Of a DNA stretch of 50,714 bases, positions 1 through 50,714 are shown piece by piece. Each line of letters opens with the position of its first letter. Position 1 is the first letter of the stretch. The translations under genes and the position numbers were made by a program. This DNA comes from Deltaproteobacteria bacterium. Lineage in GTDB: Bacteria; Desulfobacterota; Dissulfuribacteria; Dissulfuribacterales; UBA3076. The notes beneath the pieces were generated by a model. That model saw only the letters and a list, made by a program, of their open reading frames with translations. It was not told where the DNA came from and ran no database searches. The DNA lies in NCBI GenBank assembly GCA_011042225.1, contig DQXT01000033.1:1-50714 (forward strand), given 5' to 3'.

Positions 1-74
1 GCCGGAAAAGGGGGACGTTGGTTCTAAAGCATTTTGACAGGAGCGAAATTCTTCTTATACTGTATACTGGGACC

Positions 75-275
75 ATGCCAAGACAACCACGCCTGGATAC
101 GCCTGGAGCCCTTCACCATGTGATGGCCAGAGGCATTGAAAGAAAAAGAATCTCAAGAACAAATTTGACAAAGAGGATTTCCTCAAACGGCTGGCCGAAC
201 TGTGTGATACCGAAAGCCTGGCCGTTTATGCATGGATCCTCATGCCAAATCATGCATACCTTCTTGTGAGGACCG
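75..275 (+). pseudogene. Y1 (REP-associated, IS200-like) transposase remnant
   Basis: The N-terminus [20 protein letters not shown] is typical of the HUH/Y1 transposases common in deltaproteobacteria. The frame breaks near base 160. The protein resumes in the +2 frame as [14 protein letters not shown] and runs to [12 protein letters not shown], where similarity stops at about base 275. The catalytic HUH pair, normally H-x-H, reads HAY, so the second metal-binding His is gone, and the part that should hold the nucleophilic Tyr is missing. Frameshift, truncation and motif loss together make it a dead remnant. The GGGGGACG stretch just upstream (bases 10-17) resembles the flank of such elements from memory, which is only a weak clue. 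Confidence 0.85.
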
Positions 276-480
276 GTAGAAAGGTATTCGCCGCAGATCT
301 CCGCAAGGCGTCCCCATGCTACTATGCGATGCCATTCGGTCTCTTCCTGCCATTCTCCATCCCGTTTTACCGGGGTGTTGGTGGCGAGGTTGAGATTGAC
401 AACCGCCGTTCCGCTTTGGGTATGACGAACTTCGTTTTTCCCGGGCACCCGGTAAAGACCTCTTGAGCTTCGTCCCGCAC
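272..480 (-). pseudogene. single-stranded DNA-binding protein (ssb) fragment
   Basis: On the minus strand a frame reads [19 protein letters not shown], then [25 protein letters not shown], which is the OB-fold core of bacterial SSB. Upstream, the expected NKVxLxGxLGKDPEVR start can be recognised only by changing frame more than once ([10 protein letters not shown] in one frame, PGKNEVR in another), so the 5' part carries small indels. The OB fold is cut off after STG at the junction with the transposase remnant. The C-terminal tail and the acidic tip are absent. The 158-codon ORF listed across this region is a chance chain through ssb debris and transposase antisense and is not a gene. Confidence 0.85.
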
Positions 481-509
481 AGGACCACACTGTGGTTAGA
501 AATAGGTTA

Positions 510-551
510 GAAAAAATGAAAAAGGTTACAGAATAGACTCTATAACCTTTT
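510..551 (-). terminator. intrinsic terminator of tRNA-Arg
   Basis: Read on the minus strand just after the tRNA CCA end, AAAAGGTTA pairs with TAACCTTTT across a 14-base loop. A T-rich tract (CATTTTTTC) follows a few bases later. Position and structure fit Rho-independent termination of the tRNA transcript. Confidence 0.7.
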
Positions 552-559
552 GATTTTAT

Positions 560-636
560 TGGTCCGCCCAGCAGGACTCGAACCTGCAACCTGCGGATTA
601 GAAGTCCGCTGCTCTATCCAGTTGAGCCATGGGCGG
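560..636 (-). tRNA. tRNA-Arg (anticodon UCU)
   Basis: The minus strand folds as a complete cloverleaf. The acceptor stem is CCGCCCA/TGGGCGG, the D stem GCTC/GAGC, the anticodon stem GCGGA/TCCGC around the loop CTTCTAA, and the T arm GCAGG-TTCGAGT-CCTGC. The discriminator is A and CCA is encoded in the DNA. Anticodon TCT reads AGA and AGG. No intron or mismatch is visible. The gene lies next to transposase and ssb debris; tRNA genes are frequent insertion neighbourhoods, but no attachment-site duplication of the tRNA 3' end is seen in the window. Confidence 0.97.
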
Positions 637-753
637 AAACTGAATAACCGATTTGAATCCGTGTATAATCTCTTATAATATCGTTGTAAAGTGACTCCAT
701 CCGTAACTCTTTATATTTTTAATCAACTCTTGCACTCCTGAATCAGTGCACCA

Positions 754-1449
754 CTAAAGATGTTTTAATACCTCTGACAACCGATTTACCTTGATCTGCA
801 ATTCATTCAGTCCGGCATGATTTTGTATCACATAATCAGCCTTTGCAGCCTTTACTTCCTGAGAAATCTGAGTAGCTATCCATTTAGAGGCCATGTCACG
901 GGATATCTTCCTGCGTTTGATCAGGCGCTCCATACAAAGCGAATCAGGCGCCAGTACTGCAACTATATAGTCAAAAAGTTTTTGCCAGCCTGCTTCAAAG
1001 AGTAAAGGCACTTCAACTATTACGATATTCTTTCCTGAAGCGGCCAAATGTTGAAGCATTCCATCCATTCTTTTAAATACATAGGGATGAACTATATTTT
1101 CAACAAGCTTCCGTGCGCTGGCATCGTCCAATATGATGTTCAGCAACCGGTGCCTGCCAAGGACCTTATTGTCATCTAAAATTTCTTTTCCAAAGGTTTT
1201 GACGAGCTCCGCTAAAGCCGGTTCCCCAGGTACGGTAACCTCTTTGGCAAGCATGTCTGTATCAATGACCGGGAAATTATGCCCTGACAACATCCTTCCC
1301 GCGGTACTCTTCCCCGAGGCTATCCCCCCGGTAAGGCCTATGACTTTGTCGGGCCAGTTAAGGGGTCTTTTGCAAAATTCATCTTTTTTAGACAAAATTT
1401 TTTGGTGAAATGATATCGAAGTCATGTCAAGGGTCCATTGGAAAAGCAA
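754..1449 (-). CDS. coaE: dephospho-CoA kinase
   Basis: CoaE phosphorylates the ribose 3'-OH of dephospho-CoA, the last step of coenzyme A synthesis, in the cytoplasm. The P-loop GLTGGIASGKST is at about residues 38-49. DTDMLAKEV follows where the family has its conserved DAD/DxD element, then the lid-region HP (VHPYVF), VPLLFEAG and the C-terminal AKADYVIQN characteristic of the family. Family members usually begin 2-5 residues before IGLTGG, so the listed start adds about 35 residues; no Met lies closer than about 29 residues upstream, so the true start is uncertain. The next gene upstream on this strand is the NfeD protein, 170 bp away, so an operon is possible. Confidence 0.93.
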   Translation of the reverse strand: MLFQWTLDMTSISFHQKILSKKDEFCKRPLNWPDKVIGLTGGIASGKSTAGRMLSGHNFPVIDTDMLAKEVTVPGEPALAELVKTFGKEILDDNKVLGRHRLLNIILDDASARKLVENIVHPYVFKRMDGMLQHLAASGKNIVIVEVPLLFEAGWQKLFDYIVAVLAPDSLCMERLIKRRKISRDMASKWIATQISQEVKAAKADYVIQNHAGLNELQIKVNRLSEVLKHL

Positions 1450-1619
1450 TGGATGAAAAGTCAGTAGAATACATTTGTTATTATCAATAATACAGTAAAT
1501 ATAAAAAATGGCGAAACACTAAAAGATCTGAACCGGCCCCCTTTTCTCATTGCAGAGATCCTGACTTTCTCCGCTTGAAAAGGCCTTAATCTTGCCTGAA
1601 AGGTACTGTTTATTACAGT

Positions 1620-2036
1620 TTACTCCTTGCCTTCTTCTCTGGAAGGTGCTACAAGCAGAGTCAGACCCCTGACTTCTTCGACCCGAACGGCCTCTCCCTT
1701 TTCCATGGGTGGATTACCGTTCTTCAGCTCGGCCTTCCACAGCTCCCCATGGATTCGAATGTAGCCAGACGGTGCAAGCCGCTCCCTGGCGGTCCCCTGC
1801 CTGCCAACCATCGAATGTGCATCCCCATGTGAATTCCATTCATGGGCCCGCCGGACAAAGGGAAACAGGATTACGTCTTTAGCCACTGAGATAGCTACAA
1901 GACCATATATGGACCATACTGGAAGGTCGAACCATTTGTGTATCTGGATCAGTATTAAGATCAGCAGGGCCGTACCGGGTACTTGAAGAATTATATATCT
2001 CACCAGGACTCGAACTGTCCAACCCGTCTCTTTCAT
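1620..2036 (-). CDS. short NfeD-family membrane protein
   Basis: A 138-residue protein with hydrophobic segments at about residues 10-30 and 38-60, followed by a soluble domain. The soluble part begins MVGRQGTARERLAPSGYIRI and ends VRVEEVRGLTLLVAP, the pattern of the NfeD OB-fold domain. Long NfeD proteins carry an N-terminal ClpP-like protease; this is the short form without it. Short NfeD proteins usually pair with a stomatin/SPFH protein, but none is adjacent here. An AAGGGAC element lies just before the ATG. The family role in membrane-microdomain organisation is general knowledge and not demonstrated by this sequence. Confidence 0.75.
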   Translation of the reverse strand: MKETGWTVRVLVRYIILQVPGTALLILILIQIHKWFDLPVWSIYGLVAISVAKDVILFPFVRRAHEWNSHGDAHSMVGRQGTARERLAPSGYIRIHGELWKAELKNGNPPMEKGEAVRVEEVRGLTLLVAPSREEGKE

Positions 2037-2426
2037 GTCCCTTGTTACTACCTCGGCAACTCCGGAGTTAAGGATCGATTCCCTTAGAGTCTTCAGCCTT
2101 TCTCTATCTCATATTAATATTAAGGTATTCAGACAACAACGTTTTCAGAGAAACAAAAAAACAAACCGGCATACATATTTACAAAACTTGGAGACAATGG
2201 ATTCAACTGCTCCCAGAACACCCCCGGAATAACATCTTAGTGAAATCTAAAAAACTCTTTTAATCAACGCCCGAATAACTCTCCATTCTTAGTGAAAATC
2301 TGATTAAGAAGAAATTGAGACATGTTCAAGGCTATACAAAAATAACGAAGTCTGCCAAGACCCCTTTGGGGATTGACAAATTCACCTATAGAGAGCAGAA
2401 TCATCGTGGTTATAGGTAATCTGGAC
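2037..2426. other. divergent intergenic region without a recognisable gene
   Basis: About 390 bp separate the minus-strand NfeD gene from the plus-strand methyltransferase gene. It must hold both promoters, but no convincing -35/-10 pair stands out. A short palindrome CCCCTTTGGGG lies at 2361-2371, roughly 55 bp before the chosen start. I looked for an SAM riboswitch-like leader, since the downstream gene belongs to methionine metabolism, and saw no characteristic conserved core. Confidence 0.5.
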
Positions 2427-4292
2427 ATGAGCAGACAGATAAAATACAAATTTGTGGACCAGCTTAATGAGAAAGTCATGCTGGGAGACGGCGCCTTTGG
2501 GACGTATCTCTTCGAAAAAGGTGTAGACCTCTCAAAAAATACCGATCTGCTTAACCTCAGCGATCCGGACCTGGTCTATTCTATTCACGAGGAATACATC
2601 AGGGCTGGAAGCGAACTCATTGAGACCAATACATTTGGGGCCAATCGTTTTAAAATGATCAAGTTCGGCCGGGAGCACAAGATTCGTGAAATTAACCTGA
2701 AGGGGGCTGAACTGGCCTGCAGGGCGGCGGGCAATGATATATTTGTAGGCGGATCCATTGGCCCGACAGGTGTAAAGTTTCCGCTTGAGAACGATAAAGT
2801 TGATTCAAGTGCGGTTCAGGAGGCCTTTTTTGAACAGATGACCGCCCTGCTGGAAGGCGGAGTTGATCTGTTCATTATTGAGACCTTTACTTATCTGGAT
2901 GAGATACTTTTGGCTATTGAAACGGCAAAGAAGGTTGCACCCGATATTCCGATTGTAGCTCAAATGATCTACCCGTTCCGTGGGCGAACAGCCATCGGCC
3001 TGGATGCCCTTGATTGTGGCAGGGCGACAGCCGCCGCAGGGGCCACAGTCGTTGGCACGAATTGCGGACGGGGAGTCAAATCTATGCTCTCAGCGGTTGA
3101 GCGGCTGTCCCTACTTAAGGATACGGTCCTCCTCTCAGCGTTTCCCAATGCCGGATTACCAGAAGTCATAGAACACCGCATGGTGTATTCCACACCGCCA
3201 AGCTATATGGCTGAAAAGGTGGCTGAAATGGTCAAGCTTGGGGTCCGGCTGATTGGCGGATGCTGCGGTACTACACCGGCCCATATCCATGAATTCAGAC
3301 AGCACCTTCACATCAAGAGACCCAAGGCCATAGGGGTTGCAGTCAGCGTGGAAAAGGCATCTGATCTGCCCGAAGACGGAAAGGACCTCACCGGCCGGGG
3401 CGGAATGATCGACGGCCTCAAACCCGACCGCATCCCTGTGCTTGTGGAAGTGGACCCTCCCAAGCATCTTGATGTAGAGGGAATTCTCACTGGAGCAAAA
3501 GCACTGGCCGGTGCCGGCGCTGATGCCATCACCCTTGCCGAACATCCCCTGGCCGTTCTTCGAACGGACAATCTATCCCTTGCGCACAGAATTCGGGTAG
3601 AGACAGGTATACAGACGGTACTACATCTGACCTGCAGAGATCGGAACGTATTAGGTCTTCAGGCACAGATTATGGGGGCTCATGTCCTTGGACTGGAGGC
3701 CATATTGGCCATTACCGGGGATCCGGCCACCTCAACGGATCAGCCTGGTGTCAGTGGAGTATTTGATGTCCGTTCCTTTGGCCTGATTCAAATGATAAGT
3801 CAGTTCAACCGTGGCCTGAATATGGCAGGGGTATCAATGAAAGAGCGCACTAATTTCTCTATTGGCGCTGCCTTCAGCTATCGTCCTGCAAATCCTGATC
3901 TACAGATCAGCAGACTGGCACGAAAGGCCGATCTGGGCGCGCATTTTGTCATGACCCAGCCTATTTTTGATCGAGATGCCGTAGAGGCCATGATGAATAG
4001 TACGCAACACCTTAACCTCTTGATTTTCACAGGTATTTTTCCTCTGATATCCGCCAGGAACGCGGATTTCCTTCACAACGAAATCCCAGGCATCTCAATT
4101 CCCACAGAGATTCGAAAACACCTATGGAAGTATGAAAAGGTCGAAGACCAGCGCAAGGCGGCCCTAGACCTGGCCAGAAAACTGATTGCCGATATCATTT
4201 CATTCGTTGACGGACTCTATTTGATCAGTCCCCTCAATAAGTGGGAAATTCCATTAACGTTATTGCAGGAACTAAGGGCCGCCGGACATTGA
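2427..4292 (+). CDS. homocysteine S-methyltransferase / methylenetetrahydrofolate reductase fusion
   Basis: The N-terminal half (to about residue 300) is a homocysteine-methyltransferase barrel. It has LGDGAFGTYLFEKG at its start and the zinc-ligand cysteines in VVGTNCGRG and GGCCGTTPAH. The C-terminal half, from about residue 330, is a MetF-type reductase with LVEVDPPK, LHLTCRDRN, ILAITGDP and VMTQPIFD. The architecture matches Bacillus YitJ-type bifunctional proteins: the reductase makes 5-methyl-THF and the methyltransferase half moves a methyl group to homocysteine. There is no cobalamin-binding or activation domain, so this is not full-length MetH. The track start at 2373 is a TTG; the ATG at 2427 (MSRQIKYKF) is preferred because family similarity begins shortly after it. 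The gene stands alone, with 262 bp before tilS holding nothing I recognise. Confidence 0.88.
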   Translation: MSRQIKYKFVDQLNEKVMLGDGAFGTYLFEKGVDLSKNTDLLNLSDPDLVYSIHEEYIRAGSELIETNTFGANRFKMIKFGREHKIREINLKGAELACRAAGNDIFVGGSIGPTGVKFPLENDKVDSSAVQEAFFEQMTALLEGGVDLFIIETFTYLDEILLAIETAKKVAPDIPIVAQMIYPFRGRTAIGLDALDCGRATAAAGATVVGTNCGRGVKSMLSAVERLSLLKDTVLLSAFPNAGLPEVIEHRMVYSTPPSYMAEKVAEMVKLGVRLIGGCCGTTPAHIHEFRQHLHIKRPKAIGVAVSVEKASDLPEDGKDLTGRGGMIDGLKPDRIPVLVEVDPPKHLDVEGILTGAKALAGAGADAITLAEHPLAVLRTDNLSLAHRIRVETGIQTVLHLTCRDRNVLGLQAQIMGAHVLGLEAILAITGDPATSTDQPGVSGVFDVRSFGLIQMISQFNRGLNMAGVSMKERTNFSIGAAFSYRPANPDLQISRLARKADLGAHFVMTQPIFDRDAVEAMMNSTQHLNLLIFTGIFPLISARNADFLHNEIPGISIPTEIRKHLWKYEKVEDQRKAALDLARKLIADIISFVDGLYLISPLNKWEIPLTLLQELRAAGH

Positions 4293-4554
4293 TGCAAGGC
4301 CGTTGTTCACTATTCTCTTTATTGCTAAAGCTACTGCAAACGCTAAGATAAAAGCATCTTCACGTCTATTTGAAATTCAATTGATAATTACGACCTGTTA
4401 GCAAAAGACCACTAACTGATAATATCTACTGCATTCAACTGCAGCGGCGCCAGGCACCTATTAAAATTGAAATAGCCCCTAAAATAAGTTATTATAAACA
4501 ATAAATTGCGTTTATACCGGCTAATATTGTTAATATGTAGGTTGGTGGCTTATT

Positions 4555-6036
4555 TTGTTAAGTCCCGCTCCCAAAAAAAATTATGTATCACCTTTTTCGA
4601 AGTCCGAGATGTCATCTTTAAAATCACTGGTCAAACTGACTGTTAGGTGCAAAAATCTTTTTGAATCCGGAGCAGGAATAGTAGTAGCAGTTTCAGGTGG
4701 ACCGGATTCTGTCTGTTTGCTGCATATTCTTTATTTATTGAGCAGCGAGTGGGATCTGGCCCTTGAAGTAGCCCACTTTGAGCACGGCCTCAGGGGCTCT
4801 GAATCCAGAGACGATGCCTGTTTTGTCAAAAGGCTGTCTCATAATTTTGGGCTCGGTTTTTCTATTGAACACGGCAATGTCAAAGCCTTTGCACGCAGGG
4901 AAGGCATAGGAATTCAGGAGGCTGCTCGAATCCTCAGATACGAATTTCTGGAACGCGTGCGCATTAAAACCAAGAGCGCATATATAGCCACGGCACATAC
5001 TGCCGACGACCAGGCAGAAGAGGTGCTGATGCGCTTGATCAGAGGTACAGGTCTCTCAGGACTCAGTGGAATTCCATGGATAAGAGATAACTGCATAGTC
5101 CGTCCGCTTCTAGGTGTAACCAAGCAGCAGATACTGGACCACCTTAAAGTCTATGATATACCATATGTAATAGATCGATCTAATAACAGCAGGAAATATC
5201 TGCGAAACCGGATTCGCAAAGACCTTGTGCCGCTTTTGACTAAGAAATTCAACCCTGCCATTGTGCGTACTATCAACCGTATGACAGAAATGCTGGCAGA
5301 AGATCATCACCTGTTGACAGAGATGGCGGAAAAGGCATATCAGAATTCATTGTCATTGCCTTCCCGGGAAGGAAAACTGTGTTTCAGTATAAAAAAAATA
5401 AAAAAATATCCCGAACCGATTCGCCGCAGGATTTACAGAATGGCCCTTAGGGATTTGAGACTATTCAGCGGCAGGGTAAGGGCCGGCCATCTTCTTGGTA
5501 TAGATAAGTTGGTTAACAGTCTTAAAGACCCTTGCGCCTCGTTCAGGCTGCCCGGAGGTGCTATGGCATTTAGAAGATATGAAGATCTGTTTATTTCCTC
5601 TTCCAGCCCTGAAAAACAAATTCCGGATTCAAATGACACCGGTTTTTCAGTGTGCGTTACCGGACATGGACATTGGCCTACCCCCAATGGAAAGGGATAC
5701 GTGGAGATTTTATTATCAGATGTTACAAGTGACTTTAGATCCAGAGACCGAAAGGAGTATTTCAAGCCCCTGTGGTTAAATCCTCAGGCTGTTGAGTTTC
5801 CTCTTGATCTCAGGACCAGAAGGCCCGGTGAAATTTTCTGGCCCCTGGGCTCTCCGTCACCTTTTAAACTCAAAAAATTTTTAATATCAAGCAAAATCCC
5901 GCGCGATATCAGAGACTCTTTGCCAATACTCGCCAGAGGCAAAGAAGTAGTAGCGATAGCAGGAGTTGAAATCTCCCATCCCTACAGGCTCCTTCAAACG
6001 AGCAGAAAGGCGCTTTCGCTTCAGTGGATAATCTAA
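4555..6036 (+). CDS. tilS: tRNA(Ile)-lysidine synthetase
   Basis: TilS attaches lysine to C34 of tRNA-Ile(CAU), changing its reading from AUG to AUA. The PP-loop ATPase signature VAVSGGPDSVCLLH is near residue 44. HFEHGLRGSESRDDACFV follows, and then ATAHTADDQAEEVLMRLIRGTGL, all diagnostic for the family. The C-terminal TilS domain (RRPGEIFWPLG...KLKKFLISSKIP) is present. Two starts are possible: TTG at 4555 with GGTTGGTGG upstream, or ATG at 4609, which removes 18 residues and still leaves the P-loop about 28 residues in. tilS beside ftsH is a widespread order; the hpt gene often found between them is missing here. Confidence 0.92.
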   Translation: MLSPAPKKNYVSPFSKSEMSSLKSLVKLTVRCKNLFESGAGIVVAVSGGPDSVCLLHILYLLSSEWDLALEVAHFEHGLRGSESRDDACFVKRLSHNFGLGFSIEHGNVKAFARREGIGIQEAARILRYEFLERVRIKTKSAYIATAHTADDQAEEVLMRLIRGTGLSGLSGIPWIRDNCIVRPLLGVTKQQILDHLKVYDIPYVIDRSNNSRKYLRNRIRKDLVPLLTKKFNPAIVRTINRMTEMLAEDHHLLTEMAEKAYQNSLSLPSREGKLCFSIKKIKKYPEPIRRRIYRMALRDLRLFSGRVRAGHLLGIDKLVNSLKDPCASFRLPGGAMAFRRYEDLFISSSSPEKQIPDSNDTGFSVCVTGHGHWPTPNGKGYVEILLSDVTSDFRSRDRKEYFKPLWLNPQAVEFPLDLRTRRPGEIFWPLGSPSPFKLKKFLISSKIPRDIRDSLPILARGKEVVAIAGVEISHPYRLLQTSRKALSLQWII

Positions 6037-6063
6037 AACAGGCTTCATTTCATTCACCTGTTT

Positions 6064-6083
6064 ACACTTTTTTAAAAAAGTGT
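6064..6083. repeat. perfect 20-bp palindrome after tilS
   Basis: ACACTTTTTTAAAAAAGTGT is perfectly self-complementary and lies 28 bp past the tilS stop. Flanking bases extend it only slightly. As RNA it would form an A/U-rich hairpin with almost no loop, so it could be a weak terminator. As DNA it could be an operator for a dimeric regulator of ftsH. Confidence 0.45.
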
Positions 6084-6120
6084 GTATTATTGAGTTAAAT
6101 GCCTATATCAGAGCTGTAAA

Positions 6121-6190
6121 TTTGAGACTCGAAACTTGATAACGCGGCTACTGTTTTGTATTTTCCCAATTTCAAGTTTCAAATTCCACT
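6121..6190. repeat. inverted-repeat intergenic element (copy 1)
   Basis: Arms GAAACTTGA (6131-6139) and TCAAGTTTC (6172-6180) are exact inverses 32 bp apart, inside an AT-rich stretch ending TTTCAAATTCC. A similar element lies before the transketolase gene (43000-43055). Its arms are related in sequence and spacing, which suggests a dispersed REP/MITE-like family. Confidence 0.4.
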
Positions 6191-6331
6191 GCCAAAATTC
6201 AAGCTCGACAAAGTATAAATAACGTTTGGTTCGTCGCAAAGTACGCCAAATAATTATTGTATTCAATTCGTTATTTTGATTTATTATATGTTCTGATTTA
6301 TGTTAAAAAAATATTATTTGGAGGATCACTC

Positions 6332-8155
6332 TTGAACACCTTTTACAGGAACTTGAGCCTGTGGCTTGTTATCGGCCTTGTTATGGTCTTTATATTCAAT
6401 CTCTTTAACGAGCCCCAGAAATCAATACAAGAAATCCCTTACAGCGGTTTTCTGGAACATGTTGAAACAGGTGGGGTGACCGCTGTTGTTATTCAGGGAG
6501 ACAGGCTTGACGGTGTATTTCAGGACCAGACGCCTTTTTTTACTGTAATACCTGCTCAGGACCCCGATATGATGCATTTGTTAAAAGAAAAAGGTGTTAC
6601 CATCCAGGTGAAACCCATTGAGGATACACCATGGTATCTTACATTGCTGATTTCGTGGTTTCCCATGTTGCTCCTCATAGGCGTATGGATTTTCTTCATG
6701 AGACAGATGCAGACAGGAGGCGGTCGTGCCCTGTCCTTTGGCCGTAGCAAGGCAAAGCTTGTCACTGAAGATACTACAAAGGTTACCTTTAAAGATGTGG
6801 CAGGTATAGAAGAGGCCAAGGAGGAACTGGAGGAGATAATCGACTTTTTAAAAGATCCCAAAAAGTTCACGCGTCTCGGCGGCAGAATCCCAAAAGGTGT
6901 CTTGCTTATCGGGTCACCCGGTACGGGTAAAACGCTTCTGGCCAGGGCCATAGCCGGAGAAGCGGGTGTGCCGTTTTTCACTATCAGCGGATCCGACTTT
7001 GTGGAGATGTTTGTCGGTGTCGGCGCTTCCAGAGTAAGAGACCTCTTTGTCCAGGCAAAGAAAAATGCGCCATGCATTATTTTCATTGATGAATTAGATG
7101 CAGTAGGCCGTCATAGAGGTGCCGGACTCGGAGGCGGACATGATGAAAGGGAACAGACGTTAAATCAGCTCCTGGTGGAAATGGACGGTTTTGAGAGCAC
7201 TGAAGGCGTCATTTTGGTTGCGGCTACCAACAGACCTGATGTATTGGATCCGGCCCTGTTAAGACCAGGGCGCTTCGATCGACAAGTAATTGTCCCTGTA
7301 CCCGATCTCAGAGGACGTGAAAAAATATTGGAGGTACACGTAAATAATATCCCGCTTGGACCCGATGTTGAACTGTCATTAATAGCCAGGGGTACACCTG
7401 GATTCTCCGGTGCCGATCTTGAAAATCTTGTAAACGAGGCAGCCCTCCTTGCGGCCAGAGACAACAAAGAGACCGTTAGCATGAATGATTTCGAAAAGGC
7501 CAAAGACAAGGTGCTTATGGGCACCGAGAGAAAAAGCCTCATTATCTCGGATGAGGAAAAGCGCATAACTGCTTATCATGAAGCAGGACATACGTTGGTG
7601 GCAAAGATCCTCCCCGGCACTGATCCAATCCACAAGGTAACCATCATACCAAGGGGTCGTGCGCTTGGGCTCACCCAGCAGCTTCCGGAAGATGAACGTC
7701 ATAGCTATTCGAGGTCATATCTTCTTAACAGCCTTGCAATCCTCATGGGAGGCAGGGTAGCAGAAGAGCTGATAATGAATGAATTTACCACCGGGGCGGG
7801 AAATGATATTGAAAAGGCCTCACACCTGGCAAGAAAGATGGTCTGTGAGTGGGGCATGAGTGAGGGGCTTGGCCCGATTGCATTCGGCAGGAAGGAAGAA
7901 CACCCGTTTCTCGGCAGGGACTTTAGTCAGGTTAAAGACTATGGCGAGGAAACAGCCCAAAGAATAGATCAAGAGATCCTGAAAATAGTGCATGATTCAT
8001 ACAAACGAGCCAAGTCTTTGATTCAGGAAAATATCGATTGTCTTCACGGTATTGCTAATGCCTTATTAGAGAAAGAGTCCCTTGATGCAGCCGGTATTGA
8101 ACAAATAATGAGTAACTGCCGAAAAGATACTCAGGTTCAAATGGCTGGTATCTGA
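6332..8155 (+). CDS. ftsH: ATP-dependent zinc metalloprotease FtsH
   Basis: FtsH is a membrane-anchored hexameric AAA+ protease that extracts and degrades membrane and short-lived cytosolic proteins. The start is set at TTG 6332, which follows a strong GGAGG by 7 bases; the ORF-track start is 25 codons upstream and adds an untypical tail. Two membrane segments ([16 protein letters not shown] and about residues 105-125) flank a periplasmic domain. Walker A is GSPGTGKT (about residue 193), Walker B is FIDELDAVG, the second region of homology ends RPGRFDRQ, and the zinc site is HEAGH (about residue 415). Length (607 residues) is normal. It is followed by folP and the c-di-AMP genes on the same strand. 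Confidence 0.97.
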
Positions 8156-8211
8156 TACAAAAAAATGGGCGGTTATTTACCCCTTTATAAATAGTATGAA
8201 CGGTTACGAGC

Positions 8212-9063
8212 ATGGCTCTTCCCTGTTTGACCATAAAAGAGCATATATTCCACTGGGGTTTTCGCACATATATTATGGGGGTCATAAACGTAACGCCCGA
8301 TTCATTTTCAGATGGTGGAAAATTCTGCTCTCCAGAAAGTGTTCAGCGACAGGCTGTCTCGCTGGTTTCCGCTGGAGCCGACATACTTGACATAGGAGGA
8401 GAATCTACTCGGCCTTTCTCAGAACCTGTTACTCTGGAAGAAGAATTGCGTCGGGTGATACCTGCCATAAGGGAAATACGAAAAATCAGTGATTGTCTGA
8501 TATCCGTAGATACTGTAAAGGCCGAAGTAGCCAAAGCCGCACTTTACGAGGGAGCTAATATTATCAATGATATCAGTGCATTGCGTTTTGATCCTCAAAT
8601 GGCCGATGTTATTTCCGCCCATGAAGCCACCGTTGTACTTATGCATATGAAAGGAAGCCCCAGGGATATGCAAGTGGATCCCTGTTATGAAGATGTGGTC
8701 GGGGAGGTCAGGGACTTTTTGGAAAAACGAATAACATGGGCCCATAGCAGGGGCATTCCCAAGGAAAAGATGCTTATTGACCCCGGCCTTGGATTTGGGA
8801 AAAGTTTTCAGGACAACTTGGTACTGATTAATCGGTTGCAGGAGTTTACCGACTTAGGAATACCGGTCATGGTGGGTGCGTCGCGAAAGGCCTTTCTTGG
8901 AGCGGTAACCGGAATAAAAGCGGCAAAAGAGCGAGATATTGCTACTCTGGGTGCGATTGCAGCATCAGCCATGAGGGGAGCGAATTTAGTGCGCGTACAC
9001 AATGTTGCCCTTACCAGACAGGTACTCCGGGTAGTTGACGCCATTTGCAGAGAGAGTCTTTAA
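8212..9063 (+). CDS. folP: dihydropteroate synthase
   Basis: FolP condenses para-aminobenzoate with dihydropterin pyrophosphate in folate synthesis. Visible motifs in TIM-barrel order are MGVINVTPDSFSDGG, DILDIGGESTRPFS, SVDTVKAEVA, INDISALR, VLMHMKGSP, IDPGLGFGKS, VGASRKAFLG and VRVHNVA. Length of 283 residues is normal. The start at 8212 leaves 21 residues before MGVINVTP, as in many homologues. It lies 56 bp after ftsH, probably in the same transcript. ftsH-folP-cdaA-cdaR-glmM is a recurring order in bacteria that make c-di-AMP. Confidence 0.96.
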   Translation: MALPCLTIKEHIFHWGFRTYIMGVINVTPDSFSDGGKFCSPESVQRQAVSLVSAGADILDIGGESTRPFSEPVTLEEELRRVIPAIREIRKISDCLISVDTVKAEVAKAALYEGANIINDISALRFDPQMADVISAHEATVVLMHMKGSPRDMQVDPCYEDVVGEVRDFLEKRITWAHSRGIPKEKMLIDPGLGFGKSFQDNLVLINRLQEFTDLGIPVMVGASRKAFLGAVTGIKAAKERDIATLGAIAASAMRGANLVRVHNVALTRQVLRVVDAICRESL

Positions 9064-9223
9064 TGAATCCGCTGGGAATACTAGATTTGCGGTATTGCTT
9101 AAATCGTTCAGCAATTACAATGTCCGCTAACAAATACGTCTCATTCCTCAACAATTCCTCGTCTTGCACGCGGCTTTTTTTGAGCAAAATTCTGTTTCAG
9201 GACTCTTTACAGTGTAACCTTTA

Positions 9224-10021
9224 ATGCTTGAGGGCCTTATTCAATACATACCTATAATCCGCTGGCTGGATGTAGTTGACATCCTGGTGGTCTCCTACAT
9301 CATATACCGTGTCATCCTTCTTATCAGGGGAACCCGTGCTGTACAGATGGCAGCGGGGCTGGCTTTAATTATATTAATCTATTTCGCAGCTGGTGAGCTG
9401 AAACTCTTCACTCTTCACTGGCTCTTGGAAATTATCCTTAGCTCTTTATTTCTGCTCATCATAATAGTATTTCAAGATGATATACGCAGGGCGCTGGCCC
9501 AGATGGGTCAGACCCCTTTCCCCAAACTTCGAGTAAAGACCTTCCAGGTCTTGGAGGAAATTGCAAAGGCGGCCACCAGTTTAATAGAAAGCCAAACAGG
9601 TGCATTGATAGTACTTGAAAGGGATGTAGGTTTAAAGGATTACCTTGAGTCAGGAGTAACCATTGACGGGCGAGTAAGTCGTGCCTTGCTCTGTACGATA
9701 TTTGACAAGAGAACTCCATTACATGACGGTGCGGTAATTATTCAAAAGGGTAGACTTTCAGTAGCGGGATGTATGCTGCCTTTGAGCACAAATCCAAATA
9801 TCAGTAGACGTCTTGGTACCAGACATCGGGCAGCTATAGGTATAACAGAGCAGACCGATGCTGTAGTAGTGGTGGTTTCAGAGGAAACCGGCAGTCTTTC
9901 CGTAGCTATTGCAGGAAAAATCACCAGAGACATAGATCTGGGCACGCTTAGGCGTATCCTGCACAATGCCTTTACAAGTGAAAAGACTGAAAAACCATGG
10001 TGGCGAAGGAGGATAATTTAG
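9224..10021 (+). CDS. cdaA: diadenylate cyclase CdaA
   Basis: CdaA makes cyclic di-AMP from two ATP. It has three N-terminal membrane helices (about residues 10-75), a short linker, and a DisA_N/DAC domain with both catalytic signatures, LHDGAVII (DGA) and GTRHRAAIG (RHR). Length (265 residues) is typical. The partner cdaR starts 3 bp after the stop and glmM follows directly, which is the classic CdaA-CdaR-GlmM module. In Firmicutes GlmM binds and restrains CdaA, linking c-di-AMP to cell-wall precursor supply; extending that to this organism is inference. No c-di-AMP phosphodiesterase is seen in the window. Confidence 0.95.
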   Translation: MLEGLIQYIPIIRWLDVVDILVVSYIIYRVILLIRGTRAVQMAAGLALIILIYFAAGELKLFTLHWLLEIILSSLFLLIIIVFQDDIRRALAQMGQTPFPKLRVKTFQVLEEIAKAATSLIESQTGALIVLERDVGLKDYLESGVTIDGRVSRALLCTIFDKRTPLHDGAVIIQKGRLSVAGCMLPLSTNPNISRRLGTRHRAAIGITEQTDAVVVVVSEETGSLSVAIAGKITRDIDLGTLRRILHNAFTSEKTEKPWWRRRII

Positions 10022-10024
10022 CCT

Positions 10025-10975
10025 GTGCGCCAGCAAGTTTTTTTGCGAAAAAACTGGTTTCTCAAGTTGCTCTCATTGGGATTTGCCTTACTACTTTGGT
10101 TCTTTGTAGTTGGAGAACAAAAAGCCGAGATCAGCATTTCTGTACCCCTTGAAATAATTAATATACCCACTGATCTTGTGATATCCAACGATGTCCCTTC
10201 TAATATTGATGTTACAGTCTATGGACCCCGCAGCATGATTCGCGCCATGACTACAAAGGGCATTTTGAAAGTAATTGATCTCAAAGACGCTGAAATAGGC
10301 AAAACTACTGTTCACATATCACCTGATAGCCTTTCTCTACCCGGGGCAGTTCGAGCACTTAGAATACAGCCCAGCAATATTGAAATTGTGCTGGAGCCTC
10401 TCGTATTAAGCGACTTTCCGGTAAGGCCTGTCCTAAAAGGCACGGTTGCTAAATATCACAAGGTTTTAGATACGGACGTAGATCCTCCCAGAGTGGTTGT
10501 CTCAGGGCCGGAAAGTGTAATAAAGGCTATGAAGGAAATAAAGACATTCCCCATAGACCTTGATGGGGCTTCGGATGATTTTACCAAAGAGGTGGGTTTG
10601 GATATTCAGGGTATACATGTATCACTTGAAGAAAAGAAAAAATATATAGTCACTGTACATATAGTGCCTGTCCAGGGCACAAGGCGCATCACGCATATAC
10701 CCGTACAGATTGAAACCAACCAGTCCGATGTTTTGTGGTGGCCCAAAGTAGTAAGTGTGACTTTACGAGGGCCTATGCTGGATATCAGAGAGATCAAGCC
10801 TACTGATATATATGTTGGGATTTCTGTAATAGGGCTTGAACCTGGAACTCATTCCTTAGAGCCCGAGTGCATTGTCCCTGAAGAATTTATATTAATGGAG
10901 ATAATACCTAAAAATATCAAAGTGAATATTCCTGAAAAAAAGATTAAGGAACTGAAAGAATCCGGAGATCATTAA
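10025..10975 (+). CDS. cdaR: YbbR-domain regulator of diadenylate cyclase
   Basis: A single N-terminal membrane anchor (LLSLGFALLLWFFVV, about residues 14-28) precedes a roughly 280-residue extracytoplasmic region of repeated YbbR domains. Examples of the YbbR pattern are PTDLVISNDVPSNIDVTVYGP and DPPRVVVSGPESVIKAM. The start is GTG at 10025. In Firmicutes CdaR modulates CdaA activity through its extracytoplasmic domains. The stop codon is immediately followed by the ATG of glmM with no spacer, implying translational coupling. Its length of 316 residues is about that of two to three YbbR repeats. Confidence 0.88.
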   Translation: MRQQVFLRKNWFLKLLSLGFALLLWFFVVGEQKAEISISVPLEIINIPTDLVISNDVPSNIDVTVYGPRSMIRAMTTKGILKVIDLKDAEIGKTTVHISPDSLSLPGAVRALRIQPSNIEIVLEPLVLSDFPVRPVLKGTVAKYHKVLDTDVDPPRVVVSGPESVIKAMKEIKTFPIDLDGASDDFTKEVGLDIQGIHVSLEEKKKYIVTVHIVPVQGTRRITHIPVQIETNQSDVLWWPKVVSVTLRGPMLDIREIKPTDIYVGISVIGLEPGTHSLEPECIVPEEFILMEIIPKNIKVNIPEKKIKELKESGDH

Positions 10976-12331
10976 ATGCGCAAGTTGTTTGGTACAGACG
11001 GCATTCGCGGAACAGCCAACATCCATCCTATTACTACTGATATTGCCATGAAAATCGGGCGTGCCGTGGCATATATGTTTAAAAATCGCCGCGGGAGTCA
11101 TCCCAGGATACTCATAGGAAAGGATACTCGATTGTCCTGCTATATGCTGGAAAATGCGCTTGCAGGCGGGATATGTTCAATGGGAGTGGACGTTTTACTG
11201 CTGGGCCCCATGCCTACCCCTGCCATTGCCTTTCTTACCACCAACATGAGAGCGGATGCCGGAGTAGTTATATCTGCATCCCACAATCTCTTTCAGGATA
11301 ATGGAATAAAACTCTTTTCAGGGGATGGATTTAAATTGCCCGACGAGTTGGAAAAACAAATAGAGGAATTGATGGATTCGCAAATATTAACAGAATCCCA
11401 ACCAACCGGGCAAGATGTAGGCAAGGCGGTCCGCATCGAGGATGCCCCCGGCAGGTACATAGTATTTGTAAAAAACACGTTTCCCAAGGATCTTGCGCTG
11501 GATGGCCTCAGGATTGTCCTGGACTGTGCGAATGGGGCTACCTATAAAGTGGCTCCGGCTGTTTTTGAAGAGCTCGGGGCAAAGGTAACCAAATTGGGAG
11601 TAAGTCCAAACGGTACCAATATCAACTACAGGTGCGGAGCGGTTTATCCCGAACTCATGCAGAAGGCTGTAGTCGAGCACAAGGCTGATATTGGAATCGC
11701 ATTTGATGGGGACGGCGACCGTTTAATAGTAGTTGATGAAAAGGGTTCAGTAGTTGATGGCGATCATATTATGACAATATGTGCCTATGATATGATTGAC
11801 AAGGGAAGGCTTAACTTTAATACCGTAGTAGCAACGGTTATGAGCAACATGGGGCTAGAGATTGCTCTGGAGAACAAGGGGGGGAAACTGGTCCGAACTC
11901 AGGTTGGTGACCGCTACGTAGTGGAGGCCATGAGGCAGGCAGGTTACAACTTCGGCGGAGAACAATCGGGGCACCTGGTGTTTCTGGATCATATAACTAC
12001 GGGTGATGGTATTTTGGCTTCTCTACAGCTTTTGGCTATCATGCAAAAAAAGGAAAGGGCCCTTTCAGAACTTGCCGGAACGATGGATTCCTTTCCTCAG
12101 GTACTTCATAATGTCCGCTTGCGGGAGAAAAAGGCTTTAGATGAAATTGCCGGCCTCAGGGAACTCCAAGACCAGTTAGAAAAAGATCTTAAGCACAGGG
12201 GCAGGATACTCGTCAGACCATCAGGTACTGAACCGGTTATACGCATAATGGTTGAAGGCGAAAACGAGGAACAGATACAGGCCATGGCTATGACAATGGG
12301 TAATCATGTTGAGTCGGTCTGTGGAATTTAG
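10976..12331 (+). CDS. glmM: phosphoglucosamine mutase
   Basis: GlmM converts glucosamine-6-phosphate to glucosamine-1-phosphate, feeding UDP-GlcNAc for peptidoglycan and LPS. The N-terminus [12 protein letters not shown] is diagnostic. The phosphoserine loop is SASHN, with the catalytic Ser at residue 102. The metal loop DGDGDR, the sugar-binding GEQSGH and the phosphate-binding [12 protein letters not shown] are all present. Length is 451 residues. Its TAG stop (12329-12331) overlaps the TAA stop of ftsZ on the other strand (12328-12330), so two large wall-synthesis operons collide tail to tail without a spacer or visible terminator. Confidence 0.97.
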
Positions 12332-13518
12332 TCCGCCTTTCTTCTCATAAAGGCGGGGATACTATCCAATTCATCGGTGTTTAGTTTATCAAGGCCGTCA
12401 AAGTCTAATACTGGTTTCTTCGAATTTTTTATGTGGTCGGTTATCCTAATAGGGTCCTTTTTGATACAGATTGACGGATCATGATCCGGTTTCATAGCCT
12501 TACTATTTTTCTTAATAGATTCTATTGGGGTAACAATATGCTTTCCAAAGGAAAGGGCGTCAGATCCTATACCGGTGGCTATTACCGTTACCCTTATCTC
12601 TTCATCTATATTGTCATCAAACACAGTTCCTAAAATTATATTAGCGTCTTCATGCGCCTCGTCGTAAATCAAAGAGGATGCCTGTTCTACCTCCTCCATG
12701 CTCAGAGTAGAACTGCTGGCAGTAATATTCAGCAGGATGCCCTTGGCACCGTTTATGGATATGTCTTCCAGCAAGGGATTGGATATGGCCATCTGTATTG
12801 CCTCCAAGGCCCTGCGTGATCCTTTGGCAACACCCGTACCCATAAGGGCCATCCCCATTTCAGCCGTGACTGTGCGAACATCGGCAAAATCCACATTTAT
12901 ATAACCCCTAAGGACTATGAGATCCGAAATGCCTCTTACTGCATAGTAAAGGACCTCATCTGCCTTTCGGAACATCTCTAGTATGGGAGTATTGGGTTGA
13001 GCCAGATTTCTGAGTCGGTCGTTTGGAATTGTTATTATGGTATCTACTACATCTTTCAATTCCTCTATCCCCTCTTCAGCCACACGCATTCTGCGTTTTC
13101 CTTCAAAGGAAAAAGGTTTTGTCACTACCGCCACTGTAAGGGCACCCAATTCTTTACTTATTTCAGCAATTACAGGGGCACCCCCGGTGCCGGTACCTCC
13201 ACCCATGCCGGCTGTGATAAAGACCATATCACTTCCTTCCAGCATAGTCCGGATATCATCTATGCTCTCTTCCGCGGATTCCCTGCCGATTTCAGGTTTT
13301 GCTCCTGCTCCGAGTCCCTTGGTAAGCCCTTTACCAAGCTGAATCTTTGCGCCGGCTTTGGATATTTCAAGGGCCTGAGAATCAGTGTTTGCAGCTATAA
13401 ACTCGACACCCTTGAGCTCAGAGGAAATCATGCTGTTAATAGCGTTTCCACCTCCGCCACCGACTCCTATTGCCTTTATCCTTGCAGTAAGTTTCGGTTC
13501 TATAAACTCAAAAGACAT
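12328..13518 (-). CDS. ftsZ: cell division protein FtsZ
   Basis: FtsZ is the tubulin-like GTPase that forms the Z ring. The nucleotide-binding glycine loop GGGTGTG is at residues 106-112 and the T7 synergy loop NVDFADV at about 208-214. An intact C-terminal peptide, [11 protein letters not shown], is the docking site for FtsA and other anchors. GGAGGG lies about 8 bases before the ATG. The disordered linker is short. FtsZ is the last gene of the dcw cluster, 39 bp after ftsA. An intact FtsZ and FtsA show that Z-ring division is retained despite the odd FtsI homologue upstream. Confidence 0.98.
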
Positions 13519-13557
13519 ATGCTTGGCCCTCCATCCAACTCGAACAGATTAAATTCT

Positions 13558-14781
13558 CTAAATCTTAAACCATGACTTCATACGAAGGGTTACCTTGTTG
13601 AATATATTACCATCCCTTATTCGGAATTTTTTCTGGGAATGATGTTCCATGCCATAAAGCACAAGACCTACAGCAGTAGCAAACATGGGTCCGTTGACCA
13701 CATCCACCAAACCTGAAATCCTCTGTGGGAAGCCGATTCTTGTCGGCAACTGGAATACCTGATCCGCAATCTCAGCGGTTCCCGGCAGTAGGGCAGAGCC
13801 CCCGGTTATAACTATCCCCGAAGCCAATAGTTCCTTAAGTTCTGTCCGTTCTATTTCCTGGTCAATCAAGGTAAAAATCTCCTCTACCCTGGGCTCAAGT
13901 ATTTCAGACAGAATTTGCCTGGACAGAAGCCTGGGTTTACGTCCTCCCACACCGGGAACTTCTATCATCTGACCTCTGTCTGCCAGAGAATTGATACAGC
14001 TGCCGTCGCTTATCTTGATCTGTTCTGCCTCTTTACTGGGTGTCCTTAACCCGACTGCTATATCATTAGTGAGGTTGTTACCGCCAAGTCCCAGTACAGC
14101 TGTGTGTTTTATTGCACTTTCAGTAAATAGAGCAAGATCAGTGGTGCCACCACCAAAGTCCACAAGTGCAACACCCAGATCCTTTTCTTCCTGATTTAAG
14201 ACTGCTTCGGCCGAGGCAATGGGCTGAAAAACTATATCAACCACATCGAGCCCGGCCCTGTTTGCACACTTGATGAGGTTCTGGGCAGCCGTAACTGCTC
14301 CTGTCACGATATGTACCTTGGATTCCAGCCTTACACCGGTTATCCCTATAGGATCCAATATACCGCCCTGTTCATCTACGATATACTCCTGTGGCAGGAT
14401 ATGTATGACCTCTCTATCAAGGGGTATGGCTACCGCCCTTGCCGCATCTATAACTCTGTCAACGTCTTCCTGGGAGACCTCCTGGCCCTGTATGGCTATC
14501 ACCCCGTGACTGTTAAAACCCTTTATATGACTACCGGCGATGCCGATGAACACTGAGCTTATTTCACATCCGGCCATAAGTTCGGCCTCTTCAATAGCCC
14601 TTTTTATGGAATCGACCGTATTATCTATATTGACGACTACTCCCTTTCGCAGACCTACAGAAGGATAAGTCCCTACACCTATAATCTCGGCACTATTCTC
14701 ATTAAACTCGCCCACTACCGCACATATTTTAGTAGTGCCGATATCGAGCCCGACAATCATGTTACCGGGTTTTTCGACCAT
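13558..14781 (-). CDS. ftsA: cell division protein FtsA
   Basis: FtsA is the actin-like ATPase that tethers FtsZ to the membrane and helps recruit the septal wall synthase. It begins MIVGLDIGTTKICAVVGE (phosphate 1 motif), has the FtsA-specific 1C domain (SVFIGIAGSHIKG...), the phosphate 2 loop VDFGGGTTDLA and the adenosine loop GIVITGGSALLPG. It ends in an amphipathic membrane-targeting helix (VTLRMKSWFKI). AGGAGAGG immediately precedes the ATG. It lies 8 bp after ftsQ. Confidence 0.97.
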   Translation of the reverse strand: MVEKPGNMIVGLDIGTTKICAVVGEFNENSAEIIGVGTYPSVGLRKGVVVNIDNTVDSIKRAIEEAELMAGCEISSVFIGIAGSHIKGFNSHGVIAIQGQEVSQEDVDRVIDAARAVAIPLDREVIHILPQEYIVDEQGGILDPIGITGVRLESKVHIVTGAVTAAQNLIKCANRAGLDVVDIVFQPIASAEAVLNQEEKDLGVALVDFGGGTTDLALFTESAIKHTAVLGLGGNNLTNDIAVGLRTPSKEAEQIKISDGSCINSLADRGQMIEVPGVGGRKPRLLSRQILSEILEPRVEEIFTLIDQEIERTELKELLASGIVITGGSALLPGTAEIADQVFQLPTRIGFPQRISGLVDVVNGPMFATAVGLVLYGMEHHSQKKFRIRDGNIFNKVTLRMKSWFKI

Positions 14782-14789
14782 TTCCTCTC

Positions 14790-15635
14790 CTAATGTTTCA
14801 AACTGACCAGGGCTTTGCCGGGACCATAATCGAGTTCCACCTTAACTGCTTTTTTATATGTCCCTGAGCGATAGAGTTGATAAAGGACTTTTTCCGCTCT
14901 ACTAAATTGGACGCCGAGATTTTCATAGTCAAAGTAAAAAGGAATACTGCCATAAGATGTAACCAGTATTAAGGTGTCTTTTTCAGCTATGTCTATTTGG
15001 CTGATATTGTTAACACCCAGAGTTCTTGTGCCCTTACTAGCCATGGATATCAACTCCAGGGCCTTTTGGATTCGGTTATTGTGCGATCTTGTTAAATTGT
15101 TATCTATAATGTTTTTAGGATCAATTCCTGTAATGATTGGAAGAGAGACGGATTCTTCTATTGAAAGTCTATCAATAATTTCGCCTTGTTCATCAATCAG
15201 GTACATTTTGTCGGAGTTCAAAATGGCTACCGGAGTGTGCTCTTTGAGCGTAATCATTAGGTGATCCGGCAATTTTTTTTTAACTTCAACACTATGGACC
15301 CAGGGATGCCCTTCTATGGACTTTGCAATCGATTCCAAGTCGAGAGACAGCAGATTGTCTTGGGCGGTCACATTACTCAATTGCAAAATCTCCTCTTCCG
15401 TGACACGGTCATTGCCTGTAATCAAAACCTGACAGACCCTAAAAAGCTCGGTTTGGTAAGCCCAATGTCGACACAAAAAAAAAGCGACAAAGCCAATGGA
15501 CATTACAGCTATAGCAACCAGTAATTTAGGATATATAGACCACAACACGGAAAACACCGGTTTTGTAGATTTGTCCCGCGAGATGAAGCTACATACTGAA
15601 GACCTGGATTCTAAAGACGGTCTTCTAATTTTCAT
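14790..15635 (-). CDS. ftsQ: cell division protein FtsQ/DivIB
   Basis: FtsQ is a bitopic divisome protein that binds the FtsL-FtsB pair. It has a basic cytoplasmic tail of about 36 residues, one membrane helix (about residues 37-56) and a POTRA domain (about 65-136, FRVCQVLITGNDRVTEEEIL...). A beta domain of the FtsQ type follows (YLIDEQGEIIDRL, IPFYFDYENLGVQF). The start is set at the ATG at 15635: it overlaps the murB stop as ATGA, and the track start five codons upstream would overlap murB further. ddl, often found next to ftsQ, is absent here. Confidence 0.9.
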   Translation of the reverse strand: MKIRRPSLESRSSVCSFISRDKSTKPVFSVLWSIYPKLLVAIAVMSIGFVAFFLCRHWAYQTELFRVCQVLITGNDRVTEEEILQLSNVTAQDNLLSLDLESIAKSIEGHPWVHSVEVKKKLPDHLMITLKEHTPVAILNSDKMYLIDEQGEIIDRLSIEESVSLPIITGIDPKNIIDNNLTRSHNNRIQKALELISMASKGTRTLGVNNISQIDIAEKDTLILVTSYGSIPFYFDYENLGVQFSRAEKVLYQLYRSGTYKKAVKVELDYGPGKALVSLKH

Positions 15636-16609
15636 GTTTCCATACCCCAAAAAGATACCTCCGGAACAAGTTCTACATCAGTCTCTTTTTTTACACGTTC
15701 TTTAATAATTTCCAATAAGTCCATTACCTCTACGGCGCTGGCTTTTCCACGGTTTATAATAAAATTTGCATGCCTTTTGGACACTTCAGCATCCCCAACT
15801 CTAAAACCTTTGAGTCCACATTGGTCTATGAGCTTTCCAGCTGAAACACCGGGGGGATTTTTGAAAATGCATCCCGCGCTTGGTTTTCCTAAAGGCTGGG
15901 TGGCTTTCCGCTGGCACATAGCGCTTCTCAAATGCTGCCTGATCTGATCGGCATTGCTTTTGCCGAATTTAATTCTTGCAGCCGAGATAATAGCATTGTC
16001 TTGCAGTCTGAAGGCCCTGTAATCAAAATACAATTGATCTCTATGAGACCAGCAACTACCATCAGGGCCTGTAAACTGAACAGCGTCTATCACTTCTGCC
16101 ATAAAGCACTTGTTAGTGCCGGCATTCATGAAGATGGCCCCGCCCACACTGGCCGGAATGCCGGAAAGATTTTCAAGACCGCCCAGGCTATTACGCACGG
16201 ACCAGGAAATAAGAGACCTCAGCCTGCAACCTGCCTCTACGTCTACCATTTTAAAGCGATGGCCATTAGCTGATCTCTCTTCCTGTAAAAAGGAACTAGA
16301 AGAAATTTGCCGGTGGTCCTCAGATTCAAATCTGCTTTCCACAGAGCATTGAATACGCTTCAGGGCCGCCAGAGACATAACCAGCTTCACGCCTTTGTCG
16401 CTGATCAAGAGATTGCTTCCTTGACCAATCACCTTATAAGATATGGAACGGTTACTGAGATAAAAAATGGTCTTTTCAAGGGCCTTCAATGTCTTCGGAG
16501 CCAGAAACAGATGTGCAGGCCCACCTATACGAAAACTCGTCAGCGGTAAAAGCGGTACACCTTCAAAGACTTGGAGATCTTCTATCTTTCTTAGATCCTT
16601 AGAGAGCAA
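15632..16609 (-). CDS. murB: UDP-N-acetylenolpyruvoylglucosamine reductase
   Basis: MurB reduces UDP-GlcNAc-enolpyruvate to UDP-MurNAc with NADPH and FAD. The FAD-binding part shows TSFRIGGPAHLFLAP, VIGQGSNLLISDKG and SGIPASVGGAIFMNAGTN. The substrate domain has SAGCIFKNPPG, where the proton-donor Ser position of E. coli MurB is Cys; a Cys also occurs in other MurB proteins as I recall. The C-terminal Glu lies in LVPEVSFWG. A hydrophilic stretch near residues 88-118 (ESEDHRQISSSSFLQEER) looks like a lineage-specific insertion in the FAD domain. Its start overlaps the murC end by 11 nt and its stop overlaps ftsQ as ATGA. Confidence 0.95.
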   Translation of the reverse strand: MLSKDLRKIEDLQVFEGVPLLPLTSFRIGGPAHLFLAPKTLKALEKTIFYLSNRSISYKVIGQGSNLLISDKGVKLVMSLAALKRIQCSVESRFESEDHRQISSSSFLQEERSANGHRFKMVDVEAGCRLRSLISWSVRNSLGGLENLSGIPASVGGAIFMNAGTNKCFMAEVIDAVQFTGPDGSCWSHRDQLYFDYRAFRLQDNAIISAARIKFGKSNADQIRQHLRSAMCQRKATQPLGKPSAGCIFKNPPGVSAGKLIDQCGLKGFRVGDAEVSKRHANFIINRGKASAVEVMDLLEIIKERVKKETDVELVPEVSFWGMET

Positions 16610-17993
16610 TTGCTGACTCCTTTGTCTTAAGCATGCCCAAAATTCTCGGCCCCATATGCCCTATGGTACCAGCCCCAAGAGTCATGACCACGTCACCCTC
16701 CTGCAGGCTCGGCAAAATTGCCTGAGGAAGATCCCCGCATGACTCTATATAGTGTACTGTTCCACCACGTTGATTCATGATATTTCTTGCCAAACGTTTT
16801 CCGCTAACCCCTACTATGGGAGTCTCGCTCGCTGGATATATTTCCGTCAGCCACAGTTCATCAGCTTCTCCAAAGGCAGTGGTGAAATCGTCCATCAATG
16901 CCTGAGTTCTAGTATACCGATGGGGTTCGAAAAGAACCACGAGTCGGCGCTCAGGCCAACATGCCCTGGCGGCTTTGAGAGTGGCCACTATCTCAGTAGG
17001 GTGATGCGCATAGTCATCTACTACAATTATCCTTTCTGTTTCGCCCAATATCTCAAATCGCCTGCCTACACCTTCATATGACATAAGACCGGTCTGGATT
17101 TTGTGAAAGGGTATCTCAAGTTCAAGACCCAGGGCCATTGCGGCCAGAGAATTCCTTACATGGTGCAATCCAGGGACCTTGAGTTGTATCTCGCCAAGTT
17201 CGGAATTCTGCCACCAGGCATTGAAGGATACCCCCGGACCTTTGAAACTGATATCCCTGGCCTGTAGATCACATTCAGGTCCTGTACCATAAGTCATTGT
17301 TCGTTTTTTTACTACCGAGAGCATTTCTCTGAGGTGAGGGTTGTCTCCACAAAGTATGGCAAGACCATAGAAAGGTATTTTGTCTATGAAGTCCTGAAAA
17401 CAGCGTATTATTGCATCCAAATTGGAATAATAATCCAAGTGCTCCCTATCTATATTCGTTACCACGACTATGCTTGGTGTAAGGCGCAAAAAGCTGCCGT
17501 CACTTTCATCGGCTTCTGCTATAAGAAATTCGCCCTGTCCCCAATAGGCATTGCTCCCAATACCATTTACCTTCCCTCCTATGATAACCGTTGGATCAAG
17601 GCCACCGACACGAAGCACGGAAGAGATCATAGAGGTGGTGCTGGTCTTTCCATGTGCCCCGGCCACTGCTATGCCGAATTTTTTGAGCCGCATCAATTCT
17701 GCCACCATTTCAGCCCTTGGTATAACCGGAATTTGGGAAGAAAGTGCCCCCTGCACCTCAAGGTTATGTTCTCTGATGGCAGAGGAAATCACCACTACAT
17801 CGGCACCTTGAATATTTTCAGGGGCATGACCATTGTAAATTGTACCCCCCAATTTTCTTAGAGACCTGGTGATTTCAGTCTCACGCAAATCCGAACCCGT
17901 GACTTTATATCCCAGATTAAGAAGGATTTGTGCAAGGCCGCTCATGCCTATCCCGCCGATTCCTACAAAATGAATATGTTGTTTTTTATACAT
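16599..17993 (-). CDS. murC: UDP-N-acetylmuramate--L-alanine ligase
   Basis: MurC adds the first residue, L-Ala, to UDP-MurNAc. The N-terminal Rossmann motif is GIGGIGMSGLAQIL, the ATP loop is GAHGKTSTT (about residue 113), and AEADESDGSFL and VVTNIDREHLDYY follow. The C-terminal domain has DDYAHHPTEIVATL and FEPHRYTRT. Length of 464 residues is normal. The start overlaps the murG end by 8 nt. All catalytic landmarks are intact, so the cytoplasmic precursor pathway in this cluster is complete. Confidence 0.97.
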   Translation of the reverse strand: MYKKQHIHFVGIGGIGMSGLAQILLNLGYKVTGSDLRETEITRSLRKLGGTIYNGHAPENIQGADVVVISSAIREHNLEVQGALSSQIPVIPRAEMVAELMRLKKFGIAVAGAHGKTSTTSMISSVLRVGGLDPTVIIGGKVNGIGSNAYWGQGEFLIAEADESDGSFLRLTPSIVVVTNIDREHLDYYSNLDAIIRCFQDFIDKIPFYGLAILCGDNPHLREMLSVVKKRTMTYGTGPECDLQARDISFKGPGVSFNAWWQNSELGEIQLKVPGLHHVRNSLAAMALGLELEIPFHKIQTGLMSYEGVGRRFEILGETERIIVVDDYAHHPTEIVATLKAARACWPERRLVVLFEPHRYTRTQALMDDFTTAFGEADELWLTEIYPASETPIVGVSGKRLARNIMNQRGGTVHYIESCGDLPQAILPSLQEGDVVMTLGAGTIGHMGPRILGMLKTKESAIAL

Positions 17994-19188
17994 GGCTGCG
18001 TACTTTAGAACATTTCAATGAATTGGTTTCTTTTTGAGAACATGAAAATGTATGCCCGGCCATCTTCATCAGTGTAGAGGCCATATCTGCAGCCGCCTTG
18101 GGCCTTCCGAGTTTGCGCGCATTTTCTCCCATATTGTTGAGTTTTTGAGGATCCTCCAGTAAAGACTGTATCTCTCCTGCCAGTTTTATAGCTCCGACTT
18201 CTCCTTCCAGGAAATATTTGGAAGCCCCGGCTTCAGCCAGTTTTCTGGCGTTTGCATCCTGATGGCCGTCTGTTGCCCAAGGATAGGGAATAAGTATCGA
18301 AGGCTTTCCCGTAATCGCGAGTTCAGCCAAAGTACCCGCTCCTGCCCGGCAAATAACCAGATCTGCCCAGGAATAGGACTCACCAATGTCGGAAATAAAT
18401 TGGACCACTTTGGCCGGAATATTTGCATCTGCATAAAATTTCTCAACATAAGACATATCCAGCCTTCCTGTCTGGTGAATAATTCCCAAATGAAAACCAG
18501 ATTGCCACAGAACCTCTATGGCTGAACTGGCAAGCCGGTTCATGCATGTGGCACCCTGACTACCACCCAGGACCAAAATATTGTGTGATTGTGCGATCTT
18601 ATGATTTTGTGATTGGAATATGTCTTTCCGCACTGGATTTCCCGTAAAAATTACTCTGTTTCTTGGAAAATATTTGGTAGTCTCCTTAAAGCTCACAAAA
18701 ACTGTCTTTACAAATTTAGAGGCCAAACGATTTGTGAGGCCGGGTATAAGGTTCTGCTCATGAAGTGCTGCAGGTATCCGCAGTATCCGCGCTGCAAGAA
18801 GTGTGGGACCCGAGACATATCCGCCGACACCGAGCACCACATGAGGCCTGAATGATTTGAGCCACGAACAAGCCCTGATAGTGGAGAAAGGAAGTCCAGC
18901 CAGAGAACGTACAGTCCCTGAAATGCCTGAGCCCCTCAAAGGCCCCGTATTAAGGATTTTATAATCCCATTTATGTTCTAAAAGCGCATTTTTTTCCACC
19001 GGGCGGCCTGTACCTATCCACATAACATCTATAGGGCCGTATGATTCCATGGCCTCAACCACTGCCATTCCGGGAAATACATGCCCTCCCGTGCCGCCAC
19101 CAGCCACCACTAATTTGATGATTTGCCGGTTTGATGATTCGGTATTTGTTTTGTGCTTATATATTTCTCGACTCTTAGCCAAATTCAT
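17986..19188 (-). CDS. murG: UDP-GlcNAc:lipid I N-acetylglucosaminyltransferase
   Basis: MurG converts lipid I to lipid II at the inner face of the membrane. The N-terminal donor loop VVAGGGTGGHVFPG, the second glycine loop LGVGGYVSGPTLLAA, EQNLIPGLTNR, FTGNPVRKD, VLGGSQGA and the UDP-GlcNAc site VICRAGAGTLAEL are present. The listed start gives about 25 residues before the usual beginning and the C-terminus runs about 25 residues past it. The N-terminal extra piece and the segment FQSQNHKIAQSHN are both encoded by short repeated units (AATCATCAAA and AATCACA types), unlike the rest of the gene. The usual upstream neighbour ftsW is absent; murD ends 54 bp before. Confidence 0.95.
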   Translation of the reverse strand: MNLAKSREIYKHKTNTESSNRQIIKLVVAGGGTGGHVFPGMAVVEAMESYGPIDVMWIGTGRPVEKNALLEHKWDYKILNTGPLRGSGISGTVRSLAGLPFSTIRACSWLKSFRPHVVLGVGGYVSGPTLLAARILRIPAALHEQNLIPGLTNRLASKFVKTVFVSFKETTKYFPRNRVIFTGNPVRKDIFQSQNHKIAQSHNILVLGGSQGATCMNRLASSAIEVLWQSGFHLGIIHQTGRLDMSYVEKFYADANIPAKVVQFISDIGESYSWADLVICRAGAGTLAELAITGKPSILIPYPWATDGHQDANARKLAEAGASKYFLEGEVGAIKLAGEIQSLLEDPQKLNNMGENARKLGRPKAAADMASTLMKMAGHTFSCSQKETNSLKCSKVRSHV

Positions 19189-19242
19189 GACCTGCTCGCA
19201 GCTTTATTTTTAAATTAAAGTTCCTTTCCTGAAATAACCAAA

Positions 19243-20664
19243 TCACTCAATCAATAAATCATTCAATTCCCTGGCTGCCTCCTGAAAGGCCATGCCACGT
19301 TCTTCATAATTTTCGAACATGTCAAAGCTGGAACAGGCCGGGGAAAGAATTATTGCATCGCCGGGCTCAGCCAGGGACCTAGCTTTCTCCACGGCTTTTT
19401 TCATAACCTTTTTGCCTTCTTTTGTCCCATGTACTTTAACAACCGGCATTACCTTACCCAGAATTTTTTCAAACGCCTTGGCCTCTTCACCTATAACGAT
19501 CGCACCACGAACAACTGTCTTTTTAGCGATATCGGCCAGGGAACCATAATTTTCACCTTTGCCACGGCCGCCCAAAATAATTACTATTGGCTGTTCTATG
19601 GACTCTAGTGCACAAAGTACGGATGCAACATTAGTGGCCTTAGAATCGTCATAATAGTCGATACCCCCGTTTTGGACCACCCACTGAATTCTATGATTCG
19701 CTGCTTTGAAAATTCGAATAACAGACTTTACTGCAACAGCACCTGCACCTGCCAGACGTGAAATAAGTATGGCACAAGCCAAATTTTCAACATTATGTCG
19801 ACCCTTTAGAGACCAGCTTTCCAAATCATATCTTTCCCACGTATTATCAGACCACATTATGTCGATCTTTTTCAAAGAGGTGTCCAGCCCGGCCCCTGGA
19901 ACTCCAGGGCTCAGCATCCCAAAGTAAAGCCTTCTGGCACGTCCCCGGTCATTCCAAGTTTCTAGTTCCTTGTCATTCATGTTGCGTATGGACCAGTCAC
20001 CAGGCCCTTGAAAATCATAGATTACTGCCTTGCTGTCTCCGTAGCTTTTAATGTTCTGATAACGATCAAGATGATCCGGGGCAAGATTGAGCCATGCGGT
20101 TATATTGAACCTTGGGGGATTAAAGTTGAAATATCTGGTCCTCGGGAAATAATCCAATTGAAAACTGCTAATCTCAAGGACAGCAATAGTTTGCTCAGTA
20201 TGTCCTTCAATAAATGCCGACAAGGGTGTTCCGATGTTCCCAGCCCTTACATGAGGCACACCGGCCTTATTCAGCATCTCATCTACAAGCATCGTGGTAG
20301 TAGTTTTTCCATTTGTGCCGGTGATAGCAATAAGCGGTCCTTTCCAGACAGATGCAGCAAGGGCCATTTCTCCCAACACAGGGATGTTGTGCTTGTGTGC
20401 CGCCTCAAGGGCAGAAATTTCAGGTGAGACACCAGGGCTGACCACTATCAGGTCAGAGGAGAGGCAAGTGTCTATCTTGTGCTTTTTTGTCTCTATGCCG
20501 ACACCATTTTGGTGACACCATCTTGTGAAATCATTAGGCCATTCCTTAAGGGCATTTAAGTCACTGCATATGACTTGTGCCCCTTGAGAGACGATCCATC
20601 TGGCGGCTGCCTGCCCGGATACTCCCATGCCCAGTATTGTTACTTTTTTGCCCTTAAGCTCCAC
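19243..20664 (-). CDS. murD: UDP-N-acetylmuramoyl-L-alanine--D-glutamate ligase
   Basis: MurD adds D-Glu to UDP-MurNAc-L-Ala. It has the Rossmann start VTILGMGVSGQAAARW, VVSPGVSP, the ATP loop ITGTNGKTTTT (about residue 115), EISSFQLD and PDHLDRY. The C-terminal domain has LKGRHNVEN, YYDDSKATN, ILGGRGKGENY and LSPACSSFDMFENYEERG. Between SSFQLD and PDHLDRY there are about 8 more residues than usual (an Arg/Phe/Asn-rich insert). It lies 96 bp after mraY, the widest gap within the cluster apart from that, and 54 bp before murG where ftsW would normally sit. Confidence 0.95.
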   Translation of the reverse strand: MELKGKKVTILGMGVSGQAAARWIVSQGAQVICSDLNALKEWPNDFTRWCHQNGVGIETKKHKIDTCLSSDLIVVSPGVSPEISALEAAHKHNIPVLGEMALAASVWKGPLIAITGTNGKTTTTMLVDEMLNKAGVPHVRAGNIGTPLSAFIEGHTEQTIAVLEISSFQLDYFPRTRYFNFNPPRFNITAWLNLAPDHLDRYQNIKSYGDSKAVIYDFQGPGDWSIRNMNDKELETWNDRGRARRLYFGMLSPGVPGAGLDTSLKKIDIMWSDNTWERYDLESWSLKGRHNVENLACAILISRLAGAGAVAVKSVIRIFKAANHRIQWVVQNGGIDYYDDSKATNVASVLCALESIEQPIVIILGGRGKGENYGSLADIAKKTVVRGAIVIGEEAKAFEKILGKVMPVVKVHGTKEGKKVMKKAVEKARSLAEPGDAIILSPACSSFDMFENYEERGMAFQEAARELNDLLIE

Positions 20665-20760
20665 TCAATTACTCAAAAAAAATTTCTAATTCGATCAAAA
20701 CACTAAAAAGTGCAAACAGGAAAATGAAATATACATATCAAAAATTACTAAATTTCCTAC

Positions 20761-21840
20761 CTATCTCAATTTGAGCGTGCTGATTGCCAACAGCCCAAGC
20801 AATATGGAAATTATCCAAAACCTTACAATGACCTTTGGTTCTTTCCATCCTTTAAGCTCAAAATGATGATGGATAGGTGCCATACGGAAGATCCTCTTGC
20901 CTCCTGTTGTTTTGAAGTAAAGGACCTGAAGAATTACGGATAATGCCTCAATAACAAAAATCCCGCCTACAATTACAAGCAGCATTTCCTGCTTTGAAAG
21001 TACGGCCACCGTCCCAAGAGCCCCTCCCAAGGAAAGGGAGCCGACATCTCCCATGAAGATCTGGGCCGGATAGGTATTATACCAGAGGAAACCCAGACCG
21101 GCGCCTACCATGGCGCCACAAAACACTGCAAGCTCTCCTGCACCAGGAACCGAAGGAATCCGAAGGTATTGTGCAAGAGTCGAATGACCCGCCAGGTAGG
21201 TAAACAGGGTGTAAACCGCTGCAGCTATTATAAAAGGGCCTGCGGCAAGTCCGTCCAGACCATCGGTCAGGTTAACCGCATTAGAGGTCCCCACAACCAC
21301 AAGCAGAGCGAAAAGACCATACATAATTCCTAGATCAGGCTGAAAATTCTTAAAAAAAGGAATACTAAGATGGGTATCCCACTTACCATGTGCGGCAATT
21401 AACCCTGCGGCTAAAAATACAAAAACTATTTGCCCGACAAGCTTCAATCTGCCCGACAGACCTTTGGCATTCTTTTTCCAGATCTTTAACAGGTCGTCTA
21501 CGAGACCTATTATACCGTAACCGACAAGGATTAAAATGCTTATCCAAACATAAAGGTTTCTTAAGTCAGCCCAGAGAAGTGTAGCGATTAGAATGGACCC
21601 TATGATTAATATGCCCCCTATACTCGGTGTTCCGGCTTTTGTATGATGTATTGTCGGCCCATCGTCCCGGATGATCTGGCCCATCTGCATTTCACACATA
21701 ATTCTTATAAACCAAGGTCCAAAAATCAATATTATTGAAAGGGCAGTCACTGCAGCGTATATTGTTCTAAATGTAATATAGCGAAAAACGTTAAATACAG
21801 GCCACATATCGTTAAGGGGATATAGCAGATGAAAAAGCAT
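20761..21840 (-). CDS. mraY: phospho-N-acetylmuramoyl-pentapeptide transferase
   Basis: MraY transfers phospho-MurNAc-pentapeptide to undecaprenyl phosphate, making lipid I. It is a polytopic membrane protein of normal length (359 residues) with about ten helices. It shows the catalytic-site motifs GLVDDLLKI (Asp pair), [29 protein letters not shown] and the C-terminal loop [13 protein letters not shown]. The start is 3 bp after the murE-murF stop, so the two are tightly coupled. Confidence 0.97.
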
Positions 21841-21843
21841 AGC

Positions 21844-24800
21844 CTATACTGTCAACCCCCCTCTTTTACCCTCTCCCAGTTGCCTGATAAGGGCATTTAC
21901 CGCTCTCTCGAGACCTATGGCCCTTGATCCCTTTACAAGTATAGTTGCCGGAAAGGGCATACAATCAAGAGCAGCTAATTCTATCCAGGAAAGCAGATCT
22001 TCAATGTCAGGGAAAACACGTATAGCCTTTTTTGAAATACCCGCCTTTCTGGCTGTTTCAGAAACAGCATCAGCAAATTCGCCTATTAAGACCAAGAGAT
22101 CAACCCCCGTATTGGCTGAAATTCTTCCGAGTTCCTGATGAAACTCGTAGGCAGCATCTCCAAGTTCCAGCATATCTCCCAGAATCGCTATCTTTTTCCC
22201 GCCTCCGCTCCAAAAATCCAGAGTCTCAAGAGCCGATCGCATAGAGCAGGGGTTTGCATTATAAGAATCATCGATCAGCATCCATTTAGGTCCAAGATTT
22301 CTCAAAAAAAGGCGCCCCGGGAGCGGCCTTGCTTCCTCCAGCCCCTGTTTGATCAAAGCCGGCGTCACCCCTACTGCATGACCTGCAGCTGCAGATGCAA
22401 CGGCATTTTGTACATTCGCCTTCCCTATAAGGTGAAGATCAACATAAAGTCTGTTTCCGGCAATATCCAGATCCAGCAAAGTGCCATGTTCGCTTAATGT
22501 CCATGACAGGCAGGTAATTTTATCATTTGAAGATTTTAAAATTTGGTGATCTGGAAACGAATCCGCCTTTTGTCCCATTGAATAGCCCACGACCTGACAT
22601 TTTAGGTCTTTGGCCCCCTCCATCACCATAGGATCATCAAGGTTAACCACTGCTACACCCGTCTGGGAAATGGCTCGCCACAGCTCCCACTTTTCTTGGG
22701 CTACTGCCTTTAAGTCCCCCAGACCGACAAGATGGGCAGGTTGAATTGTAGTAATAAGGGCTACTTGCGGCTGGGCAATTTCACAGAGTCGTGATATTTC
22801 TCCCGGTTGGTTGGTTCCCATTTCCAGCACTGCCCAAGAATCGTTGGATCCGGCGGAAAGCAGGCTAAGCGGCAGGCCGATAAGGTTATTAAAATTGCCA
22901 CTGGTTTTAGCGACTTTCCATTTTTTTTTCAGGATCGAGAAAATCAGTTCTTTTGTGGTTGTCTTGCCGCAACTACCCGTAATGCCGATTACTTTGATTC
23001 CAAGATGGTTTTTATACCATGCTGCGAAATCTCCTAAGGCCTTTAATACATCCTGGACTTGCAATAAAACGGGACGACAAGATCGAGGGTCTAAATTCAA
23101 GTTTCGGAAGTCAAAGCTAGAACTAATTACTGCACTAGTACATCCTTGTCCTACAGCATCAAGGATAAAATCGTGCCCATTGAAACGGTCCCCGGAAAGT
23201 GCCCAAAAAATATTTGCCTTTCTTACTGATCTGGAATCTGTCGATATGCCCTGGATTAATGTATTAGGGTCACCTGAAAGAACTCTGGCTCCAATAGCCG
23301 TTGCCACCTGAGAAGCCTTTAATCGAAATCCATAATCCTCAAAATTCTCAAGCGTTGACCTTCCAGCTTCTATCTTTGATTCAAAGGCCTTTGTCAATAT
23401 TTCTCTGTCGTCAAAGACAAGTCGTTCCCTGCCGATTATTTGGTAGGTTTCGTGGCCCTTCCCAGCCACGAGAAGACAAACACCGGGCTGCGCCCTTTCT
23501 ACTGCCCATGAAATAGCTGCTTCTCTATCTGGAATTATTTTCACTTCAGCTTTGGTTGCAGGGTGACAGGGAGGGAGATCTCGGAGACCGTTCAACATCT
23601 GATCGATTATTGCAAGGGGATCTTCAGTACGAGGATTATCCGAAGTCAACACAACAATATCTGCCAGTGAAGCAGCTGCCCGGGCCATTAGAGGACGCTT
23701 GCCTCTGTCTCTGTCTCCTCCGCAGCCGATAACACAGATCAGAAGCTTATTAGGCCCTAACCCGATAAGGCTGCTAAGAACACTTTCCAGAGCGTCAGGG
23801 GTGTGTGCGTAATCTACAAAAGCGGTGACTCCATTGTGAGAATATACAGGATCCAGTCTTCCCGGAATACGTATTATTGATTTTATGCCGGCCTGAATAT
23901 GGTCCGGCTCTATCCCGAGACTGATTGAAACCGCTACTGTTGCAAGGATATTGTATAGGTTGTGCAAACCCATAAGCTTGGATTTGATGGAAATAGGGCC
24001 TTTGGGCGTAGATATATCACATATTATTCCTTCACTATCAATAAATTGAAACTCCGGTTTTACCTCTGCTTCAGGGCTGAGGCCATAACTGATCTTTTTC
24101 TCTTTTACTATCTCCCACAGACGCCTTCCATATAAGTCATCAATGTTAATAATTGCCGCATCAGAGGGATATTTCAAAAATAATTTTACTTTCGCCTGAA
24201 AGTATTGTTCCATGTCTTGGTGATAATCCAGGTGATCGCGACCTAGGTTGGTAAAAATAGATGCTGCGAAACTACATCCTGAGATCCTCTGCTGGTCAAG
24301 GGCATGGGAAGACACCTCTAAGGCCACTGCCTTTGCGCCTCTTTTCAACATGTTGGCCAGGGTCTCCTGAAGTTTTACGGCATCAGGGGTAGTAAGTTCA
24401 GAAGGCACCTCTATGCCGCAATGTCTTTGGCTTATCGAGCCTATTACACCGGGATTCAGCCCGGCTTTGCTGAAAATGCCTTCCAGGAGGTATGAAATCG
24501 TAGTCTTACCATTAGTGCCTGTAATAGCTATAAGAGACATTTTTTCACTTGGATTTCCATAAAAAGCACTTGCCAAAAGACCTATGGAAAGCCTGGGATC
24601 GTCCACTCCTATAACAGGCAAGGCCATGGGAACGTTTTTGACGTAATGATGCAGATCTTGCCTAGACATCAACACGGCGGAGGCACCTTTCACCACGGCA
24701 TCATTGATAAATTGTCTTCCGTCAAATTCAGTGCCTGGAATTGCAACAAACATGTATTCCCGTTTTACCTGTCTGGAGTCTGCTGTTATACCCCTGATTT

Positions 24801-24894
24801 TTACGTCGTACTTCTCAAATGATATAAAAACAGCGGGCTTCAACACTTCCAACATATCCCGCAAGGTCCTTTCGTTTTGCGTATTACCAAACAT
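21844..24894 (-). CDS. murE-murF: MurE-MurF fusion: DAP-adding ligase and tripeptide:D-Ala-D-Ala ligase
   Basis: One ORF of about 1,016 codons encodes two complete Mur ligases. Residues 1-508 are MurE: ITADSRQV, the ATP loop ITGTNGKTT (about 126-133), ALEVSSHAL, and the DNPR motif (about 420) that marks meso-diaminopimelate specificity. Residues 524-1017 are MurF: ISTDSRSV, ITGSCGKTT (about 640), LEMGTNQPGEI, DDSYNANP and LGDMLELG. A linker of about 15 residues without an internal Met joins them, so this is a fusion and not two overlapping genes. MurE/MurF fusions are known elsewhere, for example in Bordetella. The ATG at 24894 shares one base with the upstream TGA; the track begins one codon earlier at GTG. 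mraY follows after 3 bp. Confidence 0.95.
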   Translation of the reverse strand: MFGNTQNERTLRDMLEVLKPAVFISFEKYDVKIRGITADSRQVKREYMFVAIPGTEFDGRQFINDAVVKGASAVLMSRQDLHHYVKNVPMALPVIGVDDPRLSIGLLASAFYGNPSEKMSLIAITGTNGKTTISYLLEGIFSKAGLNPGVIGSISQRHCGIEVPSELTTPDAVKLQETLANMLKRGAKAVALEVSSHALDQQRISGCSFAASIFTNLGRDHLDYHQDMEQYFQAKVKLFLKYPSDAAIINIDDLYGRRLWEIVKEKKISYGLSPEAEVKPEFQFIDSEGIICDISTPKGPISIKSKLMGLHNLYNILATVAVSISLGIEPDHIQAGIKSIIRIPGRLDPVYSHNGVTAFVDYAHTPDALESVLSSLIGLGPNKLLICVIGCGGDRDRGKRPLMARAAASLADIVVLTSDNPRTEDPLAIIDQMLNGLRDLPPCHPATKAEVKIIPDREAAISWAVERAQPGVCLLVAGKGHETYQIIGRERLVFDDREILTKAFESKIEAGRSTLENFEDYGFRLKASQVATAIGARVLSGDPNTLIQGISTDSRSVRKANIFWALSGDRFNGHDFILDAVGQGCTSAVISSSFDFRNLNLDPRSCRPVLLQVQDVLKALGDFAAWYKNHLGIKVIGITGSCGKTTTKELIFSILKKKWKVAKTSGNFNNLIGLPLSLLSAGSNDSWAVLEMGTNQPGEISRLCEIAQPQVALITTIQPAHLVGLGDLKAVAQEKWELWRAISQTGVAVVNLDDPMVMEGAKDLKCQVVGYSMGQKADSFPDHQILKSSNDKITCLSWTLSEHGTLLDLDIAGNRLYVDLHLIGKANVQNAVASAAAGHAVGVTPALIKQGLEEARPLPGRLFLRNLGPKWMLIDDSYNANPCSMRSALETLDFWSGGGKKIAILGDMLELGDAAYEFHQELGRISANTGVDLLVLIGEFADAVSETARKAGISKKAIRVFPDIEDLLSWIELAALDCMPFPATILVKGSRAIGLERAVNALIRQLGEGKRGGLTV

Positions 24895-26651
24895 CACTCG
24901 CAGGTTATACTGCAGGTCTTCACACCATTAAGAGGTATTCCTGATTCTGGTTTCTGCGCGATCACGGTCCCTACACCTTTGAGCTCTGTATAAATGCCCA
25001 TGGATTGCAAAATGTCCAGGGCCTGTCTTACGGATTTTCCCTTAAGATTCGGCATAGTGGAAAACTGTCTTTCTGCCTCTTCGGTTTTCACCGTTCGCCA
25101 TTCGTCTTTCAAGGGTATCTGCACCGCCTGTTTTGCTACTACCAGTGAACGCCCTAAAGTGCCCCGACGCTCACGAGGGTCGATTTTTACGCCGTCGAGC
25201 AAAACAATATAACTTACTTTGGGTGATCTTTCGGGCCAGAATCCTAGGGCAGTAACCTGTGCTGGAAATTGATTAGAAATTTGGTCAGACTGTTCATTCC
25301 ACCTGATACTCGCAAGAGACGGCCCTCCTCTGACCGCGAGCTTTCTCAGCGATTTGTGTATCAGTTCTTCTGTCAACCAGGAAATTGGGGCATGCTTTTG
25401 GTCATTCGCGGAAGAGCCCGGTATCAAAAATTCATCAGTGCTTTGTAGGGCCACGTGCGGTGTAACTAATATATTTTTATTTATCAGGGCAGAGAAGGCC
25501 CTGAGAATCTGGATAGGACTGGCGGTAACGGCCTGCCGCAAGAGGCTATTACGTAACCCTGCCGGGGCTGATGGGAGGCTGCCCCGGCCTTCACCCGGAA
25601 GGTCGATACCTGTAAATTGACCAAATCCCAGACCCCAGAGATCTCTTGAAATGTCATTATAAGGGACAATATCCTTTAACTCCTTTTCAGTCCAGGGACT
25701 CCATAATACCATACCCTTATCCAAAACCTCCCATTGGCACTGGTGGGCGGTTTTCCCCAAAGGCAAAATCTCTGACTTTTGAAGTTCACTTTGTTCAAAC
25801 ATCCAGTTTAAAAGGGGCACAAGTATCATCAGGTCAACATTATCTTGGAGAGAATAGTTTATGATATTCCTCTCAGATATTTCCCAAAAACGTTCAGGAT
25901 CCCAGGAAGGCTTGCTGGCAAGGGCAAGAATCTCACCATTTTCAACACCCATTATAACAAAACAGCCTTTCTCTGCCTTAAGTCTTTTGATCTGCCTGTC
26001 AAGCTCTTTTTCTGCTGATGACTGAATATCTTTACTAAGTGCAAGCGTAAGATCCTGTCTACCTGGGTAAATTTGTGACCCTTTAGTTTGCCTTAAAAGG
26101 CTATCATATGTGTATTCAATTCCCTCAAGACCTCTGCCGCCTTGGTCGACAAATCCCAAAACCGGAGAAGCCAGTGAATTACAAGGATATACCCTTTTAT
26201 ATTGTTCCAGTATTTCTAAGCCTCTAACCTGCATGTCTTTGAGCTTCCGGCCTTGTTCTTCGGAAATACAGTCTTTTAGACATATAAGGTCCTGCTCATC
26301 TGCAAGCATATCTTTCAAAGTTGGCAAATCAAGGTCAAGAATTTCTGACACCTCTGCCAGCCAATCATCAACTTGCCGCAAACGGGAAGGCCGCGCCAAG
26401 ATAGAGATTTTTTTTTGGTTTGCAACAAATATTGCTCCTGTCCTGTCAAGGATCATGCCTCTATCTAAGGGACTTTGCTGGGAATAGTAGCCGGTGTTTT
26501 GTTGTTGACAAAGCATGGACGAATCAATGTCATCTTCGCTATTGACAGCGTTGCCTTGCCAAAGACAACCAACAAACGCTGCGGCAATAACAGCAAGACT
26601 CAATAAGCTGAAAAGAAAAGAAATTTTCTTTTTTTTATAAGGAAAAATCAT
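24894..26651 (-). CDS. FtsI/PBP-fold protein lacking all transpeptidase motifs, with PASTA domain
   Basis: Its position between ftsL and murE and its architecture identify it as the dcw FtsI homologue. It has one N-terminal membrane helix, the class B PBP start RGMILDRTGAIFVAN, VLGFVDQGGRGLEGIE, the pre-catalytic GENGEILAL-type strand (VENGEILALASKPSWDP), LGFGQFTGIDLPGEGRG and AVTASPIQILRAFSALIN. A C-terminal PASTA domain starts at about residue 530 (MPNLKGKSVRQALDIL). Where EPGSTFK should follow the ERNxxNYSLQD segment it reads NVDLMILVPLL, with no Ser or Lys. The SxN segment is shortened away before LGFGQF, and the KTGT strand before TALGFWPE is missing. The ORF is uninterrupted, so this is not a frameshift artefact. 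I infer a non-catalytic scaffold. A SAEK and an SLRK string occur but in other structural positions. Confidence 0.85.
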   Translation of the reverse strand: MIFPYKKKKISFLFSLLSLAVIAAAFVGCLWQGNAVNSEDDIDSSMLCQQQNTGYYSQQSPLDRGMILDRTGAIFVANQKKISILARPSRLRQVDDWLAEVSEILDLDLPTLKDMLADEQDLICLKDCISEEQGRKLKDMQVRGLEILEQYKRVYPCNSLASPVLGFVDQGGRGLEGIEYTYDSLLRQTKGSQIYPGRQDLTLALSKDIQSSAEKELDRQIKRLKAEKGCFVIMGVENGEILALASKPSWDPERFWEISERNIINYSLQDNVDLMILVPLLNWMFEQSELQKSEILPLGKTAHQCQWEVLDKGMVLWSPWTEKELKDIVPYNDISRDLWGLGFGQFTGIDLPGEGRGSLPSAPAGLRNSLLRQAVTASPIQILRAFSALINKNILVTPHVALQSTDEFLIPGSSANDQKHAPISWLTEELIHKSLRKLAVRGGPSLASIRWNEQSDQISNQFPAQVTALGFWPERSPKVSYIVLLDGVKIDPRERRGTLGRSLVVAKQAVQIPLKDEWRTVKTEEAERQFSTMPNLKGKSVRQALDILQSMGIYTELKGVGTVIAQKPESGIPLNGVKTCSITCE

Positions 26652-26662
26652 TCTGATCTCGA

Positions 26663-27025
26663 TCAGTTGAGATATATTATTTGCCGTTTAGTAGGTGGAT
26701 GAAGTCCCATTTCACCCCCCAATTTTTCCATATGGCTGCGTGCCTTGATCCGATCCAGCCGAGTGGTGAAATCCTTATATCGATTACTGAGTCGGCCTTG
26801 TTCCCTTTGAAGCAACTCTAAGTCCTTTGCTGTTTCTCTGACTTCGTGAGTAATCAAAATTCCTAGAATTAATAAAGCGCCTAAAACAATCAGCGCAATG
26901 GCCTTATTAAGGCTCATTTTGAGTATTTTTGATAACAAAAGGTGGTCACAGGCCCTGTTTTTCTGTGCCGTCGAAACATATGAGCGTCTCTGGGGTGTTC
27001 TAATTGTTGCTGATCGGAGACTCAT
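26663..27025 (-). CDS. ftsL: FtsL-like cell division protein
   Basis: The protein is about 120 residues from the second Met. It has a basic cytoplasmic N-terminus, one membrane helix (about residues 42-58, AIALIVLGALLILGILI), and a heptad-rich segment (LELLQREQGRLSNRYKDF). It ends MEKLGGEMGLHPPTKRQIIYL, the usual FtsL C-terminal pattern. FtsL pairs with FtsB and activates the FtsW-FtsI synthase. The start at 27025 is chosen because GGGAGGGGAG precedes it and its ATG overlaps the stop of the small upstream ORF as ATGA. Sequence identity in this family is low; position and topology carry the call. Confidence 0.8.
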   Translation of the reverse strand: MSLRSATIRTPQRRSYVSTAQKNRACDHLLLSKILKMSLNKAIALIVLGALLILGILITHEVRETAKDLELLQREQGRLSNRYKDFTTRLDRIKARSHMEKLGGEMGLHPPTKRQIIYLN

Positions 27026-27204
27026 TTTCTCCCCTCCCAAAACAGGTTTTTGTCAAAAGGCTCAAGGGCACTTTTATGTTTCTGTCGGGAAAATAGCAAT
27101 CTGAGGTATTGCTTCAGATTTTCACCTGCTGCAAGACAAGCCGAACATTTCTTATTTCCGAGAAATTTTGAGACTTGTATCTTAGACTTTTTGAGTGAAG
27201 TCAT
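27022..27204 (-). CDS. small Lys-rich CxxC protein between rsmH and ftsL
   Basis: A 60-codon ORF begins 26 bp after the rsmH stop with AAAGG about 8 bases before its ATG, and its TGA overlaps the ftsL ATG (ATGA). This is the same 4-nt coupling seen for murB-ftsQ in the cluster. The product is basic (FLGNKKCSACLAAGENLK..., ending PFDKNLFWEGRK), has one CxxC pair and no membrane helix or signal peptide. I recognise no family. It could be a real dcw protein or a leader ORF whose translation sets ftsL expression. The start signal, intact frame and coupling argue against chance. Confidence 0.55.
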   Translation of the reverse strand: MTSLKKSKIQVSKFLGNKKCSACLAAGENLKQYLRLLFSRQKHKSALEPFDKNLFWEGRK

Positions 27205-27230
27205 TTTTAGGGCCTTTTAAAATGTAATCA

Positions 27231-28133
27231 TTATAGTAATTGGGTCAGAGCAGTATTCTGCCCTCTATATTGAGCAACTCTTAGCTTGGCACTTCTAGCC
27301 CGGGGATTACTATTTATTTCTTCAAGGCTTGGCACCAAAGGTTTTTTAGTTAAGGGCTTCAATCTCTTGTCTTCTCTGAAAGCGATTTTGACCAGACGGT
27401 CCTCCATAGAATGAAAGGAGATAACACACATTCGTCCTCCGGGTCTCAGACAAGATGGGAATGAGTCAAGGGCCTCTTTAAGATTGTCCAGTTCTCGGTT
27501 CAATGCGATTCGAAGTGCCTGGAAGGTGCGTGTAGCGGGATGAATTCGGCGTGGATGATATTTTCTCGGAATGGAATCGGCAATCACTTCCGCCAGGTCT
27601 CTCGAACTCAGAATAACTTCTGCCTTGCGCCTTTCATATATGCGTTTGGCGATCCTTTTTGCCCATCTTTCTTCCCCATATGTATGGATAAGCTCGGTCA
27701 ATCTTTCAACCGAAAGCTTATTGACTATGTCGGCAGCAGTCACTGCACCAGATTGATCCATGCGCATGTCAAGAGGTTCGTCCCTGGAAAAGCTGAAGCC
27801 TCTCCCGCTGTTTTCCAAATGGAAGCTGGAAATGCCGAGATCCATAAGTATGCCATCAACTTGCTCTATTCTGTTGGATAAAAGAACATCACGAAGATGA
27901 ATGAAGTTGCTGTAAACTAATCGAACCCTGCTGCCAAATGCGGCCAATCTGGATCCGGCCTTTTTCATGGCTTCTGTATCATAATCAAGGGCCAGCACCA
28001 TTTTGACTTCGGGGCACCTTGACAGTATGGCCTCTGTATGGCCTCCCAGACCAAGTGTTGCATCCACATAGATACCCCCTGACCTCAATGACAGGCCATC
28101 CAGAACTTCGGAGAGCATTACAGGGACATGCAT
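27231..28133 (-). CDS. rsmH: 16S rRNA (cytosine(1402)-N(4))-methyltransferase
   Basis: RsmH (MraW) methylates N4 of C1402 in the ribosomal P site using S-adenosylmethionine. Motifs seen are HVPVMLSEVLDGL at the start, the SAM loop VDATLGLGGHTEAIL, LALDYDTEAM, DGILMDLGISSFHLE, and the C-terminal VISFHSMEDRLVK and NPRARSAKLRVA. The start is set at ATG 28133 (MHVPVML), where family similarity begins, 10 bp after the mraZ stop with AGAGG just before it. The longer track ORF would overlap mraZ by 50 nt and adds an unlikely 20-residue tail. Confidence 0.95.
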   Translation of the reverse strand: MHVPVMLSEVLDGLSLRSGGIYVDATLGLGGHTEAILSRCPEVKMVLALDYDTEAMKKAGSRLAAFGSRVRLVYSNFIHLRDVLLSNRIEQVDGILMDLGISSFHLENSGRGFSFSRDEPLDMRMDQSGAVTAADIVNKLSVERLTELIHTYGEERWAKRIAKRIYERRKAEVILSSRDLAEVIADSIPRKYHPRRIHPATRTFQALRIALNRELDNLKEALDSFPSCLRPGGRMCVISFHSMEDRLVKIAFREDKRLKPLTKKPLVPSLEEINSNPRARSAKLRVAQYRGQNTALTQLL

Positions 28134-28143
28134 GGCCTCTTTT

Positions 28144-28593
28144 CTAACCGCTAATTCCGAATTTGGCGGTGATATCGCTGCTGTACTGATCAAAGTTACT
28201 CCTAGTCTTCTGCAATTCTTTGTTCAAGCTGTCCCGGTTTGATATTTCAAAATAGGTAAGCATACCCGAAAGAACCACATCCCTGGTCAATACCGCCTCT
28301 TCACGAAGCCTCTGGGGTATCAATATTCTCCCCTGAGCATCCAGTGAACATTCCGCTGCAGCTCCCAACAGGTATCTTTTAAAGGCTATGACTTCAGGAG
28401 GCCCGAATTGAAACCGGCTGAAATGTTCTTCTATTTTTCTCCATTCCTCAAAAGGATAAGCTGCAAGGCAAGAGGGCAAGTTGGTAACTACCAGCCGGTC
28501 ATCATATTTTGCCTGCAAGAACTCTCTAAAACGCGCCGGAATGCTAAGACGGCCCTTGGCATCCAAAACATGGGCTGACCGTCCTCTAAACAT
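28144..28593 (-). CDS. mraZ: transcriptional regulator MraZ
   Basis: MraZ is a ring-forming DNA-binding protein that represses the dcw operon in E. coli. Two SpoVT/AbrB-like half domains are visible: DAKGRLSIPARFRE near residue 11 and DAQGRILIPQRLRE near residue 83. The length of 149 residues is normal. It is the first gene of the cluster and has typical MraZ boxes directly upstream (28601-28626), so autoregulation is likely. Confidence 0.95.
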   Translation of the reverse strand: MFRGRSAHVLDAKGRLSIPARFREFLQAKYDDRLVVTNLPSCLAAYPFEEWRKIEEHFSRFQFGPPEVIAFKRYLLGAAAECSLDAQGRILIPQRLREEAVLTRDVVLSGMLTYFEISNRDSLNKELQKTRSNFDQYSSDITAKFGISG

Positions 28594-28600
28594 TAGATTC

Positions 28601-28626
28601 TACCCCTTTTCCCCACTTTATCCCAC
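28601..28626 (-). promoter_or_regulatory. MraZ operator: three TGGG-type boxes at 10-bp spacing
   Basis: On the minus strand the sequence reads GTGGGATAAA GTGGGGAAAA GGGG: three G-rich boxes exactly one helical turn apart, 8 bp before mraZ. Known MraZ sites are direct TGGGA/G repeats with 5-nt spacers. Placement at the predicted transcription start would block RNA polymerase. Confidence 0.85.
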
Positions 28627-28634
28627 TATATACT

Positions 28635-28664
28635 TATATATTTTAATAAAGGGCTGACTGTCAA
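28635..28664 (-). promoter_or_regulatory. dcw cluster promoter (sigma-70 type)
   Basis: The minus strand has TTGACA at 28664-28659 and TATATA at 28640-28635 with an 18-bp spacer. Initiation would fall near 28628, at the edge of the MraZ boxes. The rest of the 301-bp gap between mltG and mraZ (28665-28894) is very AT-rich and holds nothing else that I recognise. Confidence 0.75.
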
Positions 28665-28894
28665 GAGACTTAAGAGAGAATTTAACTAAAAAATATCAAT
28701 ATATTATGTAATACGAACTGTGCTTTTCTTTATTTTTCTATAATTTGCTCTTAAAAATGAGAATTCCTGCAAATGGGACAAAACTATATAAATTACGCTA
28801 AATATTTATATCGAATAAAACCATCATCTACTTGAAACTTTTGAAAAAGTTTTTTGATAATTTTTTGACGATTAAAAGAAAAAAGATGGGTGGT

Positions 28895-29962
28895 TTAAAG
28901 TGGGGTATTAGTTTGTGTCGAATCGGGGCTGGTCTTTTTGTTGGGTCTGTATTGGCGCCTGCGTTGATACCTATCTACAGCTCTATTATGTTCAGCCAGA
29001 GTCCGAGAAAAATAATGTTTGCCATTGTTTTTCGAAACAAAATAGAAATAATCCTTTTCTGATGGATAGAGAGTCGCCTTGATGGACTCCTTGCCGGGAT
29101 TTGAAATCGGTCCAATGGGCAATCCCCTGTTTACATAGGTGTTATAAGGAGTTTTTTTCCTAAGATCTTTCCATCTAAGACGACGCTTTTTTGTTTTGTT
29201 TTCCACAAGTATTCCGTAAAGGACGGTTGGATCCGCCTGAAGAGGCATATTTTTTTTAAGGCGATTCCAAAATACACAAGCTATCAGCGGCCTTTCTTTT
29301 GATTGCATGGCCTCTTTTTCAACTATGGAAGCGATAGTTACTATATCGTGGATTTGGACATCCAGTTCTTCTGTTCTGCGACTGAATTTTTCTGAATTCC
29401 ATACTTCCCAAAAATGATTTACAAATGTGCAGAGCATCTCATACGGAGTGGCATCCTTTGTCAATTGATAAGTGTCAGGGTAAACATAACCCTCGGCGCT
29501 GTCAGCTTCTATACCTAAAGTTCTTAAGATGTTTTTGTCTCGTGCCACATTGATGAATGAATCATCAGATATCAATTTCGCATTTGCAAGGAGGTCATCT
29601 ATTTGGAACAGGTTATAGCCTTCGGGAATGGTAATAATATATTGGCGGATTTTCCCTTTGACCAGATAATCCAGAATCTCTGCAGGGGTTTGAGTTGGAG
29701 AAAGTTCGTATTCTCCAGCCTTTATCTTGGTCGTTGCATCTTTCCACCAGGCCAAGCAATAAAATGCCCTTTTGGATTTGATTAAACCCTCTGTTTCAAG
29801 CTTTTGTGCTACTGAAAAGAAGGTGCTCCCAATGGAGATCAATATGATCTTATTTTTGCCTGTTTCGGAAACAGGCAACGTACAATCTTTCCAGATCTGA
29901 TAGCCGGATAGAAAAACTGCGTAGAATAAAACGGGTACCCAAAATTCACGTATTATTCTCAT
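28895..29962 (-). CDS. mltG: endolytic transglycosylase MltG
   Basis: MltG cleaves nascent glycan strands inside the membrane-proximal wall and sets their length. It has one N-terminal membrane helix (FWVPVLFYAVFLSGY) and a LysM-like YceG part (IPEGYNLFQIDDLL). The catalytic region is VTIASIVEKEAM, with the conserved Glu, then QADPTVLYG, YNTYVNRGLPIGPISNPG and YFYFVSKNNGKHYFS. Length of 355 residues is normal. It follows a Sua5-type gene by 24 bp and is separated from mraZ by the dcw promoter. It is a wall-cutting enzyme next to a division cluster whose own FtsI is degenerate. Confidence 0.95.
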   Translation of the reverse strand: MRIIREFWVPVLFYAVFLSGYQIWKDCTLPVSETGKNKIILISIGSTFFSVAQKLETEGLIKSKRAFYCLAWWKDATTKIKAGEYELSPTQTPAEILDYLVKGKIRQYIITIPEGYNLFQIDDLLANAKLISDDSFINVARDKNILRTLGIEADSAEGYVYPDTYQLTKDATPYEMLCTFVNHFWEVWNSEKFSRRTEELDVQIHDIVTIASIVEKEAMQSKERPLIACVFWNRLKKNMPLQADPTVLYGILVENKTKKRRLRWKDLRKKTPYNTYVNRGLPIGPISNPGKESIKATLYPSEKDYFYFVSKNNGKHYFSRTLAEHNRAVDRYQRRRQYRPNKKTSPDSTQTNTPL

Positions 29963-29986
29963 ATTAATAAAATGCTTTATTCCCTA

Positions 29987-30601
29987 TCAGGCGGAAACAC
30001 CTGTAATATCTTTTGGATCAATTATACCTTCCCTTATAATCTTGAAGGGTTCGGTACACACATCTACGATCGTGGATGGCGCCCCTCCGGATGTAGGACC
30101 ACCATCCAGTATATAGTCAGGAGGGGGGGCTCGTAACTGATCCTTAATCTCCTCTGCGTTACAGGCGGCAGGGTATTTTGAGATATTTGCACTCGTTGCA
30201 GTCATAGGACTCCCCAGGGCTGTTACCAGGGAATGGGCCCATGAATGGCTAGAAATTCTCACCCCTACTTTTCCTGTATTTGCACAAAGTGGCCACGGTA
30301 ATCCAGGTTTAGCCGGTAAAAGCAGGGTCAAAGGACCAGGCCAAAATCGCTCCATTAAGACAACCGCAGTCGCGGGAACTTGTCTGACCAAATGTATAAG
30401 ATCTGAAATATTTGAAATGAGGATCAAAAGGGGTTTATACCTTGGCCTCTTTTTGATTATATAGATCCGTTCAAGGGCATAGACCTGCTTTATTGAGGCC
30501 CCCAACCCATAGCTCGTCTCTGTGGGAAAGGCTACCACTCCACCTTTACGCATTATATCTGCAGCTTGTTGAATTAATGCGTGGTCGGTTGATAAAACCA
30601 T
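29987..30601 (-). CDS. tsaC: L-threonylcarbamoyladenylate synthase (Sua5/YrdC/TsaC family)
   Basis: The enzyme makes threonylcarbamoyl-AMP from Thr, bicarbonate and ATP for t6A37 of ANN-reading tRNAs. Motifs are GGVVAFPTETSYGLGA, KKRPRYKPLLILI, FWPGPLTLLLPA, VGVRISSHSW and SPMTATSANIS, and the lysine/arginine and Thr/Ser residues of the YrdC fold are present. At 204 residues it is the short form without the Sua5 C-terminal domain. It lies 32 bp after purD-purE and 24 bp before mltG, so it is probably co-transcribed with both. Confidence 0.92.
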   Translation of the reverse strand: MVLSTDHALIQQAADIMRKGGVVAFPTETSYGLGASIKQVYALERIYIIKKRPRYKPLLILISNISDLIHLVRQVPATAVVLMERFWPGPLTLLLPAKPGLPWPLCANTGKVGVRISSHSWAHSLVTALGSPMTATSANISKYPAACNAEEIKDQLRAPPPDYILDGGPTSGGAPSTIVDVCTEPFKIIREGIIDPKDITGVSA

Positions 30602-30633
30602 TCGCCTCAGAGTTATTTCATTTCCACCAAATT

Positions 30634-32442
30634 TTAAATTTCAGGTTGCATCTCTTCTATCTTTCTTGCCTGAGTCTCTCTATATTCCTTTAGCCTCTTT
30701 GCAATATCCCGATCTTCCAATGCCAAAATCTGAAGTGCCAACAAAGCGGCGTTCTTTGCCCCGGCCTCTCCTATCGCCATAGTCGCAACAGGAACCCCGG
30801 GAGGCATCTGGACAGTGGATAGTAAAGCATCAAGTCCACTCAACGATGAACTGTCTACCGGCACGCCTATAACAGGAAGTATGGTGTTGGCTGCCAAACT
30901 GCCGGCCAAGTGTGCGGCCATTCCGGCGCCAGCTATTAATACCTTTATTCCTCTGTTTTCCGCCTCTTTTGCATATATTGAAGTAAGTTCCGGAGAGCGA
31001 TGAGCTGAAGCAACCTTTAACTCACATAAGATACCAAACTCATTCAAAACATCCCTGGCTGCTTTCATAACCTCTTGGTCACTGAGGCTTCCCATTATAA
31101 TACCTACCTTGGCAGGGCTGCCAAAATGCGAGGGAACCGACTTGCCGGCCTTATCTGATATGTATCTGAGGGCCTTTTGACCAATATCCCTTCTGTAATG
31201 CATACCTTCCCAGGAAATTTGACCAACTGCTTTATACGCAAGGTCTATTGCCTCTGGAATCGTATCCCCGAGCGCCGTAACACCTAAAACTCTTCCACCG
31301 GATGTGACGAGTCGACCCCTTTCCTTGGCAGTCCCTGCGTGAAAGACCATTACGTCTTGCATCTCAGTCACTTTATCTAGACCGTGGATAACCTGGCCTG
31401 TCTCATAGCTTCCAGGATAGCCTCCGGAGGCGAGGACAACGCAGACAGCAGCCCTGGGATCCCACTCAAGCTCGACTTCATTTAACCTGCCTTCAAGTGC
31501 TGCCTCAATTACCTCCATCAGGTCAGTGCGAAGTCTCATCAGGATCGGTTGAGCCTCGGGATCACCGAACCGGCAGTTAAATTCCAAGACACTGGATATA
31601 CCATCTTTGATTATAATGCCACCATAAAGTACTCCCTGATAAGGCCTTTTTATCTTTGCCATGGCTTCTACTGTGGGCCTCATAACCGTATCCATTATAT
31701 CATCAAACAGGTTACCGCTTACCACAGGTGCTGGAGAATAAGCCCCCATACCACCGGTATTAGGCCCCTTATCATCATCAAATACAGGCTTATGGTCCTG
31801 AGAAGTAGCAAGGGGAAGGACTGTTCTTCCGTCTGTTATAGCCATGAAGGATGCCTCTTCTCCGGTGAGAAATTCCTCTACTATCAGACAATTACCTGCT
31901 TTACCAAAGGCATTTTTGCGAAGGATAAGGTCTATTGCCTCTTCCGCATCCGCGAGGGAGCGGGCCAGCAGCACCCCCTTGCCGGCTGCCAGCCCGTCTG
32001 CCTTTATTACAATTGGTACTCCAGTTATGTTCTTGATATAATCAAAAGCGGCATTCGGCTCGGCAAAGACCCTGTAGGCCCCTGTTCGTATACCGGCTTC
32101 AGTGAGCAGATCTTTTGAAAACACCTTACTTGCTTCAATCTGGGCAGCCGCTTTAGTAGGTCCGAACACCGCAAGTCCATGTTCGTTGAATCTGTCTACC
32201 AGACCTTCAGCCAGAGGAACCTCCGGACCCACCAATGTTATATCGATATCCTCCTTTTTGACAAACGATACAAGGCCATTAATGTCACAGACTTTTATAG
32301 GTACACAGACGGCATGTTGACTTATACCGGCATTGCCGGGCGCGCAGAATACTCTTGACACCTTTGGGCTGGACGCCAGCTTCCAGCAAAGGGCGTGTTC
32401 GCGGCCTCCTGAACCTATGACTAAAATTTTCTTCTTGTGCAT
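30634..32442 (-). CDS. purD-purE: PurD-PurE fusion: GAR synthetase and N5-CAIR mutase
   Basis: The N-terminal part, about residues 1-425, is PurD (phosphoribosylamine-glycine ligase): KILVIGSGGREHALCWKL, GPEVPLAEGLVD, ATP-grasp residues in IKADGLAAGKG, and FNCRFGDPEAQPIL. The last 159 residues are a complete PurE: VGIIMGSLSDQEVM, VASAHRSPELT, AGAGMAAHLAGSLAANTILP, VGVPVDSS-like strand and STVQMPPGVPVATMAIG. The PurE half looks like class I (acts with PurK), judged from the VQMPPGVPVAT pattern. The start is ATG 32442 with GGGAGAAG upstream; the track start is 20 codons earlier. The two activities catalyse non-consecutive steps of IMP synthesis. No purK is in the window. Confidence 0.93.
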   Translation of the reverse strand: MHKKKILVIGSGGREHALCWKLASSPKVSRVFCAPGNAGISQHAVCVPIKVCDINGLVSFVKKEDIDITLVGPEVPLAEGLVDRFNEHGLAVFGPTKAAAQIEASKVFSKDLLTEAGIRTGAYRVFAEPNAAFDYIKNITGVPIVIKADGLAAGKGVLLARSLADAEEAIDLILRKNAFGKAGNCLIVEEFLTGEEASFMAITDGRTVLPLATSQDHKPVFDDDKGPNTGGMGAYSPAPVVSGNLFDDIMDTVMRPTVEAMAKIKRPYQGVLYGGIIIKDGISSVLEFNCRFGDPEAQPILMRLRTDLMEVIEAALEGRLNEVELEWDPRAAVCVVLASGGYPGSYETGQVIHGLDKVTEMQDVMVFHAGTAKERGRLVTSGGRVLGVTALGDTIPEAIDLAYKAVGQISWEGMHYRRDIGQKALRYISDKAGKSVPSHFGSPAKVGIIMGSLSDQEVMKAARDVLNEFGILCELKVASAHRSPELTSIYAKEAENRGIKVLIAGAGMAAHLAGSLAANTILPVIGVPVDSSSLSGLDALLSTVQMPPGVPVATMAIGEAGAKNAALLALQILALEDRDIAKRLKEYRETQARKIEEMQPEI

Positions 32443-32559
32443 GATCTTCTTCTCCCTGTATTTGTTCTCTAAACAAGGCAAGCTCACCCTACCATCGGGC
32501 ATGAAGGTGTCAACGCCTGTTCTGATAATTTTATGCCTTGAGTGCCCGAATTCTTAGTT

Positions 32560-33928
32560 AGTTTCCATCCGGAAACCCATGTTTTTTGGGTGTACTGACT
32601 GACACCGAGCAAGCGAAGTAGGTTGAGCGGATCATGACAGTGGAGATTTTGGAGTGATAGACGCCAATTTTCAGTTTACAGGATCACCAGAGGCGTTTGG
32701 GGGTGTCTCCAGGGCATACCTCTCCTGTCGTAATCAGACAATGACACCAGAACTATCCTTGATGCAACTCCATTTTCAACCTGGCCAGCACCGAAAGATT
32801 ATACGATACAATCGCACTCCAAACATACTGCCGAAAGCCCGGCCATCCAGTCCGGTTGCACCGGTTAAACCCAAAGGACCGCTTGAGCCTCGAAATGTTC
32901 GCTTCAATACCTGCACGGAAATTCCTGAGCTTCTTGTACACCCAGTTGCTCTTGACCATCTGGAGTACAGAAAGGCCCTTTCTCTTCGCGAACATGACAT
33001 CCTTGATCTTTTCTTTCTTGGCCCACTTGAGATTGTCTTCGGAGGCAAACCCTCCATCAGCTGCCGTCTGACGCGGTACCCTTCCGTAGAGGACTTTCTG
33101 CCTCTCTATCATGGGCTGAAACATCTGCGAATCGGCAGGATTTCCATGCACGACCACGCAGTCCGTGATAATGCCGGAATCTCCTCCTGTAAGAAAGACC
33201 TTGTGGCCAAACCGGGTATCGCGGCCGCCCTTGACAATGATGTCTGTGTGACATTCAAAGAACGAACTGACTTTCTCGGACGCCGGAACCTTCTCACCCC
33301 GAATGACCCGCCGTTCGGTCTGATCCATGACACGTCCGAGAATCGAAAGAGTCCGCTCAAGCTTTTCTCTCAGCACCCTGGCGCGTACCCCATTGCATCA
33401 GATCAACCCTGTCAAACGTCTTCAGGGCAAAAATGGCATACATTGCATATCCACGTGCGAACAGAAACATTGAGCAGGTCCTTATACGCCTTTTCCCGTA
33501 TCTTCTGTTTCTTGGCGTTCAGTATCGTAACCACCCGCTTCCTGACTACTCTCCGGTGATCAGCAAACGAGTATTCAGGCATGGGCTTCAACTCCTTGCC
33601 TGCAATAAGCAACCGCGTGATAACGCGGACTCCATCCTCAAGCAGTTTGGAATCCGTCGGATGATGGATGTTGCTCTCTACGGCCGTGGAGTCGATACGG
33701 ATCTTTCGACCCTTCTCAAGCTCCTGATCCAGGGCGTATTCGATCAAAACCTGATGGACCGCCTCCCACGTCGATGCGCTGATGGCCTTGATGTTTTCCT
33801 GCAGCACAGACCTGCTCGGATACTGATTTATATCCAGCCTTGCAAAGGCACGAAACGACTGAGAGTCTTCAAGGTGAAACGCCAGTTCCTCATAAGTCAG
33901 GCTCCGGTACTGTTTCAGGATGGAAACT
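32560..33928 (-). mobile_element. defective DDE insertion sequence with terminal inverted repeats
   Basis: AGTTTCCATCCGGAAAC at 32560-32576 is matched in inverse orientation at 33912-33928 (16 of 17 bases), bracketing about 1.37 kb with one broken transposase. Each arm is itself nearly palindromic (GTTTCC/GGAAAC). No clear target-site duplication is visible. The right arm runs straight into the middle of the transposase reading frame, so the 5' part of the IS appears to have been lost. Confidence 0.65.
32753..33928 (-). pseudogene. DDE transposase, IS4/IS5-like superfamily, truncated and frameshifted
   Basis: The first half reads (from the right arm) YRSLTYEELAFHLEDSQSFR, then IRIDSTAVESNIHHPTDSKL with the first catalytic Asp. 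The second half, in another frame, has AADGGFASEDN (second Asp) and FRAGIEANISRLKRSFG, the R(3)E(6)K signature with the catalytic Glu. The two halves are separated by a frame break between 33376 and 33412. The N-terminal part of roughly 70-100 residues expected in this type is missing. All three DDE residues survive, so the loss looks recent. The 301-codon ORF on the plus strand over this region is a shadow. Confidence 0.85.
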
Positions 33929-34121
33929 TGTTAATCAAAATCTACAAAGTATATAATTCCTGAGCAAGAATCTTGACATCATGATATACATTAATGATTG
34001 ATTTAGAAAACGTCGACCCAGTCTTACAATAGTGTATGTTTAGGTTGTTTTATGACTGCTCACGGTTGAAATTTGAAATTAAAAGTAAAAATTGAGATTT
34101 AAGTAAAAGGCAAAAAGAAAA

Positions 34122-34868
34122 ATGTATGCGAAACTCAAAGAGTCACTGATGGATATAGCGGTAAAGAATGGTTTTATGGAAAGTGAGATAAATATTACGG
34201 CGAAAGTCCTGACACCTGAAGAAGCTATAGGTAAGACAGAAAGGAAGGATTTCCCGCTACTTAAAGGCAAGGAGTCCTTAATCCAGGCAAATTTCAAGAA
34301 TTCCCTGGGACAGGCATTTACTGACACGCCAAGGACCTACAGAGGAAAACTTGAAAAAATACTCGAATTTAAATTACAGGATAACGGTGAAAGGGCGCTC
34401 TTTGTCGCCACGTTAAACGCACTGATGCGATATGTAGGTATTATTAACGACACTGTTCACTGCAAAGGGGAGGAGCCGGAATGGTGTGCCGAGGAAATGG
34501 CCAAAACGATCATTGATAAATACAGCCCTGATGTCAAGATTGGAATCGTTGGTTTTCAGCCGGCAATAATTGATAATTTCTCCAGTAGATTATCTGCGGA
34601 AAATCTGAAAGTAACCGACCTTGATCGAGACAATATTAATAAAATAAAATATGGGGTGTCTATATGGGATGGTGAAGAAATGACAGAAGAAATATTTAAG
34701 ACCTGCGACGTTATTCTGGCGACAGGCTCGACAATAGTAAACGATTCCTTGTCACAGTTAATTTTTCTTTCAGATAGATATAAAAAGCCGATTTATCTCT
34801 ATGGTACAACTATCGCTGGAGCCAGCAGGTTTTTGAATTTGAAAAGACTGTGTTTTCAATCTTCTTGA
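34122..34868 (+). CDS. DUF4213/DUF364 protein (putative metal-chelation, Rossmann-like)
   Basis: The 248-residue protein matches the pattern of the DUF4213-DUF364 family. There is an N-terminal all-beta/alpha cap to about residue 85, then ALMRYVGIINDTVHCKGEEPEWCA. A Rossmann-like half follows with IGIVGFQPAII, VTDLDRDN, ATGSTIVNDSL and KPIYLYGTTIAGASRFLNL. Two Cys (CKGEEPEWC) sit near the domain boundary. Family members are thought to bind metal or a metal-organic ligand, but the function is not established. It is alone on its strand, bordered by the broken IS upstream and by a convergent gene downstream, and its region is AT-richer than its neighbours, so acquisition by transfer is possible. 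AAAGG lies about 13 bases before the ATG, a loose fit. Confidence 0.7.
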   Translation: MYAKLKESLMDIAVKNGFMESEINITAKVLTPEEAIGKTERKDFPLLKGKESLIQANFKNSLGQAFTDTPRTYRGKLEKILEFKLQDNGERALFVATLNALMRYVGIINDTVHCKGEEPEWCAEEMAKTIIDKYSPDVKIGIVGFQPAIIDNFSSRLSAENLKVTDLDRDNINKIKYGVSIWDGEEMTEEIFKTCDVILATGSTIVNDSLSQLIFLSDRYKKPIYLYGTTIAGASRFLNLKRLCFQSS

Positions 34869-34963
34869 GCATACATACATCCGGATAATTACTGATCTGT
34901 ATTAGTAGAATCGAATATTTTGGTAATCAGCACAGAGCACAATACAAAATTTAAGTAACGCAA

Positions 34964-35692
34964 TTAATGGCAACGAAGTAGAGGACTCAGTCCCCAGATT
35001 CTGAGACCCTTATCTTTTATGCCGGTAACCAGTAATGTAAGAAGCTCAACAAAGAGGTGCTCCGGAGGCGACGTCAGGGGATGATTTTCCACCAGAATTA
35101 TGTCTCCCGGCCTCGCATGCATCAGAATATGCTCAACTGAAGTACTAAAAAGTACCCCCGCTTTACGCCATCTGAGCTTTAGGGATGGATTTATCACCAA
35201 AAGACCTAGCTCTCTTGCCGTTTTTATCAACTGAAGATCCTTCCATCCGTGAGGGGGCATAAGAAAGCAGGCATCTCTTCCCTGAATGTCGCTTGCCAGT
35301 GTTACACACGGCTTGAGCATATGTCTTAATTCTATTCTGTTTTTAAATACAAGCGATCTGTAAGTCTCTCCATGGATCCCTATCTCAAAGGACTGCAAAG
35401 CGCGCATGGACCTAGGATTATCCCTGGCTTTTTTCTCTTCTATGAAAAATGTGGCTGGAATCTCAAGCTCATGGAGTCGTTTGCAAATGGGCTCTGTTAA
35501 AGGGTTTGGGCTCTGATCGAATACGAGACTTATTGCAGGCACATGTCTGGAACCATGGGTTAATACCCTGCCCCATAAAGTGGCCCTCGAGCAAAAAATC
35601 TCATATGCGCATGCAGCCAAGGCACCTGTGCCTCCAAGAAAAATAAGGCCCTTTAAACCACTCTTGGAAAAAATTCCAGTCGATTTCAGCAT
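34964..35692 (-). CDS. NodB-fold (polysaccharide deacetylase-like) protein with lost metal site
   Basis: A membrane anchor or signal (GLKGLIFLGGTGALAACAYEI) precedes a divergent NodB domain. The usual TFDDGP reads VFDQSP, so the metal-binding Asp is Gln. The HxxxH pair reads HGETY, so the second metal His is Tyr. RPPYG reads MPPHG, and the late catalytic His motif (LLHD) reads LVENHP. Fold-level features such as LEIPATFFIEE and ELGLLVINPS remain. With two of three metal ligands changed, hydrolytic deacetylase activity is unlikely; a carbohydrate-binding or regulatory role is inference. It lies 19 bp after the polyprenyl synthase gene on the same strand, so the pair is probably co-transcribed. 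Confidence 0.65.
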   Translation of the reverse strand: MLKSTGIFSKSGLKGLIFLGGTGALAACAYEIFCSRATLWGRVLTHGSRHVPAISLVFDQSPNPLTEPICKRLHELEIPATFFIEEKKARDNPRSMRALQSFEIGIHGETYRSLVFKNRIELRHMLKPCVTLASDIQGRDACFLMPPHGWKDLQLIKTARELGLLVINPSLKLRWRKAGVLFSTSVEHILMHARPGDIILVENHPLTSPPEHLFVELLTLLVTGIKDKGLRIWGLSPLLRCH

Positions 35693-35711
35693 TGTCTTGC
35701 CCTCACTTATT

Positions 35712-36722
35712 TTACTTGCGACGTTCTAAAACAAACCAAGCAAGGCCATGGAGTAAGTCTCTTGTTTCTACCGGGGCAAAAGTCTCCAACCCTTTACAGG
35801 CCATACCAACCAAGGCCTTTGCACGCCTATGCGTATAATCCAATCCACCGGTATCGATCAGCAAATCCTTCACCCATATAAGTTCCTTTTTAGAGATACT
35901 GCCACCCTTGAGCAACTGCGACAACATTACTTTTTCTCTTGAAGACGCCTTCTCAATAGCCACGACAAGGGGCAGCGTAATTTTCCCTTCTGCAAGATCT
36001 GTACCGATGGCCTTTCCCAGCTCACTGGTATCTGCAGTATAGTCAAGAATATCGTCAATCATCTGAAATGCCTGGCCCAAATAAAGACCATAGTCACTGA
36101 GGGCTTGCACCTCTGGCTTCCCTGCACCGGCAAAAAGCGCCCCGATTTTACATGACACAGAAATCAGTGAGGCCGTCTTTTTGTTAATGATTTCTAAATA
36201 GGTCTTCTCGTCAAAACTCGGGGTCTCTACCTGTAAAAGCTGTAGAATTTCACCTTCAGACATCAAGGCGACTGTCTCTGCAATAGCCTTTGCAATGCGG
36301 ATATCGTCAAACCGGCTGGCAAGATCGAGGGCCTTGGCATAGAGAAAATCCCCAACCAGGACCGCGGCCTTATTACCCCATATTTTATAGGCAGGAGACC
36401 TGCCACGACGCATCACGCCTCCATCCACTACGTCATCGTGGAGAAGACTGGCAGCATGAAGATACTCAGGGACTGCCGAAAGATTGAACACATCTTCATC
36501 GTCTCTGCCTAACAGTCTTGCTGCACATACAGTTAGTAAAGGCCTTAAACGTTTCCCCCCTGCAAAAAGGATATACCGGCTTATTTCATTTACCAAAGGT
36601 ATGTGAGAAGCAAAATGCCTGCTCAATACCAGCTCAATTTTCTCAAAATCCGGTCTGAAAGAGTCTAAAATGCCCTTGAGATTAGATCTGTAGTCAGATA
36701 CCTGCTCTGGGAATACTTCCAC
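35712..36722 (-). CDS. ispB: long-chain polyprenyl diphosphate synthase (IspB-like)
   Basis: This trans-prenyltransferase condenses isopentenyl diphosphate onto allylic diphosphates to make quinone side chains. The first Asp-rich motif is SLLHDDVVDGGVMRRG, and the second is QMIDDILDYTAD. GGKRLRPLLTVCAA binds the diphosphate, and GDFLYAKALDLAS is conserved. Length of 336 residues fits octaprenyl/solanesyl-type synthases. Chain length cannot be read from sequence alone. It is divergent from mutS with a 138-bp shared upstream region. Confidence 0.93.
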   Translation of the reverse strand: MEVFPEQVSDYRSNLKGILDSFRPDFEKIELVLSRHFASHIPLVNEISRYILFAGGKRLRPLLTVCAARLLGRDDEDVFNLSAVPEYLHAASLLHDDVVDGGVMRRGRSPAYKIWGNKAAVLVGDFLYAKALDLASRFDDIRIAKAIAETVALMSEGEILQLLQVETPSFDEKTYLEIINKKTASLISVSCKIGALFAGAGKPEVQALSDYGLYLGQAFQMIDDILDYTADTSELGKAIGTDLAEGKITLPLVVAIEKASSREKVMLSQLLKGGSISKKELIWVKDLLIDTGGLDYTHRRAKALVGMACKGLETFAPVETRDLLHGLAWFVLERRK

Positions 36723-36860
36723 CTATTAAAAACCCCCTTTCCTAATTTTAAACAAGGAAATAACATAGAAAATGACAAAGGGCTATGCTCAAACAATTAT
36801 TCGATCTCTTGTCTGCAGTTATGAACCGTTATATGCTCAAGTTATACTTTTTAATAGCTA

Positions 36861-39551
36861 ATGGCAAAGAATATAAAAGATAAAACGAAAGGCCTTACGC
36901 CTATGTTGCAGCAATATAAGGGTATTAAATCTCAGTATCCTGATGCAATTTTATTTTTTCGAATGGGAGATTTTTACGAAATGTTTCTGGATGATGCCGA
37001 GATAGCCTCCAGGATTCTTGAAATCACACTTACATCCAGAAATAAACACAAAGAAGAACGAATACCAATGTGTGGTGTGCCGGTACATGCAGCTGAGAAC
37101 TATCTGAACAGGCTTGTACAATCCGGACATCGGGTAGCAATATGTGAACAGGTAGAAGACCCCAAACAGGCCAAAGGATTAGTCAAAAGAGAAGTGATTC
37201 GAGTTATAACCCCCGGACTCATCACTACAGAAGGGAGTGTAGGTGCTAAGACCAATAACTTCCTTATTTCTATAAATCCAGGAGACACCAAAAACCCTTG
37301 GGGACTTTCCTGTCTGGACATCTCAACAGGAGAATTCAGGGTGACCGAACTTTTCAAGGAAGAAGACGCCCTTACAGAACTCTTTCGTCTGGAGCCTTCT
37401 GAAGTCCTCTTGCCGGACAGCCAACAGGAAAGACAACTTATTGTCCGTGTGAAACAGGCCATCCCTGCGGCCTTGCTGAGCTTTAGGCCGGACATATGGT
37501 GGCAACATGACAGGGCCAGAAAAAACCTTCAAGAACATTTAAGGACCCTCTCCCTGGATGGTTTTGGATTGACAGGGCTCAGTTCTGGTATCGGGGCGGC
37601 AGGAGCGCTTCTGTCATATGCTTCAGAGACCCAAAAAGGCGATACGTCTCACATAAAGCATCTAAAGCCTTATCTCCTTAGCGATTATCTCATCATAGAT
37701 GAGGTTACGAAACAGAATCTGGAACTGCTCTCAAACTCTTTGGACCGCGGTCGCCAAGGTACTCTGCTGGATGTACTGGACCTTACTCTAACTCCGATGG
37801 GAGGACGTCTTCTAAAAAAGTGGATTCTCTATCCATCTAGAGATATTGCTAAAATACAAGACAGACTGTCCGCTGTAGAAATAATCAAAAAAAATCCTTC
37901 GATTCGGAAATATTTAAGAAAGGAGATGCGCCGGATTTATGACATTGAGAGACTCGTTGCCAGAACAGTCCTCGGCACTGCAAATGGAAAAGATCTGCTG
38001 GCCCTCAAACAATCGGTTACTAGAATACCGGATATAAAAAAAGTCCTTGGAAATCTATTGAAAATTCCTTCTTTTAAAAAAGACCAAAATGGGGATCTGG
38101 AAAAAATTTACACGGCCTTGGATCCTTTGCAGGATATAGCAGATATCATAAACCGTTCCATAAGAGATGATTGCCCAACAGTTCTTAGAGAGGGCAGACT
38201 TATAAAGGAAGGATTTAACAACAAACTTGATGAAATCATTCATATTCAGAGAGATGGGAGGTCTTTTATAGCCCGGCTGGAAACCAAAGAGCGGGAAAGA
38301 ACCGGTATCCCATCTCTCAAAGTCGGATTTAATAAGGTCTTTGGTTATTACCTTGAGGTCTCAAAGGCCAGATTACACAATATCCCTGATGATTATATCA
38401 GAAAGCAGACCCTTGTAGCGGCAGAACGCTATGTTACTCCGGAACTGAAGGAAATAGAATCAAAGATCCTTACTGCACAGGATAGAAGGCTGACCCTTGA
38501 ATTTGAGCTGTTCATGGAGATCAGGTCTAGAGTAGCTGGAGCAAAAACTCGCTTACAAAACACTGCTGCGGCACTGGCAAAGATAGATTGCATGGCTTCC
38601 CTTGCAGAGGTGGCTGAACGATATAACTACACGAGACCAAAACTGGATCAAGACGAAAGAATATTTATACGCCAAGGCAGACATCCGGTTATAGAACATA
38701 CCCTTAAGGAAAGTTTTGTTCCAAATGATATAGAGCTAAATCACAGCAATTCTCAGCTGGTGATTATAACCGGGCCTAACATGGCCGGTAAATCCACGGT
38801 CCTCAGACAGACCGCACTTATTGTCTTAATGGCCCAGATGGGAAGTTTTGTTCCGGCGGAAAAGGCACTTATAGGTATGGTGGATCGGATATTCACGCGG
38901 GTAGGTGCTACAGACTATTTGACTAGAGGTCAAAGTACGTTCATGGTAGAGATGACTGAAACTGCAAATATTCTCCATAACGCCACAAGCCGTAGTCTTG
39001 TAATCCTGGACGAGATCGGCCGGGGGACAAGCACTTATGATGGCCTTGCCATTGCGTGGGCAGTTGCGGAAAATTTATTGTACAAGGATAAAAGGGGAGT
39101 GAAAGCACTATTTGCCACTCATTATCACGAATTGACCGACCTAACCAAAAAACACGACAAGGTGCGCAATATGCATATAGCTGTTAAAGAATGTGGGGAT
39201 CAGATAATCTTCTTGCGCCGTCTGCTGGATGGATTCACTAGTCGCAGTTATGGAATCCAGGTTGCTGCGCTGGCCGGTGTGCCTGAATCAGTAATTAAAA
39301 ATGCCGATGATATCCTGAAAAGGATTGAAACAAAGACATCTAAATACAAAAAGGGAAACCATGTCGACCATGTATGGAAAAGGAAATCTAAACAGTATCC
39401 GGCCCAAATGCCGTTACCACTTGTAATTGATAAGGAAAGTGAACTCAGAGAAAAGATACTCTCAGCCGATATCAATAAAATGACACCGCTTGAAGCCATT
39501 AACTACTTAGCGGAGCTTAGATCTCTAGCAAAAAATAAAAGGACAACATAA
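36861..39551 (+). CDS. mutS: DNA mismatch repair protein MutS
   Basis: MutS recognises mispairs and insertion/deletion loops and starts methyl-independent or MutL-dependent repair. The mismatch-reading motif FFRMGDFYEMF (Phe-x-Glu) is at about residues 34-44. Connector and lever domains follow (TPMGGRLLKKWILYP, VGFNKVFGYYLEVSKA). The ATPase has Walker A GPNMAGKST at about residue 638, then TRVGATDYLTRGQSTFMVEM and LDEIGRGTSTYDGLA. At 896 residues it is full length, including the C-terminal dimer region (NYLAELRSLAK). mutL is not in the window. Confidence 0.98.
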   Translation: MAKNIKDKTKGLTPMLQQYKGIKSQYPDAILFFRMGDFYEMFLDDAEIASRILEITLTSRNKHKEERIPMCGVPVHAAENYLNRLVQSGHRVAICEQVEDPKQAKGLVKREVIRVITPGLITTEGSVGAKTNNFLISINPGDTKNPWGLSCLDISTGEFRVTELFKEEDALTELFRLEPSEVLLPDSQQERQLIVRVKQAIPAALLSFRPDIWWQHDRARKNLQEHLRTLSLDGFGLTGLSSGIGAAGALLSYASETQKGDTSHIKHLKPYLLSDYLIIDEVTKQNLELLSNSLDRGRQGTLLDVLDLTLTPMGGRLLKKWILYPSRDIAKIQDRLSAVEIIKKNPSIRKYLRKEMRRIYDIERLVARTVLGTANGKDLLALKQSVTRIPDIKKVLGNLLKIPSFKKDQNGDLEKIYTALDPLQDIADIINRSIRDDCPTVLREGRLIKEGFNNKLDEIIHIQRDGRSFIARLETKERERTGIPSLKVGFNKVFGYYLEVSKARLHNIPDDYIRKQTLVAAERYVTPELKEIESKILTAQDRRLTLEFELFMEIRSRVAGAKTRLQNTAAALAKIDCMASLAEVAERYNYTRPKLDQDERIFIRQGRHPVIEHTLKESFVPNDIELNHSNSQLVIITGPNMAGKSTVLRQTALIVLMAQMGSFVPAEKALIGMVDRIFTRVGATDYLTRGQSTFMVEMTETANILHNATSRSLVILDEIGRGTSTYDGLAIAWAVAENLLYKDKRGVKALFATHYHELTDLTKKHDKVRNMHIAVKECGDQIIFLRRLLDGFTSRSYGIQVAALAGVPESVIKNADDILKRIETKTSKYKKGNHVDHVWKRKSKQYPAQMPLPLVIDKESELREKILSADINKMTPLEAINYLAELRSLAKNKRTT

Positions 39552-39591
39552 AATCGCAAATCAACGCAAAAGAGCATGAATTACTGTAATT

Positions 39592-41388
39592 ATGAATCCA
39601 TTAGTATCTGAGCATAACTGCGTACGACTACGATTTTCTTCGTGTCTGTTTATTATTGCTTTACTATTAGGTACATTTTTATTAATTGAAATAGAATATG
39701 CACACGCAAAACCAAAAAATTCTGCCCTAAACAGGACGGAATACACCTATCGTCAAGCCAAATCTGAATATAATCGCCTTGCCAGGGATTCCCGGCTTCG
39801 CACCCGCAGAACAGCGTGGATTCAAGTAATTAAAAAATTCAGGACAGTATATCTCACCCATCCCAACGATATTAAGGTTGCCCCCAAAGCCCTCTTTATG
39901 ATGGCATGCTGTTACAGCGAATTATATGGATACTCAGGAGCTATTAAGGATATACATGAGGCTATTGAGCGATATAAGGTCCTGATTGAGAGATTTTCCG
40001 AAAGTTACTTGGCAGATGACGCCCTCTATGACCTCGGAAACCTTTATAACCGTATCGGGAATATTAATCTAGCCCTAAAAGCATGGGAACGGATAATTAA
40101 AGAATACCCCAAAAGAGATAAGGTCGGGCTTGCCGAAAAAAAGTTAAAACTTTTAGGTCCTGTAAAGCGGCAAGAAATAAAAACTCCAAAGCTGGCAAGT
40201 TATAATAATGAAGAATTCTCAAGTATATCCAGCCCGAAGATTTCTCCAGATACAAAACCTGCTGTTGTGCGAGAGGTGAGGCATTGGTCCGCTGCGGACT
40301 ACACCAGGGTGGTCATTGATACAGCAGGCCCTGTATACTTTACAAAAGGATATCTTCCTGCCAATAAGGCCGAACACCTTCCGGAACGTATTTATTTAGA
40401 TCTCAAACCGGCCTTTATAGGAAAAAATTTCAAGAACGACATATCTATAAGAGACGGACTACTTAAGGGGGTGAGAATAGCCCAATTTAACCGTAGTACG
40501 GTCAGGGTGGTATTTGATCTCAAGAACACCCATAAGACAAAGATCTTTTATCTGGAGGATCCCTTCAGGGTAGTAGTAGACGCATTTGGAGAAAACTACT
40601 TTCATAGACCTTCCTGCCCACAACGATCTCCCGAAATACATAAAAAGAGCAGGGCTCAATTAAAAGATGACGATCTTTCTCTCGCGCAACAATTGGGCCT
40701 CTGTGTAAAACGAGTGGTAATAGATGCCGGCCACGGCGGAAAGGATCCGGGGGCTATCGGACCTACCGGCCTGAAAGAAAAAGACGTGGTACTCACGATT
40801 GCAAAAAAAGTGGCTTTACGACTTAAAAAAGACCTGGGTTATCAGGTTATCCTGACCAGAAAAGAAGATCGATTTCTGCCACTTATGCAAAGAACCGCCA
40901 TTGCCAATGCCGAAAAGGCCGATCTATTTTTGTCTATTCATGCAAATGCAGCCCCTAGTAGGGGAGTTAGTGGGCTTGAAACCTACTTTTTAAACTTTGC
41001 CCTGGATAAAGAGGCTATGAATGTGGCAGCCCGAGAAAATGCTACATCAACAAAAAGAATAGGGGATCTTAAGCATATACTAAACGATATAATGAAAAAT
41101 ACCAAAGTGGATGAATCCTCACGCTTGGCAGGCTGCGTGCAGAGGGAGCTTGTAAAAAAGCTCAGAAAACAATATGATAAAGTGAAAAGCAAAGGAGTTA
41201 AACAGGCCCCATTTTTTGTGCTGATAGGGGCGAGAATGCCCTCGGTTCTTGTGGAAGTATCGTTTATAAGCAACAGGCAAGAAGAGAAGCGTCTCAAAAG
41301 CGACCGTTATCTGAGCAGCGTGGCCGATGGGATCGTAAACGGTATTAAATCATATGCCAGCGACACCAAGTTCGCTTATCTACCTTGA
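39592..41388 (+). CDS. N-acetylmuramoyl-L-alanine amidase with TPR and AMIN domains
   Basis: This is a periplasmic AmiA/AmiC-type amidase that splits septal peptidoglycan. The signal peptide is at about residues 14-40 (FIIALLLGTFLLIEIEYAHA). TPR-like repeats cover about 75-185 (YDLGNLYNRIGNINLALKAW), and an AMIN domain covers about 225-345 (VVIDTAGPVYF..., RVVFDLKN). The C-terminal Amidase_3 domain has VVIDAGHGGKDPGAIG, the zinc His/Glu set in KEKDVVLTIA and LFLSIHANA, and VLVEVSFISN. AMIN domains direct amidases to the septum. The N-terminal TPR is a deltaproteobacterial elaboration. It starts 40 bp after mutS and has no visible terminator between, so read-through is likely. Confidence 0.93.
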   Translation: MNPLVSEHNCVRLRFSSCLFIIALLLGTFLLIEIEYAHAKPKNSALNRTEYTYRQAKSEYNRLARDSRLRTRRTAWIQVIKKFRTVYLTHPNDIKVAPKALFMMACCYSELYGYSGAIKDIHEAIERYKVLIERFSESYLADDALYDLGNLYNRIGNINLALKAWERIIKEYPKRDKVGLAEKKLKLLGPVKRQEIKTPKLASYNNEEFSSISSPKISPDTKPAVVREVRHWSAADYTRVVIDTAGPVYFTKGYLPANKAEHLPERIYLDLKPAFIGKNFKNDISIRDGLLKGVRIAQFNRSTVRVVFDLKNTHKTKIFYLEDPFRVVVDAFGENYFHRPSCPQRSPEIHKKSRAQLKDDDLSLAQQLGLCVKRVVIDAGHGGKDPGAIGPTGLKEKDVVLTIAKKVALRLKKDLGYQVILTRKEDRFLPLMQRTAIANAEKADLFLSIHANAAPSRGVSGLETYFLNFALDKEAMNVAARENATSTKRIGDLKHILNDIMKNTKVDESSRLAGCVQRELVKKLRKQYDKVKSKGVKQAPFFVLIGARMPSVLVEVSFISNRQEEKRLKSDRYLSSVADGIVNGIKSYASDTKFAYLP

Positions 41389-41579
41389 AGGACTTAGATA
41401 AAAATATATGGATTATAAATATGTGAACGTCTACTTTTTGATTCAGTAAATAAAACCCATCATAACAGGTTGAATTTTGTTTTTCCTCTGCTAAAATGCA
41501 GTATTTACTTGTGGATTTTAAGTGTAGTTTTATTATAGTTTCATATTATAAATAAAAAGCCATCATGCGGGAGGTATCT

Positions 41580-42188
41580 ATGTATTGGGGAAATACGGGA
41601 ATAAAAGTCTGTTTACTGGTGCTCATTTCGATATTGAGCCTGACTCTTCTCGGCGGATGTTGTAAAAAACCGGTAAAAGCCGTTGAAGGAGAAACACTTG
41701 TCACTGAGCAGATCGAGGAGACGACTGTAAGCCCTGAGGAGATGTCTGGCATGGCTGAAGTCGGTATAGGTGAGACGGAAATTCAAGCCGAAGCAGTAGA
41801 AGCTGCTCCAGCCTTTGGAGAAACTATTTCCGAGGGCAGAACCAGCGCTCCTATGCACCCGGTATACTTTGATTTTGACCGTTTTAATATCCGCGATGAC
41901 ATGAAGTCCGTAATGGAAGGCAATGCCCTTTTCCTGCTTGATCATCCTGAAATCATGATAGAAATCCAGGGCAACTGTGATGAACGAGGTACCAATGAAT
42001 ATAATTTGGCTCTCGGAGAAAGAAGGGCAAAAGGCGCCCAGGCATATCTTGTCAATCTGGGGATAAACCCGGATCGTATAGAAACTGTGAGCTTCGGTGA
42101 GGAGCAGCCTCTGGATCTAGGACATAACGAGGAGGCGTGGGCAAAAAACCGCAGAGATGACTTTGTTATCACAAAAGCAGGTAATTAA
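41580..42188 (+). CDS. pal: peptidoglycan-associated lipoprotein Pal (OmpA-like)
   Basis: Pal is an outer-membrane lipoprotein that holds peptidoglycan in the Tol-Pal system. A lipoprotein signal ends LTLLGGC, giving an acylated Cys near residue 25. An acidic linker of about 60 residues leads to the OmpA domain (PVYFDFDRFNIRDDM, GNCDERGTNEYNLALGERRA), with the diaminopimelate-binding Asp and Arg. The usual GHCDERGT reads GNCDERGT. The start is ATG 41580 with GGGAGG five bases upstream; the track's ATG five codons earlier overlaps that site. A strong terminator follows. No tolAQRB genes are adjacent. Confidence 0.93.
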   Translation: MYWGNTGIKVCLLVLISILSLTLLGGCCKKPVKAVEGETLVTEQIEETTVSPEEMSGMAEVGIGETEIQAEAVEAAPAFGETISEGRTSAPMHPVYFDFDRFNIRDDMKSVMEGNALFLLDHPEIMIEIQGNCDERGTNEYNLALGERRAKGAQAYLVNLGINPDRIETVSFGEEQPLDLGHNEEAWAKNRRDDFVITKAGN

Positions 42189-42220
42189 TTAAAACTTCTG
42201 ATATCCCAAACAAAGCACTT

Positions 42221-42258
42221 TGACCACTGCGTTATGTAACGCAGTGGTCATTATTTTG
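42221..42258 (+). terminator. Rho-independent terminator of pal
   Basis: TGACCACTGCGTTA pairs perfectly with TAACGCAGTGGTCA across a 2-base centre (in practice a 12-bp stem with a 6-base loop). TTATTTTG follows directly. It starts 33 bp after the pal stop. Confidence 0.9.
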
Positions 42259-42400
42259 TAAAAGAGCCCTTGAAAAAACTCTTAGTCTTATTCTAGATGG
42301 GAGACTGTAAAATTTGTCGATATTTCTCGCAAATGATTGAGCTATATATCCATAAAAGACACATAAATTATTTTAAAGCCCAGGAGATAGTGATTGCCGT

Positions 42401-42952
42401 ATGAAAGGTCGCTTAAACTTAATACCCCCGCTACTGATTTTTCTTTGCACTACGGTCCTGTGCTGTAATGTAACTGCTGGAGAAACAGCTCAGACAAAGA
42501 TGGCTGTTATCAATATGCAAAAAGTCATACGAAAATCCATAGCCGGTCAAAAGGCCATGGAAAATCTCGAAAAAAAACTTACAAAATTGCAGGGAGAAAT
42601 CAGAGTTAAACAAGACGAGATCAATGCATTTAAGGAAGAAATAGAAAAAAAGGGACCTCTAATGAATGAGGTTGCCAAGGCGGAAAAGGAACGCGAATAT
42701 AAAAAGGCCCTTCGAGATCTTCAAGATAAAAAAGAGGATGCCCAATTTGAAATGCGCCAGGCGGAAACCAAAAGCATGGAGCCATTGCTTCATGATCTTG
42801 AAAAGGTTGTCAGCGTTATTGGTAAGAAAGGTGGATACACACTCATTCTGGATAAAAACATGCCTGGTATATATTTCATTGATTCCGACATAGATATCAC
42901 GGAAGAAGTCATAAAGGCCTACGATAATCAAATAAAATCCGATAAGGAATAA
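42401..42952 (+). CDS. skp: periplasmic chaperone Skp/OmpH
   Basis: Skp is a trimeric periplasmic chaperone for unfolded outer-membrane proteins. It has a signal peptide (LIPPLLIFLCTTVLCCNVTAG) and a beta core starting MAVINMQKVIRKSIAGQKAMENLE. The arms are a long coiled coil, about residues 50-130 (GEIRVKQDEINAFKEEIEKKG...), and a C-terminal half returns to the core with GYTLILDKNMPGIYFIDSDIDITEEV. At 183 residues it is near normal length. It has its own transcription unit after the strong pal terminator. bamA and lpxD, common neighbours, are not nearby. Confidence 0.9.
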   Translation: MKGRLNLIPPLLIFLCTTVLCCNVTAGETAQTKMAVINMQKVIRKSIAGQKAMENLEKKLTKLQGEIRVKQDEINAFKEEIEKKGPLMNEVAKAEKEREYKKALRDLQDKKEDAQFEMRQAETKSMEPLLHDLEKVVSVIGKKGGYTLILDKNMPGIYFIDSDIDITEEVIKAYDNQIKSDKE

Positions 42953-42999
42953 GGGTAAAAAAAATAGATCCTTACTGAACTAACCCCCTTCAAAACTGG

Positions 43000-43055
43000 A
43001 AGTTTGAAATTGGTTAACTGGTCTCCATCTTCATTATTTTCTCAATTTCGAGCTT
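43000..43055. repeat. inverted-repeat intergenic element (copy 2)
   Basis: AAGTTTGAAATTG (43000-43012) is mirrored by CAATTTCGAGCTT (43043-43055), 11 of 13 bases inverse-complementary, with a 30-bp centre. Arm sequence and centre length resemble the element at 6121-6190. Confidence 0.4.
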
Positions 43056-43125
43056 CAACTTTTGAACTTCACTATAAAAATAGAAGATCAACCGACTTAA
43101 AAGTATAAACTATTTTGGGTAAAGT

Positions 43126-45081
43126 ATGCCTATGTTTTATGTAAATCTAGAAAAACAAAACGAACTTACACAAAAACAGCTATCTGACCTACAGGCCATG
43201 TGGAATAGATGCGCAATGCGCATTGTTCTTTCTACTACGCTTGCAAAAAGCGGTCATCCTGGCGGCTCTCTTTCCTCCCTGCACACACTGCTTGTCATTT
43301 ACAGCATAATTAAACATCGTCCGGAGGAACCCCTCTGGCCTGACCGTGACCGGGTAGTCGTGAGCATTGGGCATATCTCTCCGTGCGTCTACAGCGTACT
43401 CACTGAATTCGGCTATTTTTCAGAGGAAGATTTCCTTACCGAATTCCGTCGTGCAGGTTCATCCTGTGCCGGCCATGTAGAACAAACCATGCCTGGAATT
43501 GAGTGGAATACTGGAAATCTAGGCCAGGGACTTTCAGTAGGTACAGGCATATGTCTTGCCCAAAATCTTATTGGCCGGCCCGGCAAAACGATCGTCCTCA
43601 TGGGTGACGGAGAACAGCAGAAAGGACAGATAGCTGAAGCAAGACGTTTTGCAACAAAGTTCGGACAAGGAAATTTGATAGGTGTAGTCGACAGAAACCA
43701 TCTTCAGATTGGCGGCTCTACTGAAGTTGTCATGCCTGTGCGTGTAAGGGATGAATATACTGCTGCAGGCTGGAACGTATTGTATGTACCGGACGGCCAT
43801 GATTTCCAGGCCATATTCAAGGCCCTGAAAAAGACATGGGCAAATGACGGCCTTATGCCTGACCGCCCCACTGTCCTTATCATGCGTACTGTTATGGGAA
43901 AAGGTATCTCGTTTATGGAGAACAAAGCAAGGTATCATGGATCTCCGTTGCCGGAGGAAGATGCCAGAGCAGCTTTGAGAGAACTAGGTCAAGATCAGGG
44001 CCTACTTGAGATATGGTTAAAGAACAGGGCTACACACAAAATAAAAGGCAATAACAAAAAATCAGAAATCAATTATCCATTTATTGACCCCGGAAAACCC
44101 ATTGTCTACGGTACTGAGATCAAAACAGATTGCCGTTCTGCATATGGCGCGGCATTAAAGGATCTAGCACAAAGAAACAATGTCCCTGGTTCTGCCCCAA
44201 AAATTGTAGGATTTAGCTGTGATCTGGAAGAATCAGTAAAGATGCAGGGGTTTCACAGCGTTTCACCCAGCGCCTTCATAGAGACAGGCATACAAGAGCA
44301 TCACGCAGCTACCTGTGCTGGAGCAATAAGCAGGGAGGGATTTGCTACCTTCTTAAGCACCTTTGGTGTCTTTGCTACGGCAGAGACTTATAACCAGCAC
44401 CGCTTAAATGACCTCAATAAAACCTATCTTAAAATTGTATCTACTCATTTGGGACTGGACGTTGGAGAAGACGGCCCAACCCATCAAAGTATAGACTATG
44501 TGGGACTCTTCAACAACCTGTTTGGCTTCTCCATATTCATGCCTGCGGATCCAAATCAAACCGACAGGATAGTCCGTTATGTAGCTATTAATCCCGGCAA
44601 TGCCTTCGTGGGTATGGGAAGGTCCAAACTATCAATTATTACCACAAAGGATGGGAAACCCTTTTATGATGCGGACTATGTATTTCGGCCTGGACATGCA
44701 GACTGGTTGAGACAGGGAGACAAGGCCACTTTTCTTACCTATGGCTCAGCCACATCTCAGGTTCTCAAGGCATGTTCAATTCTTGACTCAGCGGGTCTAT
44801 CAGTAGGGGTACTCAATATGGCATCTCTCAAACCCATAGACGGAAAATCAATTTTGGAGGCAGCCAAGAAAGGACCTTTGATAACGGTTGAAGACCATAT
44901 AGCCCATACGGGTTTAGGGGCCATAGTAGCGCAGGAACTTGTAAGTGCAGGTGTGCATCAACAACTCCTCACTATAGGTGTGACACACTATAGTTCTTCA
45001 GGTAAACCGGATGATCTGTATCGCCATCAGCACCTTGATGCTAAAAGTCTTGTCAAAAAGGTAAAAAAACTCTTAAGTTAG
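43126..45081 (+). CDS. tkt: transketolase
   Basis: Transketolase moves two-carbon units between ketose and aldose phosphates with thiamine diphosphate. The N-terminal half has SGHPGGSLSSL, SIGHISPCVYSVL, GNLGQGLSVGTG and the ThDP motif MGDGEQQKGQIAEA...DRN. The pyrimidine-binding half has the catalytic Glu in FIETGIQEHHAA, then REGFATFLSTFGVF and the C-terminal domain (VEDHIAHTGLGAIV). Length (651 residues) fits a one-chain transketolase. The sequence is divergent from the E. coli enzyme: ISPCVYSVL replaces GSMLIYSLL, and QQKGQ follows GDGE. Phosphoketolase and DXS are less likely on motif layout. Donor and acceptor specificity cannot be stated. Confidence 0.85.
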   Translation: MPMFYVNLEKQNELTQKQLSDLQAMWNRCAMRIVLSTTLAKSGHPGGSLSSLHTLLVIYSIIKHRPEEPLWPDRDRVVVSIGHISPCVYSVLTEFGYFSEEDFLTEFRRAGSSCAGHVEQTMPGIEWNTGNLGQGLSVGTGICLAQNLIGRPGKTIVLMGDGEQQKGQIAEARRFATKFGQGNLIGVVDRNHLQIGGSTEVVMPVRVRDEYTAAGWNVLYVPDGHDFQAIFKALKKTWANDGLMPDRPTVLIMRTVMGKGISFMENKARYHGSPLPEEDARAALRELGQDQGLLEIWLKNRATHKIKGNNKKSEINYPFIDPGKPIVYGTEIKTDCRSAYGAALKDLAQRNNVPGSAPKIVGFSCDLEESVKMQGFHSVSPSAFIETGIQEHHAATCAGAISREGFATFLSTFGVFATAETYNQHRLNDLNKTYLKIVSTHLGLDVGEDGPTHQSIDYVGLFNNLFGFSIFMPADPNQTDRIVRYVAINPGNAFVGMGRSKLSIITTKDGKPFYDADYVFRPGHADWLRQGDKATFLTYGSATSQVLKACSILDSAGLSVGVLNMASLKPIDGKSILEAAKKGPLITVEDHIAHTGLGAIVAQELVSAGVHQQLLTIGVTHYSSSGKPDDLYRHQHLDAKSLVKKVKKLLS

Positions 45082-45142
45082 CCGCCCGAGAAAGGACTTC
45101 GCCGACAAGGGCGGCAGGACTTACATGCGGCTTAGTTTTTTT
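45081..45142 (+). terminator. GC-rich hairpin region after tkt with T run
   Basis: GCCGCCC (45081-45087) can pair with GGGCGGC (45109-45115). GCCGC can alternatively pair with GCGGC at 45127-45131, which is followed by CTTAG and seven T. The second arrangement is terminator-like. The two pairings are mutually exclusive. Confidence 0.5.
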
Positions 45143-45479
45143 CTGGTTCGGTTATATTATCATCAGATATAAGATATAGAAGCTATCTATGGATCTTAAC
45201 CATATCTGTCTCAGCAAATCTGAATCACAATTATTGTCATCACAGCCTGTCAAAAAGGCCGCGGCCAATCTCCCTTCCACTCATCGGGACTCTATGAGTT
45301 TGCCTTAATCCTAAGTATTTAGGACCGCCGACATAGCCGGTATCTTACATATAGAAAAGCTTTAATATCTTAAATAATCTTGTCGATAAAAGCTTTAGAG
45401 TCTTAAATCCAGGAGTCTTGGTTGATAGTTCATGCATCTTTGATACAAAAATGCCTTTTATCTTTTGGGGAATTTAACC
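45143..45479. other. intergenic region upstream of mglB
   Basis: About 340 bp without an ORF of any credibility. It contains the palindrome TCCTAAGTATTTAGGA (45309-45324) and two near-identical 21-bp direct repeats (45355-45408). No tRNA or riboswitch is recognised. It should carry the promoter of the mglB-mglA operon. Confidence 0.5.
45355..45408. repeat. two 21-bp direct repeats, 33-bp period
   Basis: AAAAGCTTTAATATCTTAAAT (45355-45375) and AAAAGCTTTAGAGTCTTAAAT (45388-45408) match at 18 of 21 positions. Start-to-start distance is 33 bp, about three helical turns, and the second copy ends 72 bp before the mglB start. This fits a tandem binding site for a regulator. Confidence 0.5.
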
Positions 45480-45881
45480 GTGGCTGATCTGATATTGACC
45501 CAATCGGTCCTGGATAAAACCAAAACAGAGATAGAAAACGCCCTTATTAAAGCAGGTGTTAATACTGTTCTCCTTATTGACGAAGCGGGCAATGTTGTGA
45601 CTGCTTGCAAACATAAAACCTGTACTCTTGACACAACTTCTCTTGCTGCACTGGCAGCGGCAAACTTCGGTGTCACTGCACAAATTGCAAAATTGATAGG
45701 AGAAGATGATTTTTCACTCCTGTTCCACAAGGGGAAAAAGGATAGCATACACTTTGCGCGGATAAACAATGATTTGATTCTGGTAACAATATTTGGAGAA
45801 AATGTATCTTTGGGCTTGGTAAGGTTAAGGGTCGCAGAATTGGCAAAAACCATAGAAAAGGCATTTGCCCAAATTTATTGA
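45480..45881 (+). CDS. mglB: Roadblock/LC7 protein, MglB-like
   Basis: MglB is the homodimeric Roadblock protein that acts as GAP, or as co-GEF in some settings, for the small GTPase MglA. It is 133 residues from the GTG at 45480, which has TTGGGG about 9 bases upstream. The fold runs VNTVLLIDEAGNVVTACKH, SLAALAAANFGVTAQIAKLIG, DSIHFARINNDLILVTIFGENVSLGLVRLRV, the Roadblock order. The mglA ATG follows the stop by 2 bases, as in other mglBA operons. The track start at 45465 is a TTG lying on the likely ribosome-binding site. Confidence 0.85.
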   Translation: MADLILTQSVLDKTKTEIENALIKAGVNTVLLIDEAGNVVTACKHKTCTLDTTSLAALAAANFGVTAQIAKLIGEDDFSLLFHKGKKDSIHFARINNDLILVTIFGENVSLGLVRLRVAELAKTIEKAFAQIY

Positions 45882-45883
45882 AT

Positions 45884-46501
45884 ATGGCGCTGATAAATCT
45901 TAGCAAAAAAGAAATACACTGCAAGATAGTATACTACGGTCCCGGGCGGTGCGGTAAGACCACGAATTTGCTCTATATATATAATGCAATGAACAATCAA
46001 GCCCGAAGTAAGATGCTGACTATTGAGACAAAAGGAGAAAGGACACTTTTTTTTGATCTTCTTCCCTTAAATCTGGGCAAAATAAATGGCTTTAATATAA
46101 GAATCCAGCTTTACACAGTACCGGGCCAAATCATTTATAAGGCTACCAGGAAACTGGTACTTAAGGGTGTGGATGGTATGGTTTTCGTTGCCGATAGTCT
46201 TAAAGTACGTCAGGGAAAAAATATGGAAAGTCTCCAAGATCTACACGATAATCTCCTTGACTACAATCTAAATACAGAAGAAATCCCAATCATTTTGCAA
46301 TTCAACAAACGTGATCTTGTGCCTACACCCATACCGACGCTGACTAAAGAAGAGCTTGAAATAGATCTGAACAGTCAACTTAATACAAAGGTTTTTGAAG
46401 CGGCAGCTATTAAAGGAATAGGGGTCTTTGAAACCCTGAAAGAAATAAGCAAAAGGACTATCCAATATGTGGCAAGAAAGCATCTCTCAACAAATCATTA
46501 A
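45884..46501 (+). CDS. mglA: Ras-like polarity GTPase MglA
   Basis: MglA is a bacterial Ras-superfamily GTPase that marks a cell pole and directs pili or gliding motors. The P-loop is GPGRCGKTTNLLYIY and the switch region ends TVPGQIIYKATRKLVLKGVDGMVFVADS, where the Asp of the DxxG motif is replaced as in all MglA proteins. The base-recognition motif is FNKRDL. At 205 residues it is standard length. The ATG at 45884 directly follows mglB; the track start two codons before is TTG. A scaffold-like protein and a pilus-type ATPase follow, which supports a role in surface motility or secretion polarity. Confidence 0.95.
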   Translation: MALINLSKKEIHCKIVYYGPGRCGKTTNLLYIYNAMNNQARSKMLTIETKGERTLFFDLLPLNLGKINGFNIRIQLYTVPGQIIYKATRKLVLKGVDGMVFVADSLKVRQGKNMESLQDLHDNLLDYNLNTEEIPIILQFNKRDLVPTPIPTLTKEELEIDLNSQLNTKVFEAAAIKGIGVFETLKEISKRTIQYVARKHLSTNH

Positions 46502-46600
46502 AAAATATATTCTCAGGTTGTAACCCCCTATACTCTTTGATAGGCGTAAATAATTAGTCGGATTAGTTATTAAAAAATAAAATACAGAAGGAGAACGAGC

Positions 46601-48253
46601 ATGGATCAGACAAATAAAAACCCTGATCCCGAAGACTTCGCTAGAAACGTAGAAAGTACTATTGATGAACTGTTTTGTGTATCACGGCAGATAGAAATAG
46701 ACCCTTTGACTAATGAAATTAAGGACTTATCTCAAGATAAAACAGATAAAGGGCAGGGATTTCAGGTTATAGACCAGAGAGAAAAATATCCTGAAGAAAT
46801 CAAGCCTTCAGATACCATAGAGACAGGAGAACCTGTTGAACACATAGAAAATACCATTAACGAAAAGATATTGGAATCAAGCTCAGATCTGGAGCATGAG
46901 GGAAAAGATACTAAAGATGTGAATTTGGAACAACAACTCAGCCAACTCAACCAACTCTTGTTGACCTTGGAGTGGGAGGTCGACCAGATACAAGCAGTAT
47001 CAGCTAAAAACCTGGTAGAGACAATACTGAAAAATCCAGAGATAGAGGCAGATAAAGATCTCCACGAACTGCTCAGTCTTATGATAAGACTCCTTGAAGG
47101 GATGGCGGATCATCCTGAAAAAATGCCTACTTTCAGCCCAGAGGTCCTGAAAAGAGGTCTTGACACCTTTAAAAACCTTGTTTGGAATGAAGGGCGGGAG
47201 CCAGGGGCTAGAAAAGAGGCCTTTAGATCCATAAAAAAGGAACTTGAATCGGCAATAGACATGGATATAAGCGAAATTGACCGCGAGATATCCTTGAAGG
47301 CGGACTCAGAACACCATATTGAAGAGGTCGATGAGCTTGAATCCGGGGCTAAATATGATGCCCAAAAAAACGCCCAAAAAGAGAAAACTTCCAATCTACA
47401 GGGACATATCGATAATTCCATTCCAGAAACGAACATACAAGAAAAAGCGGCATCCATTGATCCGGAGTTACTTGAACACTCGGTGCTTGTACGTGCGGTC
47501 AAATCCCATATCAAAATCCTTGATGACTGCATAAAATACATTCTACCGGTTGAAAAGCTCCTTGCCCAGACTCAGGGGATGGAAAAACTACATCATTTTC
47601 AGCAAAATATTAAAAACAGGCTTGAAGAACAAAAAAAGATATTGGGAAAGGCATTAAAGGGCGATTACGAACCATCTTCTGATATGAGTAATTATGCTAC
47701 TCAACGGATCGAAGACATTACCATAGAAATTGACAAAACAGAAACGCCTCCGGTGAGCACTTCCTGCCCGTGGAATGAACTTTTGACTGGCCAGTGGAAC
47801 CAAAAGCAAGTTGCATTTATACCTGAACATGTCGCATTTGCAGGTCCCATCCCCTTTTGGGCAAAAAAAGGATTTAAAAATCTGAAAACTTTTAAATTAA
47901 AGAAACTCAAGACCTGGCCATGGACAAAAATTCAGCCAATGATGCATGGGAAATTGTCAAATCGGAAAGAATCGGAGCTTATAAGGCTCGAATTCCCGGT
48001 ACTACAAAAATCGATTTCATCTTCCGATCAGTCTCAGCTCTCAAACCCGACTTTATTGGTCCTCTCTAATGAAAATAAAGGGCTGGTTCTAATGCTGGAT
48101 ACTCCGCTAGAATCCATTTCTATAACTCCTGAGTATTCCTGGGAACCATCCACAAATAACAATGGACAATGGGTTGGCAACCTGGGTATAGATAACAAAC
48201 AGATATCCGTGGCAACACTGGAAAGCCTTTTAAATACACTGCCAAATGAATAA
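46601..48253 (+). CDS. acidic scaffold-like protein with possible CheW-like C-terminus
   Basis: A 550-residue protein with no family I can name outright. AGAAGGAG precedes its ATG. Residues 1-110 are acidic and low-complexity. About 105-235 are helical and leucine-rich (LSQLNQLLLTLEWEVDQIQ, LLSLMIRLLEGMADHPEK). A further acidic linker and a helical segment (about 300-365) follow. The last 120 residues resemble a CheW-type beta domain: FIPEHVAFAGPIPFW, LLVLSNENKGLVLMLDTPLESI, and GQWVGNLGIDNKQISVATLESLL. Its end overlaps the start of the pilus-type ATPase gene by 8 nt. I infer an adaptor between MglA, a signalling array and the motor; the CheW reading is tentative. Confidence 0.55.
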   Translation: MDQTNKNPDPEDFARNVESTIDELFCVSRQIEIDPLTNEIKDLSQDKTDKGQGFQVIDQREKYPEEIKPSDTIETGEPVEHIENTINEKILESSSDLEHEGKDTKDVNLEQQLSQLNQLLLTLEWEVDQIQAVSAKNLVETILKNPEIEADKDLHELLSLMIRLLEGMADHPEKMPTFSPEVLKRGLDTFKNLVWNEGREPGARKEAFRSIKKELESAIDMDISEIDREISLKADSEHHIEEVDELESGAKYDAQKNAQKEKTSNLQGHIDNSIPETNIQEKAASIDPELLEHSVLVRAVKSHIKILDDCIKYILPVEKLLAQTQGMEKLHHFQQNIKNRLEEQKKILGKALKGDYEPSSDMSNYATQRIEDITIEIDKTETPPVSTSCPWNELLTGQWNQKQVAFIPEHVAFAGPIPFWAKKGFKNLKTFKLKKLKTWPWTKIQPMMHGKLSNRKESELIRLEFPVLQKSISSSDQSQLSNPTLLVLSNENKGLVLMLDTPLESISITPEYSWEPSTNNNGQWVGNLGIDNKQISVATLESLLNTLPNE

Positions 48254-50603
48254 TACTTCAACTTCAGACAATCTAAAATCCATGTTAGCGGAAGCCGATC
48301 TTTATTATAGTCAAGGTCTTAACGAAGAGGCCCGCATTATCTGTTTAAAGCTTCTACAAATGACCAGTGATAAATCTGATCCTGTCCGTACTGAAATAGA
48401 ATCCCGTCTGAAAAAACTCCAGTGTGATGGTATGGAAACAGTACAATCGGGAGAGATAAATTTTACCACCAGCCCTGAAGATCTCAAACCTGAAGATCTC
48501 AAAGAATATCAGGACAATAAATTCAGTAGTTGTATAGGTCTCATAGATGCCGGATTTTATTTGGAGGCCATAGAAGAATTAAAGACCTTACTTGAAGCAG
48601 AATACAGACCAGGGATAATTCGAGCAAAGATCGGAGAATCATATCTACAGATGGATATGCCCTTTGAGGCACTTGAATATCTGGAAAAAGCGCTTGAAGA
48701 TACGCAACTGTCCAAAGACGAAAGGCTGGATGTACTATATCAGCTAGCACTTACCCATGAACGAACCGGGGCGATGCCTAAGGCCATCGAGGCGCTTGAA
48801 CAAATCATCCGCCTTGATCCTGCATTTAGAAATGCCAAACAGAGGCTTGAGGGCCTTTCCAAAACCGCTCAGGAATATGGCCGTTTCTATTATCTGATTC
48901 GCAATCAGTCCATCTCTAAGGAACAACTCAGCAGGACCAAAGAATTGGCCAAACAAGGGAAAAAATCCATAGAAAGTATTCTGCTAAACCAGTTTGGCGT
49001 AGACAAAATGGAACTCGGCCGCTCACTTGGCGAATATTACCGATGCCCCTTTGTGGAATTTGACGAACTGGAAGTAGGGAGTACACCTTCTTGCGTGCGC
49101 GGTATCAAAGAACACTTTTTCAGGACCAATTCCTGTGCACCTATTCGCGAAAAAGCGGGGACCCTTATAGTTGCATTAGATAACCCCCATGATTTGGCAA
49201 AGACGGACAATATTAGAAGGGTCCTGAAAGCCAAAAATTTTCAATTTGCAGTAGCACTAAAGGAAGACATCAACAGATTCATAGACTATTTCTATGGAAA
49301 ATATTCTGCAGAAGGATCTGATGATGATGTGTTTGAGCAACTGGAACTGGTTGAAGAAGATTCGGAATTCGAAGAAGAGGATTCCAGCTTAGCATCAGAG
49401 GCCGATAGCGTAGTAGTCCAGATAGCCAATAAAATTATAGAGGATGCCTTTCAGCGCAGGGCCTCTGATATACATATTGAAAGCCTAGCAGGCAAACGGG
49501 GTGCCCTCGTCCGCTTCAGGATTGATGGCGATTGCATGCGATATCAGACAATTCCATATAACTATAAGCGGGGCCTATTATCCAGAATCAAAATCATGTC
49601 TAATCTGGACATTGCCGAAAAACGCCTGCCTCAAGATGGAAAAATAAAATTCAAGACCCGATCCGGCAAACCCCTGGAACTTCGTGTAGCCACACTCCCC
49701 ACAACGGAAGGCAATGAAGATGTCGTACTGAGGTTATTGGCCTCTTCTGATGCTATGCCAATTGATCGCATAGGGCTCCTTGATCAAAATCTTAGTCAGC
49801 TAAAGCAGCTTTTGCAGTTGCCTTATGGACTTATACTGGCAGTCGGTCCTACCGGATCAGGAAAAACAACCAGTCTGCATTCTGCACTTGGCTATATAAA
49901 TCGACCTGAAAAGAAAATTTGGACAGCCGAAGATCCTGTAGAAATCATGCAGGAGGGATTGCGTCAGGTACAGGTAAGGCCCCATATTGGTCTGACCTTT
50001 GCTCGGGTTCTCAGGGCCTTTTTAAGGGCCGATCCGGATGTAATAATGGTAGGCGAAACCCGAGATGAAGAAACTGCTATAACAGCAATAGAGGCATCCC
50101 TGACAGGGCATTTAGTCTTTTCAACCCTCCACACCAATTCCGCCCCTGAGACAGTTACAAGGCTTTTAGGGATGGGAATGGACCCTTTCAACTTTGCTGA
50201 TGCCCTTTTAGGCGTCTTGGCTCAAAGGCTTGTAAAAAGACTCTGCCCTAAGTGTCGTGAGGCATATCAGCCTGATGACAATGAAAAAAAACATATTCTA
50301 CACGAATACGGGTTTCATCCGACTCATCCCCTAGAACTATCAAAACTGAACGACATAACACTTTATCGGCCCAAGGGTTGCCAATATTGCAACAGGACCG
50401 GTTTCCGAGGCAGGCTTGCAATTCACGAACTACTCATATCGGATGACGGTCTCAAAAAACTTATACAAGATAAAAGGCCTGTGGGAGAGATCCGAGAATA
50501 TGTCATGAACCAGGGAATGTTTACCTTAAAACAAGACGGTATACAAAAGGTCTTAAATGGAGATACAGACCTCAAGCAGATTAAAGCAGCCTGCATAAGG
50601 TGA
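48246..50603 (+). CDS. PilB/GspE-family ATPase with N-terminal TPR extension
   Basis: A 785-residue assembly ATPase of type IV pili or type II secretion. Residues 1-200 hold TPR-like repeats (YYSQGLNEEARIICLKLL; MPFEALEYLEKALED; GAMPKAIEALEQIIRLDP), an extension not usual for PilB. About 215-345 is an MshEN/T2SSE_N domain (ESILLNQFGVDKMELGRSL). A very acidic linker precedes the ATPase: SDIHIES, Walker A GPTGSGKTT (about 533), Asp box AEDPVE, Walker B DPDVIMVGETRD, and His box LTGHLVFSTLHTNSA. The zinc-binding CPKC (about 665) and CQYC (about 712) are present. The start overlaps the upstream gene. Pilins and the inner-membrane platform are not in the window. Confidence 0.9.
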   Translation: MNNTSTSDNLKSMLAEADLYYSQGLNEEARIICLKLLQMTSDKSDPVRTEIESRLKKLQCDGMETVQSGEINFTTSPEDLKPEDLKEYQDNKFSSCIGLIDAGFYLEAIEELKTLLEAEYRPGIIRAKIGESYLQMDMPFEALEYLEKALEDTQLSKDERLDVLYQLALTHERTGAMPKAIEALEQIIRLDPAFRNAKQRLEGLSKTAQEYGRFYYLIRNQSISKEQLSRTKELAKQGKKSIESILLNQFGVDKMELGRSLGEYYRCPFVEFDELEVGSTPSCVRGIKEHFFRTNSCAPIREKAGTLIVALDNPHDLAKTDNIRRVLKAKNFQFAVALKEDINRFIDYFYGKYSAEGSDDDVFEQLELVEEDSEFEEEDSSLASEADSVVVQIANKIIEDAFQRRASDIHIESLAGKRGALVRFRIDGDCMRYQTIPYNYKRGLLSRIKIMSNLDIAEKRLPQDGKIKFKTRSGKPLELRVATLPTTEGNEDVVLRLLASSDAMPIDRIGLLDQNLSQLKQLLQLPYGLILAVGPTGSGKTTSLHSALGYINRPEKKIWTAEDPVEIMQEGLRQVQVRPHIGLTFARVLRAFLRADPDVIMVGETRDEETAITAIEASLTGHLVFSTLHTNSAPETVTRLLGMGMDPFNFADALLGVLAQRLVKRLCPKCREAYQPDDNEKKHILHEYGFHPTHPLELSKLNDITLYRPKGCQYCNRTGFRGRLAIHELLISDDGLKKLIQDKRPVGEIREYVMNQGMFTLKQDGIQKVLNGDTDLKQIKAACIR

Positions 50604-50617
50604 GGTAACCATTCAGA

Positions 50618-50690
50618 GGTTCAGGGTTCAAAGGTTCAAAGGTTACACTGAAAGATGAACATCGAACATCGAACGTCCAACGTCGAATGA
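50618..50690. repeat. short tandem repeats: GGTTCA units and 7-bp GAACATC units
   Basis: GGTTCA recurs at 50618, 50625 and 50633, with a variant at 50641. Then GAACATC, GAACATC, GAACGTC, CAACGTC and GAATGAA follow in strict 7-bp register from 50657. The two families adjoin after the pilus-type ATPase gene, and the array runs toward the window end. Confidence 0.7.
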
Positions 50691-50714
50691 AAAACAAACA
50701 CCAAATGAGAAATA

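Follow-up and report, generated by a model that had tools for sequence, protein, structure and literature searches.

Bacterial division is commonly held to depend everywhere on the pair formed by FtsW and FtsI, and the locus described here raises the question of what becomes of septal wall synthesis in rods whose division cluster encodes neither enzyme in working form. The window, which is the whole stretch of 50,714 nucleotides that was analysed, comes from a member of the Dissulfuribacterales and carries a dcw cluster on its minus strand. Reading along that strand, the cluster comprises the following features:

28144..28593, minus strand: mraZ, named by position and dcw-locus similarity, and syntenic in nearly all dcw loci reaching that far
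27231..28193, minus strand: mraW (rsmH), named in the same manner, and syntenic in dcw loci reaching that far
26663..27040, minus strand: ftsL-like gene, 125 aa, between mraW and ftsI, with a weak FtsL_2 match (23.4 bits, just below the cut-off of 24.6)
24894..26651, minus strand: FtsI-derived pseudo-transpeptidase, 585 aa, assigned from domain matches, motif alignment, model fold and dN/dS
21844..24897, minus strand: murE-murF fusion, 1017 aa (NF008896 918.8 bits, below its cut-off of 1023; TIGR01085 and TIGR01143 above cut-off)
20761..21840, minus strand: mraY (TIGR00445 above cut-off)
19243..20664, minus strand: murD, 473 aa (TIGR01087 382.1 bits, cut-off 212)
19189..19242, no strand: the 54-bp murD-murG junction, an empty ftsW slot, where outgroups carry ftsW
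17986..19188, minus strand: murG, 400 aa (TIGR01133 315.7 bits, cut-off 250)
16599..17993, minus strand: murC (TIGR01082 above cut-off)
15632..16609, minus strand: murB (TIGR00179 above cut-off)
14790..15650, minus strand: ftsQ, retained, with POTRA and FtsQ_DivIB_C domains (PF08478 67.4 bits)
13558..14781, minus strand: ftsA, retained (TIGR01174 above cut-off)
12328..13518, minus strand: ftsZ, retained (TIGR00065 above cut-off)

The interval between murD and murG leaves no room for a polytopic protein of approximately 370 residues, and a PF01098 search of the window recovered no SEDS protein; both the spacing and the absence had been pointed out in the initial annotation, and coordinates and profile search agree with it. 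In 16 outgroup genomes, ftsW is found exactly between murD and murG. The joining of murE and murF in a single frame is a separate peculiarity of the window, the two genes being distinct in some members of the order (G012, G013, G021 and G034).

The genome to which the window belongs (2.05 Mb in 153 contigs, 96.4% complete) encodes a single SEDS protein detectable with PF01098, located at positions 34806-35834 of contig C4. This protein is RodA: it scores 402.6 bits against TIGR02210 (cut-off 336.7) and falls below the FtsW threshold (TIGR02614, 296.1 bits for a cut-off of 337.5), and a tree built from 67 SEDS proteins groups it with 48 others on the side of RodA, the dcw-encoded SEDS proteins all grouping on the FtsW side with a support of 1.0. 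Its gene is preceded by mreB, mreC, a candidate mreD (placed by position, having no Pfam match) and mrdA, the latter encoding a PBP2 with intact motifs, so that clade, profile, operon and partner are all those of a RodA/PBP2 elongasome; the mreBCD-mrdA-rodA order is also present in genomes G014, G012, G005, G017, G025 and G013. Contig C4 also harbors an unusual fusion (locus L108, 3673-6264, plus strand), an 863-aa ORF in which a Mur ligase (residues 16-467) is joined to a queuine tRNA-ribosyltransferase (508-860).

Profile searches at family cut-offs and the SEDS tree thus reveal no FtsW-clade protein in the window's genome or in the order, and an intact ftsW-ftsI pair was looked for elsewhere in the genome and not found. 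FtsW has been lost from both the dcw cluster and the genome, and has not been relocated. The initial annotation had proposed that the pair was replaced or relocated as a unit, with RodA/PBP2 or a class A PBP as possible substitutes; relocation is not supported, no second intact division PBP having been found, while the substitutes that it named are indeed the candidates that remain. A count across the genome yields RodA as the one SEDS protein, and MrdA, a class A PBP and a membrane transpeptidase (P0002, described below) as the recognized transpeptidases.

The same pattern holds throughout the order. Exactly one SEDS protein was counted in 34 of 34 order-mates that are at least 90% complete (a few of the matches being contig-edge fragments), and the closed genome G014 (2,025,450 bp), which matches Dissulfurimicrobium hydrothermale of the Dissulfuribacterales, is no exception. 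In 23 order genomes besides the window's, murD and murG are adjacent with no ftsW between them. A scan of 394 genomes of the phylum, from which single-SEDS families were picked and their dcw loci compared, uncovered ten further families without a recognizable ftsW in the slot (f25, f28, f35, f39, f63, f71, f72, f81, f95 and f103), with RodA beside mrdA in every case where that locus was retrieved. The recurrence of this adjacency in the order and in ten other families indicates that it is not due to chance, and what was first noted for a single genome must be widened to an order-wide trait that spans multiple classes.

The second partner has met a different fate. The FtsI of the window displays a hydrophobic N-terminus that ends in a lipobox-like AFVGC (C29), a PBP_dimer pedestal domain (63-195; PF03717, 50 bits), a transpeptidase-like remnant (approximately 207-490) and a PASTA domain (532-571). 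Alignment with MrdA from the same genome and with outgroup FtsI shows that SxxK, SxN and KTG are all absent, the first of these being replaced as follows:

25812..25859, minus strand: NYSLQDNVDLMILVPL, residues 265-280, aligned to ..APASTFK.. of active enzymes, with the catalytic serine and lysine absent

All three motifs have been lost from FtsI in each of the 34 order genomes examined, among them that of the window (families f1 and f3-f11), as well as in the ten ftsW-less families outside the order, where FtsI is either dead or a stub (25 of 25 genomes). Conversely, FtsI motifs are intact in 16 of 16 sampled genomes that carry ftsW in the slot, although in G055 they are split over two ORFs. 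The catalytic decay of FtsI and its coincidence with the loss of ftsW, both suspected from the window, therefore extend well beyond it. The strength of this association must be read in light of the species-level tree (FastTree on six concatenated dcw proteins), in which the ftsW-less label requires two changes, one for the main group that includes the window's order and a separate one for f35/f63, so that a perfect association amounts to only about two independent events.

A number of observations from the phylum scan are of interest in their own right. The opposite reduction is seen in f29, f33, f89 and f108, where the sole SEDS protein is a dcw-encoded FtsW accompanied by an intact FtsI, with no RodA match in the genomes sampled. 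In f35/f63, the ftsW slot is occupied by a hydrophobic ORF of approximately 262 residues (L271, 11385-12170, plus strand; L273, 6792-7583, L274, 6847-7638, and L277, 6885-7679, all minus strand), downstream of an FtsI stub of 250-340 residues in which only a weak PASTA match is recognized; this ORF family has no Pfam match, and when it was compared with FtsW by hhalign, as a candidate degenerate FtsW, the probability came to 1.5%. Within f25 (loci L101, L102, L300 and L301), genome G148, which is 99% complete, has no SEDS match at all, and in the one-contig genome G059 rodA is split between two frames; the sequences may be in error in these cases, or else these bacteria divide and elongate with no SEDS protein.

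Dead ftsI is not a decaying pseudogene, as its frames are open and its dN/dS within the genus (0.25-0.37) is near that of ftsQ (0.22-0.25); purifying selection thus still acts on the gene and preserves its frame. An AlphaFold model of the window's FtsI (mean pLDDT 75, pTM 0.69) has as its best match PBP3/FtsI from P. aeruginosa (7onx, E 8.7e-30, TM 0.55/0.65), and this fold evidence is supportive rather than independent, since intact FtsI in the alignment used for the model may bias it. The R-x3-LQ juxtamembrane motif occurs in 18 of 26 intact FtsI/MrdA sequences but in none of the dead FtsIs, the one apparent exception being the N-terminal half of the frame-split intact FtsI of G055; this absence is consistent with a lost SEDS contact. 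In addition, the lipoprotein pattern PROSITE PS51257 is matched in the window's FtsI and in 12 other sequences from f1/f9, and a GC dipeptide ends the hydrophobic N-terminus in nearly all f1/f9 members (it is missing from two f1 proteins, and the strict pattern is not followed by several), which suggests that in these families the membrane anchor may have changed and that dead FtsI is possibly a lipoprotein.

With FtsW deleted and FtsI catalytically dead, the division wall of these rods must be the work of other enzymes. One class A PBP, carrying glycosyltransferase and transpeptidase domains, is present per order genome that is at least 90% complete, except in G012, where an additional small transglycosylase occurs; in G013, G019, G021 and G027 the only two recognized transpeptidases are MrdA and the class A PBP. 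As RodA and this class A PBP are the only known glycan polymerases left, the septal polymerase must be the class A PBP, RodA, or an enzyme that is not recognized as such. The reading that we favor, with moderate confidence, is that the septal SEDS-bPBP synthase has been lost as an enzyme and that the sole class A PBP acts in its place. The class A PBP would build the septum, as PBP1 does in C. difficile, RodA/MrdA would handle elongation, and dead FtsI could serve as a non-catalytic divisome scaffold that links FtsQ and FtsL to the class A PBP. Divisome regulators can indeed act directly on a class A PBP: in E. coli, the polymerase activity of PBP1b is kept in check by FtsBLQ, and FtsN lifts this repression (PMC6325244). 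The gene context of the class A PBP revealed nothing linking it to division, and its retention does not discriminate between readings, since FtsW-bearing outgroups also carry class A PBPs. In addition, PASTA has been lost from dead FtsI in f4-f6 and most of the protein in f35/f63; since dead FtsI has no single domain common to all lineages, a scaffold role that is the same throughout fits poorly. For f1/f9, a more specific and distinctly speculative version, to which we assign a low probability, would have FtsI converted from a transmembrane transpeptidase into a non-catalytic component of the divisome, anchored by a lipid and bearing PASTA, whose role at the septum is to activate the one class A PBP; a former synthase would in this way have become a counterpart of the Lpo activators.

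The most serious competitor, possible but rather doubtful, is that RodA/MrdA performs both jobs, the elongasome pair being recruited to the septum, potentially via dead FtsI, and producing both septal and side wall. No other SEDS-bPBP pair remains, the motifs of MrdA are intact, and the pair is universal and single-copy in the order; however, its genes sit with mreBCD, a hallmark of dedicated elongasomes, the missing R-x3-LQ motif argues against dead FtsI as a SEDS partner, and the cases of G148 and G059 noted above, where sequence error is possible in both, would be difficult to reconcile with a RodA-built septum. Sequence cannot decide between the class A PBP and RodA/MrdA as the septal synthase.

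It is considerably less probable that the role has passed to another transpeptidase or polymerase, or to one that escaped detection. The example at hand is P0002 (contig C66, locus L110, 8494-9906, minus strand), a 470-aa membrane transpeptidase whose N-terminus carries a single hydrophobic segment and whose SxxK, SxN and KSG motifs are intact, while PBP_dimer and polymerase domains are absent from it. It is found in f1, in most of f9 and in some FtsW-bearing outgroups (G046 and G053), and was not found in f2-f8, f10 or f11, a patchy distribution that rules it out as a general replacement transpeptidase. Finally, the reading by which ftsW lies in a missing part of a 153-contig, 96%-complete assembly, with FtsI a local pseudogene, has a negligible probability and is rejected, since the murD-murG junction sits within a single contig, the pattern recurs in closed G014, across the order and in other families, and the FtsI frames are open and conserved.

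The findings have consequences beyond this locus. In a large Gram-negative lineage, the Z-ring, FtsA and FtsQ persist in the absence of septal SEDS-bPBP activity, a state reached in two independent events, and as the lineage includes a cultured rod with a closed genome, D. hydrothermale, what FtsW-FtsI is needed for becomes testable, as does the possibility of a class A PBP as main septal synthase outside Clostridia. The retained dead FtsI, for its part, offers a natural separation between the structural and the catalytic roles of the protein.

Parts of this picture have precedents. No published report of inactive FtsI in these groups was found in the open-access literature, and several elements appear unreported: that FtsI has died catalytically and yet been retained, that this is strictly linked to the loss of ftsW, that the trait extends to Dissulfuribacterales and to other families, that a second event took place independently, and that the set of synthases left is minimal. 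The E. coli FtsW-FtsI divisome shares with the present cluster the gene order around the slot and the presence of FtsQ, FtsA and FtsZ, but neither the FtsW nor the FtsI enzyme activity is encoded here. Within the same phylum, ftsW, ftsN and zipA have been reported missing from four Desulfobulbaceae genomes, including cable bacteria and Desulfobulbus (PMC7873302), where ftsW is likewise gone from both cluster and genome; that work still assigns septal activity to FtsI, whereas here FtsI lacks catalytic motifs and the trait is found in many more families. Thermodesulfobacteria have also lost ftsW from the dcw cluster, and the portion of that account drawn on here (PMC8871954) covers gene presence in the cluster, describing neither the fate of FtsI nor a whole-genome SEDS count. 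The closest parallel is C. difficile, in which the only class A PBP, PBP1, is the divisome synthase and vegetative division proceeds without FtsW or FtsI (PMC10693644). The window's genome presents the same gene complement, with no canonical FtsW/FtsI activity for division, a single class A PBP and a sole SEDS-bPBP pair, RodA/PBP2, beside mreBCD. The two nevertheless differ: C. difficile keeps catalytic, dcw-encoded SpoVE and SpoVD for sporulation, while in the present lineage, which is Gram-negative and lies outside the Firmicutes, the SEDS gene has been deleted and the dcw-encoded bPBP has become a pseudoenzyme.
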